Under the pieces are notes generated by a model. That model did not search any database, was not told where the DNA came from, and was given only the letters and a program-made list of their open reading frames with translations. From positions 1 to 42,733 of the IMG/VR virus record IMGVR_UViG_3300028192_000007: a stretch of DNA of 42,733 bases. One strand, 5' to 3'. The stretch is from a virus. Below, one piece after another: positions 1 through 42,733 of the stretch. Each line of letters starts with the position of its first letter. Position 1 is the first letter of the stretch. A program made the position numbers and the translations under genes.

Positions 1-1
1 A

Positions 2-1057
2 AGTTTAAAACATTTAAAAACATTAGACGATAATCTATTTGATTCTTGTATTACTGACCCACCATATCATTTGGCGTCTATACTTAAACGATTTGGACCT
101 GGTCAAAAGGGAATTAATAATAGAGACGAAAAGGAAGGTCGTAATGGTCCTTATCATAGAGCTGCTAAAGGATTTATGGGACAGACTTGGGATGGTGGAG
201 ACATTGCATTCCAAAAAGGATTTTGGGAACAAGTTTATAGAACAATAAAACCTGGTGCAGTATTATTAGCATTTGCCGCTCCTAGAAATTATCATAGAAT
301 GGCAGTTGCAATAGAAGACGCTGGGTTTGAAATATTTGATATGATTAATTGGATATATGGAACTGGTTTTCCTAAAAGAAAAAATTATTTAAAACCTGCA
401 CACGAACCTATTGTTATGGCAAGAAAGGGAGTTAACCCTAGCTTAAATGTAGATGATAGTAGAATACCTTATAAGGATGAAAATGATAGAAGTGGTTGGC
501 ATACAACAGGAGCAGATGGTTCTAAAGGTTATATGGGTACAGGTACTTTTAAAATAAGAAAAATTAGTGCTGAAGAAATTAAAGAAAGAACAAAAGATGG
601 TAGATATCCTGCTAATGTAATACACGATGGATCAGATGAAGTAATAGATGAATTTAAAAAATTTGGTGAAACTAAAAGTACAGGTGGTGGTGGTAAAAAA
701 ACAATTTCTAAAAATTTAAATGTATTTAAAAATAAATGGGGAGAAATAACATATCCTAAAGATGTTGGTTTTGGAGATGTTGGAACTCCTGCTAGATTCT
801 TTTATAGTGCAAAAGCAACGAAGAAAGAAAAAGGAGATACGAAACACCCAACGGTTAAACCTTTATCATTAATGAGATATTTAATTAAATTGGTTACACC
901 AAAAGGAGGATTAGTATTAGACCCATTTGCTGGAACAGGTACTACTGGTGAAGCTTGTATTTTAGAAGACAGGCAGTACTATTTAATAGAACAAAGTACA
1001 GATTATATGAAAGATTTAGAAAAGAGATTGAACAAATATAACAAGGCATTTCTATGA
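2..1057 (+). CDS. DNA N6-adenine/N4-cytosine methyltransferase, beta-type motif order (5' partial)
   Basis: The reading frame is open from base 2, so the gene starts before the window. It encodes DPPYH at bases 56-70, the catalytic motif IV of amino-methyltransferases, with no initiation codon needed at the in-frame TTG at 71. Near the C-terminus TVKPLSLMRYLI is followed by DPFAGTGTTGEACI, the AdoMet-binding motif I region. Motif IV before motif I is the beta-class order, typical of phage orphan and restriction-linked methyltransferases. It should transfer a methyl group from AdoMet to adenine N6 or cytosine N4 in a short DNA site. The target-recognition region lies between the motifs, and the specificity cannot be read. 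A second methyltransferase follows at 1159, so the pair may modify phage DNA against host restriction (inference). No restriction endonuclease is visible beside it. Confidence 0.9.
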   Translation, partial: SLKHLKTLDDNLFDSCITDPPYHLASILKRFGPGQKGINNRDEKEGRNGPYHRAAKGFMGQTWDGGDIAFQKGFWEQVYRTIKPGAVLLAFAAPRNYHRMAVAIEDAGFEIFDMINWIYGTGFPKRKNYLKPAHEPIVMARKGVNPSLNVDDSRIPYKDENDRSGWHTTGADGSKGYMGTGTFKIRKISAEEIKERTKDGRYPANVIHDGSDEVIDEFKKFGETKSTGGGGKKTISKNLNVFKNKWGEITYPKDVGFGDVGTPARFFYSAKATKKEKGDTKHPTVKPLSLMRYLIKLVTPKGGLVLDPFAGTGTTGEACILEDRQYYLIEQSTDYMKDLEKRLNKYNKAFL

Positions 1058-1149
1058 GCTTGACAATATCATTATTTTATGTTATGATACCTTTTATATT
1101 AGTATTATTATTATTAATTATGTGGAACAATGAAGACCCTAAACCTTAA
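1054..1149 (+). CDS. possible 31-residue single-span membrane peptide
   Basis: An ATG overlaps the methyltransferase stop (ATGA) and opens a 31-codon frame. Residues 3-23 are almost entirely hydrophobic (I, L, F, V), followed by a short polar tail, WNNEDPKP. The ATGA overlap is the coupling style used throughout this genome. Against it, a good sigma70-like promoter lies inside it (1060-1088), so the stretch may only be a promoter region with a fortuitous open frame. Confidence 0.35.
   Translation: MSLTISLFYVMIPFILVLLLLIMWNNEDPKP
1060..1088 (+). promoter_or_regulatory. sigma70-like promoter for the second methyltransferase
   Basis: TTGACA at 1060-1065, a 17-base spacer, and TATGAT at 1083-1088. 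The -35 box is preceded by GC, as in several other promoters of this window. The next convincing gene starts at 1159. Confidence 0.6.
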
Positions 1150-1158
1150 AGAGAAGTA

Positions 1159-2400
1159 ATGGATTTATATACAACAGATTTAAAAGAGTTTGCTAATGAA
1201 GATGGTCTACCTGTTATGGATTCTATTCAGTTTAAAAGATGGACTGAAAAATTAGGTAAGGAAAGATTTAGAGAAGTACTAGCAGAATACATTGCTACTT
1301 ACAGACCACCATTTCCTTTAAATCATATTTCATATGAAGATATGAAAAACAATATTATACAATTAAGTAAATTTGATACTAGAAAAATTTGTACACCTAA
1401 AGAACAAAGTGATAAAGATGTATTTGATAAATATGATGACTATAAGTATCCATATTCAAAATATGGTTTAGGACTAATTGACGCTCCTAGTACATATGGT
1501 AAATGTAGTAATTATTTTCATCAACATTTAAGATTAAATTGTTCAAGTTATAGTTTTAGAGCAACAATGGAAGTTTTTAAAAATGGTAGTGCAAAAGATA
1601 TATGGAAGTGTCTAGGTGCATTATGGAGAGGTGTAAATAGTACTAAAGATTTATCACCACCTAGTTATAGAGAAGCAATAAGATTAGGTACATATGTTGC
1701 AACACAATTTAAACCAGTTGTTGCAAAAACAATATATGATATGACTAAAGCAAATACCGTATTAGATACTTCTATGGGTTGGGGAGATAGACTTGCTGGT
1801 TTCTTTTCTAGTAATGCAAAAGAATATTATGGTTGTGACCCAAACCCTAACACATATAAACAATATGAGAAACAGATTAAAGAGTATAGTAAATTCTTTC
1901 CAGGCAAAAAAGTTAAGATGTGGAATTGTGGTGCAGAAGATTTACCTTATAACGAACTACCAGATATAGATTGTGCATTTACAAGTCCACCTTATTTTGC
2001 TACTGAACAATATAACAAAGGTGGAGAGAAAGAAGAATTACAATCGTGGAGTAAATTTAATGAGTATGAGAAATGGCGTGATGAGTTTTATCTTCCAGTT
2101 GCAGAAAAGACTTTAAGTAAAAGTAAATTTATGTTAGTTAATATAATGGATCCTAAAATTAATAATGTAAGGTATAGGTCAAGTGATGAACTAATAAATA
2201 GATATAAAGATAAGTTTCTAGGTCAAATTGGTATGAGAATTATGCAAAGACCTCAAGGTCCTGCTAAATTTAAAACCAAAGAAGAACTGAATAAATTTAT
2301 GGCAATGACTTATATAGAAAATGTATGGTGTTTTGGACCTAAAGATTATGACTTTTTTTCATCAAGTAGAAAAGCGACATTAGAGAACTTCTTATGCTAG
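1159..2400 (+). CDS. DNA amino-methyltransferase with TSPPYF motif
   Basis: 413 residues. Residues 201-215 (VLDTSMGWGDRLAGF) look like AdoMet-binding motif I. A CGAEDLPY segment follows near 257-264, and TSPPYF at 275-280 is catalytic motif IV, (D/N/S)PPY. Motif I before motif IV with short spacing is unlike the neighbouring enzyme at 2-1057, so the two are not recent duplicates. About 190 residues precede motif I and may carry target recognition or a separate domain. TSPPY enzymes are usually N4-cytosine or N6-adenine methyltransferases, and which base is modified cannot be decided here. AGAGAAGTAATG gives a usable ribosome site, and a sigma70-like promoter lies about 70 bases upstream. The 3' end overlaps the next gene by 7 bases. 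Confidence 0.85.
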   Translation: MDLYTTDLKEFANEDGLPVMDSIQFKRWTEKLGKERFREVLAEYIATYRPPFPLNHISYEDMKNNIIQLSKFDTRKICTPKEQSDKDVFDKYDDYKYPYSKYGLGLIDAPSTYGKCSNYFHQHLRLNCSSYSFRATMEVFKNGSAKDIWKCLGALWRGVNSTKDLSPPSYREAIRLGTYVATQFKPVVAKTIYDMTKANTVLDTSMGWGDRLAGFFSSNAKEYYGCDPNPNTYKQYEKQIKEYSKFFPGKKVKMWNCGAEDLPYNELPDIDCAFTSPPYFATEQYNKGGEKEELQSWSKFNEYEKWRDEFYLPVAEKTLSKSKFMLVNIMDPKINNVRYRSSDELINRYKDKFLGQIGMRIMQRPQGPAKFKTKEELNKFMAMTYIENVWCFGPKDYDFFSSSRKATLENFLC

Positions 2401-2732
2401 GAAAAGGAATGCCAATAAGTAAAAAAGATTACGAAGATTTAAAACCATATTACGACTATCAAAGGAAAGTTGAATATAATAGAGAAGCAGTTTTTAATAT
2501 GACAATGAACTTTGAAGGTCGTATATATGACCAATTCGGTCCAGTTTCATTACCAGAATTTAAAACTAACTTATGGGATAAGATAAGACCAGAGGAGTAT
2601 GAGGAACCACCAAGCGATTGGGTTCCTAAAGAGGAGAATTTGAGAGTAGAAGGTGAAGTTTTTAATGAATATAAACGATTTGACTTTCTAGCAACTCATA
2701 GAAAAAAGGTAGCTAGAGGAAGACAAGTGTAG
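2394..2732 (+). CDS. hypothetical protein, 112 aa
   Basis: It starts inside the last codons of the methyltransferase and ends just before the uvsX promoter, so it is the last gene of that small operon. The product is highly charged and rich in Tyr, Glu, Lys and Pro, with a basic C-terminus (HRKKVARGRQV). No membrane segment, signal peptide or known motif is visible. The coupling to the methyltransferase suggests co-expression only; no function is assigned. Confidence 0.7.
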   Translation: MLGKGMPISKKDYEDLKPYYDYQRKVEYNREAVFNMTMNFEGRIYDQFGPVSLPEFKTNLWDKIRPEEYEEPPSDWVPKEENLRVEGEVFNEYKRFDFLATHRKKVARGRQV

Positions 2733-2736
2733 GCTA

Positions 2737-2765
2737 TTGACATTTAATCAGATATAGTATAGTAT
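2737..2765 (+). promoter_or_regulatory. sigma70-like promoter before uvsX
   Basis: TTGACA at 2737-2742, 17 bases, then TAGTAT at 2760-2765. The same -10 hexamer is used before the primase gene. The predicted start (about 2772) would sit only about 3 bases before the uvsX ATG at 2775. The GGAG at 2766-2769 would lie upstream of that start and would serve only read-through transcripts. Confidence 0.6.
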
Positions 2766-2774
2766 GGAGACAAT

Positions 2775-3788
2775 ATGAACGATTTTTTAAAAGACATTAT
2801 TAAAGAGACAGGCAATGAATATGCAACATTAGCAAGTGAAGGCGTTGACGCTGGTGATGTATCAAGTTTTGTAGATACAGGTTGTTATTCTCTTAACGCT
2901 TTATTATCAGGAAGTATATACGGTGGAATGCCTGGCAATAAAATTACTGCAATCGCAGGAGAAGCTGCTACAGGAAAAACATTTTTTGCATTAGGTATCT
3001 GTAAACATTTTTTAGACGCCAATAAAGACGCAGGTGTTATTTACTTTGAAAGTGAAAGTGCTGTATCTAAAAATATGATTGAAGATAGAGGCATTGATAG
3101 TAAAAGATTTGTAGTAGTACCAGTTTCAACCGTACAAGAATTCAGAACACAATCAATAAAAGTAGTTGACAAATACCTAGAACAAGCTGAAGATAAACGA
3201 AAACCAATTATGTTCGTATTAGATAGTTTAGGTATGCTATCTACTACAAAAGAAATGGCAGACACAGCAGAAGGTAAAGAGACCAGAGATATGACAAGGT
3301 CTCAAATTGTGAAGTCTACATTTAGAGTATTAACATTGAAGTTAGGCAAAGCAGATATACCTATGATTATGACCAATCATACTTATGATGTTATAGGTTC
3401 AATGTTTCCACAAAAAGAAATGGGTGGCGGTCACGGATTAAAGTACGCTGCTTCATCAATCATTTATCTAAGCAGAAGAAAATTAAAAGACGGCACAGAA
3501 GTTGTCGGTAATATTATTCATTGTAAAAATTATAAAAGTAGATTAACAAAAGAAAATGCCAAAGTTGATGTAATGTTAACTTATCAAAAAGGATTAGATA
3601 GGTACTATGGTTTATTAGACATTGCAGAAGCAGGTGGTATCTTTAAGAAAATATCTACAAGATATGAAACGCCAGATGGTACAAAAGCATTTGGTAAATC
3701 TATTAATGACAATCCAGAAAAGTATTTTACAAAAGAAGTATTACAGAAGATAGATGAACAAGCAAAAAAACAATTCCTCTACGGATAA
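2775..3788 (+). CDS. uvsX: UvsX, RecA-family recombinase
   Basis: 337 residues, similar in size to marine T4-like UvsX and shorter than T4's 391. It pairs single-stranded DNA with homologous duplex during recombination-dependent replication and repair. Walker A is GEAATGKT at 62-69. Walker B is the hydrophobic strand ending in [14 protein letters not shown]-binding-loop-like segment contains [13 protein letters not shown]. The neighbour order uvsX, small gene, gp41 helicase matches T4-like marine phages, so recombination and replisome genes are co-transcribed. GGAG lies 5 bases before the ATG, and the gene has its own promoter. The 3' end overlaps the next gene by 35 bases. Confidence 0.95.
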
Positions 3789-4071
3789 AAGATATGTCTT
3801 TGCTCAAAGACCAGGAGACGATTTTAGTTGTATAAAACTCGTTGAAGGTATATACAAAGATGTTATTTACAGATATGGTAAGGTACAATTTAGTAAGGAA
3901 CCATTAGACAATGGCAAAATGCCTTTGCAATTTGAGTGGACTTTATTAAAGAAACCAGATGAATTAGATTTAGATAAAGACCAACCAGGTTTTATAAAGT
4001 ATATTGGAGATATATTAATTGAAATTATGGAAGAAAAATTAGAAGCTGGAACATTATTAGATGACAAATAG
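3754..4071 (+). CDS. conserved small protein between uvsX and helicase, 105 aa
   Basis: It starts within uvsX and overlaps gp41 by 11 bases, so it is translationally coupled on both sides. The sequence is mixed alpha/beta with alternating charged and aromatic residues ([18 protein letters not shown] at the C-terminus) and no membrane segment. A gene of this size is commonly found at this position in T4-like marine phages, so a replication accessory role is plausible, but no domain is recognised. No better start exists downstream of 3754 before the conserved-looking part. Confidence 0.75.
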
Positions 4072-5425
4072 ATTAGAAGATACAATATTAAGTAATTTAA
4101 TTTTTAATGAGGAGTATACAAGAAAAGCAATACCTTTTTTAAAGGATGAATACTTTGGTACAAGGTCAGACAAAATTATGTTTGCTTGTATAGATGACTT
4201 TGTAAATAAATATAATAATCTTCCGACCAAAGAGACCTTGATAATAGAATTAAATAATCGTAAGGATATTAATGAGGAAGAATTTAAGGCTATAAAAACA
4301 ACAATAAATGGATTAACTCCAACTAAAGTTGATTTACAATGGTTACTTGACACTACGGAGAGATTCTGTAAAGACAAGGCGGTTAACAATGCAGTACTTC
4401 ACGGCATTAAAATCTTGGATGGAAAAGACAAGAAAAGAACTCCAGAGGCCATTCCTGGCATTTTATCTGAAGCTCTTGCTGTATCTTTTGATAATCATAT
4501 TGGGCACGATTATTTGGATGACGCAGACGCAAGATTTGATTATTACCATAGGAAGGAATTAAGACTTCCTTTTGACTTACAATATTTTAATAGAATAACT
4601 AAAGGTGGTGTTCCACAGAAGACGCTTAATGTTTGTCTTGCTGGAACTGGTGTAGGTAAGTCTTTGTTTATGTGCCACCTTGCTGCTTCAAGTTTATTAG
4701 AAGGTAAAAATGTTTTATATATTACTTTAGAAATGGCAGAAGAAAGAATTGCTGAAAGAATAGACGCAAACTTATTAGATGTAACCACAGATGATTTATA
4801 CGCATTACCAAAACAAATGTATGATGACCGAGTTGAAAGATTGAAAAAAAGAGGTCCAGGTAAATTAATTATTAAAGAATATCCAACTGCCGCTGCTCAT
4901 AGTGGACATTTCAAAGCATTATTAAATGAACTTGCATTAAAGAAAACTTTTAAACCAGATGTATTGTTTATAGATTATTTAAACATATGTGCTTCAAGTA
5001 GATTTAAAGGTGGTAATATATCATCTTATTTTTATATCAAAGCAATCGCAGAAGAATTAAGAGGTCTTGCTGTTGAGTTTAAATTACCTATATTCACAGC
5101 AACACAAACTACAAGAAGTGGATTTACATCAACAGATATAGGTTTAGAAGATACAGCAGAAAGTTTTGGTCTACCAGCAACAGCAGATTTTATGTTTGCT
5201 CTTATAGCTAGTGAAGAATTAGACGCATTAAATCAAATGAAAGTTAAGCAACTTAAAAATAGATATAGTGACCCAGCAATCAATCGTAGTTTTATTATAG
5301 GCGTTGATAGAAGTAAGATGAGATTGTATGATGTAGAACAAAAAGCACAAAATATAGTAGACGCTAATCAGGAGAAGGAAGTTAAAGTGGATCCGTACGA
5401 TAAGTTTTCTGACTTCAAAGTATAA
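4061..5425 (+). CDS. 41: gp41-like replicative DNA helicase (DnaB family)
   Basis: 454 residues, close to T4 gp41. It is the hexameric 5'-3' helicase that unwinds the fork and works with the gp61 primase encoded at 27721. The N-terminal ~150 residues are the helical interaction domain. Walker A is GTGVGKS at 195-201. LYITLEMAEERIAERID is the following helicase motif, and DVLFIDYLNI is Walker B. TATQTTRSG carries the sensor glutamine, and DRSKMR lies near the C-terminus. The family is clear and no key residue is missing. The start overlaps the previous gene, the normal coupling here. Confidence 0.95.
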   Translation: MTNRLEDTILSNLIFNEEYTRKAIPFLKDEYFGTRSDKIMFACIDDFVNKYNNLPTKETLIIELNNRKDINEEEFKAIKTTINGLTPTKVDLQWLLDTTERFCKDKAVNNAVLHGIKILDGKDKKRTPEAIPGILSEALAVSFDNHIGHDYLDDADARFDYYHRKELRLPFDLQYFNRITKGGVPQKTLNVCLAGTGVGKSLFMCHLAASSLLEGKNVLYITLEMAEERIAERIDANLLDVTTDDLYALPKQMYDDRVERLKKRGPGKLIIKEYPTAAAHSGHFKALLNELALKKTFKPDVLFIDYLNICASSRFKGGNISSYFYIKAIAEELRGLAVEFKLPIFTATQTTRSGFTSTDIGLEDTAESFGLPATADFMFALIASEELDALNQMKVKQLKNRYSDPAINRSFIIGVDRSKMRLYDVEQKAQNIVDANQEKEVKVDPYDKFSDFKV

Positions 5426-5426
5426 A

Positions 5427-5690
5427 ATGCCAAGAAAAAATACTGACATATTAAAACAAAAGCAATCCAGACCTTTGCAACCAGGTGAGAAATTACATTA
5501 TATTAAATCTATGGTAAAGAAAAAAGGTAAGATATATTGGAGGGTTACTGAAAAACCTACAAATGTTATAGTTAAAGATTGTTTTTTTGAACAGGATGCT
5601 AGAACATTAGTTAGATTTCAAAATAAGAATAGAGTATGGGAAAACAATGGTGGTATTCCACACTTTCTTTGTGATATCCAACCAGATTAA
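5427..5690 (+). CDS. hypothetical protein, 87 aa
   Basis: It begins one base after the helicase stop and ends immediately before the tRNA gene. The product is basic (many Lys/Arg), with a probable beta-rich core, and Cys residues at about positions 51 and 82. No spaced Cys pair forms a zinc ribbon. It could be a small nucleic-acid-associated protein co-expressed with the helicase, but no family is recognised. Confidence 0.7.
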   Translation: MPRKNTDILKQKQSRPLQPGEKLHYIKSMVKKKGKIYWRVTEKPTNVIVKDCFFEQDARTLVRFQNKNRVWENNGGIPHFLCDIQPD

Positions 5691-5764
5691 GCGGGTATAG
5701 TATAATGGTATTATTACACCCTTCCAAGGTGAGGATGTCAGTCCGATTCTGACTACCCGCTCCA
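5691..5764 (+). tRNA. tRNA-Gly(tcc): tRNA-Gly, anticodon UCC
   Basis: Acceptor stem GCGGGTA (5691-5697) pairs with TACCCGC (5754-5760). The anticodon loop CTTCCAA (5721-5727) carries TCC at 5723-5725. The T arm GTCAG-TCCGATT-CTGAC is canonical. The 3' end TCCA shows that CCA is encoded. It decodes GGA (and by wobble GGG) glycine codons. It sits exactly at the junction between the replication block and the late virion block. Confidence 0.95.
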
Positions 5765-5773
5765 AATATTACA

Positions 5774-5781
5774 TATAAATA
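5774..5781 (+). promoter_or_regulatory. T4-type late promoter box TATAAATA
   Basis: A perfect TATAAATA, the T4 late promoter element read by sigma-factor gp55 with clamp gp45, in the gap after the tRNA and 8 bases before the ATG at 5790. T4 spacing would start the transcript at about 5788, making the first virion-block gene nearly leaderless. Confidence 0.6.
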
Positions 5782-5789
5782 ATATTACT

Positions 5790-7124
5790 ATGGCAGATTC
5801 ACCTAAAGAAGCAGAAGCGGCTCAAGCATTGTTTTGTTCTATCGCAGATTTTGTGGGTAAAACAAATGTATCAAAAGTCCTTAACTTAAAAACTTATCCA
5901 AAGTATAAAGATTTTAAGACAAAACAAGATAAAACCATAACACCTGCTTTTGGAAAACTTAAAACTCCTGGACTTTCTTTAAAAGATATAGAGAAATTTC
6001 TGACATCAAATCAATCTTGGTATGAATCGTCTGTTATAATTGCTGTTAAACTAATTACATCTTTATCAGAAATTAATAGAAAATTTACAAAAATAGAAAA
6101 ACCAAAATGGCAAGATTTTGTTTATGTTAGAGGTGCAAAACCAGATAAAAACCGTTCTGCTAATACTATGGAAAATATAGGAGCTTTATTTAAAATTGCT
6201 AATGATAATGATAAACAATTCGGTGATGTTAATAAATGGAGTCCTGCAGATATATTTTTTGTATCAGATAAAGGAAGAGAATCAGTTAAGGAAGAATTAG
6301 ACGCATTAAATACAACAGCAACAAAAGGATCAGGAAAAGTAATTGAAAGTTATGACTTCATTGATTTAAATAAACTTGTAAATGGTTTAGTTGCTAGTGG
6401 TGATATATTACCTTTATCTTTAAAGAAAGCAGTTAAGACAGCAAGTTTATACAAATATAATTTTAATAGAAAACAAGATGAGAAAGAACTAGCAGATATT
6501 AAATATTATGGAGTGAGTGATTGGAGCACAAAATATAAAACAGGTAAAACCAGAGATATTCAAATTTATTTTAGTAAAAATAAAAATTCTAAACTTAAAA
6601 TGAGGCACGACCCACATACTAACACAATAGGTGGAGCTTCAGGAGCTAATAGAGCAATTAAAGCAGAAATAGAAATTTCTGGTTCTCCTGCTCGTGGTGG
6701 GTCAACTTCTAGTATAACTATTATAAGTAATATTTTAGCACTAGTTGATAAAAAATTATCTAAAGATTGGTTAACAGCATATGATAAAGGTATTAAAGCT
6801 TATACAATAGCAATGGCTGATTTAAATAAATCATATAACATTACGACAGGTATGAAGTCAGCTGACTTAAAAGCAAGACCAGCACCAAAAACTGGTCCAG
6901 CAAAAGGTATGAATGGCAACAAACAATATGAAGAATATAAAAAAGAAAGAATTGATTTAAGTGGTGAACATTTATTGAATGAAGTTATGCCAGTTATATA
7001 CAAGTGGTTTAAGGGTAATGAAGGTGGTAAAAGAGATAGATTAAATACTAAAGTTCTTCAAAAATTTATAGAATATGCCTCTAGTAGGTCACCTCAATCT
7101 GGTAAATTTGTAATCGCAAAGTAG
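5790..7124 (+). CDS. late-region protein of unknown function, 444 aa
   Basis: It is preceded directly by a TATAAATA late box, and no Shine-Dalgarno is seen before the ATG. The protein is soluble, rich in Lys, Ser and Asp, with no signal peptide or membrane span. Features include a central RHDPHTNTIGGASGANRAIKAEIEIS stretch rich in Gly/Ala and a C-terminal MPVIYKWFKGNEGGKRDR segment. No enzymatic motif is recognised. It begins the late virion block, so a structural or assembly role is likely (inference from context). Asp-Ala is encoded GAC-GCN where GAT-GC would otherwise form, as elsewhere in the window. Confidence 0.8.
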   Translation: MADSPKEAEAAQALFCSIADFVGKTNVSKVLNLKTYPKYKDFKTKQDKTITPAFGKLKTPGLSLKDIEKFLTSNQSWYESSVIIAVKLITSLSEINRKFTKIEKPKWQDFVYVRGAKPDKNRSANTMENIGALFKIANDNDKQFGDVNKWSPADIFFVSDKGRESVKEELDALNTTATKGSGKVIESYDFIDLNKLVNGLVASGDILPLSLKKAVKTASLYKYNFNRKQDEKELADIKYYGVSDWSTKYKTGKTRDIQIYFSKNKNSKLKMRHDPHTNTIGGASGANRAIKAEIEISGSPARGGSTSSITIISNILALVDKKLSKDWLTAYDKGIKAYTIAMADLNKSYNITTGMKSADLKARPAPKTGPAKGMNGNKQYEEYKKERIDLSGEHLLNEVMPVIYKWFKGNEGGKRDRLNTKVLQKFIEYASSRSPQSGKFVIAK

Positions 7125-7132
7125 TATAAATA
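7125..7132 (+). promoter_or_regulatory. T4-type late promoter box TATAAATA
   Basis: A perfect TATAAATA immediately after the stop of the 444-aa gene. The predicted start, about 7139, leaves a leader of about 62 bases before the ATG at 7201. Confidence 0.6.
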
Positions 7133-7200
7133 TAAGAAACGAAGTGAAGTAGTATATTAATGGATAGTTTATTTGTGTATGGAAAAAATGAAGGGAAAAA

Positions 7201-8418
7201 ATGTTTAGTTTTAAAGGATATTCTAGCTCTGGAACAAATACACACCTAGAGCATTTAGAAGATAGTATAATCAATGACGGTGCCAAAGGTGGCAGAAACG
7301 CTATAGCGTTTTTAAAATCTTTGCGAAAGATGTTATCTGCTAGCACCAGCAAAAAAGTTAATGTAACCGTTAAGTGGGATGGTGCACCTGCTATTATATC
7401 TGGAACTAATCCAGAAAATGGCAAATTCTTTGTCGGCACTAAATCAGTATTCAATAAAACTCCAAAAATAAATTACACTTCAGCAGACATAGCAAGAAAC
7501 CATCCAGGTGGTGTTGCTTCTAAATTACAAGTTGCTTTAAGAGAATTAAAGAAACTAGGTATAAGAGGTATTGTTCAAGGCGATTGTTTGTTTACAAGTG
7601 AAGATAAACAAGTAGCTAATATAGATGGTCAATCTATGATTACTTTTACTCCAAACACAATCACATATGCAATGCCTATTGATAGTCCAGTAGGTAGACA
7701 AATTGCACGAGCAAGATTTGGTATAGTTTTTCACACACAATATAATGGTAAGACTATGAATAGTTTAAGTGCTTCTTATGGATTTGTAAGAGGAGTCCGT
7801 AGTGGTTCAGTATGGGTACCGTCTGCTCAATATAAAGACGCAAGTGGAAGTGCTAGTTTTAACAAAGGTGAGATTTCTAAATTCAATTCAATGTTAAGAA
7901 TGGCAGAAGGTAGTTTAAATAAAGCTGCTCCACTATTAAATGAGTTTGATAGTAGAGACCCAATATCAGTAGGGTTTAGATTAAAAAGTTATTTTAATTC
8001 TATCGTAAGAGATAGTAGAGGTACAATAGGAAGTGTTAAAGTACTACAACAGAATTTTAGAAGTTATTACGAAAACTTTATAGACGCAGAAATAGACGCT
8101 AGAAAAACTGCAAAAGGTAAAGCAAAATTTAAAGACGCAAAAGAAATGAACTTACTTTTTATTGATAGAAATAAACCAGCGTTATATTTTGCGATTGCAA
8201 GTTATATAACATTACAAACTTGTAAGAATATATTATTACAAAAGTTAGCACAGATACAAAGTGTTGGACATTTTATTAGAACAAATACTGGTTATAGGGT
8301 AACCGCACCTGAAGGATTTGTTGCTACAGATAGAGTAGGTAATGTAGTTAAGTTAGTAGATAGATTAGAATTTAGTAGAGCAAACTTCAATGTGTCCAAG
8401 GATTGGGTAAAAGGATAG
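7201..8418 (+). CDS. KxDG nucleotidyltransferase/ligase-like protein in the virion block, 405 aa
   Basis: The notable motif is VTVKWDGAPAI at about 55-65. K58-W-D-G61 has the KxDG form of the adenylated lysine in ATP-dependent DNA/RNA ligases and mRNA capping enzymes. Further on, GIVQGDCLF and FGIVFHTQYNG lie where ligase motifs III and IIIa would be expected. A canonical motif V (KxK) is not obvious, so activity is uncertain. A separate possibility is a ligase-fold virion protein that no longer catalyses. It starts after AAGGG with a late TATAAATA box 69 bases upstream, indicating late expression. No T4 homologue of known function is recognised. The next gene starts one base after the stop. 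Confidence 0.65.
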   Translation: MFSFKGYSSSGTNTHLEHLEDSIINDGAKGGRNAIAFLKSLRKMLSASTSKKVNVTVKWDGAPAIISGTNPENGKFFVGTKSVFNKTPKINYTSADIARNHPGGVASKLQVALRELKKLGIRGIVQGDCLFTSEDKQVANIDGQSMITFTPNTITYAMPIDSPVGRQIARARFGIVFHTQYNGKTMNSLSASYGFVRGVRSGSVWVPSAQYKDASGSASFNKGEISKFNSMLRMAEGSLNKAAPLLNEFDSRDPISVGFRLKSYFNSIVRDSRGTIGSVKVLQQNFRSYYENFIDAEIDARKTAKGKAKFKDAKEMNLLFIDRNKPALYFAIASYITLQTCKNILLQKLAQIQSVGHFIRTNTGYRVTAPEGFVATDRVGNVVKLVDRLEFSRANFNVSKDWVKG

Positions 8419-8419
8419 T

Positions 8420-8584
8420 ATGAAATGTAAAAGTTGTCACCATAAGTGTCATTGTGATAATGAATTACACGCTGATGAGTATGGTATATGTGTATGTGAT
8501 GATTGTAAATGTAATGATGTCACCTTTACAGACGACACAGCAATGATAGATGAGACAGATGACACAGCAATGATGGATGTATAA
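8420..8584 (+). CDS. Cys-rich zinc-binding-like miniprotein, 54 aa
   Basis: The first half carries MKCKSCHHKCHC and then CVCDDCKC, giving eight cysteines plus histidines in CxxC/CxC spacing, typical of a small metal-binding knuckle. The second half is acidic and contains a repeated DDTAM unit. It is joined by TAATG overlap to the next gene and lies one base after the previous stop, so it is expressed in the late operon. No family is recognised; metal binding is inferred from the cysteine spacing. Confidence 0.6.
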   Translation: MKCKSCHHKCHCDNELHADEYGICVCDDCKCNDVTFTDDTAMIDETDDTAMMDV

Positions 8585-8853
8585 TGAGATTTTTTAGTAG
8601 TAATGGTGAAGTATCATCACCACAACAAGTTTGGGATAATTTAATAGGACCTGGTTTTTCATTAAAGGAAAAAAGTCCTAGAAGAAAAGAAAAGAAGAAA
8701 CCAAAGAAGAATAAGGATAAGAAAAAGAAGAAAGTATATATGAGTAGGGATAAAGTAACCAAAATGAAGAACGGTTCTTATAATATTAAAACGGAAGTTA
8801 GAGAGTATAATTCTAGCGAAGATGAATTTGGTGGCGGTTGGGTCCGTGAGTAA
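8584..8853 (+). CDS. Lys-rich basic protein, 89 aa
   Basis: It starts in the TAATG overlap with the Cys-rich gene. Residues about 29-52 are an almost unbroken run of Lys/Arg/Pro (roughly KKxKKP type), suggesting contact with nucleic acid or with an acidic partner. The ends are ordinary (FSSNGEVSSPQQVWDNLIGPGF and EYNSSEDEFGGGWVRE). No domain is recognised. Its late-operon position makes a DNA-condensing or virion role possible (inference). Confidence 0.65.
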   Translation: MRFFSSNGEVSSPQQVWDNLIGPGFSLKEKSPRRKEKKKPKKNKDKKKKKVYMSRDKVTKMKNGSYNIKTEVREYNSSEDEFGGGWVRE

Positions 8854-9133
8854 TTATAAACCACTACCAGACGGATTAAGAATACAAGATAGTGATATTC
8901 ACGCTCAAGGTTTATTCACTACAAAAAAGATTGATAAGATGGAAGATTTAGGAATAAGTCATATTCAAATTGGAAGAGAATTATATAGAACTCCATTAGG
9001 AGGTTTTATTAACCATAGTGATAAACCTAATTGTCAAAAGATTGAAGTAGATAGTAAATGGTATTTACAAACATTAAAGGATATTAAAAAGGGAGAAGAG
9101 ATAACATTAAAGTACACTTTTTATAAAATATGA
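8846..9133 (+). CDS. SET-domain protein (protein-lysine methyltransferase-like)
   Basis: The SET hallmarks appear in order. They are an N-terminal IHAQGLFTTKKI (usual GxGLFA..I), then GGFINHSDKPNC (usual NHSxxPN, the AdoMet/catalytic pseudoknot), then LKDIKKGEEITLKYTFY (usual I.xGEELTxxY with the catalytic Tyr). At 95 residues it is a minimal SET domain without pre/post-SET zinc clusters. GTG at 8846 is preferred because it gives the common 8-base overlap with the previous stop. An ATG at 8822 in the same frame would add 8 residues. SET proteins methylate lysines on proteins; the phage target is unknown. Its place among virion genes suggests modification of a structural or host protein late in infection (inference). 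Confidence 0.75.
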   Translation: MSNYKPLPDGLRIQDSDIHAQGLFTTKKIDKMEDLGISHIQIGRELYRTPLGGFINHSDKPNCQKIEVDSKWYLQTLKDIKKGEEITLKYTFYKI

Positions 9134-9810
9134 AAAAGTTTAAGTCTATAATACAAGAAGGAGTTTACGACCCAGGTATATTCAAGGCATTTTTCCTTGC
9201 AGGTGGACCTGGTTCTGGTAAGACTTATGTAACCAACAGAACAACTGGTGGTATGGGACTTAAATTAGTAAATTCAGATATAAGATTTGAAAGATATTTA
9301 ACGAAGGCAGGATTAAGTTTAAAAATGCCTGATAAAGAAAGTGCTTTAAGAGACCCATTAAGAACACAAGCAAAACAGGTTACAGGTGACCAAATGGATA
9401 TCTATATTAGAGGTAGACTAGGTTTAGTTATTGACGCAACAGGTAGAGACTATAGTATTATTACTAGACAAAGAAGTTTGCTTAATATGTTAGGTTACGA
9501 TTGTTATATGATGTTTGTTAATACTAGTTTAGAAGTTGCATTAGAAAGAAATAAAACTAGATACAGAAGCGTACCTGAAAATGTAACCAGAAAATCTTGG
9601 CAAGCAGTACAAAATAATATTGGTAAATTTCAAACTACATTTGGTAGAAATAATTTTATGGTTATTGATAATAATAATGTAAGTGAAGATACATTATCAA
9701 AAGTATACAATAGAATAAGAGGACTAGTAAGAGCACCAATCCTAAACTTTGTTGCTAAAAAGTGGATGGAAATAGAATTACAGAAGAAAAGAAATGTTAG
9801 AAAAATTTAA
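9130..9810 (+). CDS. P-loop kinase (zeta-toxin/polynucleotide-kinase type) with capsid-targeting-like N-terminus
   Basis: 226 residues. Walker A is GGPGSGKT at 25-32. Further features are VNSDIRFERYL, a strand ending VIDATG (phosphate acceptor/Walker B region), and an arginine-rich lid around ERNKTRYRSVPENVTRKSW. This layout fits small-molecule or polynucleotide kinases and zeta-type kinases. The substrate is unknown. The N-terminus MKKFKSIIQE-GVYD resembles the capsid-targeting peptide of T4 internal proteins (MKTYQEFIAE in IPIII) with an (I/L)xE cleavage site. It may therefore be packaged in the prohead and cut by the gp21-type protease (inference). It overlaps the SET gene by 4 bases and the next gene by 17. 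Confidence 0.75.
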   Translation: MKKFKSIIQEGVYDPGIFKAFFLAGGPGSGKTYVTNRTTGGMGLKLVNSDIRFERYLTKAGLSLKMPDKESALRDPLRTQAKQVTGDQMDIYIRGRLGLVIDATGRDYSIITRQRSLLNMLGYDCYMMFVNTSLEVALERNKTRYRSVPENVTRKSWQAVQNNIGKFQTTFGRNNFMVIDNNNVSEDTLSKVYNRIRGLVRAPILNFVAKKWMEIELQKKRNVRKI

Positions 9811-11911
9811 AGATTTTATAAAAGAAAGTATTATAGATGTACCTAGAAAAAGATATGCTGTTGGTGTGTTTGATAATGCAGATACAGATAATCCAAAATT
9901 AAAACAAAAAGTTTTAGATATTATTAAAAAAGATTTAAAAACTTTTGAGAAGTTTGGTCCTATTCTAGGAGTAAAATTAATTGGTTCTATTCTAGGTAAG
10001 AGATATAGAAATGACGCTGATTTAGATTTAGATGTATTAATAGATTTACCAGAAAAAGATAGAGAGACAATTGGTTTAGAAGCAAGAAAATCTGTATCAG
10101 CTATAAATGGTAGAAATATTCCAGGTACAAAACATCCAATTAACTATTATGTTCAAACAGACCCTAAAGTAAATGACGCTCATCTTAAAACTGCTACAGG
10201 TGTTTTTGATGTGTTCAAACAGAAATTTGATAAGAGACCTAAAGAACAAAAGTTTGACCCTAAAGTTTATCAATCAGAATTTCAAAAGAAAGTAGCAGAA
10301 ATAGATGTAGTCAAAGGAGAATTAAGAAACGATATAGTTGACTATGAAGAATTAAAAGAATTATCTCCAGACGATATTGAAGGTTTACAAAAAAGTATTA
10401 GAGAAAAGTTAAAAGAAATAGAAGACGCAATTGAAAAGTTTTCCGTAATGGGAGACGAACTTATGCAGGCAAGAAGGGATTTATTTAATAGACCTTTGAC
10501 ACCAGAAGAAATTAAAAAATATGGTGTTGCCCATAAGTTACCTAAAAATGTAATCTACAAATATTTGGAGAAATATCATTACATAACCTTTATGAAAAAA
10601 TGTAAAGAGATATTGGATGATGGTATAGTAACAGACAAAGAAATAGATAGTCTTAAAGAGGCAACAGGTTCGCCTAGAAGACATATAGCTTTCACATTTG
10701 GAAGATTTAATCCACCTACAATAGGACACGAAAAACTTATTAATAAAGTGGCAAGTGTTAGCGCTAATGATTATCTGATTGTACCAACTAAAACAACAGA
10801 CGCAAGGAAAAATCCATTAAAGATTGCTGATAAAATTAGAACAATGAAACAGATGTTTCCTAGACACTCAGCGAAGATAAAACAAATACCAGGTGCTAGA
10901 ACAGCAATGGAAGTTTTAAATAATCTAAATGGAAAAGCAAACGAAATAACAATGGTCGTAGGAAGTGACCGAGTAAGAGAGTTTGAAACTCTACTAAACA
11001 AATATAACGGAGTACGAGCAAGAGGTACTAATTATAAATTTGATAAAATTAATGTAGTAAGTGCTGGGGAAAGAGACCCAGACGCTGAAGGTGCTATGGG
11101 AATGTCAGCAAGTAAAATGCGAGACGCCGCTAGCAAGAACGATTTAAAAAGTTTTAAAAGAGGTCTACCAATTTCCTTTAGAGATAAAGATGGACTATTT
11201 AAACTAGTTAGAAAAGGAATGAACCTGGAAAATATGTCAGGTGCAGGACTTGGAACATATGCTCCAACTGCTGATATTAATCCTACTAGTAAAAATAAAA
11301 AAATTATCGTTGAAAGATTTACTCAATTTCAAATAAGAGACTTGTATATCCGTGAACAATTATTTAATATTAATGATATTGTAACCGACCAAGAACAAGA
11401 GGTTGAAGGTAAAGTAATTCGTAGAAGTACAAATTATATCGTATTAGAAGATAACAATTCCAACTTACACAAGTGTTGGATATGGGATTGTTTACCAGTT
11501 AGTAATGTAGACGAAGTTAAACTACACGAACACAACCTAAATGTTGATTATGGTTTTGAAGCAGTATCGGAAACGGAAGTCAAAATGAATAAGAAAACAT
11601 ATGAAGATATAAAGAATAAGAAAGAATCCTTTGAAATAGGTAAGGATTGGGCAAATCACACTAAAACAATAACTCCTGGACAGACGCCAGACGCTAAACC
11701 AGTAGATAGTAAGACAAGAGCAGAAGAAACAGATGAGAAAATTAACAAAGAAGACATTAAGAAATGGGCTTCTTCAAGTGATACTATTGATAAATATAAG
11801 AGACGATACGCAGAAGATTGGGAACGAGAACTAGGCGAGGCAACCAGTAAGATGGAAGAACGCCTTAAAGTACAATCTTTTAAGGAGTTTAATAATACGC
11901 AAGGAAAATAA
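9794..11911 (+). CDS. fused double nucleotidyltransferase (pol-beta-type plus cytidylyltransferase-like), 705 aa
   Basis: Residues 64-65 (GS) and 76-80 (DLDLD) form the hG(S)...DxD signature of minimal polymerase-beta-type nucleotidyltransferases. A coiled region follows at about 150-280. Around 295-430 a second domain has FGRFNPPTIGHEKLI, the (H/T)xGH nucleotide-binding motif of cytidylyltransferases and NMN adenylyltransferases, then MVVGSDRVREF and MSASKMRDAA (ISxSxxR-type motif). The remaining ~270 residues include a small beta domain (VEGKVIRRSTNYIVLED) and a charged tail ending in KVQSFKEFNNTQGK. The N-terminus MLEKFKDFIKE-S again resembles a T4 capsid-targeting and cleavage peptide. 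NAD, phospholipid or RNA ends are possible substrates; none is favoured by the sequence. Confidence 0.75.
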   Translation: MLEKFKDFIKESIIDVPRKRYAVGVFDNADTDNPKLKQKVLDIIKKDLKTFEKFGPILGVKLIGSILGKRYRNDADLDLDVLIDLPEKDRETIGLEARKSVSAINGRNIPGTKHPINYYVQTDPKVNDAHLKTATGVFDVFKQKFDKRPKEQKFDPKVYQSEFQKKVAEIDVVKGELRNDIVDYEELKELSPDDIEGLQKSIREKLKEIEDAIEKFSVMGDELMQARRDLFNRPLTPEEIKKYGVAHKLPKNVIYKYLEKYHYITFMKKCKEILDDGIVTDKEIDSLKEATGSPRRHIAFTFGRFNPPTIGHEKLINKVASVSANDYLIVPTKTTDARKNPLKIADKIRTMKQMFPRHSAKIKQIPGARTAMEVLNNLNGKANEITMVVGSDRVREFETLLNKYNGVRARGTNYKFDKINVVSAGERDPDAEGAMGMSASKMRDAASKNDLKSFKRGLPISFRDKDGLFKLVRKGMNLENMSGAGLGTYAPTADINPTSKNKKIIVERFTQFQIRDLYIREQLFNINDIVTDQEQEVEGKVIRRSTNYIVLEDNNSNLHKCWIWDCLPVSNVDEVKLHEHNLNVDYGFEAVSETEVKMNKKTYEDIKNKKESFEIGKDWANHTKTITPGQTPDAKPVDSKTRAEETDEKINKEDIKKWASSSDTIDKYKRRYAEDWERELGEATSKMEERLKVQSFKEFNNTQGK

Positions 11912-11916
11912 AAAAG

Positions 11917-14448
11917 ATGACAAGATACACAAAATCAATGCGAGAAGCAATGCTGGAAGTTTGGGCCAATGATATAACATTGGACGAAGGCAATATGAAG
12001 ACGATTGCCACTATGTTTGCTCAAGGTAAATCAGCAGAAGAGATAGCAGCTAAGATGACTTTGCCTGTCGCAACGGTTAAAACTATTCTTGGAGAAGATG
12101 ATGTAAAAGAGCAAATGCTGTGGGAATTCACAGACGCTCAAATTACAAAGTTAAAGAAAGATTATGCTAGTTTAAAAGGTACTAAAATTTCACTTGCGAG
12201 AGCAAACCAATTAAGAAATATCTTTGATAAAATCACAGATACACAATTACCAAAATTATACAAAGCAGATATTCCATTTCTTTCTACAATGTCATTAAGT
12301 CGTATGATTAAGAAAGGTATACAAGTACCTAAAGGTGTTAGAATTAGTGCATTTAGAGAACAGACTTGGGAAGAAATTTTAAAAGACGAAAATGCTATTG
12401 CAATTTCAGGAATAGAAACTTCAACAGAACGAACTCAATTAGATGAAAAATTCCAACCAGGATTTGCAGTTAGATATGCTTTAGATGGAAAAAGAAAAGT
12501 ACAAGCATATAAGACACAAAAGGACGCAGACCATAGAGCAAAAATATTAAAGAGTATGGGTGGTGTTAAAGATGTTTCAATTACAAAACACGATTTAAAT
12601 TTTAAAGAAGAAGATTTTAAAGTCTTTAATGAGTATGCTGAGTACATTGAATATATGGCAAAAAATTCAGGTCAAGCAAAAGCAATTGCTAATATGTTTA
12701 AAGGTAAAACTGGTGGTGGAGAATCTAAAGCAGATGGTTCAGAAGTAAGAATTGATAGTGCAAAAGATGTAGAGAATATCCACAAACAAGTTATTGCTAA
12801 GTATGGCGATGATGTAAGAGTTTTAACTAAAGAAGAATTTGAGGTTATTGCTGTAAAACCTTTTAGACTTAAAGGTAAAGATGTTAAAGTTGGTCAAAGA
12901 ATTGGTCCTAAAATGTCATACAATCAAGCGATAGCACAAGTAAAGAGAATGAATGTAGGTCAAAGTGTTGGCGGTTCAAGGGATGTTGAAGCACGAGCAG
13001 TTAGAGAAGATGTTAAAGAAACAATCCAACCATATCTGATTTCATATAGTAAGCAAGGAGACCATTATGGATTTGAAGGTGGAGATAATTTAGCAGATAT
13101 TCAAAACAAAGCACAGAAGTTACGAGCAAAAGGATTTACTATTGATAAAATGGGAAAATATAATCCACCAGTAGATAAAAAACTTATGACAGGTAAAACA
13201 GGAGTGGTTAATGATATGACACCAGCAGATTTAGACAGATTAAAGAAACAAGGATTTAAACCAAAAACTGAATCAATAGATGGCGATGTAGCACCGAAGA
13301 AAACATTTGCTGGATTTAAAAAAGAAAATTCTAAAGATAAAGAAACAGACATAGATAAAATTAAACTTGCTAAAGAAAAAGATACTGATACTTTAGACGC
13401 ACAAGTAACTACTTTAAAAGGACAACTAGGTCTTATTAAACAAAAATTAGAAATAGAAAAGAATAAAGTAGTTAAACCTGTTCCAGATAAAGAAACAGGT
13501 GAAGTTCCTTTAGCAATTGGTTTAGCACAAAAACTTTTAAGAGATAAAGCACAAAAAGAAACAAAAAAAGAATCAGTAGAAGAAGGTAAAGTAAAAGATT
13601 ATCTTATGGATGTTGAACAAGACGCTGGTGAAATGGATTTAAATAAATTAATTAGAAAGTATTATGGCACAATGGGATTAACTGCTGACGCAATTAAGAA
13701 AATATATTATAGAGTAAATGAAGATGTCAAAGTTAAATTTGCAATGAACAAAGACCAAAAGATAGCAACTGCTACTTACAAAGATAAAAAATCAGCAAAA
13801 GATTTTATTAAGTCTATACTATCAAAAGGTGGTAAAGCAATTCTAGGTGAAGCAACATTAGTTCAAAAAGCAAAAGACATTGCTAAAAAAATGGCAGATA
13901 ATTTAACTGGTGCTGTAAAAGCAATAGAAAAATTACAAAAAGGTTTATCAAAAAATTCTTCAGTAGAACAAGCATTAAAAACAGCAAACGAATCAATAAA
14001 AGAAGCAATGCCAGGTGGCGCTAATTCATCTAGTAGAAAAGGTAAAGTGTTTAGAAAATGGTTCAAAACAAAAATGAAAAAGAACTATATGAAAAAATCT
14101 GAATTTGAACCTAAAGGTAAAGATATAGAAGAAGCAAAACCTAAAAAGAAAATAGAACATAAAAATCATCCTGCTAAAAAGAAGTGGGAAGCTTTAACTG
14201 CTAAACAAAAGAAAATAGATTTAAATAAAAATGGTAAAGTAGATGGAAAAGACCTTGCTAAATTAAGAAGTAAAAAGGAAGATACAAGGGACGATAATTC
14301 AAAAACAATTTTACCAAACTATCAGGAACCTACTCAAAAAACTGACCCAATGAACATCCAAACTAAGGAACCAGAAAAGAAGAAAACTGACAATGGAACA
14401 AAGTCTGACAAAATTGATGTTAATCCTAGAATTGATTACCAAGCATAA
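11917..14448 (+). CDS. large late protein with EF-hand/dockerin-like loop, 843 aa
   Basis: It is highly charged (Lys, Glu, Asp) and Ala-rich, with long predicted helices, and has no signal peptide or membrane span. Near residue 765 it contains DLNKNGKVDGKDLAKL, a good EF-hand/dockerin calcium loop (D1, N3, N5, G6, V8, D9, D12). Several (L/I)xE-small sites occur: TLDE-G near 24, ILGE-A, and SIKE-A. They match the cleavage rule of the T4 prohead protease gp21, so a scaffold or core protein that is processed during maturation is a plausible reading (inference). An N-terminal helix-turn-helix-like segment (KSAEEIAAKMTLPVATVKTIL, residues about 36-56) is also visible. No T4 gene is assigned. Confidence 0.8.
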   Translation: MTRYTKSMREAMLEVWANDITLDEGNMKTIATMFAQGKSAEEIAAKMTLPVATVKTILGEDDVKEQMLWEFTDAQITKLKKDYASLKGTKISLARANQLRNIFDKITDTQLPKLYKADIPFLSTMSLSRMIKKGIQVPKGVRISAFREQTWEEILKDENAIAISGIETSTERTQLDEKFQPGFAVRYALDGKRKVQAYKTQKDADHRAKILKSMGGVKDVSITKHDLNFKEEDFKVFNEYAEYIEYMAKNSGQAKAIANMFKGKTGGGESKADGSEVRIDSAKDVENIHKQVIAKYGDDVRVLTKEEFEVIAVKPFRLKGKDVKVGQRIGPKMSYNQAIAQVKRMNVGQSVGGSRDVEARAVREDVKETIQPYLISYSKQGDHYGFEGGDNLADIQNKAQKLRAKGFTIDKMGKYNPPVDKKLMTGKTGVVNDMTPADLDRLKKQGFKPKTESIDGDVAPKKTFAGFKKENSKDKETDIDKIKLAKEKDTDTLDAQVTTLKGQLGLIKQKLEIEKNKVVKPVPDKETGEVPLAIGLAQKLLRDKAQKETKKESVEEGKVKDYLMDVEQDAGEMDLNKLIRKYYGTMGLTADAIKKIYYRVNEDVKVKFAMNKDQKIATATYKDKKSAKDFIKSILSKGGKAILGEATLVQKAKDIAKKMADNLTGAVKAIEKLQKGLSKNSSVEQALKTANESIKEAMPGGANSSSRKGKVFRKWFKTKMKKNYMKKSEFEPKGKDIEEAKPKKKIEHKNHPAKKKWEALTAKQKKIDLNKNGKVDGKDLAKLRSKKEDTRDDNSKTILPNYQEPTQKTDPMNIQTKEPEKKKTDNGTKSDKIDVNPRIDYQA

Positions 14449-14474
14449 TTCATAAAATTACTCATATTTTTTGC

Positions 14475-14503
14475 TTGACTCTCCATCAAAAATGTGTTAT
14501 AGT
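14475..14503 (+). promoter_or_regulatory. sigma70-like promoter before HAD nucleotidase gene
   Basis: TTGACT at 14475-14480, 17-base spacer, TATAGT at 14498-14503, with TGC directly before the -35 box. It sits in the 90-base gap after the 843-aa gene and precedes the ATG at 14539 by 36 bases. The rest of this gap shows nothing further. Confidence 0.7.
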
Positions 14504-14538
14504 AAAGAATAATAAGTAAAAGGATTTAACTAAAGACT

Positions 14539-15141
14539 ATGAAATTTAAAGAACTCCGACAGGATGTTATCCACCAAAGAAATAAACTAGACAATATCCA
14601 AGACGCATATAGACGAGACGGTTTAAGAGAAAAGCTGCCTAGAATATATTGTGATATGGACGGAGTATTATGTAATTTTGAAGCTGCTGCTGTTAAAGTA
14701 ATAGGTATGCCTATATCACAATGGGCATTAGAACCTAGAAAGAAATTTAAGACAATAAGAGATAAGTGGAGACCAATAATGCAGACTAAAAACTTCTGGT
14801 CTACATTACCTTGGGCGCCTGGTGGGCAAAGACTATGGTCTTTTTTAAGAAAACACGACCCACATATATTATCTGCTTATGTAGAACAAACTACTGACCC
14901 AAATTGTATACCAGGTAAAGCAAAGTGGGCAAGAACAAGATTAGGAATGTCAGGTAACAAAGTTAACCTAGTAAAACGAAGAGAAAAACAGAATTTTGCT
15001 AAGGTTGGTGGAGTTCCTTGCATACTTATAGATGATTATATCAAAAATATATCGCAATATAGAAGTAGAGGCGGTATAGGTATCTATCATACAAGCACTA
15101 GTAATACAATATCTGAATTGAGAAAACTAGGTTTCAAATAA
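14539..15141 (+). CDS. HAD-family 5'(3')-deoxyribonucleotidase-like protein
   Basis: 200 residues. Motif I is IYCDMDGVLCNF with nucleophile D39 and acid D41. A Ser/Thr follows in SAYVEQTTDP. ILIDDYIKNI near the C-terminus is the metal-binding acidic motif IV. Residues 1-34 are a charged N-terminal extension starting MKFKELRQD, similar in style to neighbouring capsid-targeting-like starts but without an LxE site. The family dephosphorylates nucleoside monophosphates, so it may tune nucleotide pools with the ribonucleotide reductase encoded at 28752-33272. A host-type promoter directly upstream, unlike the late genes around it, suggests earlier or independent expression. Confidence 0.75.
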   Translation: MKFKELRQDVIHQRNKLDNIQDAYRRDGLREKLPRIYCDMDGVLCNFEAAAVKVIGMPISQWALEPRKKFKTIRDKWRPIMQTKNFWSTLPWAPGGQRLWSFLRKHDPHILSAYVEQTTDPNCIPGKAKWARTRLGMSGNKVNLVKRREKQNFAKVGGVPCILIDDYIKNISQYRSRGGIGIYHTSTSNTISELRKLGFK

Positions 15142-15161
15142 TCGTTATTCATAAATATAAG

Positions 15162-15214
15162 CAGATTAATCTGATTATTTAAATAATCAAATAAATATAA
15201 TTAAGTTAACTTAA
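15162..15214. repeat. three perfect palindromes in the leader of the 15236 gene
   Basis: CAGATTAATCTG (15162-15173), TGATTATTTAAATAATCA (15172-15189) and TTAAGTTAACTTAA (15201-15214) are exact inverted repeats filling a 53-base stretch. Near-late-promoter boxes CATAAATA (15150-15157) and AATAAATA (15190-15197) lie among them. They could be protein-binding sites or stacked RNA hairpins in the mRNA leader. Confidence 0.6.
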
Positions 15215-15235
15215 AATATTAAGAGGAGAATTACT

Positions 15236-15823
15236 ATGGGACTATGGGGAGCAACAGATTCCGACGAGAGTAAACCTAAAAATTTGACAACTGAACAGAA
15301 GAAAGATGTTTTTGCTAACACTTCTGGTTGGGTTCAAAAATCAGGTACTAGTGCGTCAGGAAACGATAACGCAAGTGCTACACCAGAAGTATTAGTCGCT
15401 ATTGGCGATTTAACTACTGCTCTTGGTGCTGCTACAATAACAAGTTGTGATTTTGTTACCACTTCTTGGGATGCTTCTGCTGGTGGAACTTTACAATGTA
15501 AAGTCCGTTGGAATGAAGCTGTAGATGTAGTAGAAGGCGGTTCAGGATTGAAACTAAATGTAAATAGAACACCAGATGGTGGTTCAGCTGCTTCGCATAC
15601 ATTAAGATATGCAAGTGGAACTGGAACAAACGAATTAATTTTCTCACTTGCAATCGCAGGTGGTTCACCAGTTGCTGCTTTAGATAGCTTTGCTATTACT
15701 GACCAAAATTTAGCATTTGGTGGTGGAACTACTCTTAAAGACGCTGGTACAGCTGTTACGGCAGAAATAGCAATTTCTGCTGCTCAAGCAACAGCTGCTG
15801 GTACTTTAGTTGCAGTTGCATAA
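15236..15823 (+). CDS. small virion-type protein MGLWG, 195 aa
   Basis: A strong ribosome site (AGAGGAGAA) precedes the ATG. The protein is rich in Gly, Ala, Ser and Thr, with repeated beta-strand patterns and no Cys pairing or catalytic motif. The MGLWG start followed by a Gly/Ala/Thr-rich beta protein resembles abundant virion proteins annotated in T4-like marine phages (from memory, not checked). It is followed by a strong intrinsic terminator and has a structured leader, both features of a monocistronic, highly expressed late transcript. A head decoration or neck/tail role is likely (inference). Confidence 0.75.
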   Translation: MGLWGATDSDESKPKNLTTEQKKDVFANTSGWVQKSGTSASGNDNASATPEVLVAIGDLTTALGAATITSCDFVTTSWDASAGGTLQCKVRWNEAVDVVEGGSGLKLNVNRTPDGGSAASHTLRYASGTGTNELIFSLAIAGGSPVAALDSFAITDQNLAFGGGTTLKDAGTAVTAEIAISAAQATAAGTLVAVA

Positions 15824-15844
15824 TAGATTATAACAAAATAAGAG

Positions 15845-15873
15845 AAAAGGGGATCCTCGTGGTCCCCTTTTTT
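15845..15873 (+). terminator. intrinsic terminator after the MGLWG gene
   Basis: AAAAGGGGA (15845-15853) pairs with TCCCCTTTT (15863-15871), with an inner CC/GG extension and a TCGT loop, followed by further Ts. The stem contains one of the few GGATCC sites of the window. Confidence 0.85.
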
Positions 15874-15876
15874 ATG

Positions 15877-15884
15877 TATAAATA
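15877..15884 (+). promoter_or_regulatory. T4-type late promoter box TATAAATA
   Basis: A perfect TATAAATA just after the terminator. The predicted start is about 15891, with a leader of about 62 bases before the ATG at 15953, matching the leader length of the 7201 gene. Confidence 0.7.
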
Positions 15885-15952
15885 GTATATAATGGTCCGT
15901 ATATGATGTACGGAGTAGTTTACCGTTCAATCGGAATTATAGGAGAAAAAAA

Positions 15953-16402
15953 ATGGCAGACAAAAAAATCACAGCCCTAGATGACCTAGGAACAGCGTTG
16001 GCAGATGTGGACTTATTTCACATTGTTGACGACCCTTCAAATACACCAATAAACAAAAAGGTAACAGCTAAAAATGTTTTTAATAACATTCCAAGCTTTA
16101 TAGGATTAGGACAAGATTCTGAAGCTTTAACTAACGCTTCTACAGCAATTGATGTTACCTCAGCAATTTCAGAAGTAGACCAAACAGCAGGTGCAACAGC
16201 ACTAGCTTTACCAGATGGTTCTGATGGTCAAATTAAGACCGTACTTGCAATTGGTACTGGAGCAAATAACATTGTAATTACACCTACAAATTTAAGAGGA
16301 TATGCAACAGCAACTCTTAATGCAGAAGGCGAATCAATTACTTTGGTATTTAAAAATTCAAAATGGAATGTAATTACTGGAAACGGTTACGCATTAGCAT
16401 AA
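15953..16402 (+). CDS. virion-type structural protein, 149 aa
   Basis: AGGAGAAAAAAATG gives a good start. The protein opens MADKKITALDDLGTALADVDLFHIVDDP, an N-terminal pattern common in phage tail-fibre and neck-associated proteins. It continues with Thr/Ala-rich strands and a short beta segment near the C-terminus (SITLVFKNSKWNVI). No enzyme motif or membrane span is visible. It heads a run of coupled genes up to about 18700 transcribed from the late box at 15877. A tail-fibre or decoration role is plausible but unproven. Confidence 0.75.
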   Translation: MADKKITALDDLGTALADVDLFHIVDDPSNTPINKKVTAKNVFNNIPSFIGLGQDSEALTNASTAIDVTSAISEVDQTAGATALALPDGSDGQIKTVLAIGTGANNIVITPTNLRGYATATLNAEGESITLVFKNSKWNVITGNGYALA

Positions 16403-16426
16403 TATTAAATTATAGGAGAGTATATA

Positions 16427-16669
16427 ATGTCATTATCAATAGCAGTCGTTGAAAAAGAATATAATAAATTATATAAAGAACGACAAGCTTTAACTGAAAC
16501 CGTGAATAAATTAGAAGCAGATTTAGGTAATGCTAAATCACAATTAAATGCTACTCACGGTGCAGTACAAGTTTTAGAAAAACTTATGAAGCTACAAGAA
16601 AGCGAGTTGACTTTAAGAGACGCAGAAAAGGAACTTAAAGGAAATAAAGATGGACAAGATAAAAAATAA
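16427..16669 (+). CDS. coiled-coil protein, 80 aa
   Basis: Preceded by AGGAGAGTATATAATG. Most of the protein is a heptad-like helix (Leu/Val/Ile at regular spacing between Lys, Glu and Gln), so a parallel coiled coil is expected. The Lys/Asp-rich tail ends DGQDKK. It overlaps the following acidic mini-gene by 20 bases. A chaperone, fibre-attachment or bridging role would fit, but none is shown. Confidence 0.7.
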   Translation: MSLSIAVVEKEYNKLYKERQALTETVNKLEADLGNAKSQLNATHGAVQVLEKLMKLQESELTLRDAEKELKGNKDGQDKK

Positions 16670-16778
16670 TGAGTTTAATGCCGAAAAAGATTTAAACGAA
16701 TTTGAGGAAGATTTGGTTCAACCAAAGAAAGAAGAACCAAAAGTAGAAACAAATAATGATAAAGAGGAGAAAAAATGA
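16650..16778 (+). CDS. acidic miniprotein, 42 aa
   Basis: The frame starts inside the coiled-coil gene and its TGA overlaps the ATG of the next gene (ATGA), leaving no gap. The sequence is almost all Glu, Asp, Lys and Asn, so it is likely disordered. The tight coupling at both ends supports a real gene, but the composition is low-complexity and the call is tentative. Confidence 0.5.
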   Translation: MDKIKNNEFNAEKDLNEFEEDLVQPKKEEPKVETNNDKEEKK

Positions 16779-17206
16779 AAACTTTTAGAGAACATTTGAC
16801 AGAAGATAAAACAGCAAGTGCTGTTAATGTACAAACTTCTAACGCAGTTGAAGATGGTTCTTTAGGTACAGCGAATTTAAAAGACTCAGCTGTTCTACAA
16901 AGAGTTAACGCATTTGTTGGTAGTGTTGCTGATATGGAATACATTAAACCACAATTTGCAGTTGACAAATTAAGAGAAAACCTAATGAGAATAGGATTAG
17001 ATATTAGTCCTATGAAATTAGAAGGCTCTAGTGGAACGATAAGCGGAGTTGTAAAACAATTCGGTGGAACTTATGGAAAAACAACTGATACTAAACCTGA
17101 AGATGTGGTAGTAGATAATGGACCTGGTATTGATAACTTGAAATTAGAAGTAAAATACGAAACATTGTCTAACGGTTCATCAAAGGTTTACGCTAAATTA
17201 GTGTAA
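16775..17206 (+). CDS. virion-block protein with capsid-targeting-like N-terminus, 143 aa
   Basis: GAGGAGAAAAAATG precedes the start. The first residues, MKTFREHLTE-DK, match the pattern of T4 internal-protein targeting peptides (MKTYQEFIAE-A) including an LxE cleavage site, so the mature protein may start at D11. The rest is a Gly/Val/Lys-rich beta-type protein of about 130 residues without recognised motifs. It may be a prohead-internal or neck component (inference). It is separated by 6 bases from the next gene. Confidence 0.7.
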   Translation: MKTFREHLTEDKTASAVNVQTSNAVEDGSLGTANLKDSAVLQRVNAFVGSVADMEYIKPQFAVDKLRENLMRIGLDISPMKLEGSSGTISGVVKQFGGTYGKTTDTKPEDVVVDNGPGIDNLKLEVKYETLSNGSSKVYAKLV

Positions 17207-17212
17207 ACAATA

Positions 17213-17575
17213 ATGTTCAAACAGATAACCAAAGACAATTGGTTGTTGTATGCACAAAAGCATTATGATAATCCAACTTTTGAAACTGAAAAAGAATTTT
17301 GGGATGATATAAAGAGATTTAAATATCTCAAAAGGTTATTTCGGAAGTATGAACTATCAGGTTTTTTGAAAATAAGACTTGTAGTAAATCATATTATCGT
17401 TTTACAGAATGTTTTTGGTACGGATGCTTGTATTACTTTGCTTTTATATAAGAACGAAATTAAATACTGGCCAATCCTTAAATCTGTTTTTCACTATTTA
17501 AATTATTTGTACCCAAAGGAGCTGAATACTTTAACGGAAGACGAATATATTAAACAGGAGTTAAACAAAATATAA
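17213..17575 (+). CDS. conserved T4-like phage protein, 120 aa
   Basis: MFKQITKDNWLLYAQKHYDNP opens a mainly helical, aromatic-rich protein with RLVVNHIIVLQNVFG in the middle. This arrangement is seen in a small family of unknown function found near head/neck genes of T4-like phages (recognised from memory, not verified). There is no signal peptide. It is coupled to the next gene by TAATG. The role is unknown. Confidence 0.75.
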   Translation: MFKQITKDNWLLYAQKHYDNPTFETEKEFWDDIKRFKYLKRLFRKYELSGFLKIRLVVNHIIVLQNVFGTDACITLLLYKNEIKYWPILKSVFHYLNYLYPKELNTLTEDEYIKQELNKI

Positions 17576-18150
17576 TGGCAAGCAGAGCAGTAGATTTATT
17601 AATAGCATATAGAGTAATCAAACTATTGGTTACTCCATTTAAAAACCACGAGGCGTTTAAGACAGGTATCATAGACGCAGATGGTAAAGTGCTAAAACCA
17701 TATAGACTATTAAAAACAACTAGCGATAAAAAATCTTATACTATGTTGCATAGGTTCGTCTTTAATTTAAAACGAATACTAGGTAAAGTAGGTCTAGGTG
17801 GTAAAATTGGATCCTTTGCAGTCGCTTTAGGATTACTTCTAAAAGAAGATAAAGATTTTCATAACGAACACGGTAAGAATTTAGAAAGTACTTGCGTAAA
17901 GTATTTAAGAAGTATAAACGAACTTAAATATGTACAGGAACTTAATGAAGAATACTTTGTAGAAACAAAGTTAATTAAAGGCAATTACGAGTTAAAAGAT
18001 GAACTATTTAACGGTGATGAATTCCTTCCTAAAGGAACTAGTGTTAAATGCAACGAAGACACGAAACCATTTACTACAGCATTTGGGATGGACATATATA
18101 GTATAGATGGATTAATAGTCCCAGGAGATTATTTAAATGCTAGGATTTAA
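17575..18150 (+). CDS. conserved virion-associated protein, 191 aa
   Basis: Opens MASRAVDLLIAYRVIKLLVTPF and carries the strongly conserved-looking YTMLHRFVFNLKRILGKVGLGGKIGSFAVALGLLL segment at about residues 56-92. Similar proteins occur in T4-like marine phages as virion proteins of unknown function (from memory). It is basic in the middle, with Gly- and Leu-rich amphipathic helices and no clear transmembrane span. It overlaps the next gene by 14 bases. Confidence 0.75.
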   Translation: MASRAVDLLIAYRVIKLLVTPFKNHEAFKTGIIDADGKVLKPYRLLKTTSDKKSYTMLHRFVFNLKRILGKVGLGGKIGSFAVALGLLLKEDKDFHNEHGKNLESTCVKYLRSINELKYVQELNEEYFVETKLIKGNYELKDELFNGDEFLPKGTSVKCNEDTKPFTTAFGMDIYSIDGLIVPGDYLNARI

Positions 18151-18700
18151 AGAATTATTGATGAAGTACTTGAAAGATAAGAAGAACGAAGACGCACCTG
18201 CTAATTCAGTTGCGAGTGGTGGTGTTTCTATGCCACCTGACGCCGTACACGATAAAAAGAAAAGAAAAGAAATTATGACACGACTTGGTTATACGGTAAA
18301 AGAAAATAGAGAAACTAATAGTGTTGTTCTAAATCAAGTATTAGACCAAATGGATAAAATAGATGTTATAGTAGATGAAATGAGTTATGGAAAAAATGAA
18401 TTAGAATTTGTTGTAGATACTCCTAAAAAATCTATTTTAGAAAAAGCAAAATTAAAAGAGTTTTCTGCTTTTGGAACTATGGGAAGTGGAAGCATTGGTG
18501 CAATGCACCCAATCGCTGCTTTAGGAGATACACCACCTAAAGGAGCACATAGAAATGCTAGAGCAGTAGGATTAGTATCGCAAAAGAATCCTAGACTCAC
18601 AAAAGAAATATCTGATAAACTTAAATCAAAAGTATTAGATAGAAAGATTAAAAGAGCGAAAGAAAAGTTTTCGCAAAACTTAAAAGATAAAAAAATATAA
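18137..18700 (+). CDS. hypothetical late protein, 187 aa
   Basis: Starts MLGFKELLMKYL within the previous gene. The middle has a Gly/Ser/Met-rich linker (AFGTMGSGSIGAMHPIAALGD) and the C-terminus is a basic helix (KSKVLDRKIKRAKEKFSQNLKDKK). No known domain is found. The amphipathic FKELL start echoes the other virion-block N-termini but lacks an LxE site. It is presumably a structural or assembly protein by location. Confidence 0.7.
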   Translation: MLGFKELLMKYLKDKKNEDAPANSVASGGVSMPPDAVHDKKKRKEIMTRLGYTVKENRETNSVVLNQVLDQMDKIDVIVDEMSYGKNELEFVVDTPKKSILEKAKLKEFSAFGTMGSGSIGAMHPIAALGDTPPKGAHRNARAVGLVSQKNPRLTKEISDKLKSKVLDRKIKRAKEKFSQNLKDKKI

Positions 18701-18709
18701 AGGAAACAT

Positions 18710-19204
18710 ATGAGTAGATTTAATGGACTTCTGAACGCAATATTTTTACCACCAAGAAATTGGGTATTAAATGAATCGTTAAAGTTTACACCAGATATAA
18801 ATGAAGTTGAAATTAGTAGACTTGCTAGATGTGAAGTTGATGTAAAAAAGGATGGCGAATTTATAGGAGAGATTAGTGTTCCTGCTGGTTATATTACAGA
18901 CTTAGCTAGTGTGCCAAGATTAGCTTGGGCAGTTATTGCTCCATTTGATGTTGCAAGAGCAGCTGTGATACACGATTTACTTTATGAAAAAATAAATGGT
19001 GCATTTAAAAAAGGATTAATTAAAACTAAAAGTGAACGAGAGATATATAGAAGTATAGCAGACAATGTATTTAAACAAGGAATGGAATTTGCAGAACCTT
19101 CAGTTTCTAAATGGAAAATTTGGTGTGCTTATAACACGGTAAGAGTATTTGGCCGTTGGGCAATTAATAGTTCTGCACCAAGAGGAGCAAAACCTAGTAA
19201 ATAA
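18710..19204 (+). CDS. DUF1353-type phage protein, 164 aa
   Basis: AGGAAACATATG gives the start. The family signature is visible as VPAGYITDLASVPR followed by ARAAVIHDLLYE, with HD as the likely metal or catalytic pair. DUF1353 proteins are widespread in phages and prophages near lysis and tail genes, and their biochemical role is not established. A C-terminal Arg/Ser/Ala tail completes the protein. It sits just before the membrane-protein/lysis cluster, which fits the family's usual setting. Confidence 0.8.
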   Translation: MSRFNGLLNAIFLPPRNWVLNESLKFTPDINEVEISRLARCEVDVKKDGEFIGEISVPAGYITDLASVPRLAWAVIAPFDVARAAVIHDLLYEKINGAFKKGLIKTKSEREIYRSIADNVFKQGMEFAEPSVSKWKIWCAYNTVRVFGRWAINSSAPRGAKPSK

Positions 19205-19205
19205 T

Positions 19206-19478
19206 ATGTGGTTCTTTTTAATAAAATCCTGCTTAGGTGCTATCATTGGTCAATCAACCAATGCGTGGTTTAAGAAAACCAAAATGGGACATTGGTTTTA
19301 TAAGAAAGTAGACCAATGTTATAATTGGGCTGCTAAAAGATATGATTTAAATGTATTAACAAAGGAAGAGAAACTTATTAAACAATTTCCTTCGTTAAGT
19401 GCTAAAATAAATAAACTAGAGGACCAAGTGGCAAAACTTAAATTAGAAATGGTCAATCTTAAAGGAAGGAAGAAATAA
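19206..19478 (+). CDS. membrane-anchored coiled-coil protein, 90 aa
   Basis: ATG at 19206 is chosen because it lies just after the previous stop and opens directly into a hydrophobic segment (WFFLIKSCLGAIIG). A basic/aromatic middle follows, then a C-terminal heptad helix (SAKINKLEDQVAKLKLEM). A same-frame ATG at 19149 would need a 56-base overlap. The small size, an N-terminal membrane segment and the lysis-gene neighbourhood suggest an envelope role. Confidence 0.65.
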   Translation: MWFFLIKSCLGAIIGQSTNAWFKKTKMGHWFYKKVDQCYNWAAKRYDLNVLTKEEKLIKQFPSLSAKINKLEDQVAKLKLEMVNLKGRKK

Positions 19479-19585
19479 TGTTTTTAACAATAGGATTAGT
19501 TATTGGATTCGTATTAGGTTGGTATGTTAACGAAAAATTTGAAGATTTAGCGGGTCTGGTTAAAAAATTAAAATTCTGGAAGTAA
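19478..19585 (+). CDS. single-span membrane peptide, 35 aa
   Basis: TAATG overlap with the previous gene. Residues 2-16 (FLTIGLVIGFVLGWY) form one Gly-rich transmembrane helix, followed by a short amphipathic basic tail (VKKLKFWK). It resembles small holin-like or antiholin-like peptides by size and position directly before the spanin pair, but it could be any small membrane protein. Confidence 0.55.
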   Translation: MFLTIGLVIGFVLGWYVNEKFEDLAGLVKKLKFWK

Positions 19586-19591
19586 AGTAAT

Positions 19592-20068
19592 ATGTTTGGT
19601 TATCTGAAAATGGCGATGGTTGTAGTAATGATTTCAGGACTTGCTGGTGCAGGTCTGTATGTTATGAAATTGCAAAAGGACAATGCAATTTTAAAAGCAA
19701 ATCAAATCAAATTAGAAGCAGCTGTTGACGGTCAAAAGAAAGTTATTGCTCAGCAAAAAGAAGACTTTGGTAAGATATTAGAAGCTAATAATAAGATGAA
19801 TAAACTTATGAGTAAGCTTCAAAAAGATTTAGAAGATTTAGATAAACGATTTACTAAAGGTGGAAGAGACTTTGGTCTACTTGCTTTAGAAAAGACCAAA
19901 CTAATACAAAAAATAATCAATAAAGGTAGTGATAATGTTATGCGTTGTGTAGAAATCGCAGGTGGTGCTCCTTTAACTGATAAGGAAATAAAAGCAACGA
20001 AGAAAAGTGAAATCAATAGAGAATGTCCTAGTATAGCGAACCCAAATTATGTACCGTATAGTAATTAG
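19592..20068 (+). CDS. inner-membrane spanin (Rz-like), 158 aa
   Basis: An N-terminal transmembrane segment (residues 7-26, AMVVVMISGLAGAGLYVM) is followed by a long periplasmic coiled coil (about 30-85, rich in Lys/Gln/Glu/Leu). A C-terminal globular part with two cysteines (about C117 and C145) completes it. This is the architecture of i-spanins, which span the periplasm and fuse the two membranes at the last step of lysis. The partner lipoprotein gene overlaps its 3' end by 20 bases, the classic Rz/Rz1 arrangement. Confidence 0.75.
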   Translation: MFGYLKMAMVVVMISGLAGAGLYVMKLQKDNAILKANQIKLEAAVDGQKKVIAQQKEDFGKILEANNKMNKLMSKLQKDLEDLDKRFTKGGRDFGLLALEKTKLIQKIINKGSDNVMRCVEIAGGAPLTDKEIKATKKSEINRECPSIANPNYVPYSN

Positions 20069-20408
20069 TATATTATTCATAATCCTTTTAACAGGATGCT
20101 CAAGTGTTAAAAAACTTAACATATTCACTACAGAAGTTGAAAGACAAGAACTAGGAATAGATAAACCTACTCTAGCCAAGTTAGAAAATTTAAAATGGAT
20201 TATTATAACTTCTGATAATGCAGATGAAGTATTTGCTAAACTTGTAGAACAAGGTATAGACCCAGTCTTATTTGGATTGACAGATAATGATTTTCAATTA
20301 ATTGCAAAAAACTTTGCTCAAATTAGAAACCATATGAAAGCAACAAACGATTTGATTGACGCATATAAAGAATATTATGAACCAAAGGAGAAAAACAAAA
20401 CGAAATAG
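20049..20408 (+). CDS. outer-membrane lipoprotein spanin (Rz1-like), 119 aa
   Basis: Begins MYRIVISILFIILLTGCSS. L-T-G-C is a lipobox with the acylated cysteine at residue 17, so the mature protein is an outer-membrane lipoprotein. It starts within the Rz-like gene in another frame. The rest is helical and charged and should meet the i-spanin across the periplasm. At about 100 mature residues it is longer than lambda Rz1 but within the range of T4-like o-spanins. The pairing is inferred from architecture and overlap. Confidence 0.7.
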   Translation: MYRIVISILFIILLTGCSSVKKLNIFTTEVERQELGIDKPTLAKLENLKWIIITSDNADEVFAKLVEQGIDPVLFGLTDNDFQLIAKNFAQIRNHMKATNDLIDAYKEYYEPKEKNKTK

Positions 20409-20413
20409 ATTTT

Positions 20414-20578
20414 ATGGATTCAGAAGCAGTATTAATGTTGAGTAGATTGTGGCCGATATTTGTGGCATTTATAATGTTGATTGTTGTATTATCACAATCA
20501 CACTATAGAATTAAAGTGTTGGAAGAGAAAGTTAAAGTAGCGTTTGAACTTATTAATAAGTTAACAAATAAAAAATAG
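20414..20578 (+). CDS. small membrane protein, 54 aa
   Basis: One strong transmembrane helix (about 12-27, LWPIFVAFIMLIVVLS) is followed by a charged amphipathic helix (YRIKVLEEKVKVAFELINKL). It lies 5 bases after the o-spanin and ends on the base before the stop of the minus-strand cyclase, so the two genes converge with no gap. It may be a holin or other lysis accessory; nothing in the sequence decides. Confidence 0.6.
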   Translation: MDSEAVLMLSRLWPIFVAFIMLIVVLSQSHYRIKVLEEKVKVAFELINKLTNKK

Positions 20579-22234
20579 TTACTTAATTGAATAACATATA
20601 ACCTTTTCAGTCTTACCTTTTACGGTACAGGCACCAAGTTTATAGAACTTAAATCCCTTCGGTCTTTGATTTGGAAGAAAGTCTATACCATCAGCAGTAT
20701 GTTCAGATATTATAATAGTTGTGTTGAAGTCTTTACTTTTACCTTCTAACCTACTAGCAAGATTAACAGCGTCACCAATAACAGAATAATCAAACCTTTG
20801 TTCACTACCCATATTACCTACAAGACATTGACCTGTATTGATACCTATACCTATATTACAAGGTGGTTCAAACTCTCCATTCTTATTCATTTCTTTTAAT
20901 TTTCTTCTCATTTGAAACGCAGATAACACAGCAAGTCTTTGATGTTCTGGTGTATCTAATGGAGCATTCCAGAACGCCATAATACAATCGCCCATATACT
21001 TATCAATAGTACCACCATTTTTTAATATTATATCAGTCATTGCAGTAAGAAATCTATTAACATACTTGGTAAGTTTTTCTGGATTACCTTTCATAGATTC
21101 TGATATAGGAGTGAAACCTCTAATGTCTGAAAATAAAAATGTTAATTCTTTTCTTTCTCCACCTAGTTTTAATAGTGATGGATTCTTTTGTAGTTTCTTA
21201 ACCATTGCAGGTGCTAGATAATGTTCAAATTGTTTTTTGATTTGTAGTTTTAATTTATTTTCTCTAATAAAATTATTATATATTAAATGACCAAATAATA
21301 AAGTAATTATAACAAGTGGACTAAACCAATCAACTAAAAATAAGTGTTTTGTCCATAGATAAGAACTTAAAAAAGATAAGTCTCCCAAGTATCCACCAAA
21401 CCATATCGCAGACCACATTATACCACATCTAGGTATAACTACAAGAAAGAATATAGCACTTAATATTATAAAAGTAAATTCAGCATATGGTAACCAATAA
21501 GGTCTACTGATAAACTTACCTGATAATAAAGTTTCTGTACCAACTGCCATAATTTCGTGTGTGTTTTTTATTCCATCAGGAGTTGTTGCAAAAGTAGAAC
21601 CTTTAAATGTTGTACCTATGAAAACTACTTTACCTTTCATAGATGACCAATCTCTATCAGTATAATCTATTCTAGGAATATGATGTCTGAAATCTAACCA
21701 AATTAAATCTTTAGCTTCAGTTGGCATTTTAAAAATTTTTAAGATAACTTCTGGTATAGATTTTTCAAGTGGTAGTTTTCTTATAGTGCCATCTATATCA
21801 ACAGGCACAGATACATTACCTATTGCTAATGCTTTTCTAGCAATACTAACAAGATTTTTAACTTCATTTGTTTCGGTTAATATGATAGGATATTTGGCAA
21901 TCATTTTCAAAAACATTTCATCACCACCTAATCTATCTTTATGTGGGAAGACTACTTGTAAGACTACTAGAGCGGCACCATTTTTATACGCATTGATTAT
22001 AGTACGACCAAGTAAATCTCTCTTCCACGGCCATTGTCCGTTCTTTGTAAGTGCCTTGTCAGATATATCCAATAGGACTAGACTTTTGGAATCTAAATGA
22101 GTCCCAAATTTTTGGTAGGTATCAAAGGTTGCTAGTCTGGTTGATTGCAATAGAACAGGATTTACGAAGTAAATTCCTAGTAGAATAATAAAGGTCAGAT
22201 AAGCTGCCCATTTTGTTGTAAATATTTTGTTCAT
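20579..22234 (-). CDS. CHASE2-domain class III adenylyl cyclase
   Basis: The only minus-strand gene. It is read from ATG 22234 because GAGAGG lies just before it; an in-frame ATG at 22246 would add four residues but includes that ribosome site. TM1 spans about residues 8-25 and an extracytoplasmic CHASE2-type sensor about 30-245. Two or three TM helices (about 250-320) and a linker follow, and the catalytic domain covers 360-551. Catalytic residues are complete: metal Asp in FSDIRGF (D370) and YMGD (D416), purine-selecting K412 and D482, N491 and R495. Lys/Asp selects ATP, so the expected product is cAMP. CHASE2 cyclases sense periplasmic or membrane signals and often lie near FecR-domain genes in bacteria. 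The gene faces a CsgF/CsgG/curlin/FecR operon across a 53-base gap. A bacterial origin is likely. Confidence 0.92.
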   Translation of the reverse strand: MNKIFTTKWAAYLTFIILLGIYFVNPVLLQSTRLATFDTYQKFGTHLDSKSLVLLDISDKALTKNGQWPWKRDLLGRTIINAYKNGAALVVLQVVFPHKDRLGGDEMFLKMIAKYPIILTETNEVKNLVSIARKALAIGNVSVPVDIDGTIRKLPLEKSIPEVILKIFKMPTEAKDLIWLDFRHHIPRIDYTDRDWSSMKGKVVFIGTTFKGSTFATTPDGIKNTHEIMAVGTETLLSGKFISRPYWLPYAEFTFIILSAIFFLVVIPRCGIMWSAIWFGGYLGDLSFLSSYLWTKHLFLVDWFSPLVIITLLFGHLIYNNFIRENKLKLQIKKQFEHYLAPAMVKKLQKNPSLLKLGGERKELTFLFSDIRGFTPISESMKGNPEKLTKYVNRFLTAMTDIILKNGGTIDKYMGDCIMAFWNAPLDTPEHQRLAVLSAFQMRRKLKEMNKNGEFEPPCNIGIGINTGQCLVGNMGSEQRFDYSVIGDAVNLASRLEGKSKDFNTTIIISEHTADGIDFLPNQRPKGFKFYKLGACTVKGKTEKVICYSIK

Positions 22235-22287
22235 ATCACCTCTCATTGTTTATTTATTATAAATATTACTGATTATTTAGGAGAGAT
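22235..22287. promoter_or_regulatory. divergent intergenic region of the cyclase and curli-like operon
   Basis: On the plus strand a perfect TATAAATA late box (22258-22265) lies 22 bases before the CsgF start, with AGGAGAG as ribosome site. On the minus strand TATAAT (22261-22256) overlaps that box and could serve the cyclase, with no good -35 in front. The two transcription units therefore share one compact control region. Confidence 0.6.
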
Positions 22288-22752
22288 ATGAGATTAATTA
22301 TAACTATTTTACTAACATTATTGTTTACTTCTAGTGCTTACTCAAGCGAATTTATCTTTAAATTTGATAGTCCTTCATTTACAGGCGAAGGAAAATCATC
22401 ACACTATCTAACGATAGAGAATATTGAGAAGACTAGAAAGGATGCTATTAAAGCTGCTAATAAAGCAGCCGCAGATAAAGTAATCGCAGACGCAAAGGCA
22501 ACAGCGATAGCAAAATTCAAAGCAAATTTAGAAGCAAGATTTTATACTGCTTTAGCTAAACAAGTTACTGACAATGTATTTGGTACAGATGGATTACAAC
22601 AAGACTCTGGAACATTTACATCACCAGTTGGTGGTGAAGTGATAACTTGGACTACTACAACAACAGGTACAAATGATACCGTTACCGTAGTAGTTACAGA
22701 AACAGATGGTACGGTTACTACATTTACTATGCCTAAAGAAGATAACTCATAG
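22288..22752 (+). CDS. csgF: CsgF-like curli assembly protein
   Basis: A 154-residue exported protein. The signal peptide is MRLIITILLTLLFTSSAYS with cleavage after about residue 19. The mature N-terminus, EFIFKFDSPSFTGEG, matches the CsgF start (F.F.NPSFGGNP), the part that inserts in the CsgG pore. An Ala/Lys-rich helix follows at about 48-95. A C-terminal beta part with many Thr (VTVVVTETDGTVTTFTM) corresponds to the CsgF C-terminal strands. The Ala/Lys helix is longer than in Escherichia coli CsgF (138 aa). It is directly upstream of csgG, as in bacterial curli loci. CsgF normally couples secretion through CsgG to surface nucleation. Confidence 0.75.
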   Translation: MRLIITILLTLLFTSSAYSSEFIFKFDSPSFTGEGKSSHYLTIENIEKTRKDAIKAANKAAADKVIADAKATAIAKFKANLEARFYTALAKQVTDNVFGTDGLQQDSGTFTSPVGGEVITWTTTTTGTNDTVTVVVTETDGTVTTFTMPKEDNS

Positions 22753-22759
22753 GAGAAAT

Positions 22760-23878
22760 ATGTTTAGAACTATTGGGATATTTTTATTGACATTGTTTTT
22801 AGCTAGTTGTGCAGGTAGACCAGATTTTGATGTAAAAACTCAATCCGTATCTTATAAAAGTTTAACGGAAATTAATTCACCAAAAGGTGACGCAATTGTA
22901 ATTGCGGTGTATGACTTTGTTGATATGACAGGTCAAAAGAAACCAGGTGGTAATTTTGCGTCAATGAGTACAGCAGTAACGCAAGGCTCATATCAGATTT
23001 TAATTAAAGCATTACAAGACGCAGGTGAAGGCAAATGGTTTAGAGTTGTTGAAAGAGCAAGTCTACCAAGTTTATTACAAGAACGAAAACTAATCCGTTC
23101 TACAAGACAACAGATTAATGGAGAAGGTGCAGAACCTTTACCACCATTGTTATTTGCTGGTGCATATATCACAGGTGGTATTATAGGATATGATAGTGAT
23201 ACTAAATCAGGTGGTGTTGGTGCTAGAATTTTAGGAATACAAGCACATAAACAATACCGACAAGATATAGTTACTATTATTTTAAGATTAGTTAATGTAC
23301 AAACAGGTGAAGTTGTAGTTACTACAACGGTTGAAAAGACTATATTTTCTGGTGAAACTGGTGGCGATATATTTAAATACCTAGATACAGATACAATGTT
23401 AGTAGAGATTGAAGTAGGATTTGCTAGAAACGAACCAGTAACTTATGCAGTAAGAAAAGCAATAGAAAAAGGTGTAGTTGATTTAATTAATCAAGGCGCT
23501 GAAAAAGGACTATGGGAGATTTCAATACCTGAACCAGTAGTTATTAAAGAAGAAAAAAAAGAAGAAGTAGATAAGGCTGGAGAAGAAGTAATTAAAACAC
23601 CTATCAAGGTAGATGTAGGTAAAGAAAAAGTAGAGAAAACATACGAAGAATTTTTAGAAGAAAAAGAAGCCCAAAAAGAAGAACGCAAAAAGATGATACA
23701 GATGACAGCGGAGTGTGAGAAAGACGCTAACGCTACAGGAAAAGTATCTGAAAAGTGTACAGAATTAATTGATGAAAAAGATTGGGCAGATGTAGAAAAA
23801 GCAACAGAAACAGAGGAGAATAATGCTGATGAAGAAGTTAATGATGGCGATAGTGATTCTTCTAGCGACACTAACTAA
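22760..23878 (+). CDS. csgG: CsgG, curli secretion-channel lipoprotein with acidic C-terminal extension
   Basis: ATG 22760 is chosen for the AGGAGA in front of it and because it opens the signal peptide. The lipobox is L-A-S-C with C17 acylated. The CsgG family is clear from YDFVDMTGQKKP, GKWFRVVERASLPSLLQERKLIR, GGIIGYDSDTKSGGVGARILGI and GEVVVTTTVEKTIFS, ending near residue 258 with EKGLWEI. CsgG forms a nonameric outer-membrane pore that exports unfolded curli subunits. E. coli CsgG is 277 residues. Here about 115 extra residues, rich in Glu, Lys and Asp with two or three Cys, follow the channel domain. This tail is unusual and would lie on the periplasmic side. The 3' end overlaps the curlin-like gene by 56 bases. 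Confidence 0.95.
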   Translation: MFRTIGIFLLTLFLASCAGRPDFDVKTQSVSYKSLTEINSPKGDAIVIAVYDFVDMTGQKKPGGNFASMSTAVTQGSYQILIKALQDAGEGKWFRVVERASLPSLLQERKLIRSTRQQINGEGAEPLPPLLFAGAYITGGIIGYDSDTKSGGVGARILGIQAHKQYRQDIVTIILRLVNVQTGEVVVTTTVEKTIFSGETGGDIFKYLDTDTMLVEIEVGFARNEPVTYAVRKAIEKGVVDLINQGAEKGLWEISIPEPVVIKEEKKEEVDKAGEEVIKTPIKVDVGKEKVEKTYEEFLEEKEAQKEERKKMIQMTAECEKDANATGKVSEKCTELIDEKDWADVEKATETEENNADEEVNDGDSDSSSDTN

Positions 23879-24929
23879 TAGTTTCGCTGGTAATTCTGTT
23901 TATATCCAACAAGACAACCAAGACAGCGATGGTTCTATCTTTATAAAACAAGATGGTTCTGGAAACACGGTAGGTTACAGCACATCATATCCATTTAAAA
24001 TCAATGGAGAGAATATCACAATCATTATAAATCAGATTGGTACTAGTAATGTATCAGATTATTCTAGTCATCAACACTTTTATGGTGATGATATGACCTT
24101 TGATTATAAAGCAACTGGTAGTTCTAATAAATTAAGAATAGGTATAGATGATACAGGTGCTGATGGTCATTATTATGACATAGATATTACAGGTGATTCA
24201 AATGTAGTAGACTTTGATACTTGGGCAGATGATGTACAAAAAGCCAATGTTGATTTAGATATTACTGGTGACTCAAATACATTTTGGGTTCGTAGTAGAG
24301 GCGATAATCACTTCTGGTATGTTCTTATGTCAGGTGATTCAAATGATGTACAAATTTATACCACAACAGATTCAGTAGGGTTTAATACAAACTCTAACAA
24401 AGCAATTGGTCCACAATCAACATCACACGGACAATTTGCAGATAGTTCAGGTAGTGAAGGTGCAAGTGCAGACATTTATATTATTGGTAACTCTAATAGA
24501 TTACACACTTCATCATACGGTACAGGTAACTATCAACTCCACGATATTATAGGTAATTCAAACATTTTAGATATCCATTCCAGTTATACTAGTGTTGATA
24601 CTGACCCATATGGAGATACAATGACAATATTAGGTGATAACAATTATTTGAGAACATACATATCTGGCGATAGTAATACAATCAGATTACATATGGCAGG
24701 TGGAAGTAATACTGCTAAAATTTATCTTTATACAGATAGCTCAGTAATAAACTTTGCTCAAACAGGTGGTAGTAATTATGGTTATGTAAAAGTAACAGGT
24801 GATTCAATTTATGATTACACATTAAACTATTCACAAACTGGTAGCAATGGCAATTCTAGTTGTATGTACACTTACAATAGAAACACCCAAACAGGTGATG
24901 TAACTGATACGCAAACAAACCCTTGTTAA
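23823..24929 (+). CDS. curlin-like secreted repeat protein, 368 aa
   Basis: GAGGAGAATAATG gives the start. The signal peptide MLMKKLMMAIVILLATLTNSFA is followed by mature GNSVYIQQDN. The body consists of about a dozen degenerate repeats with the turn motif (I/M/V/Q)xG(D/N/G)SN followed by a beta strand: ITGDSNVVDF, ITGDSNTFWV, MSGDSNDVQI, IIGNSNILDI, ISGDSNTIRL, QTGGSNYGYV. Curlin subunits have comparable GxxN-turn repeats with Gln/Asn ladders, so a beta-solenoid or amyloid-like fold is likely. The gene overlaps csgG, making it the expected substrate of the pore. Length and repeat sequence differ from E. coli CsgA (151 aa), so the relation is by pattern and context rather than close homology. 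Confidence 0.7.
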   Translation: MLMKKLMMAIVILLATLTNSFAGNSVYIQQDNQDSDGSIFIKQDGSGNTVGYSTSYPFKINGENITIIINQIGTSNVSDYSSHQHFYGDDMTFDYKATGSSNKLRIGIDDTGADGHYYDIDITGDSNVVDFDTWADDVQKANVDLDITGDSNTFWVRSRGDNHFWYVLMSGDSNDVQIYTTTDSVGFNTNSNKAIGPQSTSHGQFADSSGSEGASADIYIIGNSNRLHTSSYGTGNYQLHDIIGNSNILDIHSSYTSVDTDPYGDTMTILGDNNYLRTYISGDSNTIRLHMAGGSNTAKIYLYTDSSVINFAQTGGSNYGYVKVTGDSIYDYTLNYSQTGSNGNSSCMYTYNRNTQTGDVTDTQTNPC

Positions 24930-24930
24930 A

Positions 24931-27063
24931 ATGCGTAAAATATTTCTCTCATTAATCTTTTTCTTTCTTTTCTGTACTAGTGCATTGGCCGTAAGCGTAG
25001 GTGAGGTTATTGGTTCAATGGGTACTACTTGGAATGAAAGAGACGGTCAAACTGAAAAGACTTCCGCAGGTTACAAATTAGAAATGCTTGATTTTCTCCA
25101 AACTGGAGAAGATGGTGGTATGATTTTATTTTATAAAGATAAAACTAAATTTACAATGGGTCCAAATACAGAATTAATTATAGATGAATTTGCTTTTGAT
25201 ACTTCTGTTATACCAATAGAACTTGCAATGATGATTTCTGTTAATGTTGGTTCATTTACATATGAATCAGGACAAGTATCCACTTTAGGTGGTGATGTTA
25301 ATATCAATGCTGGTAATGCTACAATTACGGTACAAGGTACTGCCTTTTCAGGAACGGTAACAACTTCAGGTCAAACAACAATTACTTTACTACCAGATAG
25401 TCAAGGTAATGTAGGTCAGGTAACCGTATCTAATGACGCAGGTTCTCAAACAATAACTAATGCTTACTATTCAGTAACCGTTATGTCAAATGATTTAACA
25501 CCAACACCTCCAAAAATAGAAACAAACAAACAGGACATTATTAAGTTAAATGAATACGAAGAAGATATAAAAGACGAAGTTGAAAAAACTTTTGGAGATG
25601 TAGAGAAAAAATCTGAAATGTCTAAAGATGAACAAGAAGCACAGGAAATGGAAGAGGCGATAATAAGTGAAGAAGCAAATATTGTAGAGAATAGTGATAC
25701 GATTGTTGGTACAGATTTATCTTCTAGTGAAGCAGATACAATGATTGAAACAAAATCAGCAGAAGAAAATACTTTAGTTGAAGTAGAAGAAGTTGATACT
25801 TCTTATTATGATGAGTGGGAAGATGATTTAAAAGATTGGGGTTATATAGATGAAGATAACCAGATTTCAGTATGGGATGCCGAAGGCGAAACTAAAATGG
25901 ATTGGGATGACGCAAAGAAAATGTATGCAGAAATGGACCAAGCATACTTTGACGCTATTGGTTGTTCAGATTGTAGTTGGGATTCTATTGATTGGGATTC
26001 TATTGATTGGGACGAAGTAGATTGGGATGCTTATTATGATGAGTATAATGACACGCTAGAAAAATATGGATTAACTTCTTATGATGTAAAAGACGAAGAT
26101 ATAACTGGAGATGTTGAAGAAGAAGCAACAGAAGTAGAAGTAGTTGAAGGTTATACTTGGGAAGACTTTGCTTTAGATGATGACTACTATAATAATAACG
26201 AATACAAAAACGCAGGTGGTCCTCCAACATTAACTATACAAAACTATTGTGAATATAATAGTTATGATACCTCTTGGTGTACACAAGATTATGTTGATTG
26301 GTTAAACGACTGGTATGGAAATGATTGGACTTTAAAAGTAACCAATGATAGTTGGACTACAGAATCTAAAAGTATTTTTGGTAAACTATATGGTTGGTGT
26401 GGAAGTTATCCTAATTATAAAATGTGTGATAACCAACCTAAACCTTGGAAGATGAAAGACTTAAAGGCAAAGTATATAGCAGATTGGGAGTGGGTTGATT
26501 ACTCAACATATTGGGACGCAGTATACGATTGGTGGTATACAGGTTATGATTATAATAATGAATCAGATGAACTTACTTTAGAAGAAGAATATGGTTTTGA
26601 AGATGACTATGATATAGACGCAGAATTAGTAATATTATTAGCAAGTTATGATGAAGCTGATTGTTTAAATTATGGATACTATTGGGACAATGCTAATGCT
26701 AGTTGTGGAACTGAATGGGTTGACAATACTGGAACAGATAGTGTAACAGCAAGTGGAGAAACTTTAAATTATTCTACAGGAGATGTAACTCAAACCTTAA
26801 CTTCATCAAGCTTAGGTGTGTCAACAAGTACTACTTCAACAGGAAGAGTATCAACATTAAATAATGACTTTGACGCTTCAGTTGATACTTCCGTCAGTAA
26901 CTATTCAATTATAAATAGATATAACGATAGTCACCGAGCATATATTAAAACTCAAACTGCTAAAGAAGCAGATATACAGATTTTACAAGATATGGAAGCT
27001 CAACACATTGATATAGGCAGTAGTTCTAGCCAAAATAATATTACTATCATACAAACGGATTAA
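24931..27063 (+). CDS. large exported FecR-domain protein, 710 aa
   Basis: The signal peptide MRKIFLSLIFFFLFCTSALA is followed by a FecR-type domain (about 25-150: VGEVIGSMGTTW, LQTGEDGGMILFYKDKTKFTMGPNTELIIDEF, NVGSFTYESGQ, ITVQGTAFSGTV). The remaining ~550 residues are extremely acidic and rich in Trp, Tyr and Asp. They include tandem D-S-I-D-W units at about 350-365, encoded by a 15-base direct repeat, and two cysteine-containing Trp/Tyr-rich segments. A Ser/Thr-rich C-terminal part follows. The gene starts two bases after the curlin-like stop. Bacterial FecR-domain proteins of this kind often sit beside CHASE2 cyclases. This one may be a surface or periplasmic partner of the cassette (inference). 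Confidence 0.8.
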   Translation: MRKIFLSLIFFFLFCTSALAVSVGEVIGSMGTTWNERDGQTEKTSAGYKLEMLDFLQTGEDGGMILFYKDKTKFTMGPNTELIIDEFAFDTSVIPIELAMMISVNVGSFTYESGQVSTLGGDVNINAGNATITVQGTAFSGTVTTSGQTTITLLPDSQGNVGQVTVSNDAGSQTITNAYYSVTVMSNDLTPTPPKIETNKQDIIKLNEYEEDIKDEVEKTFGDVEKKSEMSKDEQEAQEMEEAIISEEANIVENSDTIVGTDLSSSEADTMIETKSAEENTLVEVEEVDTSYYDEWEDDLKDWGYIDEDNQISVWDAEGETKMDWDDAKKMYAEMDQAYFDAIGCSDCSWDSIDWDSIDWDEVDWDAYYDEYNDTLEKYGLTSYDVKDEDITGDVEEEATEVEVVEGYTWEDFALDDDYYNNNEYKNAGGPPTLTIQNYCEYNSYDTSWCTQDYVDWLNDWYGNDWTLKVTNDSWTTESKSIFGKLYGWCGSYPNYKMCDNQPKPWKMKDLKAKYIADWEWVDYSTYWDAVYDWWYTGYDYNNESDELTLEEEYGFEDDYDIDAELVILLASYDEADCLNYGYYWDNANASCGTEWVDNTGTDSVTASGETLNYSTGDVTQTLTSSSLGVSTSTTSTGRVSTLNNDFDASVDTSVSNYSIINRYNDSHRAYIKTQTAKEADIQILQDMEAQHIDIGSSSSQNNITIIQTD
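25981..26010 (+). repeat. tandem 15-base repeat encoding D-S-I-D-W
   Basis: Two exact copies of GATTCTATTGATTGG (25981-25995 and 25996-26010) inside the FecR-domain gene, followed by degenerate D-E-V-D-W and D-A-Y-Y units. In-frame expansion by slippage or recombination is the simplest origin. Confidence 0.9.
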
Positions 27064-27065
27064 CT

Positions 27066-27155
27066 ATGGATTTCGGAATGCTTAACTTTATTATTGTAGC
27101 TATTTTCTTAATAATAATATTAGTTAATTTTTATATTTGGATAAATAAACTTTAA
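27066..27155 (+). CDS. single-span membrane peptide, 29 aa
   Basis: Two bases after the FecR-domain stop. Residues 5-26 are one hydrophobic helix (LNFIIVAIFLIIILVNFYIW). There is no strong ribosome site, so translation would depend on coupling to the upstream gene. Small membrane peptides are common in this phage, but the short length leaves doubt. Confidence 0.45.
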   Translation: MDFGMLNFIIVAIFLIIILVNFYIWINKL

Positions 27156-27193
27156 AAGACATAACACCCAAAATAAACGGAGTAAAACAATCA

Positions 27194-27676
27194 ATGACAA
27201 ACGGTAATACTGGCAACGGCGATACAAGGAAAACTCTTACATCGCTGGGAAGAGAGATAGCTGATAACCGAACAAGTGTTGAAGTGCTTAGAGCTGAGTT
27301 AAAACAAACAGGTGAGGTACATAACAGACTTGATACAGCAATTGAGAAACTTACTGGTATCAGTTCCAGTATTAAATCTATGCTCGCTGTACACGAAGAA
27401 AAGCTATCACAAGCAGAAAAATTAGACGAAATAATATTTACAAAATTAAAAGATAGACAAATAGAGACCGAAACAAGATATGCTACTCTAAAAGAGAATA
27501 TGGATATTAGTGAAAAGCGTATTATGAACGAAATTAAATCTATTAAAAATACACTTGGAGATAGAGTAAATTTATTAGAACGATGGAAGTGGGTAATACT
27601 AGGTGGGTCAATAGTTATAGGGTTTATTCTAGCAAGAAATTTTCCATTAGTTGTAGAGTTAATGAAAGTACAATAG
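27194..27676 (+). CDS. coiled-coil protein with C-terminal membrane anchor, 160 aa
   Basis: About 120 residues of heptad-like helix (Leu/Ile-spaced, rich in Glu, Lys, Arg and Thr) are followed by a transmembrane segment at about 134-150 (WVILGGSIVIGFILA) and a short tail. Tail-anchored coiled-coil proteins of this length occur in T4-like marine phages without known function. It ends just before the primase promoter and lacks the overlap seen elsewhere, so it is the end of the curli-side transcript or a short unit of its own. Confidence 0.7.
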   Translation: MTNGNTGNGDTRKTLTSLGREIADNRTSVEVLRAELKQTGEVHNRLDTAIEKLTGISSSIKSMLAVHEEKLSQAEKLDEIIFTKLKDRQIETETRYATLKENMDISEKRIMNEIKSIKNTLGDRVNLLERWKWVILGGSIVIGFILARNFPLVVELMKVQ

Positions 27677-27680
27677 GTGC

Positions 27681-27709
27681 TTGACAATTAGCACAAACTA
27701 GTGTAGTAT
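27681..27709 (+). promoter_or_regulatory. sigma70-like promoter before primase
   Basis: TTGACA at 27681-27686, 17 bases, TAGTAT at 27704-27709, preceded by GTGC. The predicted start is about 27716, five bases before the primase ATG at 27721, so the message is nearly leaderless and no ribosome site is present. Confidence 0.7.
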
Positions 27710-27720
27710 GAATAATTGCT

Positions 27721-28725
27721 ATGTCTAGTTATATTGATTTAAAATTTATCAGCGAAATTTCGGCAAGATTAGGCCAATTTAAAAAGAAAGGTGACTATCT
27801 ATTCAACTTTAGGTGTCCACATTGTGGAGATAGCCAAAAGTCAAAATTAAAATCCAGAGGTTACTTTTATCGTAAGAAAAACGATATGTTTTTTAAATGC
27901 CACAATTGTGGTATCGGTCAAAATCTAGCAAACTTTCTAAAATTCGTAGACCAAAAAGTTTACGAAAAATACTTAATGGAAAGATATAAAACGGCGTCAC
28001 CAGCGACACCAAAACCAGAGTTTAACTTTGATTTTAAACCTGATATAAAAGATGATTATATTAATGAACTGACAAGTATTGCTGAATTGGATACGCTACA
28101 TCCAGCAAGAAAAGTTGTAGAAGAAAGACTTATACCAGAAAAGTATTATGACAAGTTATTTCTTTGCAATAAATTTTATGAGTGGGCACACAAAATAGCT
28201 CCTAAAAAATATAATAAACCTAAATATGACCATCCAAGACTTATTATTCCATTTTATGATGTTAGTGGTAAAGTATTTGCATATCAAGGTCGTGCCTTTG
28301 GCAAAGAAACACCAAAGTATGTTACCATTAAATTAGACGAGAGTAAACAAAAAGTTTTTGGACTTGAACGAGTAAACTTTGCAAGACATATATTTGTTGT
28401 TGAAGGTCCAATTGATAGTTTATTTTTAGATAATTGCTTGGCTGCTGGAGGTGCTGATTTGTCTTTAGATAGTAAAATTAATCCTGAACAAGTTACATAT
28501 ATATTTGACAACGAGCCAAGAAACAAAGAAATAATTAGTCGTATGGAAAATATTATTGAACAAAATTATAATATTTTTATATGGCCGAGTGATATTCAAC
28601 TTAAAGATGTTAATGACTTAATTATGACAGGTGTAACTAAAGTACAACTTGATGAGATTATAAGTATCAACACATACTCTAAATTATCCGCTAAACAAGC
28701 TCTAACACATTATAAAAAAGTATAA
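27721..28725 (+). CDS. 61: gp61-like DNA primase
   Basis: 334 residues, near T4 gp61 in size. The N-terminal zinc ribbon has CPHC at about 32-35 and CHNC at about 62-65, and binds the template. A linker follows, then a TOPRIM catalytic domain with IFVVEGPIDSLFL (catalytic Glu) and VTYIFDNEPRN (DxE-type Asp). ASKVFAYQGRAFG-like sequence before TOPRIM is also typical of DnaG-type primases. It makes RNA primers for lagging-strand synthesis with the helicase at 4061. It has its own promoter and begins the primase-nrd-nuclease block. Confidence 0.93.
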   Translation: MSSYIDLKFISEISARLGQFKKKGDYLFNFRCPHCGDSQKSKLKSRGYFYRKKNDMFFKCHNCGIGQNLANFLKFVDQKVYEKYLMERYKTASPATPKPEFNFDFKPDIKDDYINELTSIAELDTLHPARKVVEERLIPEKYYDKLFLCNKFYEWAHKIAPKKYNKPKYDHPRLIIPFYDVSGKVFAYQGRAFGKETPKYVTIKLDESKQKVFGLERVNFARHIFVVEGPIDSLFLDNCLAAGGADLSLDSKINPEQVTYIFDNEPRNKEIISRMENIIEQNYNIFIWPSDIQLKDVNDLIMTGVTKVQLDEIISINTYSKLSAKQALTHYKKV

Positions 28726-28751
28726 ACATATATAAAGAAGGTTAACAAATT

Positions 28752-31136
28752 ATGGGTGAGAACGAGACTAAAAAAATATTTGTAATTAAACGAAATGGTC
28801 GTGGGAGAGAAGAATTACATATAGATAAAATCCACGATATGGTTGAATATGCTTGTGAAGATATAAAGGGTGTATCTTCATCACAAGTAGAAATGAATAG
28901 TGATTTACAATTTTATGATAACATACCTACGGACCAAATACAACAAATTTTAATAAAATCAGCTTCAGATTTAATCTCTTTAGAATATCCAAATTACCAA
29001 TATGTTGCTGCTAGACTATTACTCTATAGTTTAAGAAAATCTATTAACAGAAGATTATGGGACCATCCACATTTATATCTACATACAAAGAAATGTGTTG
29101 ACCTTGGTGTATATGATAAAGATATTTTAAAGTGGTATGATGAGTCTGACTTTGACCGTATGAATTCAATGTTAGCACACGATAGAGATTATGATTTTAC
29201 TTATGCTGGTTTAAGACAAGTTATGGATAAGTATTTGGTACAAGATAGAAGTAATGGAGAAATTTATGAAACTCCACAACAAATGTATATGATGATTGCC
29301 GCTACTATCTTTGCTCAATATCCAAAAAATAGAAGATTAACATACATAAGAAAATATTATAACGCAATATCAAAATTTCAAATTAATATTCCTACTCCTG
29401 TTATGGCAGGTGTTAGAACTCCAATTAAACAATATGCAAGTTGTGTACTTGTAGATGTTGATGATACTTTACAAAGTATCTTTTCTTCTGATATGGCAGT
29501 TGGTTTTTATACAGCACAAAGAGCAGGTATTGGTTTAAATATGGGTCGTATAAGAGGTATCAATTCTAAAATTAGAGGTGGTGAAGTACAACATACTGGT
29601 GTTGTTCCATTCTTAAAGAAATTTGAAGCAACCGTTAAGAGTTGTACACAAAATGGTGTACGAGGTGGTTGTGCTACGGTACACTTTCCTATTTGGCATA
29701 AAGAGATAGAAGATATACTTGTACTCAAAAACAATAAAGGTAGTGAAGATAATAGAGTTAGAAAATTAGATTATTCAATTCAGTTATCAAAACTATTTTA
29801 TGAAAGATTTATTAATGACGAAGATATAACTTTGTTTAGTCCACACGAAGTACCTGGTTTGTATGACGCTTTTGGTACAGATACTTTTGATGAAATGTAT
29901 TTAAAATATGAAAAAGATAATTCAGTATACAGAAAGAAAGTATCAGCACAAAGATTGTTTATGGACTTATTAAAAGAAAGAGCAGAAACAGGTCGTATAT
30001 ACATTATGAATATAGACCACGCTAATTCTCATTCCTCATTTAAAGACAAAGTATCAATGTCTAATCTATGCCAAGAAATTACTTTACCAACAACTCCAAT
30101 ATCACATATAGATGGTGAAGGAGAAATTGCATTATGTATTTTAAGTGCAATTAATGTTGGTCTTTTAAAATCGTTAGATGAGTTAGAAGACTTATGCGAT
30201 TTATCAGTAAGAGCATTAGACGAAATTATAGACCATCAAAAATATCCAGTTAAGGCAGCAGAAATTTCTACAAAAAGAAGAAGAAGTTTAGGAATTGGAT
30301 ATATTGGTCTAGCACATTTTCTAGCTAAGAAAGGTTATACATATGACCAAAAGATGGCGTGGAAAGAAGTAGACAAACTTACAGAAGCATTCCAATATTA
30401 CCTGTTAGTTGCAAGTAATGAACTTGCAAAAGAAAAAACAAAATGTGCAGGTTTTGATAGGACAAAGTATTCAGATGGCGTCTTACCGATAGACACTTAC
30501 AAAAAAGAAGTTGACGAGATTGTAAATCGTAAACTCAGCTTTGATTGGGAAGAACTACGGAAAGACATAAAAAAATATGGGCTACGACATAGCACTCTCT
30601 CGGCTCAAATGCCTTCTGAAAGCTCTAGTGTGGTTTCAAATGCTACAAACGGCATTGAACCACCTAGAGACTTTTTAAGTATTAAGAAAAGTAAGAAAGG
30701 TACTTTAAAACAAGTAGTACCTGATTATGCAAGATTAAAGAATAACTATACATTGTTATGGGATATGAAATCAAATGAAGGATATATTAATGTAGTGTCA
30801 GTAATGCAGAAGTATTTTGACCAAGCAATATCTGGTAATTGGTCTTTCAATCCCGAAAATTATAAAGATAATCAAGTGCCAGTATCCGTAATGGCAAATG
30901 ATTTATTAACTACATATAAGTATGGTTGGAAGACTTCTTATTATCAGAATACATATGATGGTAAGAAAGAAGAATATGAACCTTTACATCCAATGACTTA
31001 TGATGAAGAATCGTTAGGTTCAGTATATTTACAACCACAACAACCAGACATATTACAAGATACGACAGAAAAAGAAGTTCCTAAAGATGTGGATGAAGTA
31101 AAAGACGAAGAGGATTGTGAAGCTTGTAATATATAG
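28752..31136 (+). CDS. nrdA: class Ia ribonucleotide reductase large subunit
   Basis: 794 residues, full length. The ATP-cone-type N-terminus begins KIFVIKRNGRGREELHIDKI, so allosteric activity control may be retained. Catalytic residues are in place: C231 (ASCVL) and C462 (ALCIL) as the redox pair, and N438-L-C440-Q-E442 for the radical site. The loop MPSESSSVVSNATNGIEPPR is present, and the mobile C-terminal CEAC thiols receive electrons. The glutaredoxin at 39843 could be the donor. The enzyme supplies dNTPs for phage DNA and pairs with NrdB at 32166, separated from it by two small genes. Confidence 0.97.
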   Translation: MGENETKKIFVIKRNGRGREELHIDKIHDMVEYACEDIKGVSSSQVEMNSDLQFYDNIPTDQIQQILIKSASDLISLEYPNYQYVAARLLLYSLRKSINRRLWDHPHLYLHTKKCVDLGVYDKDILKWYDESDFDRMNSMLAHDRDYDFTYAGLRQVMDKYLVQDRSNGEIYETPQQMYMMIAATIFAQYPKNRRLTYIRKYYNAISKFQINIPTPVMAGVRTPIKQYASCVLVDVDDTLQSIFSSDMAVGFYTAQRAGIGLNMGRIRGINSKIRGGEVQHTGVVPFLKKFEATVKSCTQNGVRGGCATVHFPIWHKEIEDILVLKNNKGSEDNRVRKLDYSIQLSKLFYERFINDEDITLFSPHEVPGLYDAFGTDTFDEMYLKYEKDNSVYRKKVSAQRLFMDLLKERAETGRIYIMNIDHANSHSSFKDKVSMSNLCQEITLPTTPISHIDGEGEIALCILSAINVGLLKSLDELEDLCDLSVRALDEIIDHQKYPVKAAEISTKRRRSLGIGYIGLAHFLAKKGYTYDQKMAWKEVDKLTEAFQYYLLVASNELAKEKTKCAGFDRTKYSDGVLPIDTYKKEVDEIVNRKLSFDWEELRKDIKKYGLRHSTLSAQMPSESSSVVSNATNGIEPPRDFLSIKKSKKGTLKQVVPDYARLKNNYTLLWDMKSNEGYINVVSVMQKYFDQAISGNWSFNPENYKDNQVPVSVMANDLLTTYKYGWKTSYYQNTYDGKKEEYEPLHPMTYDEESLGSVYLQPQQPDILQDTTEKEVPKDVDEVKDEEDCEACNI

Positions 31137-31147
31137 AAAGAGTGCTT

Positions 31148-31795
31148 ATGAATTTTTGTGCAAATGTACCACATATTCGTTGTTTTGTTAAGAAAGAATA
31201 TGTACACGATTTAGAAAGAGGACATGGAGAATTAATAGAAGCTGTATTAATAGCAGTTAAATCAATGAGAGGCAAAGCATTGATGTTTGAAGCGTACTTA
31301 CCAGAGTACGGTGCTTGTTTTGATAAATTTCCAATAAGTGCTTTTGTATGGAGAAAGAATATAGTAGAAAGTGAACAATTAAAACTTCATCAATTAGAAC
31401 TTTGGGATGCTTTTAGTTACCATATTCAAGTATGGGAGAAAACTTTATTAAAGAATTGTAATGTTAAAATATGGATTAGAGATAAAGGTTTGGTTTCAGG
31501 TGAATATCTATTTACTATTGATTCAGTCCACTCGGATCCCAATACAATAAATACAGGTGTTTCAGAAGTACCAACTGAACACAAACAATTCAATTTTGGT
31601 AAATTACATAATGGACAATACTTTGCTCAACCAAATAACAGAATGCTTTGGTACGAACAATCTCTTACACCAAAAGAGTTAAAGAAACCAGACTTTCAAG
31701 TTAGTAGTAGATACTATTTTTCAGAACAAGAAGAAAAGTGGAGATATGGTGATAATGATGATTATTTTTATAAAGGAGAAGGAGATGAAGAATAA
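31148..31795 (+). CDS. conserved phage protein between nrdA and nrdB, 215 aa
   Basis: ATG 31148 is preferred over GTG 31142. The start MNFCANVPHIRCFVKKEYVHDLERGHGE is strongly patterned, and a very similar protein occurs in the nrd region of T4-like marine phages (from memory). It is aromatic-rich, with FPISAFVW and HIQVWE segments, and ends in an acidic tail. There is no export signal or enzymatic motif. TAATG couples it to the bL12 gene. The function is unknown. Confidence 0.8.
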   Translation: MNFCANVPHIRCFVKKEYVHDLERGHGELIEAVLIAVKSMRGKALMFEAYLPEYGACFDKFPISAFVWRKNIVESEQLKLHQLELWDAFSYHIQVWEKTLLKNCNVKIWIRDKGLVSGEYLFTIDSVHSDPNTINTGVSEVPTEHKQFNFGKLHNGQYFAQPNNRMLWYEQSLTPKELKKPDFQVSSRYYFSEQEEKWRYGDNDDYFYKGEGDEE

Positions 31796-32166
31796 TGACA
31801 GATAAAATAAGTGCATTAGTAGACCAACTAGGTCAATTGACTATGCAACAAGCAGCAGATATGGGTAAGATGATGGAAGAAAAGTGGGGTATTAATATTA
31901 ATAATATACAAACAGCTCCAGAACTACAAGGTGTTCCACCAGTAGATGAATCTACAACAGCAACGGTTATATTAAAAGGTTTTGCACCAGGTAAGAAAAT
32001 TCCTATAATTAAAGCAGTTAGACCTATGTTAGATTTAGGATTACTAGAAGCTAAAACCTTTGTTGAGGATTTACCTAAAGTAGTTAAATCAGATATAGAA
32101 AAAGACGAAGCAGAAAAACTTAAAAAGATTTTAGAAGAAGCTGGAGGCGAAGTTGAGGTTAAATAA
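31795..32166 (+). CDS. rplL: ribosomal protein bL12 (L7/L12) homologue
   Basis: 123 residues, the same length as bacterial bL12. The N-terminal dimerisation part is KISALVDQLGQLTMQQAADMGKMMEEKWGI. A short hinge contains Pro, Asp and Ser. The C-terminal factor-binding domain is TATVILKGFAPGKKIPIIKAVRPMLDLGLLEAKTFVEDLPKVVK ending EEAGGEVEVK. bL12 forms the ribosomal stalk that recruits elongation factors. Exchange of the host copy by the phage one could bias translation late in infection (inference). Phage-encoded bL12 is known in marine phages, including SAR11 phages. The host-type Ala-rich hinge is replaced by a short polar one. It is coupled on both sides in the nrd operon. Confidence 0.95.
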   Translation: MTDKISALVDQLGQLTMQQAADMGKMMEEKWGININNIQTAPELQGVPPVDESTTATVILKGFAPGKKIPIIKAVRPMLDLGLLEAKTFVEDLPKVVKSDIEKDEAEKLKKILEEAGGEVEVK

Positions 32167-33272
32167 TGTCTAGTACCGTATTCAATAAACAAAAAGGTTT
32201 AGATTATACTAAGCAACCTATGTTCTTTGGTGAGGATTTACAGGTACAAAGATATGATAATATGAAGTATCCTATCTTTGATAAACTCACACAACAACAA
32301 TTAGGTTTCTTTTGGAGACCAGAAGAAGTATCTTTACAAAAAGACAGGTCAGATTGGTCATTATTAAGACCAGAACAGAAATTCATATTTACTAGTAATT
32401 TAAAATATCAAACAATGTTAGATAGTGTACAAGGTAGAGGACCAGCATTAGCATTTTTACCTTTTGTTTCAATACCAGAATTAGAAAGTTGTATAATTGC
32501 TTGGGATTTCTTTGAAACAATCCATAGTAGAAGTTATACATACATTATTAAAAATTTATATCCTAACCCTAGCGAAGTTTTTGATACAATAATAGAAGAC
32601 GAAAAGATAGAACGAAGGAGCCAATCTGTTACTCAACATTATGATGAGTTAATACAGGTAGGTAACCAGTATTCATTAGATAAATCTAAAGTTGATGAAT
32701 ATGATTTAAAAGAAAAACTTTGGCGAACATTAGTAACGGTAAACATATTAGAAGGTTTAAGATTCTATGTTTCTTTTGCTTGTAGTTTTGCTTTTGGTGA
32801 ACTTAAATTAATGGAAGGAAGTGCGAAAATCATTTCCTTAATTGCAAGGGATGAAAGTCAACATTTATCAATATCACAAAGAATAATTAATAACTATCGT
32901 GGTCCTGAAAATGATAAAGTTATGAATAGAGTTATTAAGAGCAATGAGAAATATGTGGAAAAACTATATGATGAAGCAGTTGGGGAAGAGAAGCGTTGGG
33001 CAACATATCTCTTTTCTCAAGGTTCTATGGTAGGTTTATCTGAAAAACTTTTACATAATTATGTTGAATGGATAGCAAACAAAAGAATAAAAGCGATTGG
33101 TTGTAAACCTAGATATAATCAATCATCAACAAATCCTTTACCTTGGACAGAACATTGGTTAAATAGTCGGGCAATGCAAAACGCACCACAGGAGACAGAA
33201 ATTGAAAGTTATGTTATCGGTGGTATCAAGCAAGATGTAGAAAAAGACCAATTCAAAAAATTCAAACTTTAA
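32166..33272 (+). CDS. nrdB: class Ia ribonucleotide reductase small subunit
   Basis: 368 residues, full length. The radical-generating diiron site is visible. ESCIIAWDFFETIHSRSYTYII supplies the Glu and His ligands and the tyrosyl radical Tyr seven residues after the Glu. SFAFGELK and IARDESQHLSIS supply the second Glu/Glu/His set. It forms the NrdA2B2 complex with the product of 28752. The start overlaps the bL12 stop by one base. Confidence 0.97.
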   Translation: MSSTVFNKQKGLDYTKQPMFFGEDLQVQRYDNMKYPIFDKLTQQQLGFFWRPEEVSLQKDRSDWSLLRPEQKFIFTSNLKYQTMLDSVQGRGPALAFLPFVSIPELESCIIAWDFFETIHSRSYTYIIKNLYPNPSEVFDTIIEDEKIERRSQSVTQHYDELIQVGNQYSLDKSKVDEYDLKEKLWRTLVTVNILEGLRFYVSFACSFAFGELKLMEGSAKIISLIARDESQHLSISQRIINNYRGPENDKVMNRVIKSNEKYVEKLYDEAVGEEKRWATYLFSQGSMVGLSEKLLHNYVEWIANKRIKAIGCKPRYNQSSTNPLPWTEHWLNSRAMQNAPQETEIESYVIGGIKQDVEKDQFKKFKL

Positions 33273-33278
33273 GCTGAA

Positions 33279-33452
33279 ATGGCACACAAAAGAAAGACAG
33301 AATGCTCTCATTGTGATGAGAGTTGTACAATACTTTGGGAACAAGAAGATTTTGAACCAATCTCTTGTCCTTTCTGTGGTGGTGCATTAGAGAAAAATGA
33401 TGAAAATGACCTTGAAGAGGAAATAATTGATGAAGACAATAATTGGAATTGA
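33279..33452 (+). CDS. zinc-ribbon miniprotein, 57 aa
   Basis: Two cysteine knuckles, CSHC (positions 9-12) plus C16, and CPFCGG (30-33), form a compact zinc ribbon followed by a strongly acidic tail. The 3' end overlaps the RuvC-like gene by 23 bases. Small zinc ribbons like this often regulate or bind transcription/replication proteins, but no specific family is recognised. Confidence 0.65.
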   Translation: MAHKRKTECSHCDESCTILWEQEDFEPISCPFCGGALEKNDENDLEEEIIDEDNNWN

Positions 33453-33993
33453 TTATTCTTTAACCTGTCCTTGTTGTTGTTTAGTAGAAGGTGGTTTCAA
33501 TGGAGGTAATGCTGGATTAGATAACTGCCAATTTTTCTATCTAACAAATGTTAAGAAATATCAAGGAACATTTTTAAAAGGTCAGATAACTGGTAATCCA
33601 TTTGATGATTGGACTACACAACAAGAGAGACACGATAAAATATCCGAATGGGTATTTGATAAAGTAATCAAACATACCATAAACCCTATAGTCTATATTG
33701 AAAATTATTCCTTTGGAAGTAAAGGAAGGGTATTCAATCTAGCAGAAAACACAGGATTACTCAAACATAAACTCTATAAAAAGGGTATCAATTTTACGAC
33801 ATTAGTTCCATCTGTAATTAAGAAATTTGCAACAGGCAAAGGTAACGCAGATAAAGAAAAGATGTATGACAAGTTTTACGAGGAAACTGGAGTTAATATG
33901 ATGGAAGTCTGTGACCAGACTACTTTGAATAATCCAGTTACAGATATAGTTGATAGTTTTTACATTGCTAAATCAGGCTTTTCCACAATATAG
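33430..33993 (+). CDS. RuvC-like / RNase H-fold endonuclease, 187 aa
   Basis: ATG 33430 is used because a GAGGA ribosome site precedes it. The fold signature is IGIDYSLT (first catalytic Asp), VYIENYSFG (Glu), and a C-terminal DIVDSFYIAK (Asp pair), with VPSVIKKFATGKGNADKEKM between. This is the RuvC-type arrangement of Holliday-junction resolvases. It probably resolves branched recombination and replication intermediates made by UvsX, the role filled in T4 by the unrelated gp49 (inference). The Cys-rich PCCCL after the first strand is unusual for RuvC and may be structural. Confidence 0.8.
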   Translation: MKTIIGIDYSLTCPCCCLVEGGFNGGNAGLDNCQFFYLTNVKKYQGTFLKGQITGNPFDDWTTQQERHDKISEWVFDKVIKHTINPIVYIENYSFGSKGRVFNLAENTGLLKHKLYKKGINFTTLVPSVIKKFATGKGNADKEKMYDKFYEETGVNMMEVCDQTTLNNPVTDIVDSFYIAKSGFSTI

Positions 33994-34049
33994 TACACAA
34001 ATCCCCCTAAAATTCCCCAAAAACCCAGTAAAATCAACGAAAATAGTGC

Positions 34050-34078
34050 TTGACAAAGCACCAAAAGTATGGTATTAT
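34050..34078 (+). promoter_or_regulatory. sigma70-like promoter
   Basis: TTGACA at 34050-34055, 17 bases, TATTAT at 34073-34078, with GTGC before the -35. The predicted start falls at about 34085, on the A of the next ATG, so the transcript would be leaderless. Confidence 0.65.
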
Positions 34079-34084
34079 ATAGCT

Positions 34085-34327
34085 ATGATACAAAATAATC
34101 AAGTAACAAATACACTAAAATGGTTAGGAACCCTAGTATTAATAGTAGGAGTTGGGATAAATTCTCTTGGATTTTACCCTTTAGGTCCTATTGTGATGAT
34201 GTTAGGAGGCGTAATATGGGTTGTAGTTGGGTATATGTGGCAAGAAAACTCAATTATCCTTACAAATCTGATAATTACCCTGGTTTCAATCGTTGGAATG
34301 TGCGTAAAATATGGGTTTTTTAACTAA
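34085..34327 (+). CDS. small integral membrane protein, 80 aa
   Basis: ATG at 34085 coincides with the predicted transcript start. Three hydrophobic segments (about 14-30, 35-50 and 57-75) separated by short loops make it a multi-span membrane protein. It resembles a family of ~80-residue membrane proteins in T4-like marine phages (KWLGT...GFYPLGPI pattern, from memory). There is no substrate-binding motif. Its stop lies in the A-tract of the terminator that follows. Confidence 0.65.
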   Translation: MIQNNQVTNTLKWLGTLVLIVGVGINSLGFYPLGPIVMMLGGVIWVVVGYMWQENSIILTNLIITLVSIVGMCVKYGFFN

Positions 34328-34353
34328 AAAAGTGAGCATTTTGCTCATTTTTT
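34326..34353. terminator. intrinsic terminator, symmetric
   Basis: TGAGCA (34333-34338) pairs with TGCTCA (34342-34347) around a TTT loop, flanked by an A-run and a T-run, so it could end transcription from either strand. It is followed at once by the next promoter. Confidence 0.8.
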
Positions 34354-34355
34354 GC

Positions 34356-34384
34356 TTGACAATGGTTGCAAAAACTGATAGGAT
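34356..34384 (+). promoter_or_regulatory. sigma70-like promoter of the accessory block
   Basis: TTGACA at 34356-34361, 17 bases, TAGGAT at 34379-34384, with TTGC before it. It lies directly after the terminator. The gene at 34432 has a good AAAGGAGAAAACACTATG start, so this is a conventional leadered unit. Confidence 0.6.
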
Positions 34385-34431
34385 ATGAGTATGATTAACA
34401 CTAAAAAGATTAATAAAAAGGAGAAAACACT

Positions 34432-34923
34432 ATGACAAATCTAACAGATGTTTATTTTAACAAAGATGATATAGGAAAAAACCTATATAGAAAAAAAACT
34501 TACTATACACTTTGCATTGAGCAAGATGTATTGGCAAAAAACCAAGATGAAGCTGATGATAAACTTTCAGATAATGGTATTGACCATGCAAAAATTAGTA
34601 AAGACCTTACTGAAACAAATGATGGAGTTGAAACTTATATGGTAGACGCTAATTATACAGAATCAGATACAACGAAGTTTCTTGGAAAAGTAAAATATGA
34701 TGATGATACTATCTCTCAAAGTTTAGAAGACGCAGTTGAGAACGAAGATGTACATATTGATACTTACGCTGATGAAGATGAACCTTTACAACAAACAGAA
34801 GCTGAAAAGGATTGTGCTATTATTCAAAAATCAATAGACGATTTAAATGAAGTTGAGGCAAAAGCTGACGCTGATGTTGATGTTTCATTAAATCTTGCAA
34901 ATGAAAGTAAATTAGGTAAATAA
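34432..34923 (+). CDS. acidic hypothetical protein, 163 aa
   Basis: It has a strong ribosome site. The protein is very acidic (Asp, Glu) with clusters such as YADEDEPL and ADADVDVSLN. There is no signal peptide, membrane span or catalytic motif. It is coupled by a TAATG overlap to the next gene. It is the first gene of the accessory block transcribed from the promoter at 34356, so it is probably expressed early. Function unknown; acidic DNA-mimic proteins are one possibility to consider, without direct support. Confidence 0.7.
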   Translation: MTNLTDVYFNKDDIGKNLYRKKTYYTLCIEQDVLAKNQDEADDKLSDNGIDHAKISKDLTETNDGVETYMVDANYTESDTTKFLGKVKYDDDTISQSLEDAVENEDVHIDTYADEDEPLQQTEAEKDCAIIQKSIDDLNEVEAKADADVDVSLNLANESKLGK

Positions 34924-35339
34924 TGACAAAACACGATTTCACTTTAAATTTAGTTTATAAAATAGAGTATTGGGATGATGAAGACCACGAAGCTTTTTTC
35001 ACTTACCATACTATATTCAGAAATGTACCTTTATCTCAATTAAATAAATTGAACAATAAAGATTTACAGGCAAAAATCAAAAAGTATTGTGATAAGAATT
35101 TTAAAGAAACTGCTGAAAACGCTACAGGTCTTACGGAAGTTGAAGTGATAAACGCAGATGAGTATTACAAAACTTATAGTGAAGTATTTGGCGAAGTCGC
35201 AAATGGTGATAACGCCTTATTTAACGATTATGGTCAGTTATGGAATGGTAGACAATTTTTCAAATATGATTATAATCCAGAACTAACAGAAAGTTATACT
35301 TACAAGAACTTAAACAAAAAAATGAGAAATCTTAACTAG
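34923..35339 (+). CDS. hypothetical protein, 138 aa
   Basis: Starts in the TAATG overlap. It is a soluble, mildly acidic protein rich in Tyr, Phe, Asn and Lys, with LYKIEYWDDEDHEAFFTYHTIF-type beta strands at the N-terminus and helices towards the end. No motif is recognised. It presumably acts with the preceding acidic protein. Confidence 0.7.
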   Translation: MTKHDFTLNLVYKIEYWDDEDHEAFFTYHTIFRNVPLSQLNKLNNKDLQAKIKKYCDKNFKETAENATGLTEVEVINADEYYKTYSEVFGEVANGDNALFNDYGQLWNGRQFFKYDYNPELTESYTYKNLNKKMRNLN

Positions 35340-35348
35340 GAGGATACT

Positions 35349-35537
35349 ATGGGACAAGTAAAACAAATGACAATGGACAACGCTGAAACAGCAGTTGACA
35401 AAATAATTTTTAAAATGACAGATGGTGCAATTGATTGGGATACTGCTAAAGCAAATATTCTAAAAGTTGCAAATATTAATATGATTGGAATTGACGAAGA
35501 TAATGTTGATGAAGTAATGAGTGAGGAACTTAAATAA
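35349..35537 (+). CDS. hypothetical protein, 62 aa
   Basis: A perfect AGGAGG lies 6 bases before the ATG, one of the strongest ribosome sites of the window. The product is short, acidic and helical, with IDWDTAKANILKVANINMIGIDEDNVDEV in the second half. The next gene overlaps its stop by one base. No family is recognised. Confidence 0.65.
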   Translation: MGQVKQMTMDNAETAVDKIIFKMTDGAIDWDTAKANILKVANINMIGIDEDNVDEVMSEELK

Positions 35538-35773
35538 TGAAAAAATTTAAAGAAATAATGACAACAATATTTGCTGTATTAGGAATATTGTTATTAATTG
35601 GTGCTACTGGTGCAGTAGAAACAGACCAATGGTTACTTGCAGTTACATATTTTATTATGGGTGTGGGTTCAATGTTTATTAGTATAATTACCCAAGGTTC
35701 AGAAAACGATAAAGAAGAATATGAACCTATACATCCATCGTTATATGATGTAAATGATGAAGATAAAGATTAA
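35537..35773 (+). CDS. two-span membrane protein, 78 aa
   Basis: MKKFKEIMTTIFAVLGILLLIGATGA is a basic start and first transmembrane helix. WLLAVTYFIMGVGSMFISIIT is the second, followed by an acidic cytoplasm-style tail (YEPIHPSLYDVNDEDKD). It is coupled by TAATG to the previous gene. A small membrane effector or superinfection-type protein is possible; no evidence decides. Confidence 0.65.
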   Translation: MKKFKEIMTTIFAVLGILLLIGATGAVETDQWLLAVTYFIMGVGSMFISIITQGSENDKEEYEPIHPSLYDVNDEDKD

Positions 35774-35941
35774 ATGAACATAAAAGAAATAGATAAAAAA
35801 ATGAACGATATTGAAAACTATTATAACCAATTTAATATGTGTTCTTATGAATACCCTACCGAAGATAAAAGAAAATTAAGTAGATTATATAATTTGAAAC
35901 TAAAACTAACAAAAAAGGAAAAAAGTGAAAAAGAAAACTAA
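35774..35941 (+). CDS. small basic helical protein, 55 aa
   Basis: Starts on the base after the previous stop and runs into the next tiny gene. It is a Lys/Glu-rich helix with no membrane segment, containing MCSYEYPTEDKRKLSRLYNLK. The open frame and the coupled position support it; no family is recognised. Confidence 0.55.
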   Translation: MNIKEIDKKMNDIENYYNQFNMCSYEYPTEDKRKLSRLYNLKLKLTKKEKSEKEN

Positions 35942-36038
35942 AAAATTGATATTAGAATTATTAGATTTTTGGCCAATGACAATAGTTGTTCCAACAATGC
36001 TAATTTTAATATTATTAGGAGCAGCAGGAGTATTTTAA
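35925..36038 (+). CDS. single-span membrane peptide, 37 aa (GTG start)
   Basis: GTG at 35925 follows AAAGGAAAAAA. The product has a basic N-terminus (KKKTKK) and one hydrophobic helix (about 18-36, MTIVVPTMLILILLGAAGVF), an N-in small membrane protein. It ends one base before the next ATG. Acceptance rests on the coupling and the clean topology. Confidence 0.5.
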   Translation: MKKKTKKLILELLDFWPMTIVVPTMLILILLGAAGVF

Positions 36039-36039
36039 T

Positions 36040-36462
36040 ATGAATAATGGATATTATGCAGTTGTATTAAATAAGGAATCCTGTGATACTATAAAGCAAA
36101 ATGCAACAATGGATGTTGTAGTTAGTAACCATATTACACTTGCATATAAACCAAACAATAAGACTTTTACAAAGTTGAATAAATTGATTAATAAAAAAGT
36201 TGATGTTTATATTAAAGAAAAAAGAGCAAATAAGAACATAGAGGCATTTTGGTTAAATGGTATGTACTTAGCAGAAACATATAAAAAATTAAAAAGATTT
36301 GATAAAGGACCAGCACATATTACAATATCACATAAGAAGGGTTTTAAATCAGGTGACGCAAATACAATGTTTAAAAAACCAACTTATAAAGAAGATTTAC
36401 AAACTGAAATGGATTATTTACAAGGTAAAGTTAAATGGATTCCATTTAAGGAGAAAAAATAA
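36040..36462 (+). CDS. 2H phosphoesterase-like protein (cyclic phosphodiesterase fold)
   Basis: 140 residues with two HxT motifs in hydrophobic settings, NHITLAYKP (H31/T33) and AHITISHKKG (H93/T95), the paired catalytic signature of the 2H superfamily. The start GYYAVVLNKES and the post-motif GFKSGDANTMF resemble the cyclic-phosphodiesterase domain of fungal and plant tRNA ligases. The family opens 2',3'-cyclic phosphates or hydrolyses cyclic oligonucleotides. T4's anti-CBASS protein Acb1 is a 2H enzyme, so RNA repair or neutralisation of defence signals are both possible (inference). It stands in a cluster of tiny accessory genes, a typical place for anti-defence proteins. Confidence 0.7.
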   Translation: MNNGYYAVVLNKESCDTIKQNATMDVVVSNHITLAYKPNNKTFTKLNKLINKKVDVYIKEKRANKNIEAFWLNGMYLAETYKKLKRFDKGPAHITISHKKGFKSGDANTMFKKPTYKEDLQTEMDYLQGKVKWIPFKEKK

Positions 36463-36620
36463 TGAAAGATTATTATACAGAACATCAGGACAGACAAAAT
36501 AAAAGAAATAAATTAGAAAGATTTTTAGATAGACATAACCATACAATGGAATTAATTAGAACTATACTTCCAATTATTTTGTTAGTTATGCAAACAATAA
36601 TTATAATAAAAATATTTTAA
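36462..36620 (+). CDS. C-terminally anchored membrane protein, 52 aa
   Basis: AAGGAGAAAAAATAATG gives a good site overlapping the previous stop. A charged helix (KDYYTEHQDRQNKRNKLERF) is followed by one transmembrane helix at about 33-51 (TILPIILLVMQTIIIIKIF). The basic flank predicts the N-terminal part to be cytoplasmic. No family is recognised. Confidence 0.55.
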   Translation: MKDYYTEHQDRQNKRNKLERFLDRHNHTMELIRTILPIILLVMQTIIIIKIF

Positions 36621-36634
36621 CAATGAGAGGTAAA

Positions 36635-36850
36635 ATGATAAACGAAGAACTTATATTAATAGACAAGTTGAATATGGCAATAGATAAGATAGATGATGGT
36701 AAAATTGAAGACGCCAAAGACGATTTGATAACTTTAAGAGACGAAAAACAAGAAGTAGTTGATGAGTTTGAAAAAGGGGTTAGACATCAACTTCAATATC
36801 CAATGGGTAAAATGCCTGTTGGTGAATTAGCTAACGACCCAATTAAATAA
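36635..36850 (+). CDS. small acidic protein, 71 aa
   Basis: ATG 36635 is chosen because GAGAGG lies just before it; the in-frame ATG at 36623 would include that site. The N-terminal two-thirds is a Leu-zipper-like acidic helix, followed by KGVRHQLQYPMGKMPVGELAN. There is no membrane span or enzyme motif. Function unknown. Confidence 0.6.
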   Translation: MINEELILIDKLNMAIDKIDDGKIEDAKDDLITLRDEKQEVVDEFEKGVRHQLQYPMGKMPVGELANDPIK

Positions 36851-36860
36851 GGAGGACACA

Positions 36861-37004
36861 ATGCAAACTGATTTATTAGGACTAATAATGCTTATATTTT
36901 TAGGAGCTAGTTTTCTATATATGTTGAATACATCTATGGAGTGTAGAGACATTATTAAGAAAATGAAAGCTAGACTTAAAAAAGCTATAAAGAATAATGA
37001 CTAA
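36861..37004 (+). CDS. membrane-anchored basic peptide, 47 aa
   Basis: A strong GGAGGA ribosome site 5 bases upstream. One N-terminal transmembrane helix (about 4-22, LLGLIMLIFLGASFLYML) is followed by a basic amphipathic tail (KKMKARLKKAIKNND). The topology resembles small membrane-active peptides; no target can be named. Confidence 0.6.
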   Translation: MQTDLLGLIMLIFLGASFLYMLNTSMECRDIIKKMKARLKKAIKNND

Positions 37005-37161
37005 AAACAACGAAATTCCTATGATGTATGTATCAAGGGAGTGTGGAAAAAGCCCTCTCCGCCGTTCTAACGAAGGCGTAGTTGTCAAAAAAGTGAGTAG
37101 TTATGCGAATATAAAGACTATTGACAATACAAGGGTTTTAGAGTATACTATTAATAATTAA
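36997..37161 (+). CDS. possible 54-residue protein overlapping a promoter
   Basis: An open frame that overlaps the previous stop and runs through a GC-richer stretch (37040-37080) and the promoter at 37121-37149. The first 40 residues (MTKNNEIPMMYVSRECGKSPL...) are compositionally plausible, but the tail is encoded by promoter DNA, so the call is weak. If it is not coding, the stretch is an untranslated segment with short GC-rich inverted repeats (CGCC/GGCG near 37060-37077). Confidence 0.3.
   Translation: MTKNNEIPMMYVSRECGKSPLRRSNEGVVVKKVSSYANIKTIDNTRVLEYTINN
37121..37149 (+). promoter_or_regulatory. sigma70-like promoter, near consensus
   Basis: TTGACA at 37121-37126, 17 bases, TATACT at 37144-37149. 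A 20-odd-base leader with AAAGGTGGG leads to the ATG at 37179. Confidence 0.75.
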
Positions 37162-37178
37162 TGAAAGGTGGGATATAA

Positions 37179-37499
37179 ATGTCTTTTACATATACAAAAG
37201 AAATGATGTTTGCTGAATTTAAGACAGCAACAATCAAAGATAAGAAGGGCAAGAAAGAGAAGTTTGATAATCGTATAAATTTTATCAATGAAATGAAATT
37301 GTTAAAGAAGGAATCTCCTTCGGCAATGAGGTCAATTAATATCAAAGCCAAACAATTTGATAATCTTCTATTTGCTTGGAAAGCTCCAAATCCTAGAGAC
37401 CATTTTTACCAAAAAGTATTCGGTAGAACTTATGCAGAACAAATAGAACACGAAATTAAAAGAGACGGTGATGAGAAAAAAGAGAAGAGTTTAACTTAA
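37179..37499 (+). CDS. hypothetical basic protein, 106 aa
   Basis: It is the first gene after the near-consensus promoter at 37121. The product is very basic and helical (MFAEFKTATIKDKKGKKEKFDNR near the start) with an acidic/basic C-terminus. There is no membrane span. DNA or RNA binding is possible from composition only. It is followed by the exported-protein cluster. Confidence 0.65.
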   Translation: MSFTYTKEMMFAEFKTATIKDKKGKKEKFDNRINFINEMKLLKKESPSAMRSINIKAKQFDNLLFAWKAPNPRDHFYQKVFGRTYAEQIEHEIKRDGDEKKEKSLT

Positions 37500-37532
37500 T
37501 GAATTCAATAACAATTGGATAGAAAGAGACAT

Positions 37533-37784
37533 ATGAATAAGTTGAAAACAATAGTATTTGCGTCTGTTCTTTTAATAGGAACAAATGCAAACGCAACAAG
37601 TCCTGCTGAAGTTAAAGAGGAGTTAATCAAACAGAAAGATATGCTGGTTCAGCATATTTCTGTAAAAGTTGATGAAACAAAAGAATATCAAATTAAAGCT
37701 TGGGCAGATGGTAAAGAACAATTGAAGAACAATTGGATTATGATTAAATCGTGGTTCATTGTTAAGCCAAAGGATACAGAATAA
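37533..37784 (+). CDS. small exported protein, 83 aa
   Basis: ATG 37533 opens a clean signal peptide, MNKLKTIVFASVLLIGTNANA, with an A-x-A cleavage site. The mature part is a 60-residue amphipathic helix rich in Lys/Glu with a C-terminal IMIKSWFIVKPKDTE. It begins a run of envelope-directed proteins. The in-frame ATG at 37515 would add a hydrophilic stretch in front of the signal and is less likely. Confidence 0.65.
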   Translation: MNKLKTIVFASVLLIGTNANATSPAEVKEELIKQKDMLVQHISVKVDETKEYQIKAWADGKEQLKNNWIMIKSWFIVKPKDTE

Positions 37785-37990
37785 TGGACTTCCAATTAAC
37801 AAGTTCCAATGATGGAACTTTTTTAATCAGACCTGTTACCGCTAGGGCACAGGTTTGGTGGTCCGACAACAAGATGAGAGATAGATTTGTTGTTGATAAT
37901 ACGCATAATGAATTTTGCGTTATATTAAGTGAAAACCAAAAGAAAGTTTGTAATGAAATTAGACAAAATAATTTTGATTTTACTAATTAG
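37784..37990 (+). CDS. hypothetical protein, 68 aa
   Basis: TAATG overlap with the exported-protein gene, and its 3' end runs into the following lipoprotein gene. It is a soluble, beta-rich protein without a signal sequence, containing RPVTARAQVWWSDNKMRDRF. No family is recognised. Confidence 0.6.
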   Translation: MDFQLTSSNDGTFLIRPVTARAQVWWSDNKMRDRFVVDNTHNEFCVILSENQKKVCNEIRQNNFDFTN

Positions 37991-38486
37991 TTTTTTAACT
38001 GCTTGTAGTAGTACAAATAAAGCAGTTAATATTAATGTGAGTGAAGACCATACAAAAGAATATAAGTTTACAAGGTCTCATTTAGGTGTTGTACTTGGTG
38101 GTGCTACTGGTGTAGGTGCTTGTGTTGAAATGATTGGCACAGACCCTTATGTTGCGGCCACTTGTGCAGTAATTGGTGCTTTTATTGGTGCCGAGATAAT
38201 GCACAATAGTGATTATGATTTACACCAAGCAGTATTTGTTGACCATTTAAATAATGGTCCTAGTAGTGCAAGTTATACTAATTGGTATAGTACAAAATCT
38301 GGAAATAATGGAACGATTAAAATTAATAGAAGTTATGTACAAGGTCCATTAATTTGTAAAGAATATGAAAGTAATTGGAATATAAAATCAAATTGGCCAG
38401 TTGTTGGTATTGGGAATCAATATATTGATACTAGATTTGGAACGGTATGTCAAATGCCAGATGGTCGTTGGGTGGAGAAAAGATGA
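37953..38486 (+). CDS. lipoprotein with 17-kDa-surface-antigen-like C-terminus, 177 aa
   Basis: ATG 37953 opens MKLDKIILILLISFLTACSS. L-T-A-C is the lipobox with C18 acylated. At about 42-70 a Gly-rich, Ala-rich stretch (GVVLGGATGVGAC...GAFIGAEIM) looks like a glycine-zipper membrane segment. The C-terminus has CKEYESNWNI...GTVCQMPDGRWVEK, the CxxY and GxxCxxxDGxW pattern of the rickettsial 17-kDa surface antigen family. An alphaproteobacterial host origin is likely. The role could be envelope modification or blocking of other phages (inference). Confidence 0.7.
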   Translation: MKLDKIILILLISFLTACSSTNKAVNINVSEDHTKEYKFTRSHLGVVLGGATGVGACVEMIGTDPYVAATCAVIGAFIGAEIMHNSDYDLHQAVFVDHLNNGPSSASYTNWYSTKSGNNGTIKINRSYVQGPLICKEYESNWNIKSNWPVVGIGNQYIDTRFGTVCQMPDGRWVEKR

Positions 38487-39055
38487 AACAGATTTGGTTT
38501 CTTATAATTTTTGTAATGTTATTAACATTATTAGCCGTAACTGCTAGTTTAGCTAATACTGAAAGCTCCTTTGTTATGAATAAAGTTGAACCAGAAGATG
38601 GCGAAGTAATGTTAATAAAATCGGCACCTGTTGATGATATTTTTGTAAATGATATAAATGAAAAGGTGCAGAAGAAATTAAAACTAATATCAGAAAATGA
38701 GAAAAAAGGAATTTTAAAATCGCAGATATTAGAACGATTTGAAAGAGACGGACAATGGTGTTTCATTAAAATTATTATCAGACAAACTCCAGAAGGAGAT
38801 ATAGTTAAGGAAGAGATTATGGAGTGTGCCGATACGGAACATGGAAGAACTGATAAAGAAAGAATTGCTGAATTGGAGAAACTAATTGAATTAGAAAAGG
38901 CAAAGAAACCTGGTTATTGGGAATTATTTGCTGCTTTTTACTATAAAGATTTAAATGCTCCAGAATATTGTAGGTTGTATTCTCAACCTTCACACGCTTT
39001 CAAATCCTTCGGAAGAGCGTGTTTAACGATTGAAGGAAATTGGGAGAAAAGATGA
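38483..39055 (+). CDS. exported or membrane-anchored protein, 190 aa
   Basis: GGAGAAAAGATG overlaps the previous stop. The N-terminal hydrophobic segment (about 4-22, IWFLIIFVMLLTLLAVTASL) ends in a possible signal cleavage site. The body is acidic and helical with two Cys-containing segments, and it ends FGRACLTIEGNWEKR. That ending parallels the FGTVCQMPDGRWVEKR end of the preceding lipoprotein, so the two C-termini are probably related. No enzyme motif is visible. Confidence 0.65.
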   Translation: MKQIWFLIIFVMLLTLLAVTASLANTESSFVMNKVEPEDGEVMLIKSAPVDDIFVNDINEKVQKKLKLISENEKKGILKSQILERFERDGQWCFIKIIIRQTPEGDIVKEEIMECADTEHGRTDKERIAELEKLIELEKAKKPGYWELFAAFYYKDLNAPEYCRLYSQPSHAFKSFGRACLTIEGNWEKR

Positions 39056-39210
39056 TGATAAAAAATGTCATAATTCTTGGACTCCTTGCTATGATTGTTG
39101 CTGGTATGTCTTTTGGAGAGGCTGCTGTCTATATAGAAAATAGTCAGGTTATTGACAAGATTAGCGAATTATTATATAATGTAATAAGGAGTGTGAAAGA
39201 AAATGTATAA
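39052..39210 (+). CDS. small membrane or exported peptide, 52 aa
   Basis: Overlaps the previous stop (ATGATGA) and the next start. One N-terminal hydrophobic helix (about 5-24, NVIILGLLAMIVAGMSFGEA) is followed by a short amphipathic helix. The perfect promoter at 39152-39180 lies in its 3' half, so the region serves two purposes. Confidence 0.5.
   Translation: MMIKNVIILGLLAMIVAGMSFGEAAVYIENSQVIDKISELLYNVIRSVKENV
39152..39180 (+). promoter_or_regulatory. perfect-consensus sigma70 promoter
   Basis: TTGACA at 39152-39157, exactly 17 bases, TATAAT at 39175-39180. The ATG of the lipoprotein at 39203 lies 23 bases downstream. This is the best host-type promoter in the window and suggests strong early expression of that gene and the following glutaredoxin. 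Confidence 0.75.
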
Positions 39211-39853
39211 AAGCATAGTAAACATAGTAGGTGTGATTCTAGTTGGATTATTACTTACAAATTGCTCTTCAAGTACTTACAAAATTAAGCAGGAGAGTAA
39301 TAAGATAGTTACCAAAGTGCCTATATGGTATATGGGTAATTTTGATGTTAAGAAACATTGTGATATATCAATGTGGGCGAATAAGCCAATCATCAAAAAC
39401 GAAGATGACGACAAAGTTTGTATCTTCGGAGTTGGTACTAGTGTATCTCCAAGTTTAGAACTTGCAATAGAGAAAGCAAAACTGATTGCAAAGGCTGAAA
39501 TGGCGGATATAATTGCAGGTGAAATGAATAAGAAATCTAAAATATTTGTTACCGAAATCGGAAAAACAAATGTTAAAACGGTAGTTACAGAAGTTGAAAC
39601 TGCTTTAGTTAATATTATAGCAAATACACCTGTTAGAGGATATGAAATCTTTGCTCAGGAAGTAACCAGAACGAAGAACGGTTATTATAGAGCTTGGATA
39701 GGTTTGAGATTACCTCTAGGAGAGTTTAATAAGATGTACGATTACACAATCGCAGAAGTGATTGACGCACATAATCTTAAACTTAAAGCTGCTGAAGCAT
39801 TTAAAAGTGTAGAAGATTCAGCTAATGCAAAAAAGATAAAGTATGAGCAATAA
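39203..39853 (+). CDS. LPP20-like outer-membrane lipoprotein, 216 aa
   Basis: Starts MYKSIVNIVGVILVGLLLTNCSS. L-T-N-C is the lipobox with C21 acylated. The body has VPIWYM, then CIFGVGTSVSPSLELAIEKAKLIAKAEMADII, then GYYRAWIGLRLPLGEFN. This order (PxW, GxGxS...A..KA...A..ELA, Y.A.V.L.L) is that of LPP20-type lipoproteins, which carry a SHS2-like fold and act in the bacterial envelope. With a perfect promoter in front, it may be strongly expressed on entry. Superinfection exclusion or envelope remodelling would fit (inference). It overlaps the glutaredoxin gene by 11 bases. Confidence 0.7.
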   Translation: MYKSIVNIVGVILVGLLLTNCSSSTYKIKQESNKIVTKVPIWYMGNFDVKKHCDISMWANKPIIKNEDDDKVCIFGVGTSVSPSLELAIEKAKLIAKAEMADIIAGEMNKKSKIFVTEIGKTNVKTVVTEVETALVNIIANTPVRGYEIFAQEVTRTKNGYYRAWIGLRLPLGEFNKMYDYTIAEVIDAHNLKLKAAEAFKSVEDSANAKKIKYEQ

Positions 39854-40115
39854 CATAATCGTGTATTCAAAAACGAATTGTGGGTATTGTGTTAAGGCGA
39901 AGGCCTTGTTAAAAGGCCTCGGTCTTACCTTTGTTGAGAAGAAGGCGGAAGAATTTGAGTCAGTAGACGCAATGATTAAAGATATTGGTAAGAAAGTTAG
40001 GTCTATGCCTCAAATAAAAATAGATGAAGAATTAGTTGGTGGTTATAATCAGTTAATAGAATATTATAACAAACAAGGATTAGTAGATTTTAAAGGTAAA
40101 ATTAAAAAGAAATAA
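39843..40115 (+). CDS. glutaredoxin
   Basis: 90 residues with a thioredoxin fold. The active site is C-G-Y-C at about 13-16 in VYSKTNCGYCVKAK. The cis-proline is in SMPQIKID, and GGYNQLIEYY follows as the glutathione-binding Gly-Gly segment. It reduces disulfides with glutathione and is a natural electron donor for the ribonucleotide reductase encoded at 28752-33272. Coupled by TAATG to the next gene. Confidence 0.95.
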   Translation: MSNNIIVYSKTNCGYCVKAKALLKGLGLTFVEKKAEEFESVDAMIKDIGKKVRSMPQIKIDEELVGGYNQLIEYYNKQGLVDFKGKIKKK

Positions 40116-40702
40116 TGTCAGAAGTAAAAGATTTAGATACATTTAAGTATGATGGTTTTTTGAATGGTTTATTAGATGTTGATATTACAGCGTTTGATGA
40201 AGTAAAATGGCCGCCGTTAGATAAAGAATTTTTATCTACTAAAGCGTTGAAAGAAATAGAAAAGATAAAATCTCAATTAGAACCAATCTTTAAGACAAAA
40301 TATAAAAATATTCAACACAATCTTACTGGAATTTATAAAGGTCCTGCAGAAAAAGTACGAGGTAATGTTATAGTATACCTTGATAAATCACACCATACGA
40401 CAGATAACTATGTTGAAATAACAGCATTAGATAGATGTAGAGTATTTCCTGACCAAGGAGAATATCTATGGTTTAATGATAGTATTAAATTTGTAAAACG
40501 CTTTAATAGTGATAAGGTAAATAATATCAGGTTTATATATTTTGATTACAAATTAGATGGTGAACTATTTAAAGATTTTTTAGAAAAAGCTGAAGAAGAG
40601 AAACAAGAATTGGAAGAATCTATGAAAGAATCTTTTAGACAGCGTGATGAAAGAAAGAAAACTGAATCAGAAAGATTACAAGACGAGTTGGAACCATTAT
40701 AA
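40115..40702 (+). CDS. hypothetical protein, 195 aa
   Basis: TAATG overlaps at both ends. The N-terminal ~140 residues look like a soluble alpha/beta domain with YIVYLDKSHHTTDNYVEITALDRC-type strands. The last 45 residues are a Glu/Lys/Arg-rich coiled coil. There is no signal peptide. No family is recognised, and the operon partners (glutaredoxin, next hypothetical) do not define its task. Confidence 0.7.
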   Translation: MSEVKDLDTFKYDGFLNGLLDVDITAFDEVKWPPLDKEFLSTKALKEIEKIKSQLEPIFKTKYKNIQHNLTGIYKGPAEKVRGNVIVYLDKSHHTTDNYVEITALDRCRVFPDQGEYLWFNDSIKFVKRFNSDKVNNIRFIYFDYKLDGELFKDFLEKAEEEKQELEESMKESFRQRDERKKTESERLQDELEPL

Positions 40703-41268
40703 TGTCAGATGATAAAGATAAAGATAAGCCAAGTAAAGCTTTTAAAAATGTAGTTTTATTTCCAGAAAATAGAATTAAAAGACCAGTTAGACCAGTATCC
40801 CCAGCAGCCACAAAGAAAATGAGAGACTACCAGGCTGCTAAATTTGTAGAGACAGCAACGGATGAGATAGGGTTAGATTTAGTTAGAAGGTTTGTATTAA
40901 TGGGATTAGATACAAAGCAAGATGTATTTACAAAAGATTTAGCAATGGCTATGGACGCAATTAGAGGTCTTTTATATAGACAATTTAAAATGGTACACCC
41001 TATACAGAAAGTTACTGATGGTGCTGTTAAATTAAGAATGAATAAAGCAGGCGTAGTAACTGCTAGAATTGAATATGGTAATATTAGTGATGAAACTTCT
41101 GCTCGTACCAAACCAATAACGAAGAATATATCAGACGATTTAAATAATCGTAATAGTGGATATTTTCAATTTACAGAAGATTTTGAATTTAAACCAGAGT
41201 TTGATTCAGACGGAAATCCACCATTTCCAGTTGGACCAGATGATGAAGGTCCTGATAAGGACAAATAG
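40702..41268 (+). CDS. hypothetical protein, 188 aa
   Basis: Begins MSDDKDKDKPSKAFKNVVLFPENRIKRPVRPVSP, a charged, probably disordered arm, followed by a helical core (about 45-105) containing FVLMGLDTKQDVFTKDLAMAMDAIRGLLYRQF. The acidic C-terminal tail contains Pro/Asp/Gly repeats. Similar proteins occur in T4-like marine phages (from memory) without known function. It is the last gene before a strong ribosome site for the HTH gene. Confidence 0.7.
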   Translation: MSDDKDKDKPSKAFKNVVLFPENRIKRPVRPVSPAATKKMRDYQAAKFVETATDEIGLDLVRRFVLMGLDTKQDVFTKDLAMAMDAIRGLLYRQFKMVHPIQKVTDGAVKLRMNKAGVVTARIEYGNISDETSARTKPITKNISDDLNNRNSGYFQFTEDFEFKPEFDSDGNPPFPVGPDDEGPDKDK

Positions 41269-41359
41269 AATTTTAATTATGGGAAACCACTTTAGTGCGA
41301 TTGACCATAATAAAGTAGTTGTAGAACTTAAAACTTAATTTAAAGGAGGTTAAACACTA

Positions 41360-41668
41360 ATGTTTAATTTTTTATTTAATAAAAAAGGAGACGATATAAT
41401 GGCAAGACCAAAAATATCTAAAACGCAGAAGGTATTAAATCTTTTGTTAAAAGGCGAAAATGTTACTTGGAAGACTTTAAGAAACAGATTTGACTTACTA
41501 TCACCAAGAGCAATGGTTGATAAATTGAGAGAAAAAGGACATATGATATATGTTAACAGGTCTGTTAACGGAACTTCATATAGAATTGGAACTCCTACCA
41601 AAGCGATTATCGCTGCTGGTATAAAAAAACTTTATGGAACAGAATACTCTTACGCAAATAGAGCCTAG
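41360..41668 (+). CDS. winged-helix/HTH-like protein with two possible starts
   Basis: 102 residues from ATG 41360 (AGGAGG 10 bases upstream) or 89 from ATG 41399 (AGGAG 8 bases upstream). The conserved-looking part starts at MARPKISKTQKVLNLLLKGENVTWKTLRNRFDLLSPRAMVDKLREKGHMIYVNR. Here a helix-turn-helix is followed by a beta wing and TSYRIGTPTKAIIAAGIKKLYG. Related small HTH proteins are frequent in T4-like marine phages. It probably binds DNA and regulates transcription. Having two strong ribosome sites may give two isoforms; the short start fits the domain better. A structured GC-rich stretch follows directly. Confidence 0.7.
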   Translation: MFNFLFNKKGDDIMARPKISKTQKVLNLLLKGENVTWKTLRNRFDLLSPRAMVDKLREKGHMIYVNRSVNGTSYRIGTPTKAIIAAGIKKLYGTEYSYANRA

Positions 41669-41670
41669 TT

Positions 41671-41737
41671 CCTAAAGGTGAGGAAGGCAGAATTACCTGC
41701 TTTAGGAGGCGACCAAAGCTAGCGTGGAGGTCGCCTC
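41671..41737. ncRNA. GC-rich structured intergenic element
   Basis: A 90-base gap between the HTH gene and 41759 is far richer in G and C than its surroundings. GAGGCGACC (41706-41714) pairs perfectly with GGTCGCCTC (41729-41737). CCTAAAG (41671-41677) pairs with CTTTAGG (41700-41706). AAGGCAG/CTGCTTT (41684-41690/41697-41703) and GTGAGG/CCTCAC (41678-41683/41734-41739) are competing stems. There is no T-tract, so it is not a simple terminator. A small RNA, mRNA switch or processing site is possible. Confidence 0.5.
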
Positions 41738-41758
41738 ACTTTCTCAAATGGAAAAACA

Positions 41759-41944
41759 ATGAGTTATAGTGAAACAAAGCAAGTTAAAGTAGAACAAATA
41801 TTACCTAAAGATTATGCTGAAAGTTTAGCAAAACATTTAGTTGAAAAAAAATATTTTTTAAAACGAGTAGATGTAAAGAAAGTAGAAAAGGCAGTTGTTG
41901 AGTTTGATAACTTTAATGAAATTTGGCACGCTAGGACTAGATAA
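41759..41944 (+). CDS. small basic hypothetical protein, 61 aa
   Basis: ATG follows the structured element without an obvious ribosome site, so the structure might govern its translation. The product is helical and charged, with KHLVEKKYFLKRVDVKKVEKAVVEFDNF in the middle, and has no membrane span or cysteine cluster. Function unknown. Confidence 0.6.
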   Translation: MSYSETKQVKVEQILPKDYAESLAKHLVEKKYFLKRVDVKKVEKAVVEFDNFNEIWHARTR

Positions 41945-41952
41945 GGAAATTT

Positions 41953-42213
41953 ATGACTAAAGATGATGAAGAAAATACTTTATTTCCAGAAAATGGAAAT
42001 GGTAGTAGAAGTACAGACGAACAAGATAAGACATATGAGAACGAACACGAAAGAGATTACTCACCGATGGTACATCTTTCAATTAGAGAGTATGATAAGT
42101 TAAAAGAAAAGACAAAGTTTATTACAGACCCTACCTTGATTGGCTATATAGACAAGATAGAGTTTTTTGTAAAAGAAATAAGAAAACACATAGTTAGAAC
42201 GGATATAAAATGA
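41953..42213 (+). CDS. hypothetical protein, 86 aa
   Basis: Starts eight bases after the previous stop, following an AAGGAAATTT site. The first 40 residues are an acidic, disordered-looking arm (DDEENTLFPENGNGSRS). The rest is a helix with LKEKTKFITDPTLIGYIDKIEFFVKEIRKH. It overlaps the next gene by 4 bases. No family is recognised. Confidence 0.65.
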   Translation: MTKDDEENTLFPENGNGSRSTDEQDKTYENEHERDYSPMVHLSIREYDKLKEKTKFITDPTLIGYIDKIEFFVKEIRKHIVRTDIK

Positions 42214-42461
42214 GTCTAGCAACATTTGGACAATTGTTTTCAACCGCTAAATCTAAAAGAAAATTAAAGATTAATGTTTCAGACGGTAAAGAGTTTAAAG
42301 TAGAGAAAGAAGGATTATCTTTTAAGAAGATTTTTAAATCAGCTCAAAATACAGCACCTAAAGGTACTAAAGAATTGAAGGTTGAATATACAAATAGAAA
42401 AGGTACTATCATAGACCGTTGGGTTAAAGTTCCTATGGGTCGTAGTAAGAAGAATAGATAA
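42210..42461 (+). CDS. basic hypothetical protein, 83 aa
   Basis: ATGA overlap at its start and TAATG at its end. It is strongly basic, with an N-terminal LATFGQLFSTAKSKRKLKINVSDGKEF and a beta-like ELKVEYTNRKGTIIDRWVKVPMGRSKKNR. A nucleic-acid-binding role is possible from charge alone. Confidence 0.6.
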   Translation: MSLATFGQLFSTAKSKRKLKINVSDGKEFKVEKEGLSFKKIFKSAQNTAPKGTKELKVEYTNRKGTIIDRWVKVPMGRSKKNR

Positions 42462-42652
42462 TGACAGATAAAGTAATAAACGAAGATACACTTAAATATG
42501 GTCCTTTAGTAGGTCGCCCTTGTATTTTACCGGTAACGGATTGCAAAGTTTGTTTTACTAATAAACAAGGAAAAGAATATGAGGTTGAATTAACTCGTTT
42601 AATACAAGTATTTAATAATAATATATGGAACAATAGTAAAAGTGTTAAATGA
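42461..42652 (+). CDS. hypothetical protein, 63 aa
   Basis: Coupled to both neighbours (TAATG before, ATGA after). It contains YGPLVGRPCILPVTDCKVCFTNKQGKEYEV, with three cysteines that might bind metal but do not form a standard ribbon. No family is recognised. Confidence 0.6.
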   Translation: MTDKVINEDTLKYGPLVGRPCILPVTDCKVCFTNKQGKEYEVELTRLIQVFNNNIWNNSKSVK

Positions 42653-42733
42653 GTGATGGAAAAATAGAAAAGTTTTATGATAAAGCATTTAAATTAGCTT
42701 GTGAAGTAGAACCTGAATTGGTTGCAGGTGTTT
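42649..42733 (+). CDS. hypothetical protein, 3' truncated by the window end
   Basis: ATG in an ATGA overlap starts a frame that is still open at the last base. The visible residues, MSDGKIEKFYDKAFKLACEVEPELVAGV, form a helix reminiscent of a small conserved protein of T4-like marine phages (from memory). The rest is outside the window. Confidence 0.65.
   Translation, partial: MSDGKIEKFYDKAFKLACEVEPELVAGV

Follow-up and report, generated by a model that had tools for sequence, protein, structure and literature searches.

A phage curli cassette with a FecR-domain protein and a CHASE2 adenylyl cyclase as a possible sense-and-secrete module of marine phages

Background

Zaragoza-Solas et al. 2020 (PMC7029224) were the first to note a curli operon in pelagiphages. 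A type VIII secretion (T8SS) module of these phages that includes FecR and an adenylyl cyclase (AC) was described by Wittmers et al. 2022 (PMC9599517). Reports on the phage curli module date from 2020-2022, but no consensus has formed on what it does, and its FecR and AC have been classed as regulators. Here we analyse a stretch of 42,733 nucleotides, the whole of IMG/VR virus record IMGVR_UViG_3300028192_000007 (hereafter the window), which resembles the published module in that CsgF, CsgG, curlin, FecR and a CHASE2-type cyclase lie in one block, the carriers are marine phages, CsgE and CsgD are lacking and the module moves among phage groups. The initial annotation knew of no described phage system joining a CHASE2 cyclase to a curli and FecR operon, a view overturned by that published description and by two phages carrying the same genes, HTVC008M (KC465899; AC 34% and CsgG 52% identical to those of the window) and Melnitz (MZ577097; 31% and 46%). 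In both of these phages, however, the genes are co-directional (csgF-csgG-curlin-FecR-curlin-AC) and located in another part of the genome.

Results

The five ORFs of the cassette are located where the initial annotation had placed them, and their Pfam, PHROG and structural matches bear out its gene calls (Table 1). Gene order from csgF to FecR is that of the pelagiphage T8SS module, and AC adjoins the operon on the opposite strand. The 53-base gap between AC and csgF, like the numbering of the six catalytic residues, is correct when counted from the second ATG of AC, but not from the first, from which the gap is 41 bases. Purifying selection acts on each of the five genes (dN/dS 0.11-0.36), and the proposed check on co-occurrence in other phages found the block in 46/47 AC-seeded and 18/18 CsgG-seeded viral loci in which its presence could be judged. 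Given this recurrence and this selection, the block is not a chance assembly.

Table 1. Features of the cassette at 20579-27063 of the window
Feature	Position	Strand	Basis
CHASE2-domain class III adenylyl cyclase (AC), 551 aa from second ATG (22231-22233 region, MNKIF), 555 aa from first ATG	20579..22246	-	Pfam, catalytic residues, closest solved cyclases, hydropathy
Divergent late-promoter candidates	22251..22265	both	TATAAATA on + and AATAAATA on -, overlapping
CsgF-like protein, 154 aa	22288..22752	+	Pfam CsgF 3.5e-12, PHROG 35372 1.6e-33
CsgG outer-membrane secretion pore, lipoprotein	22706..23878	+	Pfam CsgG 1.7e-50, alignment
Curlin-like repeat protein, 368 aa including leader	23823..24929	+	Structural model, hhalign, PDB profile match
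FecR-domain protein, 710 aa	24931..27063	+	Pfam, PHROG, C-terminal motif test, leader test

That the operon is expressed late, as had been proposed, is supported by a T4-type late promoter motif (TATAAATA) on the plus strand at 22258-22265, 22 bases before csgF, which is kept upstream of csgF in relatives and, in a placement test, is also found before csgF in HTVC008M. The minus-strand motif before AC (AATAAATA, 22258-22251) is less conserved. Two further observations on TATAAATA were not retained as evidence: its plain count across the window, which is below chance (5 found versus 10.9 expected), and its strand bias, which is compositional. The case for the motif is made from its conserved placement.

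Late expression would fit a function in lysis timing, with the CsgG pore (and CsgF) behaving like a pinholin, or like a gated pore of the outer membrane, and the cyclase helping to time release, and Buchholz et al. made such a proposal for Melnitz (PMC9004378). It would also fit the position of the window cassette directly after an Rz/Rz1 spanin pair (PHROG 739 and 812). Comparison of related loci, however, confines this adjacency to the window's clade, the HTVC008M and Melnitz modules being situated elsewhere, and we dropped it as proof of a lysis role. Moreover, CsgG is an outer-membrane-type lipoprotein, marked as such by a Cys35 that is nearly invariant in the alignment, whereas a holin would sit in the inner membrane. 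Lysis timing would also fail to account for the cargoes (curlin and FecR) and for the type I alternative described below. A role in lysis timing seems improbable. The true start of CsgG is probably Met19 (base 22760), and by composition the protein has an extra acidic C-terminal tail of ~110 aa.

The curlin-like ORF has no Pfam match above cut-off, and a Foldseek search against the PDB gave nothing significant for either the curlin-like or the FecR model. Only in a second look with VIA-align did the solved CsgA structure 8c50 emerge as the best match of the curlin-like model (Z 24.0, rmsd 8.9 Å over 275 residues, versus Z 15.9 for the next-best match). The sole PDB match of the curlin-like profile is the major curlin subunit 8enq (E 0.0033), and hhalign comparisons with phage curlins gave 99.5-99.6%, with 99.6% for the CsgB-like curlins of the HTVC008M type. 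The HTVC008M-type module has two curlins, and a C-terminal Cys pair equates the window protein with the second of them. As judged from sequence and model, this protein is a curlin-repeat subunit with a CsgA fold, in agreement with the curlin-type exported protein of the initial annotation, and is predicted to be amyloid. CsgE is the usual gate of curli secretion. It was absent from the 8 related phage records searched, with a positive E. coli control, and was not recognised among the ORFs scanned in the window, which is a fragment.

The FecR-domain protein of the window matches Pfam FecR at 0.0074, below the Pfam cut-off, and PHROG 37870 at 1.5e-20; Pfam FecR is matched by 15/22 relatives (best 3.6e-8). 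A Sec leader is followed by the FecR domain (about residues 20-190), an acidic, Trp-rich helical middle and a C-terminal beta region (604-708) whose last residues, NNITIIQTD, form a curlin-type strand. A profile comparison of the whole C-terminal region with curlins was not significant, and the curlin-type character of the tail is therefore read from the terminal strand motif, which we counted with controls once that comparison had failed: a phi-x-phi-x-Q end occurs in 64/67 FecR proteins of the module, 35/3471 other ORFs and 0/27 unrelated FecR proteins. A hydrophobic leader is present in 30/32 T8SS FecR proteins. The FecR model had no structural match above Z 3.4, an absence that carries no weight.

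These features bear on the proposal of Wittmers et al. (PMC9599517), in which AC and FecR are cAMP/iron regulators that switch the phage curli on, as cAMP feeds gammaproteobacterial curli control. FecR transmembrane regulators have a cytoplasmic anti-sigma domain, a mid-chain TM segment and a partner sigma factor. Here, Pfam found no anti-sigma domain in the FecR protein, hydropathy indicated no hydrophobic segment other than the Sec leader and no sigma-factor gene is among the neighbours of the FecR gene in the window. Together with the leader and the curlin-type end, this argues against regulation, as does the operon's own late phage promoter motif, and FecR appears to be a cargo, the export of which we infer, rather than a regulator.

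The constant linkage of AC to curli and the state of the cyclase itself favour the regulatory proposal. The minus-strand ORF matches Pfam CHASE2 (1.3e-24, also given as 1e-24) and Guanylate_cyc (1e-22), with TM segments near residues 11-29, 255-273 and 300-318 by hydropathy. Its cytoplasmic cyclase domain has the full class III set, namely two metal-binding Asp, Lys/Asp for adenine and Asn/Arg for the transition state (D370, K412, D416, D482, N491 and R495), and these six residues are kept in 85-86/86 phage homologues. By sequence the catalytic site is intact, as the initial annotation had held, and formation of cAMP from ATP is predicted.

As for a receptor of this cAMP, a search for cNMP-binding domains gave matches in 0/9 records (8 from phages, the ninth a Pelagibacter MAG) and in only 9/147 SAR11-family genomes, three of these proteins being CRP-sized or smaller. 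The genomes sampled from this family hardly ever contain a class III cyclase or CRP-type cAMP receptor of their own. Action of cAMP through a host receptor is doubtful given this near-absence of CRP-like proteins, and their scarcity, in the phage records searched as well, also weighs against AC as a switch for curli. We consider regulation of curli by AC and FecR quite unlikely, and are left with the puzzle of an intact cyclase brought into hosts seemingly without the usual cAMP receptor. A tRNA-Gly was rejected as a host marker (similarity to SAR11-family genomes <=74%) and does not fix the host.

The pairing of FecR and AC also persists without curli, a further point against their being curli regulators. 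Phages of the L043 type carry FecR-TolC-ABC-HlyD-AC, a type I secretion (T1SS) arrangement, with HlyD directly upstream of AC in 22/22 contigs of this clade with enough sequence. In another T1SS relative (L281), the TolC and HlyD components match TIGR01844 (4e-36) and TIGR01843 (6e-45), and the ABC component, a 270-aa ORF, covers only profile positions 129-301 of 696, which is the membrane part; the ATPase domain expected of an ABC permease was not matched. Independent occurrence of cyclase and curli genes, named by the initial annotation as evidence against a joint system, is thus real in that AC occurs without curli, but the same FecR is still present, now with T1SS. Its FecR domain is homologous to the T8SS form (E 1e-57 to 1e-71), and the FecR and AC trees agree in making the T1SS forms sister to the window clade (98 for AC and 94 for FecR). 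With the secretion system the leader is exchanged: a Sec-type leader occurs in 0/7 T1SS FecR proteins. Near the C-terminus, 2/6 T1SS cargoes scanned match serralysins (1.2e-17 and 7e-14); the other 4/6 have no such match, so exchange of the C-terminus holds for a subset only. The catalytic residues show no substitution in the 65/65 ACs retrieved by the search that gave the T1SS forms, and two contigs (L260 and L294) contain both cassettes, with one AC each. In the Pfam search for gp23 no control was matched, and the HTVC008M capsid protein was used in its place. No INPHARED phage record has a T1SS cassette with a cyclase and our literature search found no description of one; the type I form of the pair appears to be undescribed so far.

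AC was inverted and moved to the front of the operon in the window's lineage, a single event on the AC tree, and still adjoins the curli operon. Hitch-hiking, in which a single bacterial operon was captured and AC and FecR have stayed beside curli through inheritance alone, with no joint function, is difficult to reconcile with this retained adjacency, with the joint presence of FecR and AC beside a different secretion system, or with the two ACs kept by two-cassette phages. In its favour, two loci from MAGs of uncultured Caulobacteraceae (L119 and L144) also carry the full operon, with bacterial sequence on their flanks. It is therefore plausible that the entire block came from bacteria, and we dropped the idea that it is phage-only. 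Of the 80 best bacterial CsgG loci, only these two and phage-like contigs have the complete set of genes, AC and FecR included. We regard hitch-hiking as very improbable. The cassette is dispensable, since Mosig, a cultured relative with no match to AC or CsgG, infects SAR11.

Discussion

FecR and AC stay paired while the secretion machine is swapped and the FecR leader (and in some the C-terminus) changes with it, which makes it testable that FecR is exported cargo and the cyclase its sensor. That the pair is tied to an export machine other than curli suggests a sensor that watches its exported partner and not curli. We tentatively propose that a T4-like marine phage uses the window cassette for surface display late in infection, and that the cyclase reads the FecR cargo (probability roughly 45%). 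In this reading, a CsgF/CsgG pore would export the curlin-like repeat protein and the FecR-domain protein, and the curlin-type C-terminal strand of the latter might allow it to be carried by, cap or nucleate a surface fibre. AC would be the cognate sensor in the inner membrane, its periplasmic CHASE2 domain reading the state of FecR (for example, whether it has been exported or is still free or stalled in the periplasm), with cAMP made by the cytoplasmic domain. Such a fibre would most likely hold sibling cells or virions together, or block competing phages. No clumping was observed in Melnitz cultures (PMC9004378), which counts against fibre display. The lack of CsgE and of a cAMP receptor in the phage records searched, and infection of SAR11 by Mosig without matches to AC or CsgG, likewise weigh against the surface-display reading.

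Export to the surface late in infection might instead serve superinfection exclusion or a change of the host coat, the fibre masking receptors and the cyclase acting as a periplasmic alarm for secretion stress. Exclusion is one option raised in PMC9599517 and agrees with the delivery of large repetitive or adhesin-like proteins by both secretion routes (the L043 FecR protein has a cadherin domain), although late timing would be less useful for early exclusion; we think it unlikely. Under the surface-display reading, the portable core would be FecR plus the CHASE2 cyclase and the export machine (curli T8SS or type I) swappable. Somewhat short of an even chance, in our estimate, is the broader possibility that this pair is a portable sense-and-secrete core of marine phages. 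AC would then monitor a dedicated surface protein as it is exported, and the core would have been joined to two unrelated systems, type VIII secretion in T4-like phages and type I in other large phages, sometimes to both in one phage with one AC each.

Compared with the module of PMC9599517, the window has AC inverted and before csgF, a single curlin gene and a FecR protein of 710 aa with a helical insert versus about 370 aa; podovirus modules are preceded by kinases, whereas beside the window cassette we recognised no gene for a histidine kinase, and we read FecR as cargo where it was taken as an iron regulator. With E. coli curli (csgBAC/csgDEFG) the cassette shares the CsgG pore, CsgF and a curlin-repeat protein with CsgA fold, but AC and FecR are added and CsgE, CsgD and CsgC are missing. 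Bacterial CHASE2-cyclase/FecR pairs, which the initial annotation had mentioned, show the same pairing (at least 6/30 FecR loci of curli-bearing alphaproteobacteria neighbour a gene matching the CHASE2 part of the AC profile), with a curlin-type FecR end in 0/27. No paper combining FecR domain, curli and CsgG was found in our literature search. The linkage of AC to curli is already known and the module is published; what appears to be new, going beyond the literature, is the reading of FecR as cargo, the T1SS-linked pair of FecR and AC, and the near-absence of CRP-type receptors and class III cyclases from the SAR11-family genomes sampled.

Organization of the cassette and its phage

With a probability that we put at about 95%, the cassette is a phage type VIII (curli) secretion (T8SS) module. 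From csgF through csgG and the curlin-like gene to the FecR-domain gene, neighbouring genes overlap or almost abut, a spacing like that expected of a translationally coupled operon. The six class III catalytic residues of the CHASE2-domain adenylyl cyclase (AC) listed in the initial annotation (D370, K412, D416, D482, N491 and R495) are correctly numbered when counted from the second ATG, and are retained in 85-86 of 86 phage cyclases and in all 65 cyclases from a sister search. AC is inverted and placed ahead of csgF in the window and in 18 other cyclases, all of one clade, and this arrangement has a single origin on the AC tree, nested within co-directional relatives (support 92).

The window, a virus record of 42,733 bases with 31% G+C, encodes a UvsX 71% identical to that of the cultured phage Melnitz and 68.5% identical to that of HTVC008M, a primase 62.9% identical to that of Pelagibacter phage Mosig, a DnaB-like helicase and NrdA/NrdB, and on these grounds we group it with T4-like marine myophages. 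Two long contigs from its clade, of 177 and 171 kb, have major capsid proteins that share 76-77% identity with the HTVC008M one. A spanin pair upstream of the cassette is kept in the window clade and absent from that position in HTVC008M. Two large window ORFs (444 and 843 aa) have no PHROG match at 1e-5.

Coordinates of the cassette, its surroundings and related loci
Feature	Location	Remarks
CHASE2 and class III cyclase protein	window 20579-22246	minus strand
CsgF, CsgG, curlin-like protein, FecR-domain protein	window 22288-27063	plus strand
C-terminal tail of CsgG	window 23530-23878
Rz/Rz1-type spanin genes	window 19592-20068 and 20049-20408	overlapping; directly upstream of cassette
Large ORFs	window 5790-7124 (444 aa) and 11917-14448 (843 aa)
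FecR(cadherin)-TolC-ABC-HlyD-CHASE2 cyclase cassette	L043 2528-11941	marine phage; cyclase present, curli absent
ABC membrane protein of type I cassette	L281 8501-9310; L043 8212-8964
Further contigs with type I cassette	L237, L242, L252, L262, L270, L277, L281, L295
Adjacent type I and type VIII cassettes	L260 1-10533; L294 3-7840	each cassette with its own cyclase
Complete csgF-csgG-curlin-curlin-FecR-cyclase operon	L119 9444-15539; L144 8307-14367	Caulobacteraceae MAG; bacterial flanks

Late promoter motif

The T4-type late promoter motif TATAAATA sits 22 bases ahead of the start of csgF and overlaps a AATAAATA that points toward the cyclase. Counted from the alignment, 15 of 20 divergent relatives have the plus-strand motif ahead of csgF and four more of the 20 have CATAAATA instead; most co-directional clade members have the motif too. 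HTVC008M encodes a late sigma factor and co-activator; there the motif occurs 13 bases ahead of csgF, as it does ahead of the DNA end protector and gp25, and it also precedes portal, sheath and a wedge gene; in all, 5 of 26 structural starts have it, versus csgF and one other among 27 comparison genes. On this evidence late expression is likely. The number of occurrences of the motif and its strand bias were uninformative and were dropped as evidence.

The curlin-like protein and the FecR protein

Pfam by itself is insufficient to call the window protein a curlin, since Curlin_rpt matches it at only 0.58 (3e-7 in the best relative). The structure modelled from 24 relatives (pLDDT 70, pTM 0.73) has as its top match the solved CsgA 8c50_A (Z 24.0, rmsd 8.9 Å over 275 residues), far ahead of the runner-up, a polysaccharide lyase solenoid (Z 15.9). 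The only PDB match of the family profile is a major curlin subunit, and profile comparison with the CsgB-like family of HTVC008M gives 99.6% probability. We call the modelled protein a curlin-like beta-solenoid, with amyloid behaviour only putative.

The window FecR protein has a Sec-type leader, no further membrane segment and no anti-sigma domain, and is twice the length of its HTVC008M counterpart, with an acidic, Trp-rich, predicted helical middle. Of 67 distinct module FecR proteins, 64 end in a hydrophobic-x-hydrophobic-x-Q strand (e.g. NNITIIQTD) that resembles the final strand of phage curlins. This end pattern occurs in only 35 of 3471 other ORFs and in none of 27 FecR-domain proteins found outside such operons in curli-bearing alphaproteobacteria. 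In the window-clade FecR model, residues 604-708 form evenly spaced strands whose local confidence is good; compared as a whole by profile, the C-terminal region has no significant match to curlins. The FecR protein is probably cargo. Its interpretation as an iron regulator by Wittmers et al. (2022, PMC9599517) is based on the domain name and finds no support in this architecture.

A type I counterpart

In the marine phage contig L043, a 1299-aa FecR-domain protein with a cadherin domain is encoded first and is followed by a TolC-type channel, an ABC-transporter membrane protein, HlyD and a CHASE2 cyclase. Two further scans brought the contigs carrying all five genes to nine distinct ones, and HlyD directly precedes the cyclase in all 22 clade contigs with at least 1.3 kb upstream, showing this to be a cassette in its own right, the type I secretion (T1SS) counterpart of the curli cassette. 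NCBIfam assigns type I secretion families (TIGR01844, 4e-36; TIGR01843, 6e-45; TIGR03375). The ABC gene encodes a membrane domain only (about 250-270 aa), with no recognisable ATPase in the L281 and L043 proteins. No type I cassette with FecR and AC was found in INPHARED or in the literature searched.

The T1SS FecR domain clearly belongs to the same family as the T8SS form (E 1e-57 to 1e-71). A hydrophobic leader is found in 0 of 7 T1SS FecR proteins versus 30 of 32 T8SS ones. Serralysins are classic type I substrates, and two of the six type I cargoes that were scanned (L242 and L277) have a serralysin-like stretch near the C-terminus, with no match in the other four. FecR therefore changes with the export machine at least in its leader and, in some members, also in its C-terminus.

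Co-inheritance and origin

Both trees carry long-branch warnings: the type I cyclases group in a single clade of the AC tree (support 100), within the phage T8SS cyclases and sister to the window clade (98), and the FecR-domain tree places the T1SS forms likewise (94). L260 and L294 carry both cassette types side by side, and a single contig (L007/L283) has two cyclases adjoining csgF/csgG. Contig L252 (type I, 148 kb) encodes a phage DNA polymerase (closest to that of the giant Sinorhizobium phage Phosso, about 50%), clamp loader, PhoH and NrdAB, and no HTVC008M-like structural genes. The FecR and AC pair has therefore been transferred among phages of quite different kinds as well as from one secretion system to another.

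Among the best 80 CsgG loci from bacterial genomes, most lack AC and FecR, and the full block occurs in phage-like contigs and at two Caulobacteraceae MAG loci flanked by cytochrome, acyl-CoA dehydrogenase and amidohydrolase genes. The latter are a possible cellular source of the block, and the bacterial loci are consistent with an origin in alphaproteobacteria, as already published. Phage-type curli modules were also seen in bacterial genome bins: L141, a 142-kb contig with UvsX and DnaB adjacent to the full block, is clearly phage, and L113, L114, L115, L120, L147, L157 and L163 look like misbinned contigs.

A possible role for the cyclase

No cNMP-binding domain is present in eight module-bearing phage records or in one Pelagibacter MAG; CsgE is also absent from eight related phage records. 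Across 147 sampled genomes of the MAG's SAR11 family, mostly incomplete, nine have a cNMP-binding domain (three of them in short frames, CRP-sized or smaller) and two a class III cyclase above the cut-off, both on curli-module contigs. If the host is SAR11-like, it would thus normally neither make the phage enzyme's signal nor read it via CRP.

The sequences themselves show what the genes encode, that the active site is intact, the linkage, the late motif, the curlin fold, the tail motif and the secretion-system exchange. Beyond this, we propose that the FecR protein would be exported and would contact CHASE2, that unexported FecR would activate the cyclase, and that a surface fibre may keep cells or virions together or shield the cell. 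We regard this model as a whole as tentative, at slightly under even odds, beside curli regulation, lysis timing, superinfection exclusion and hitch-hiking.

Relation to described systems

Gene order was examined in 109 IMG/VR loci. CsgG is present in 46 of 47 cyclase-seeded loci and the cyclase in 18 of 18 CsgG-seeded loci with room to judge; these counts come from the best 80 matches per scan and are not population frequencies. Phage curli genes have been discussed before (Zaragoza-Solas et al. 2020, PMC7029224; Buchholz et al. 2022, PMC9004378). The initial annotation held that no described phage system is known to join a CHASE2 cyclase with curli genes, which is wrong: the cultured HTVC008M and Melnitz carry csgF-csgG-curlin-FecR-curlin-AC, all on one strand, and Wittmers et al. 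(PMC9599517) report, from podo- and myophages, a module that includes FecR and AC. As a variant of this published module type, the window cassette has a single curlin gene, an inverted AC, which is not mentioned in those parts of Wittmers et al. that were searched, and a C-terminal tail on its clade's CsgG, about 110 residues long, acidic and Lys/Glu-rich, that the HTVC008M protein (280 aa) lacks. Its interest lies in its relatives: a FecR and CHASE2-cyclase core common to two unrelated secretion systems offers an interpretation of the module that is direct and can be tested.
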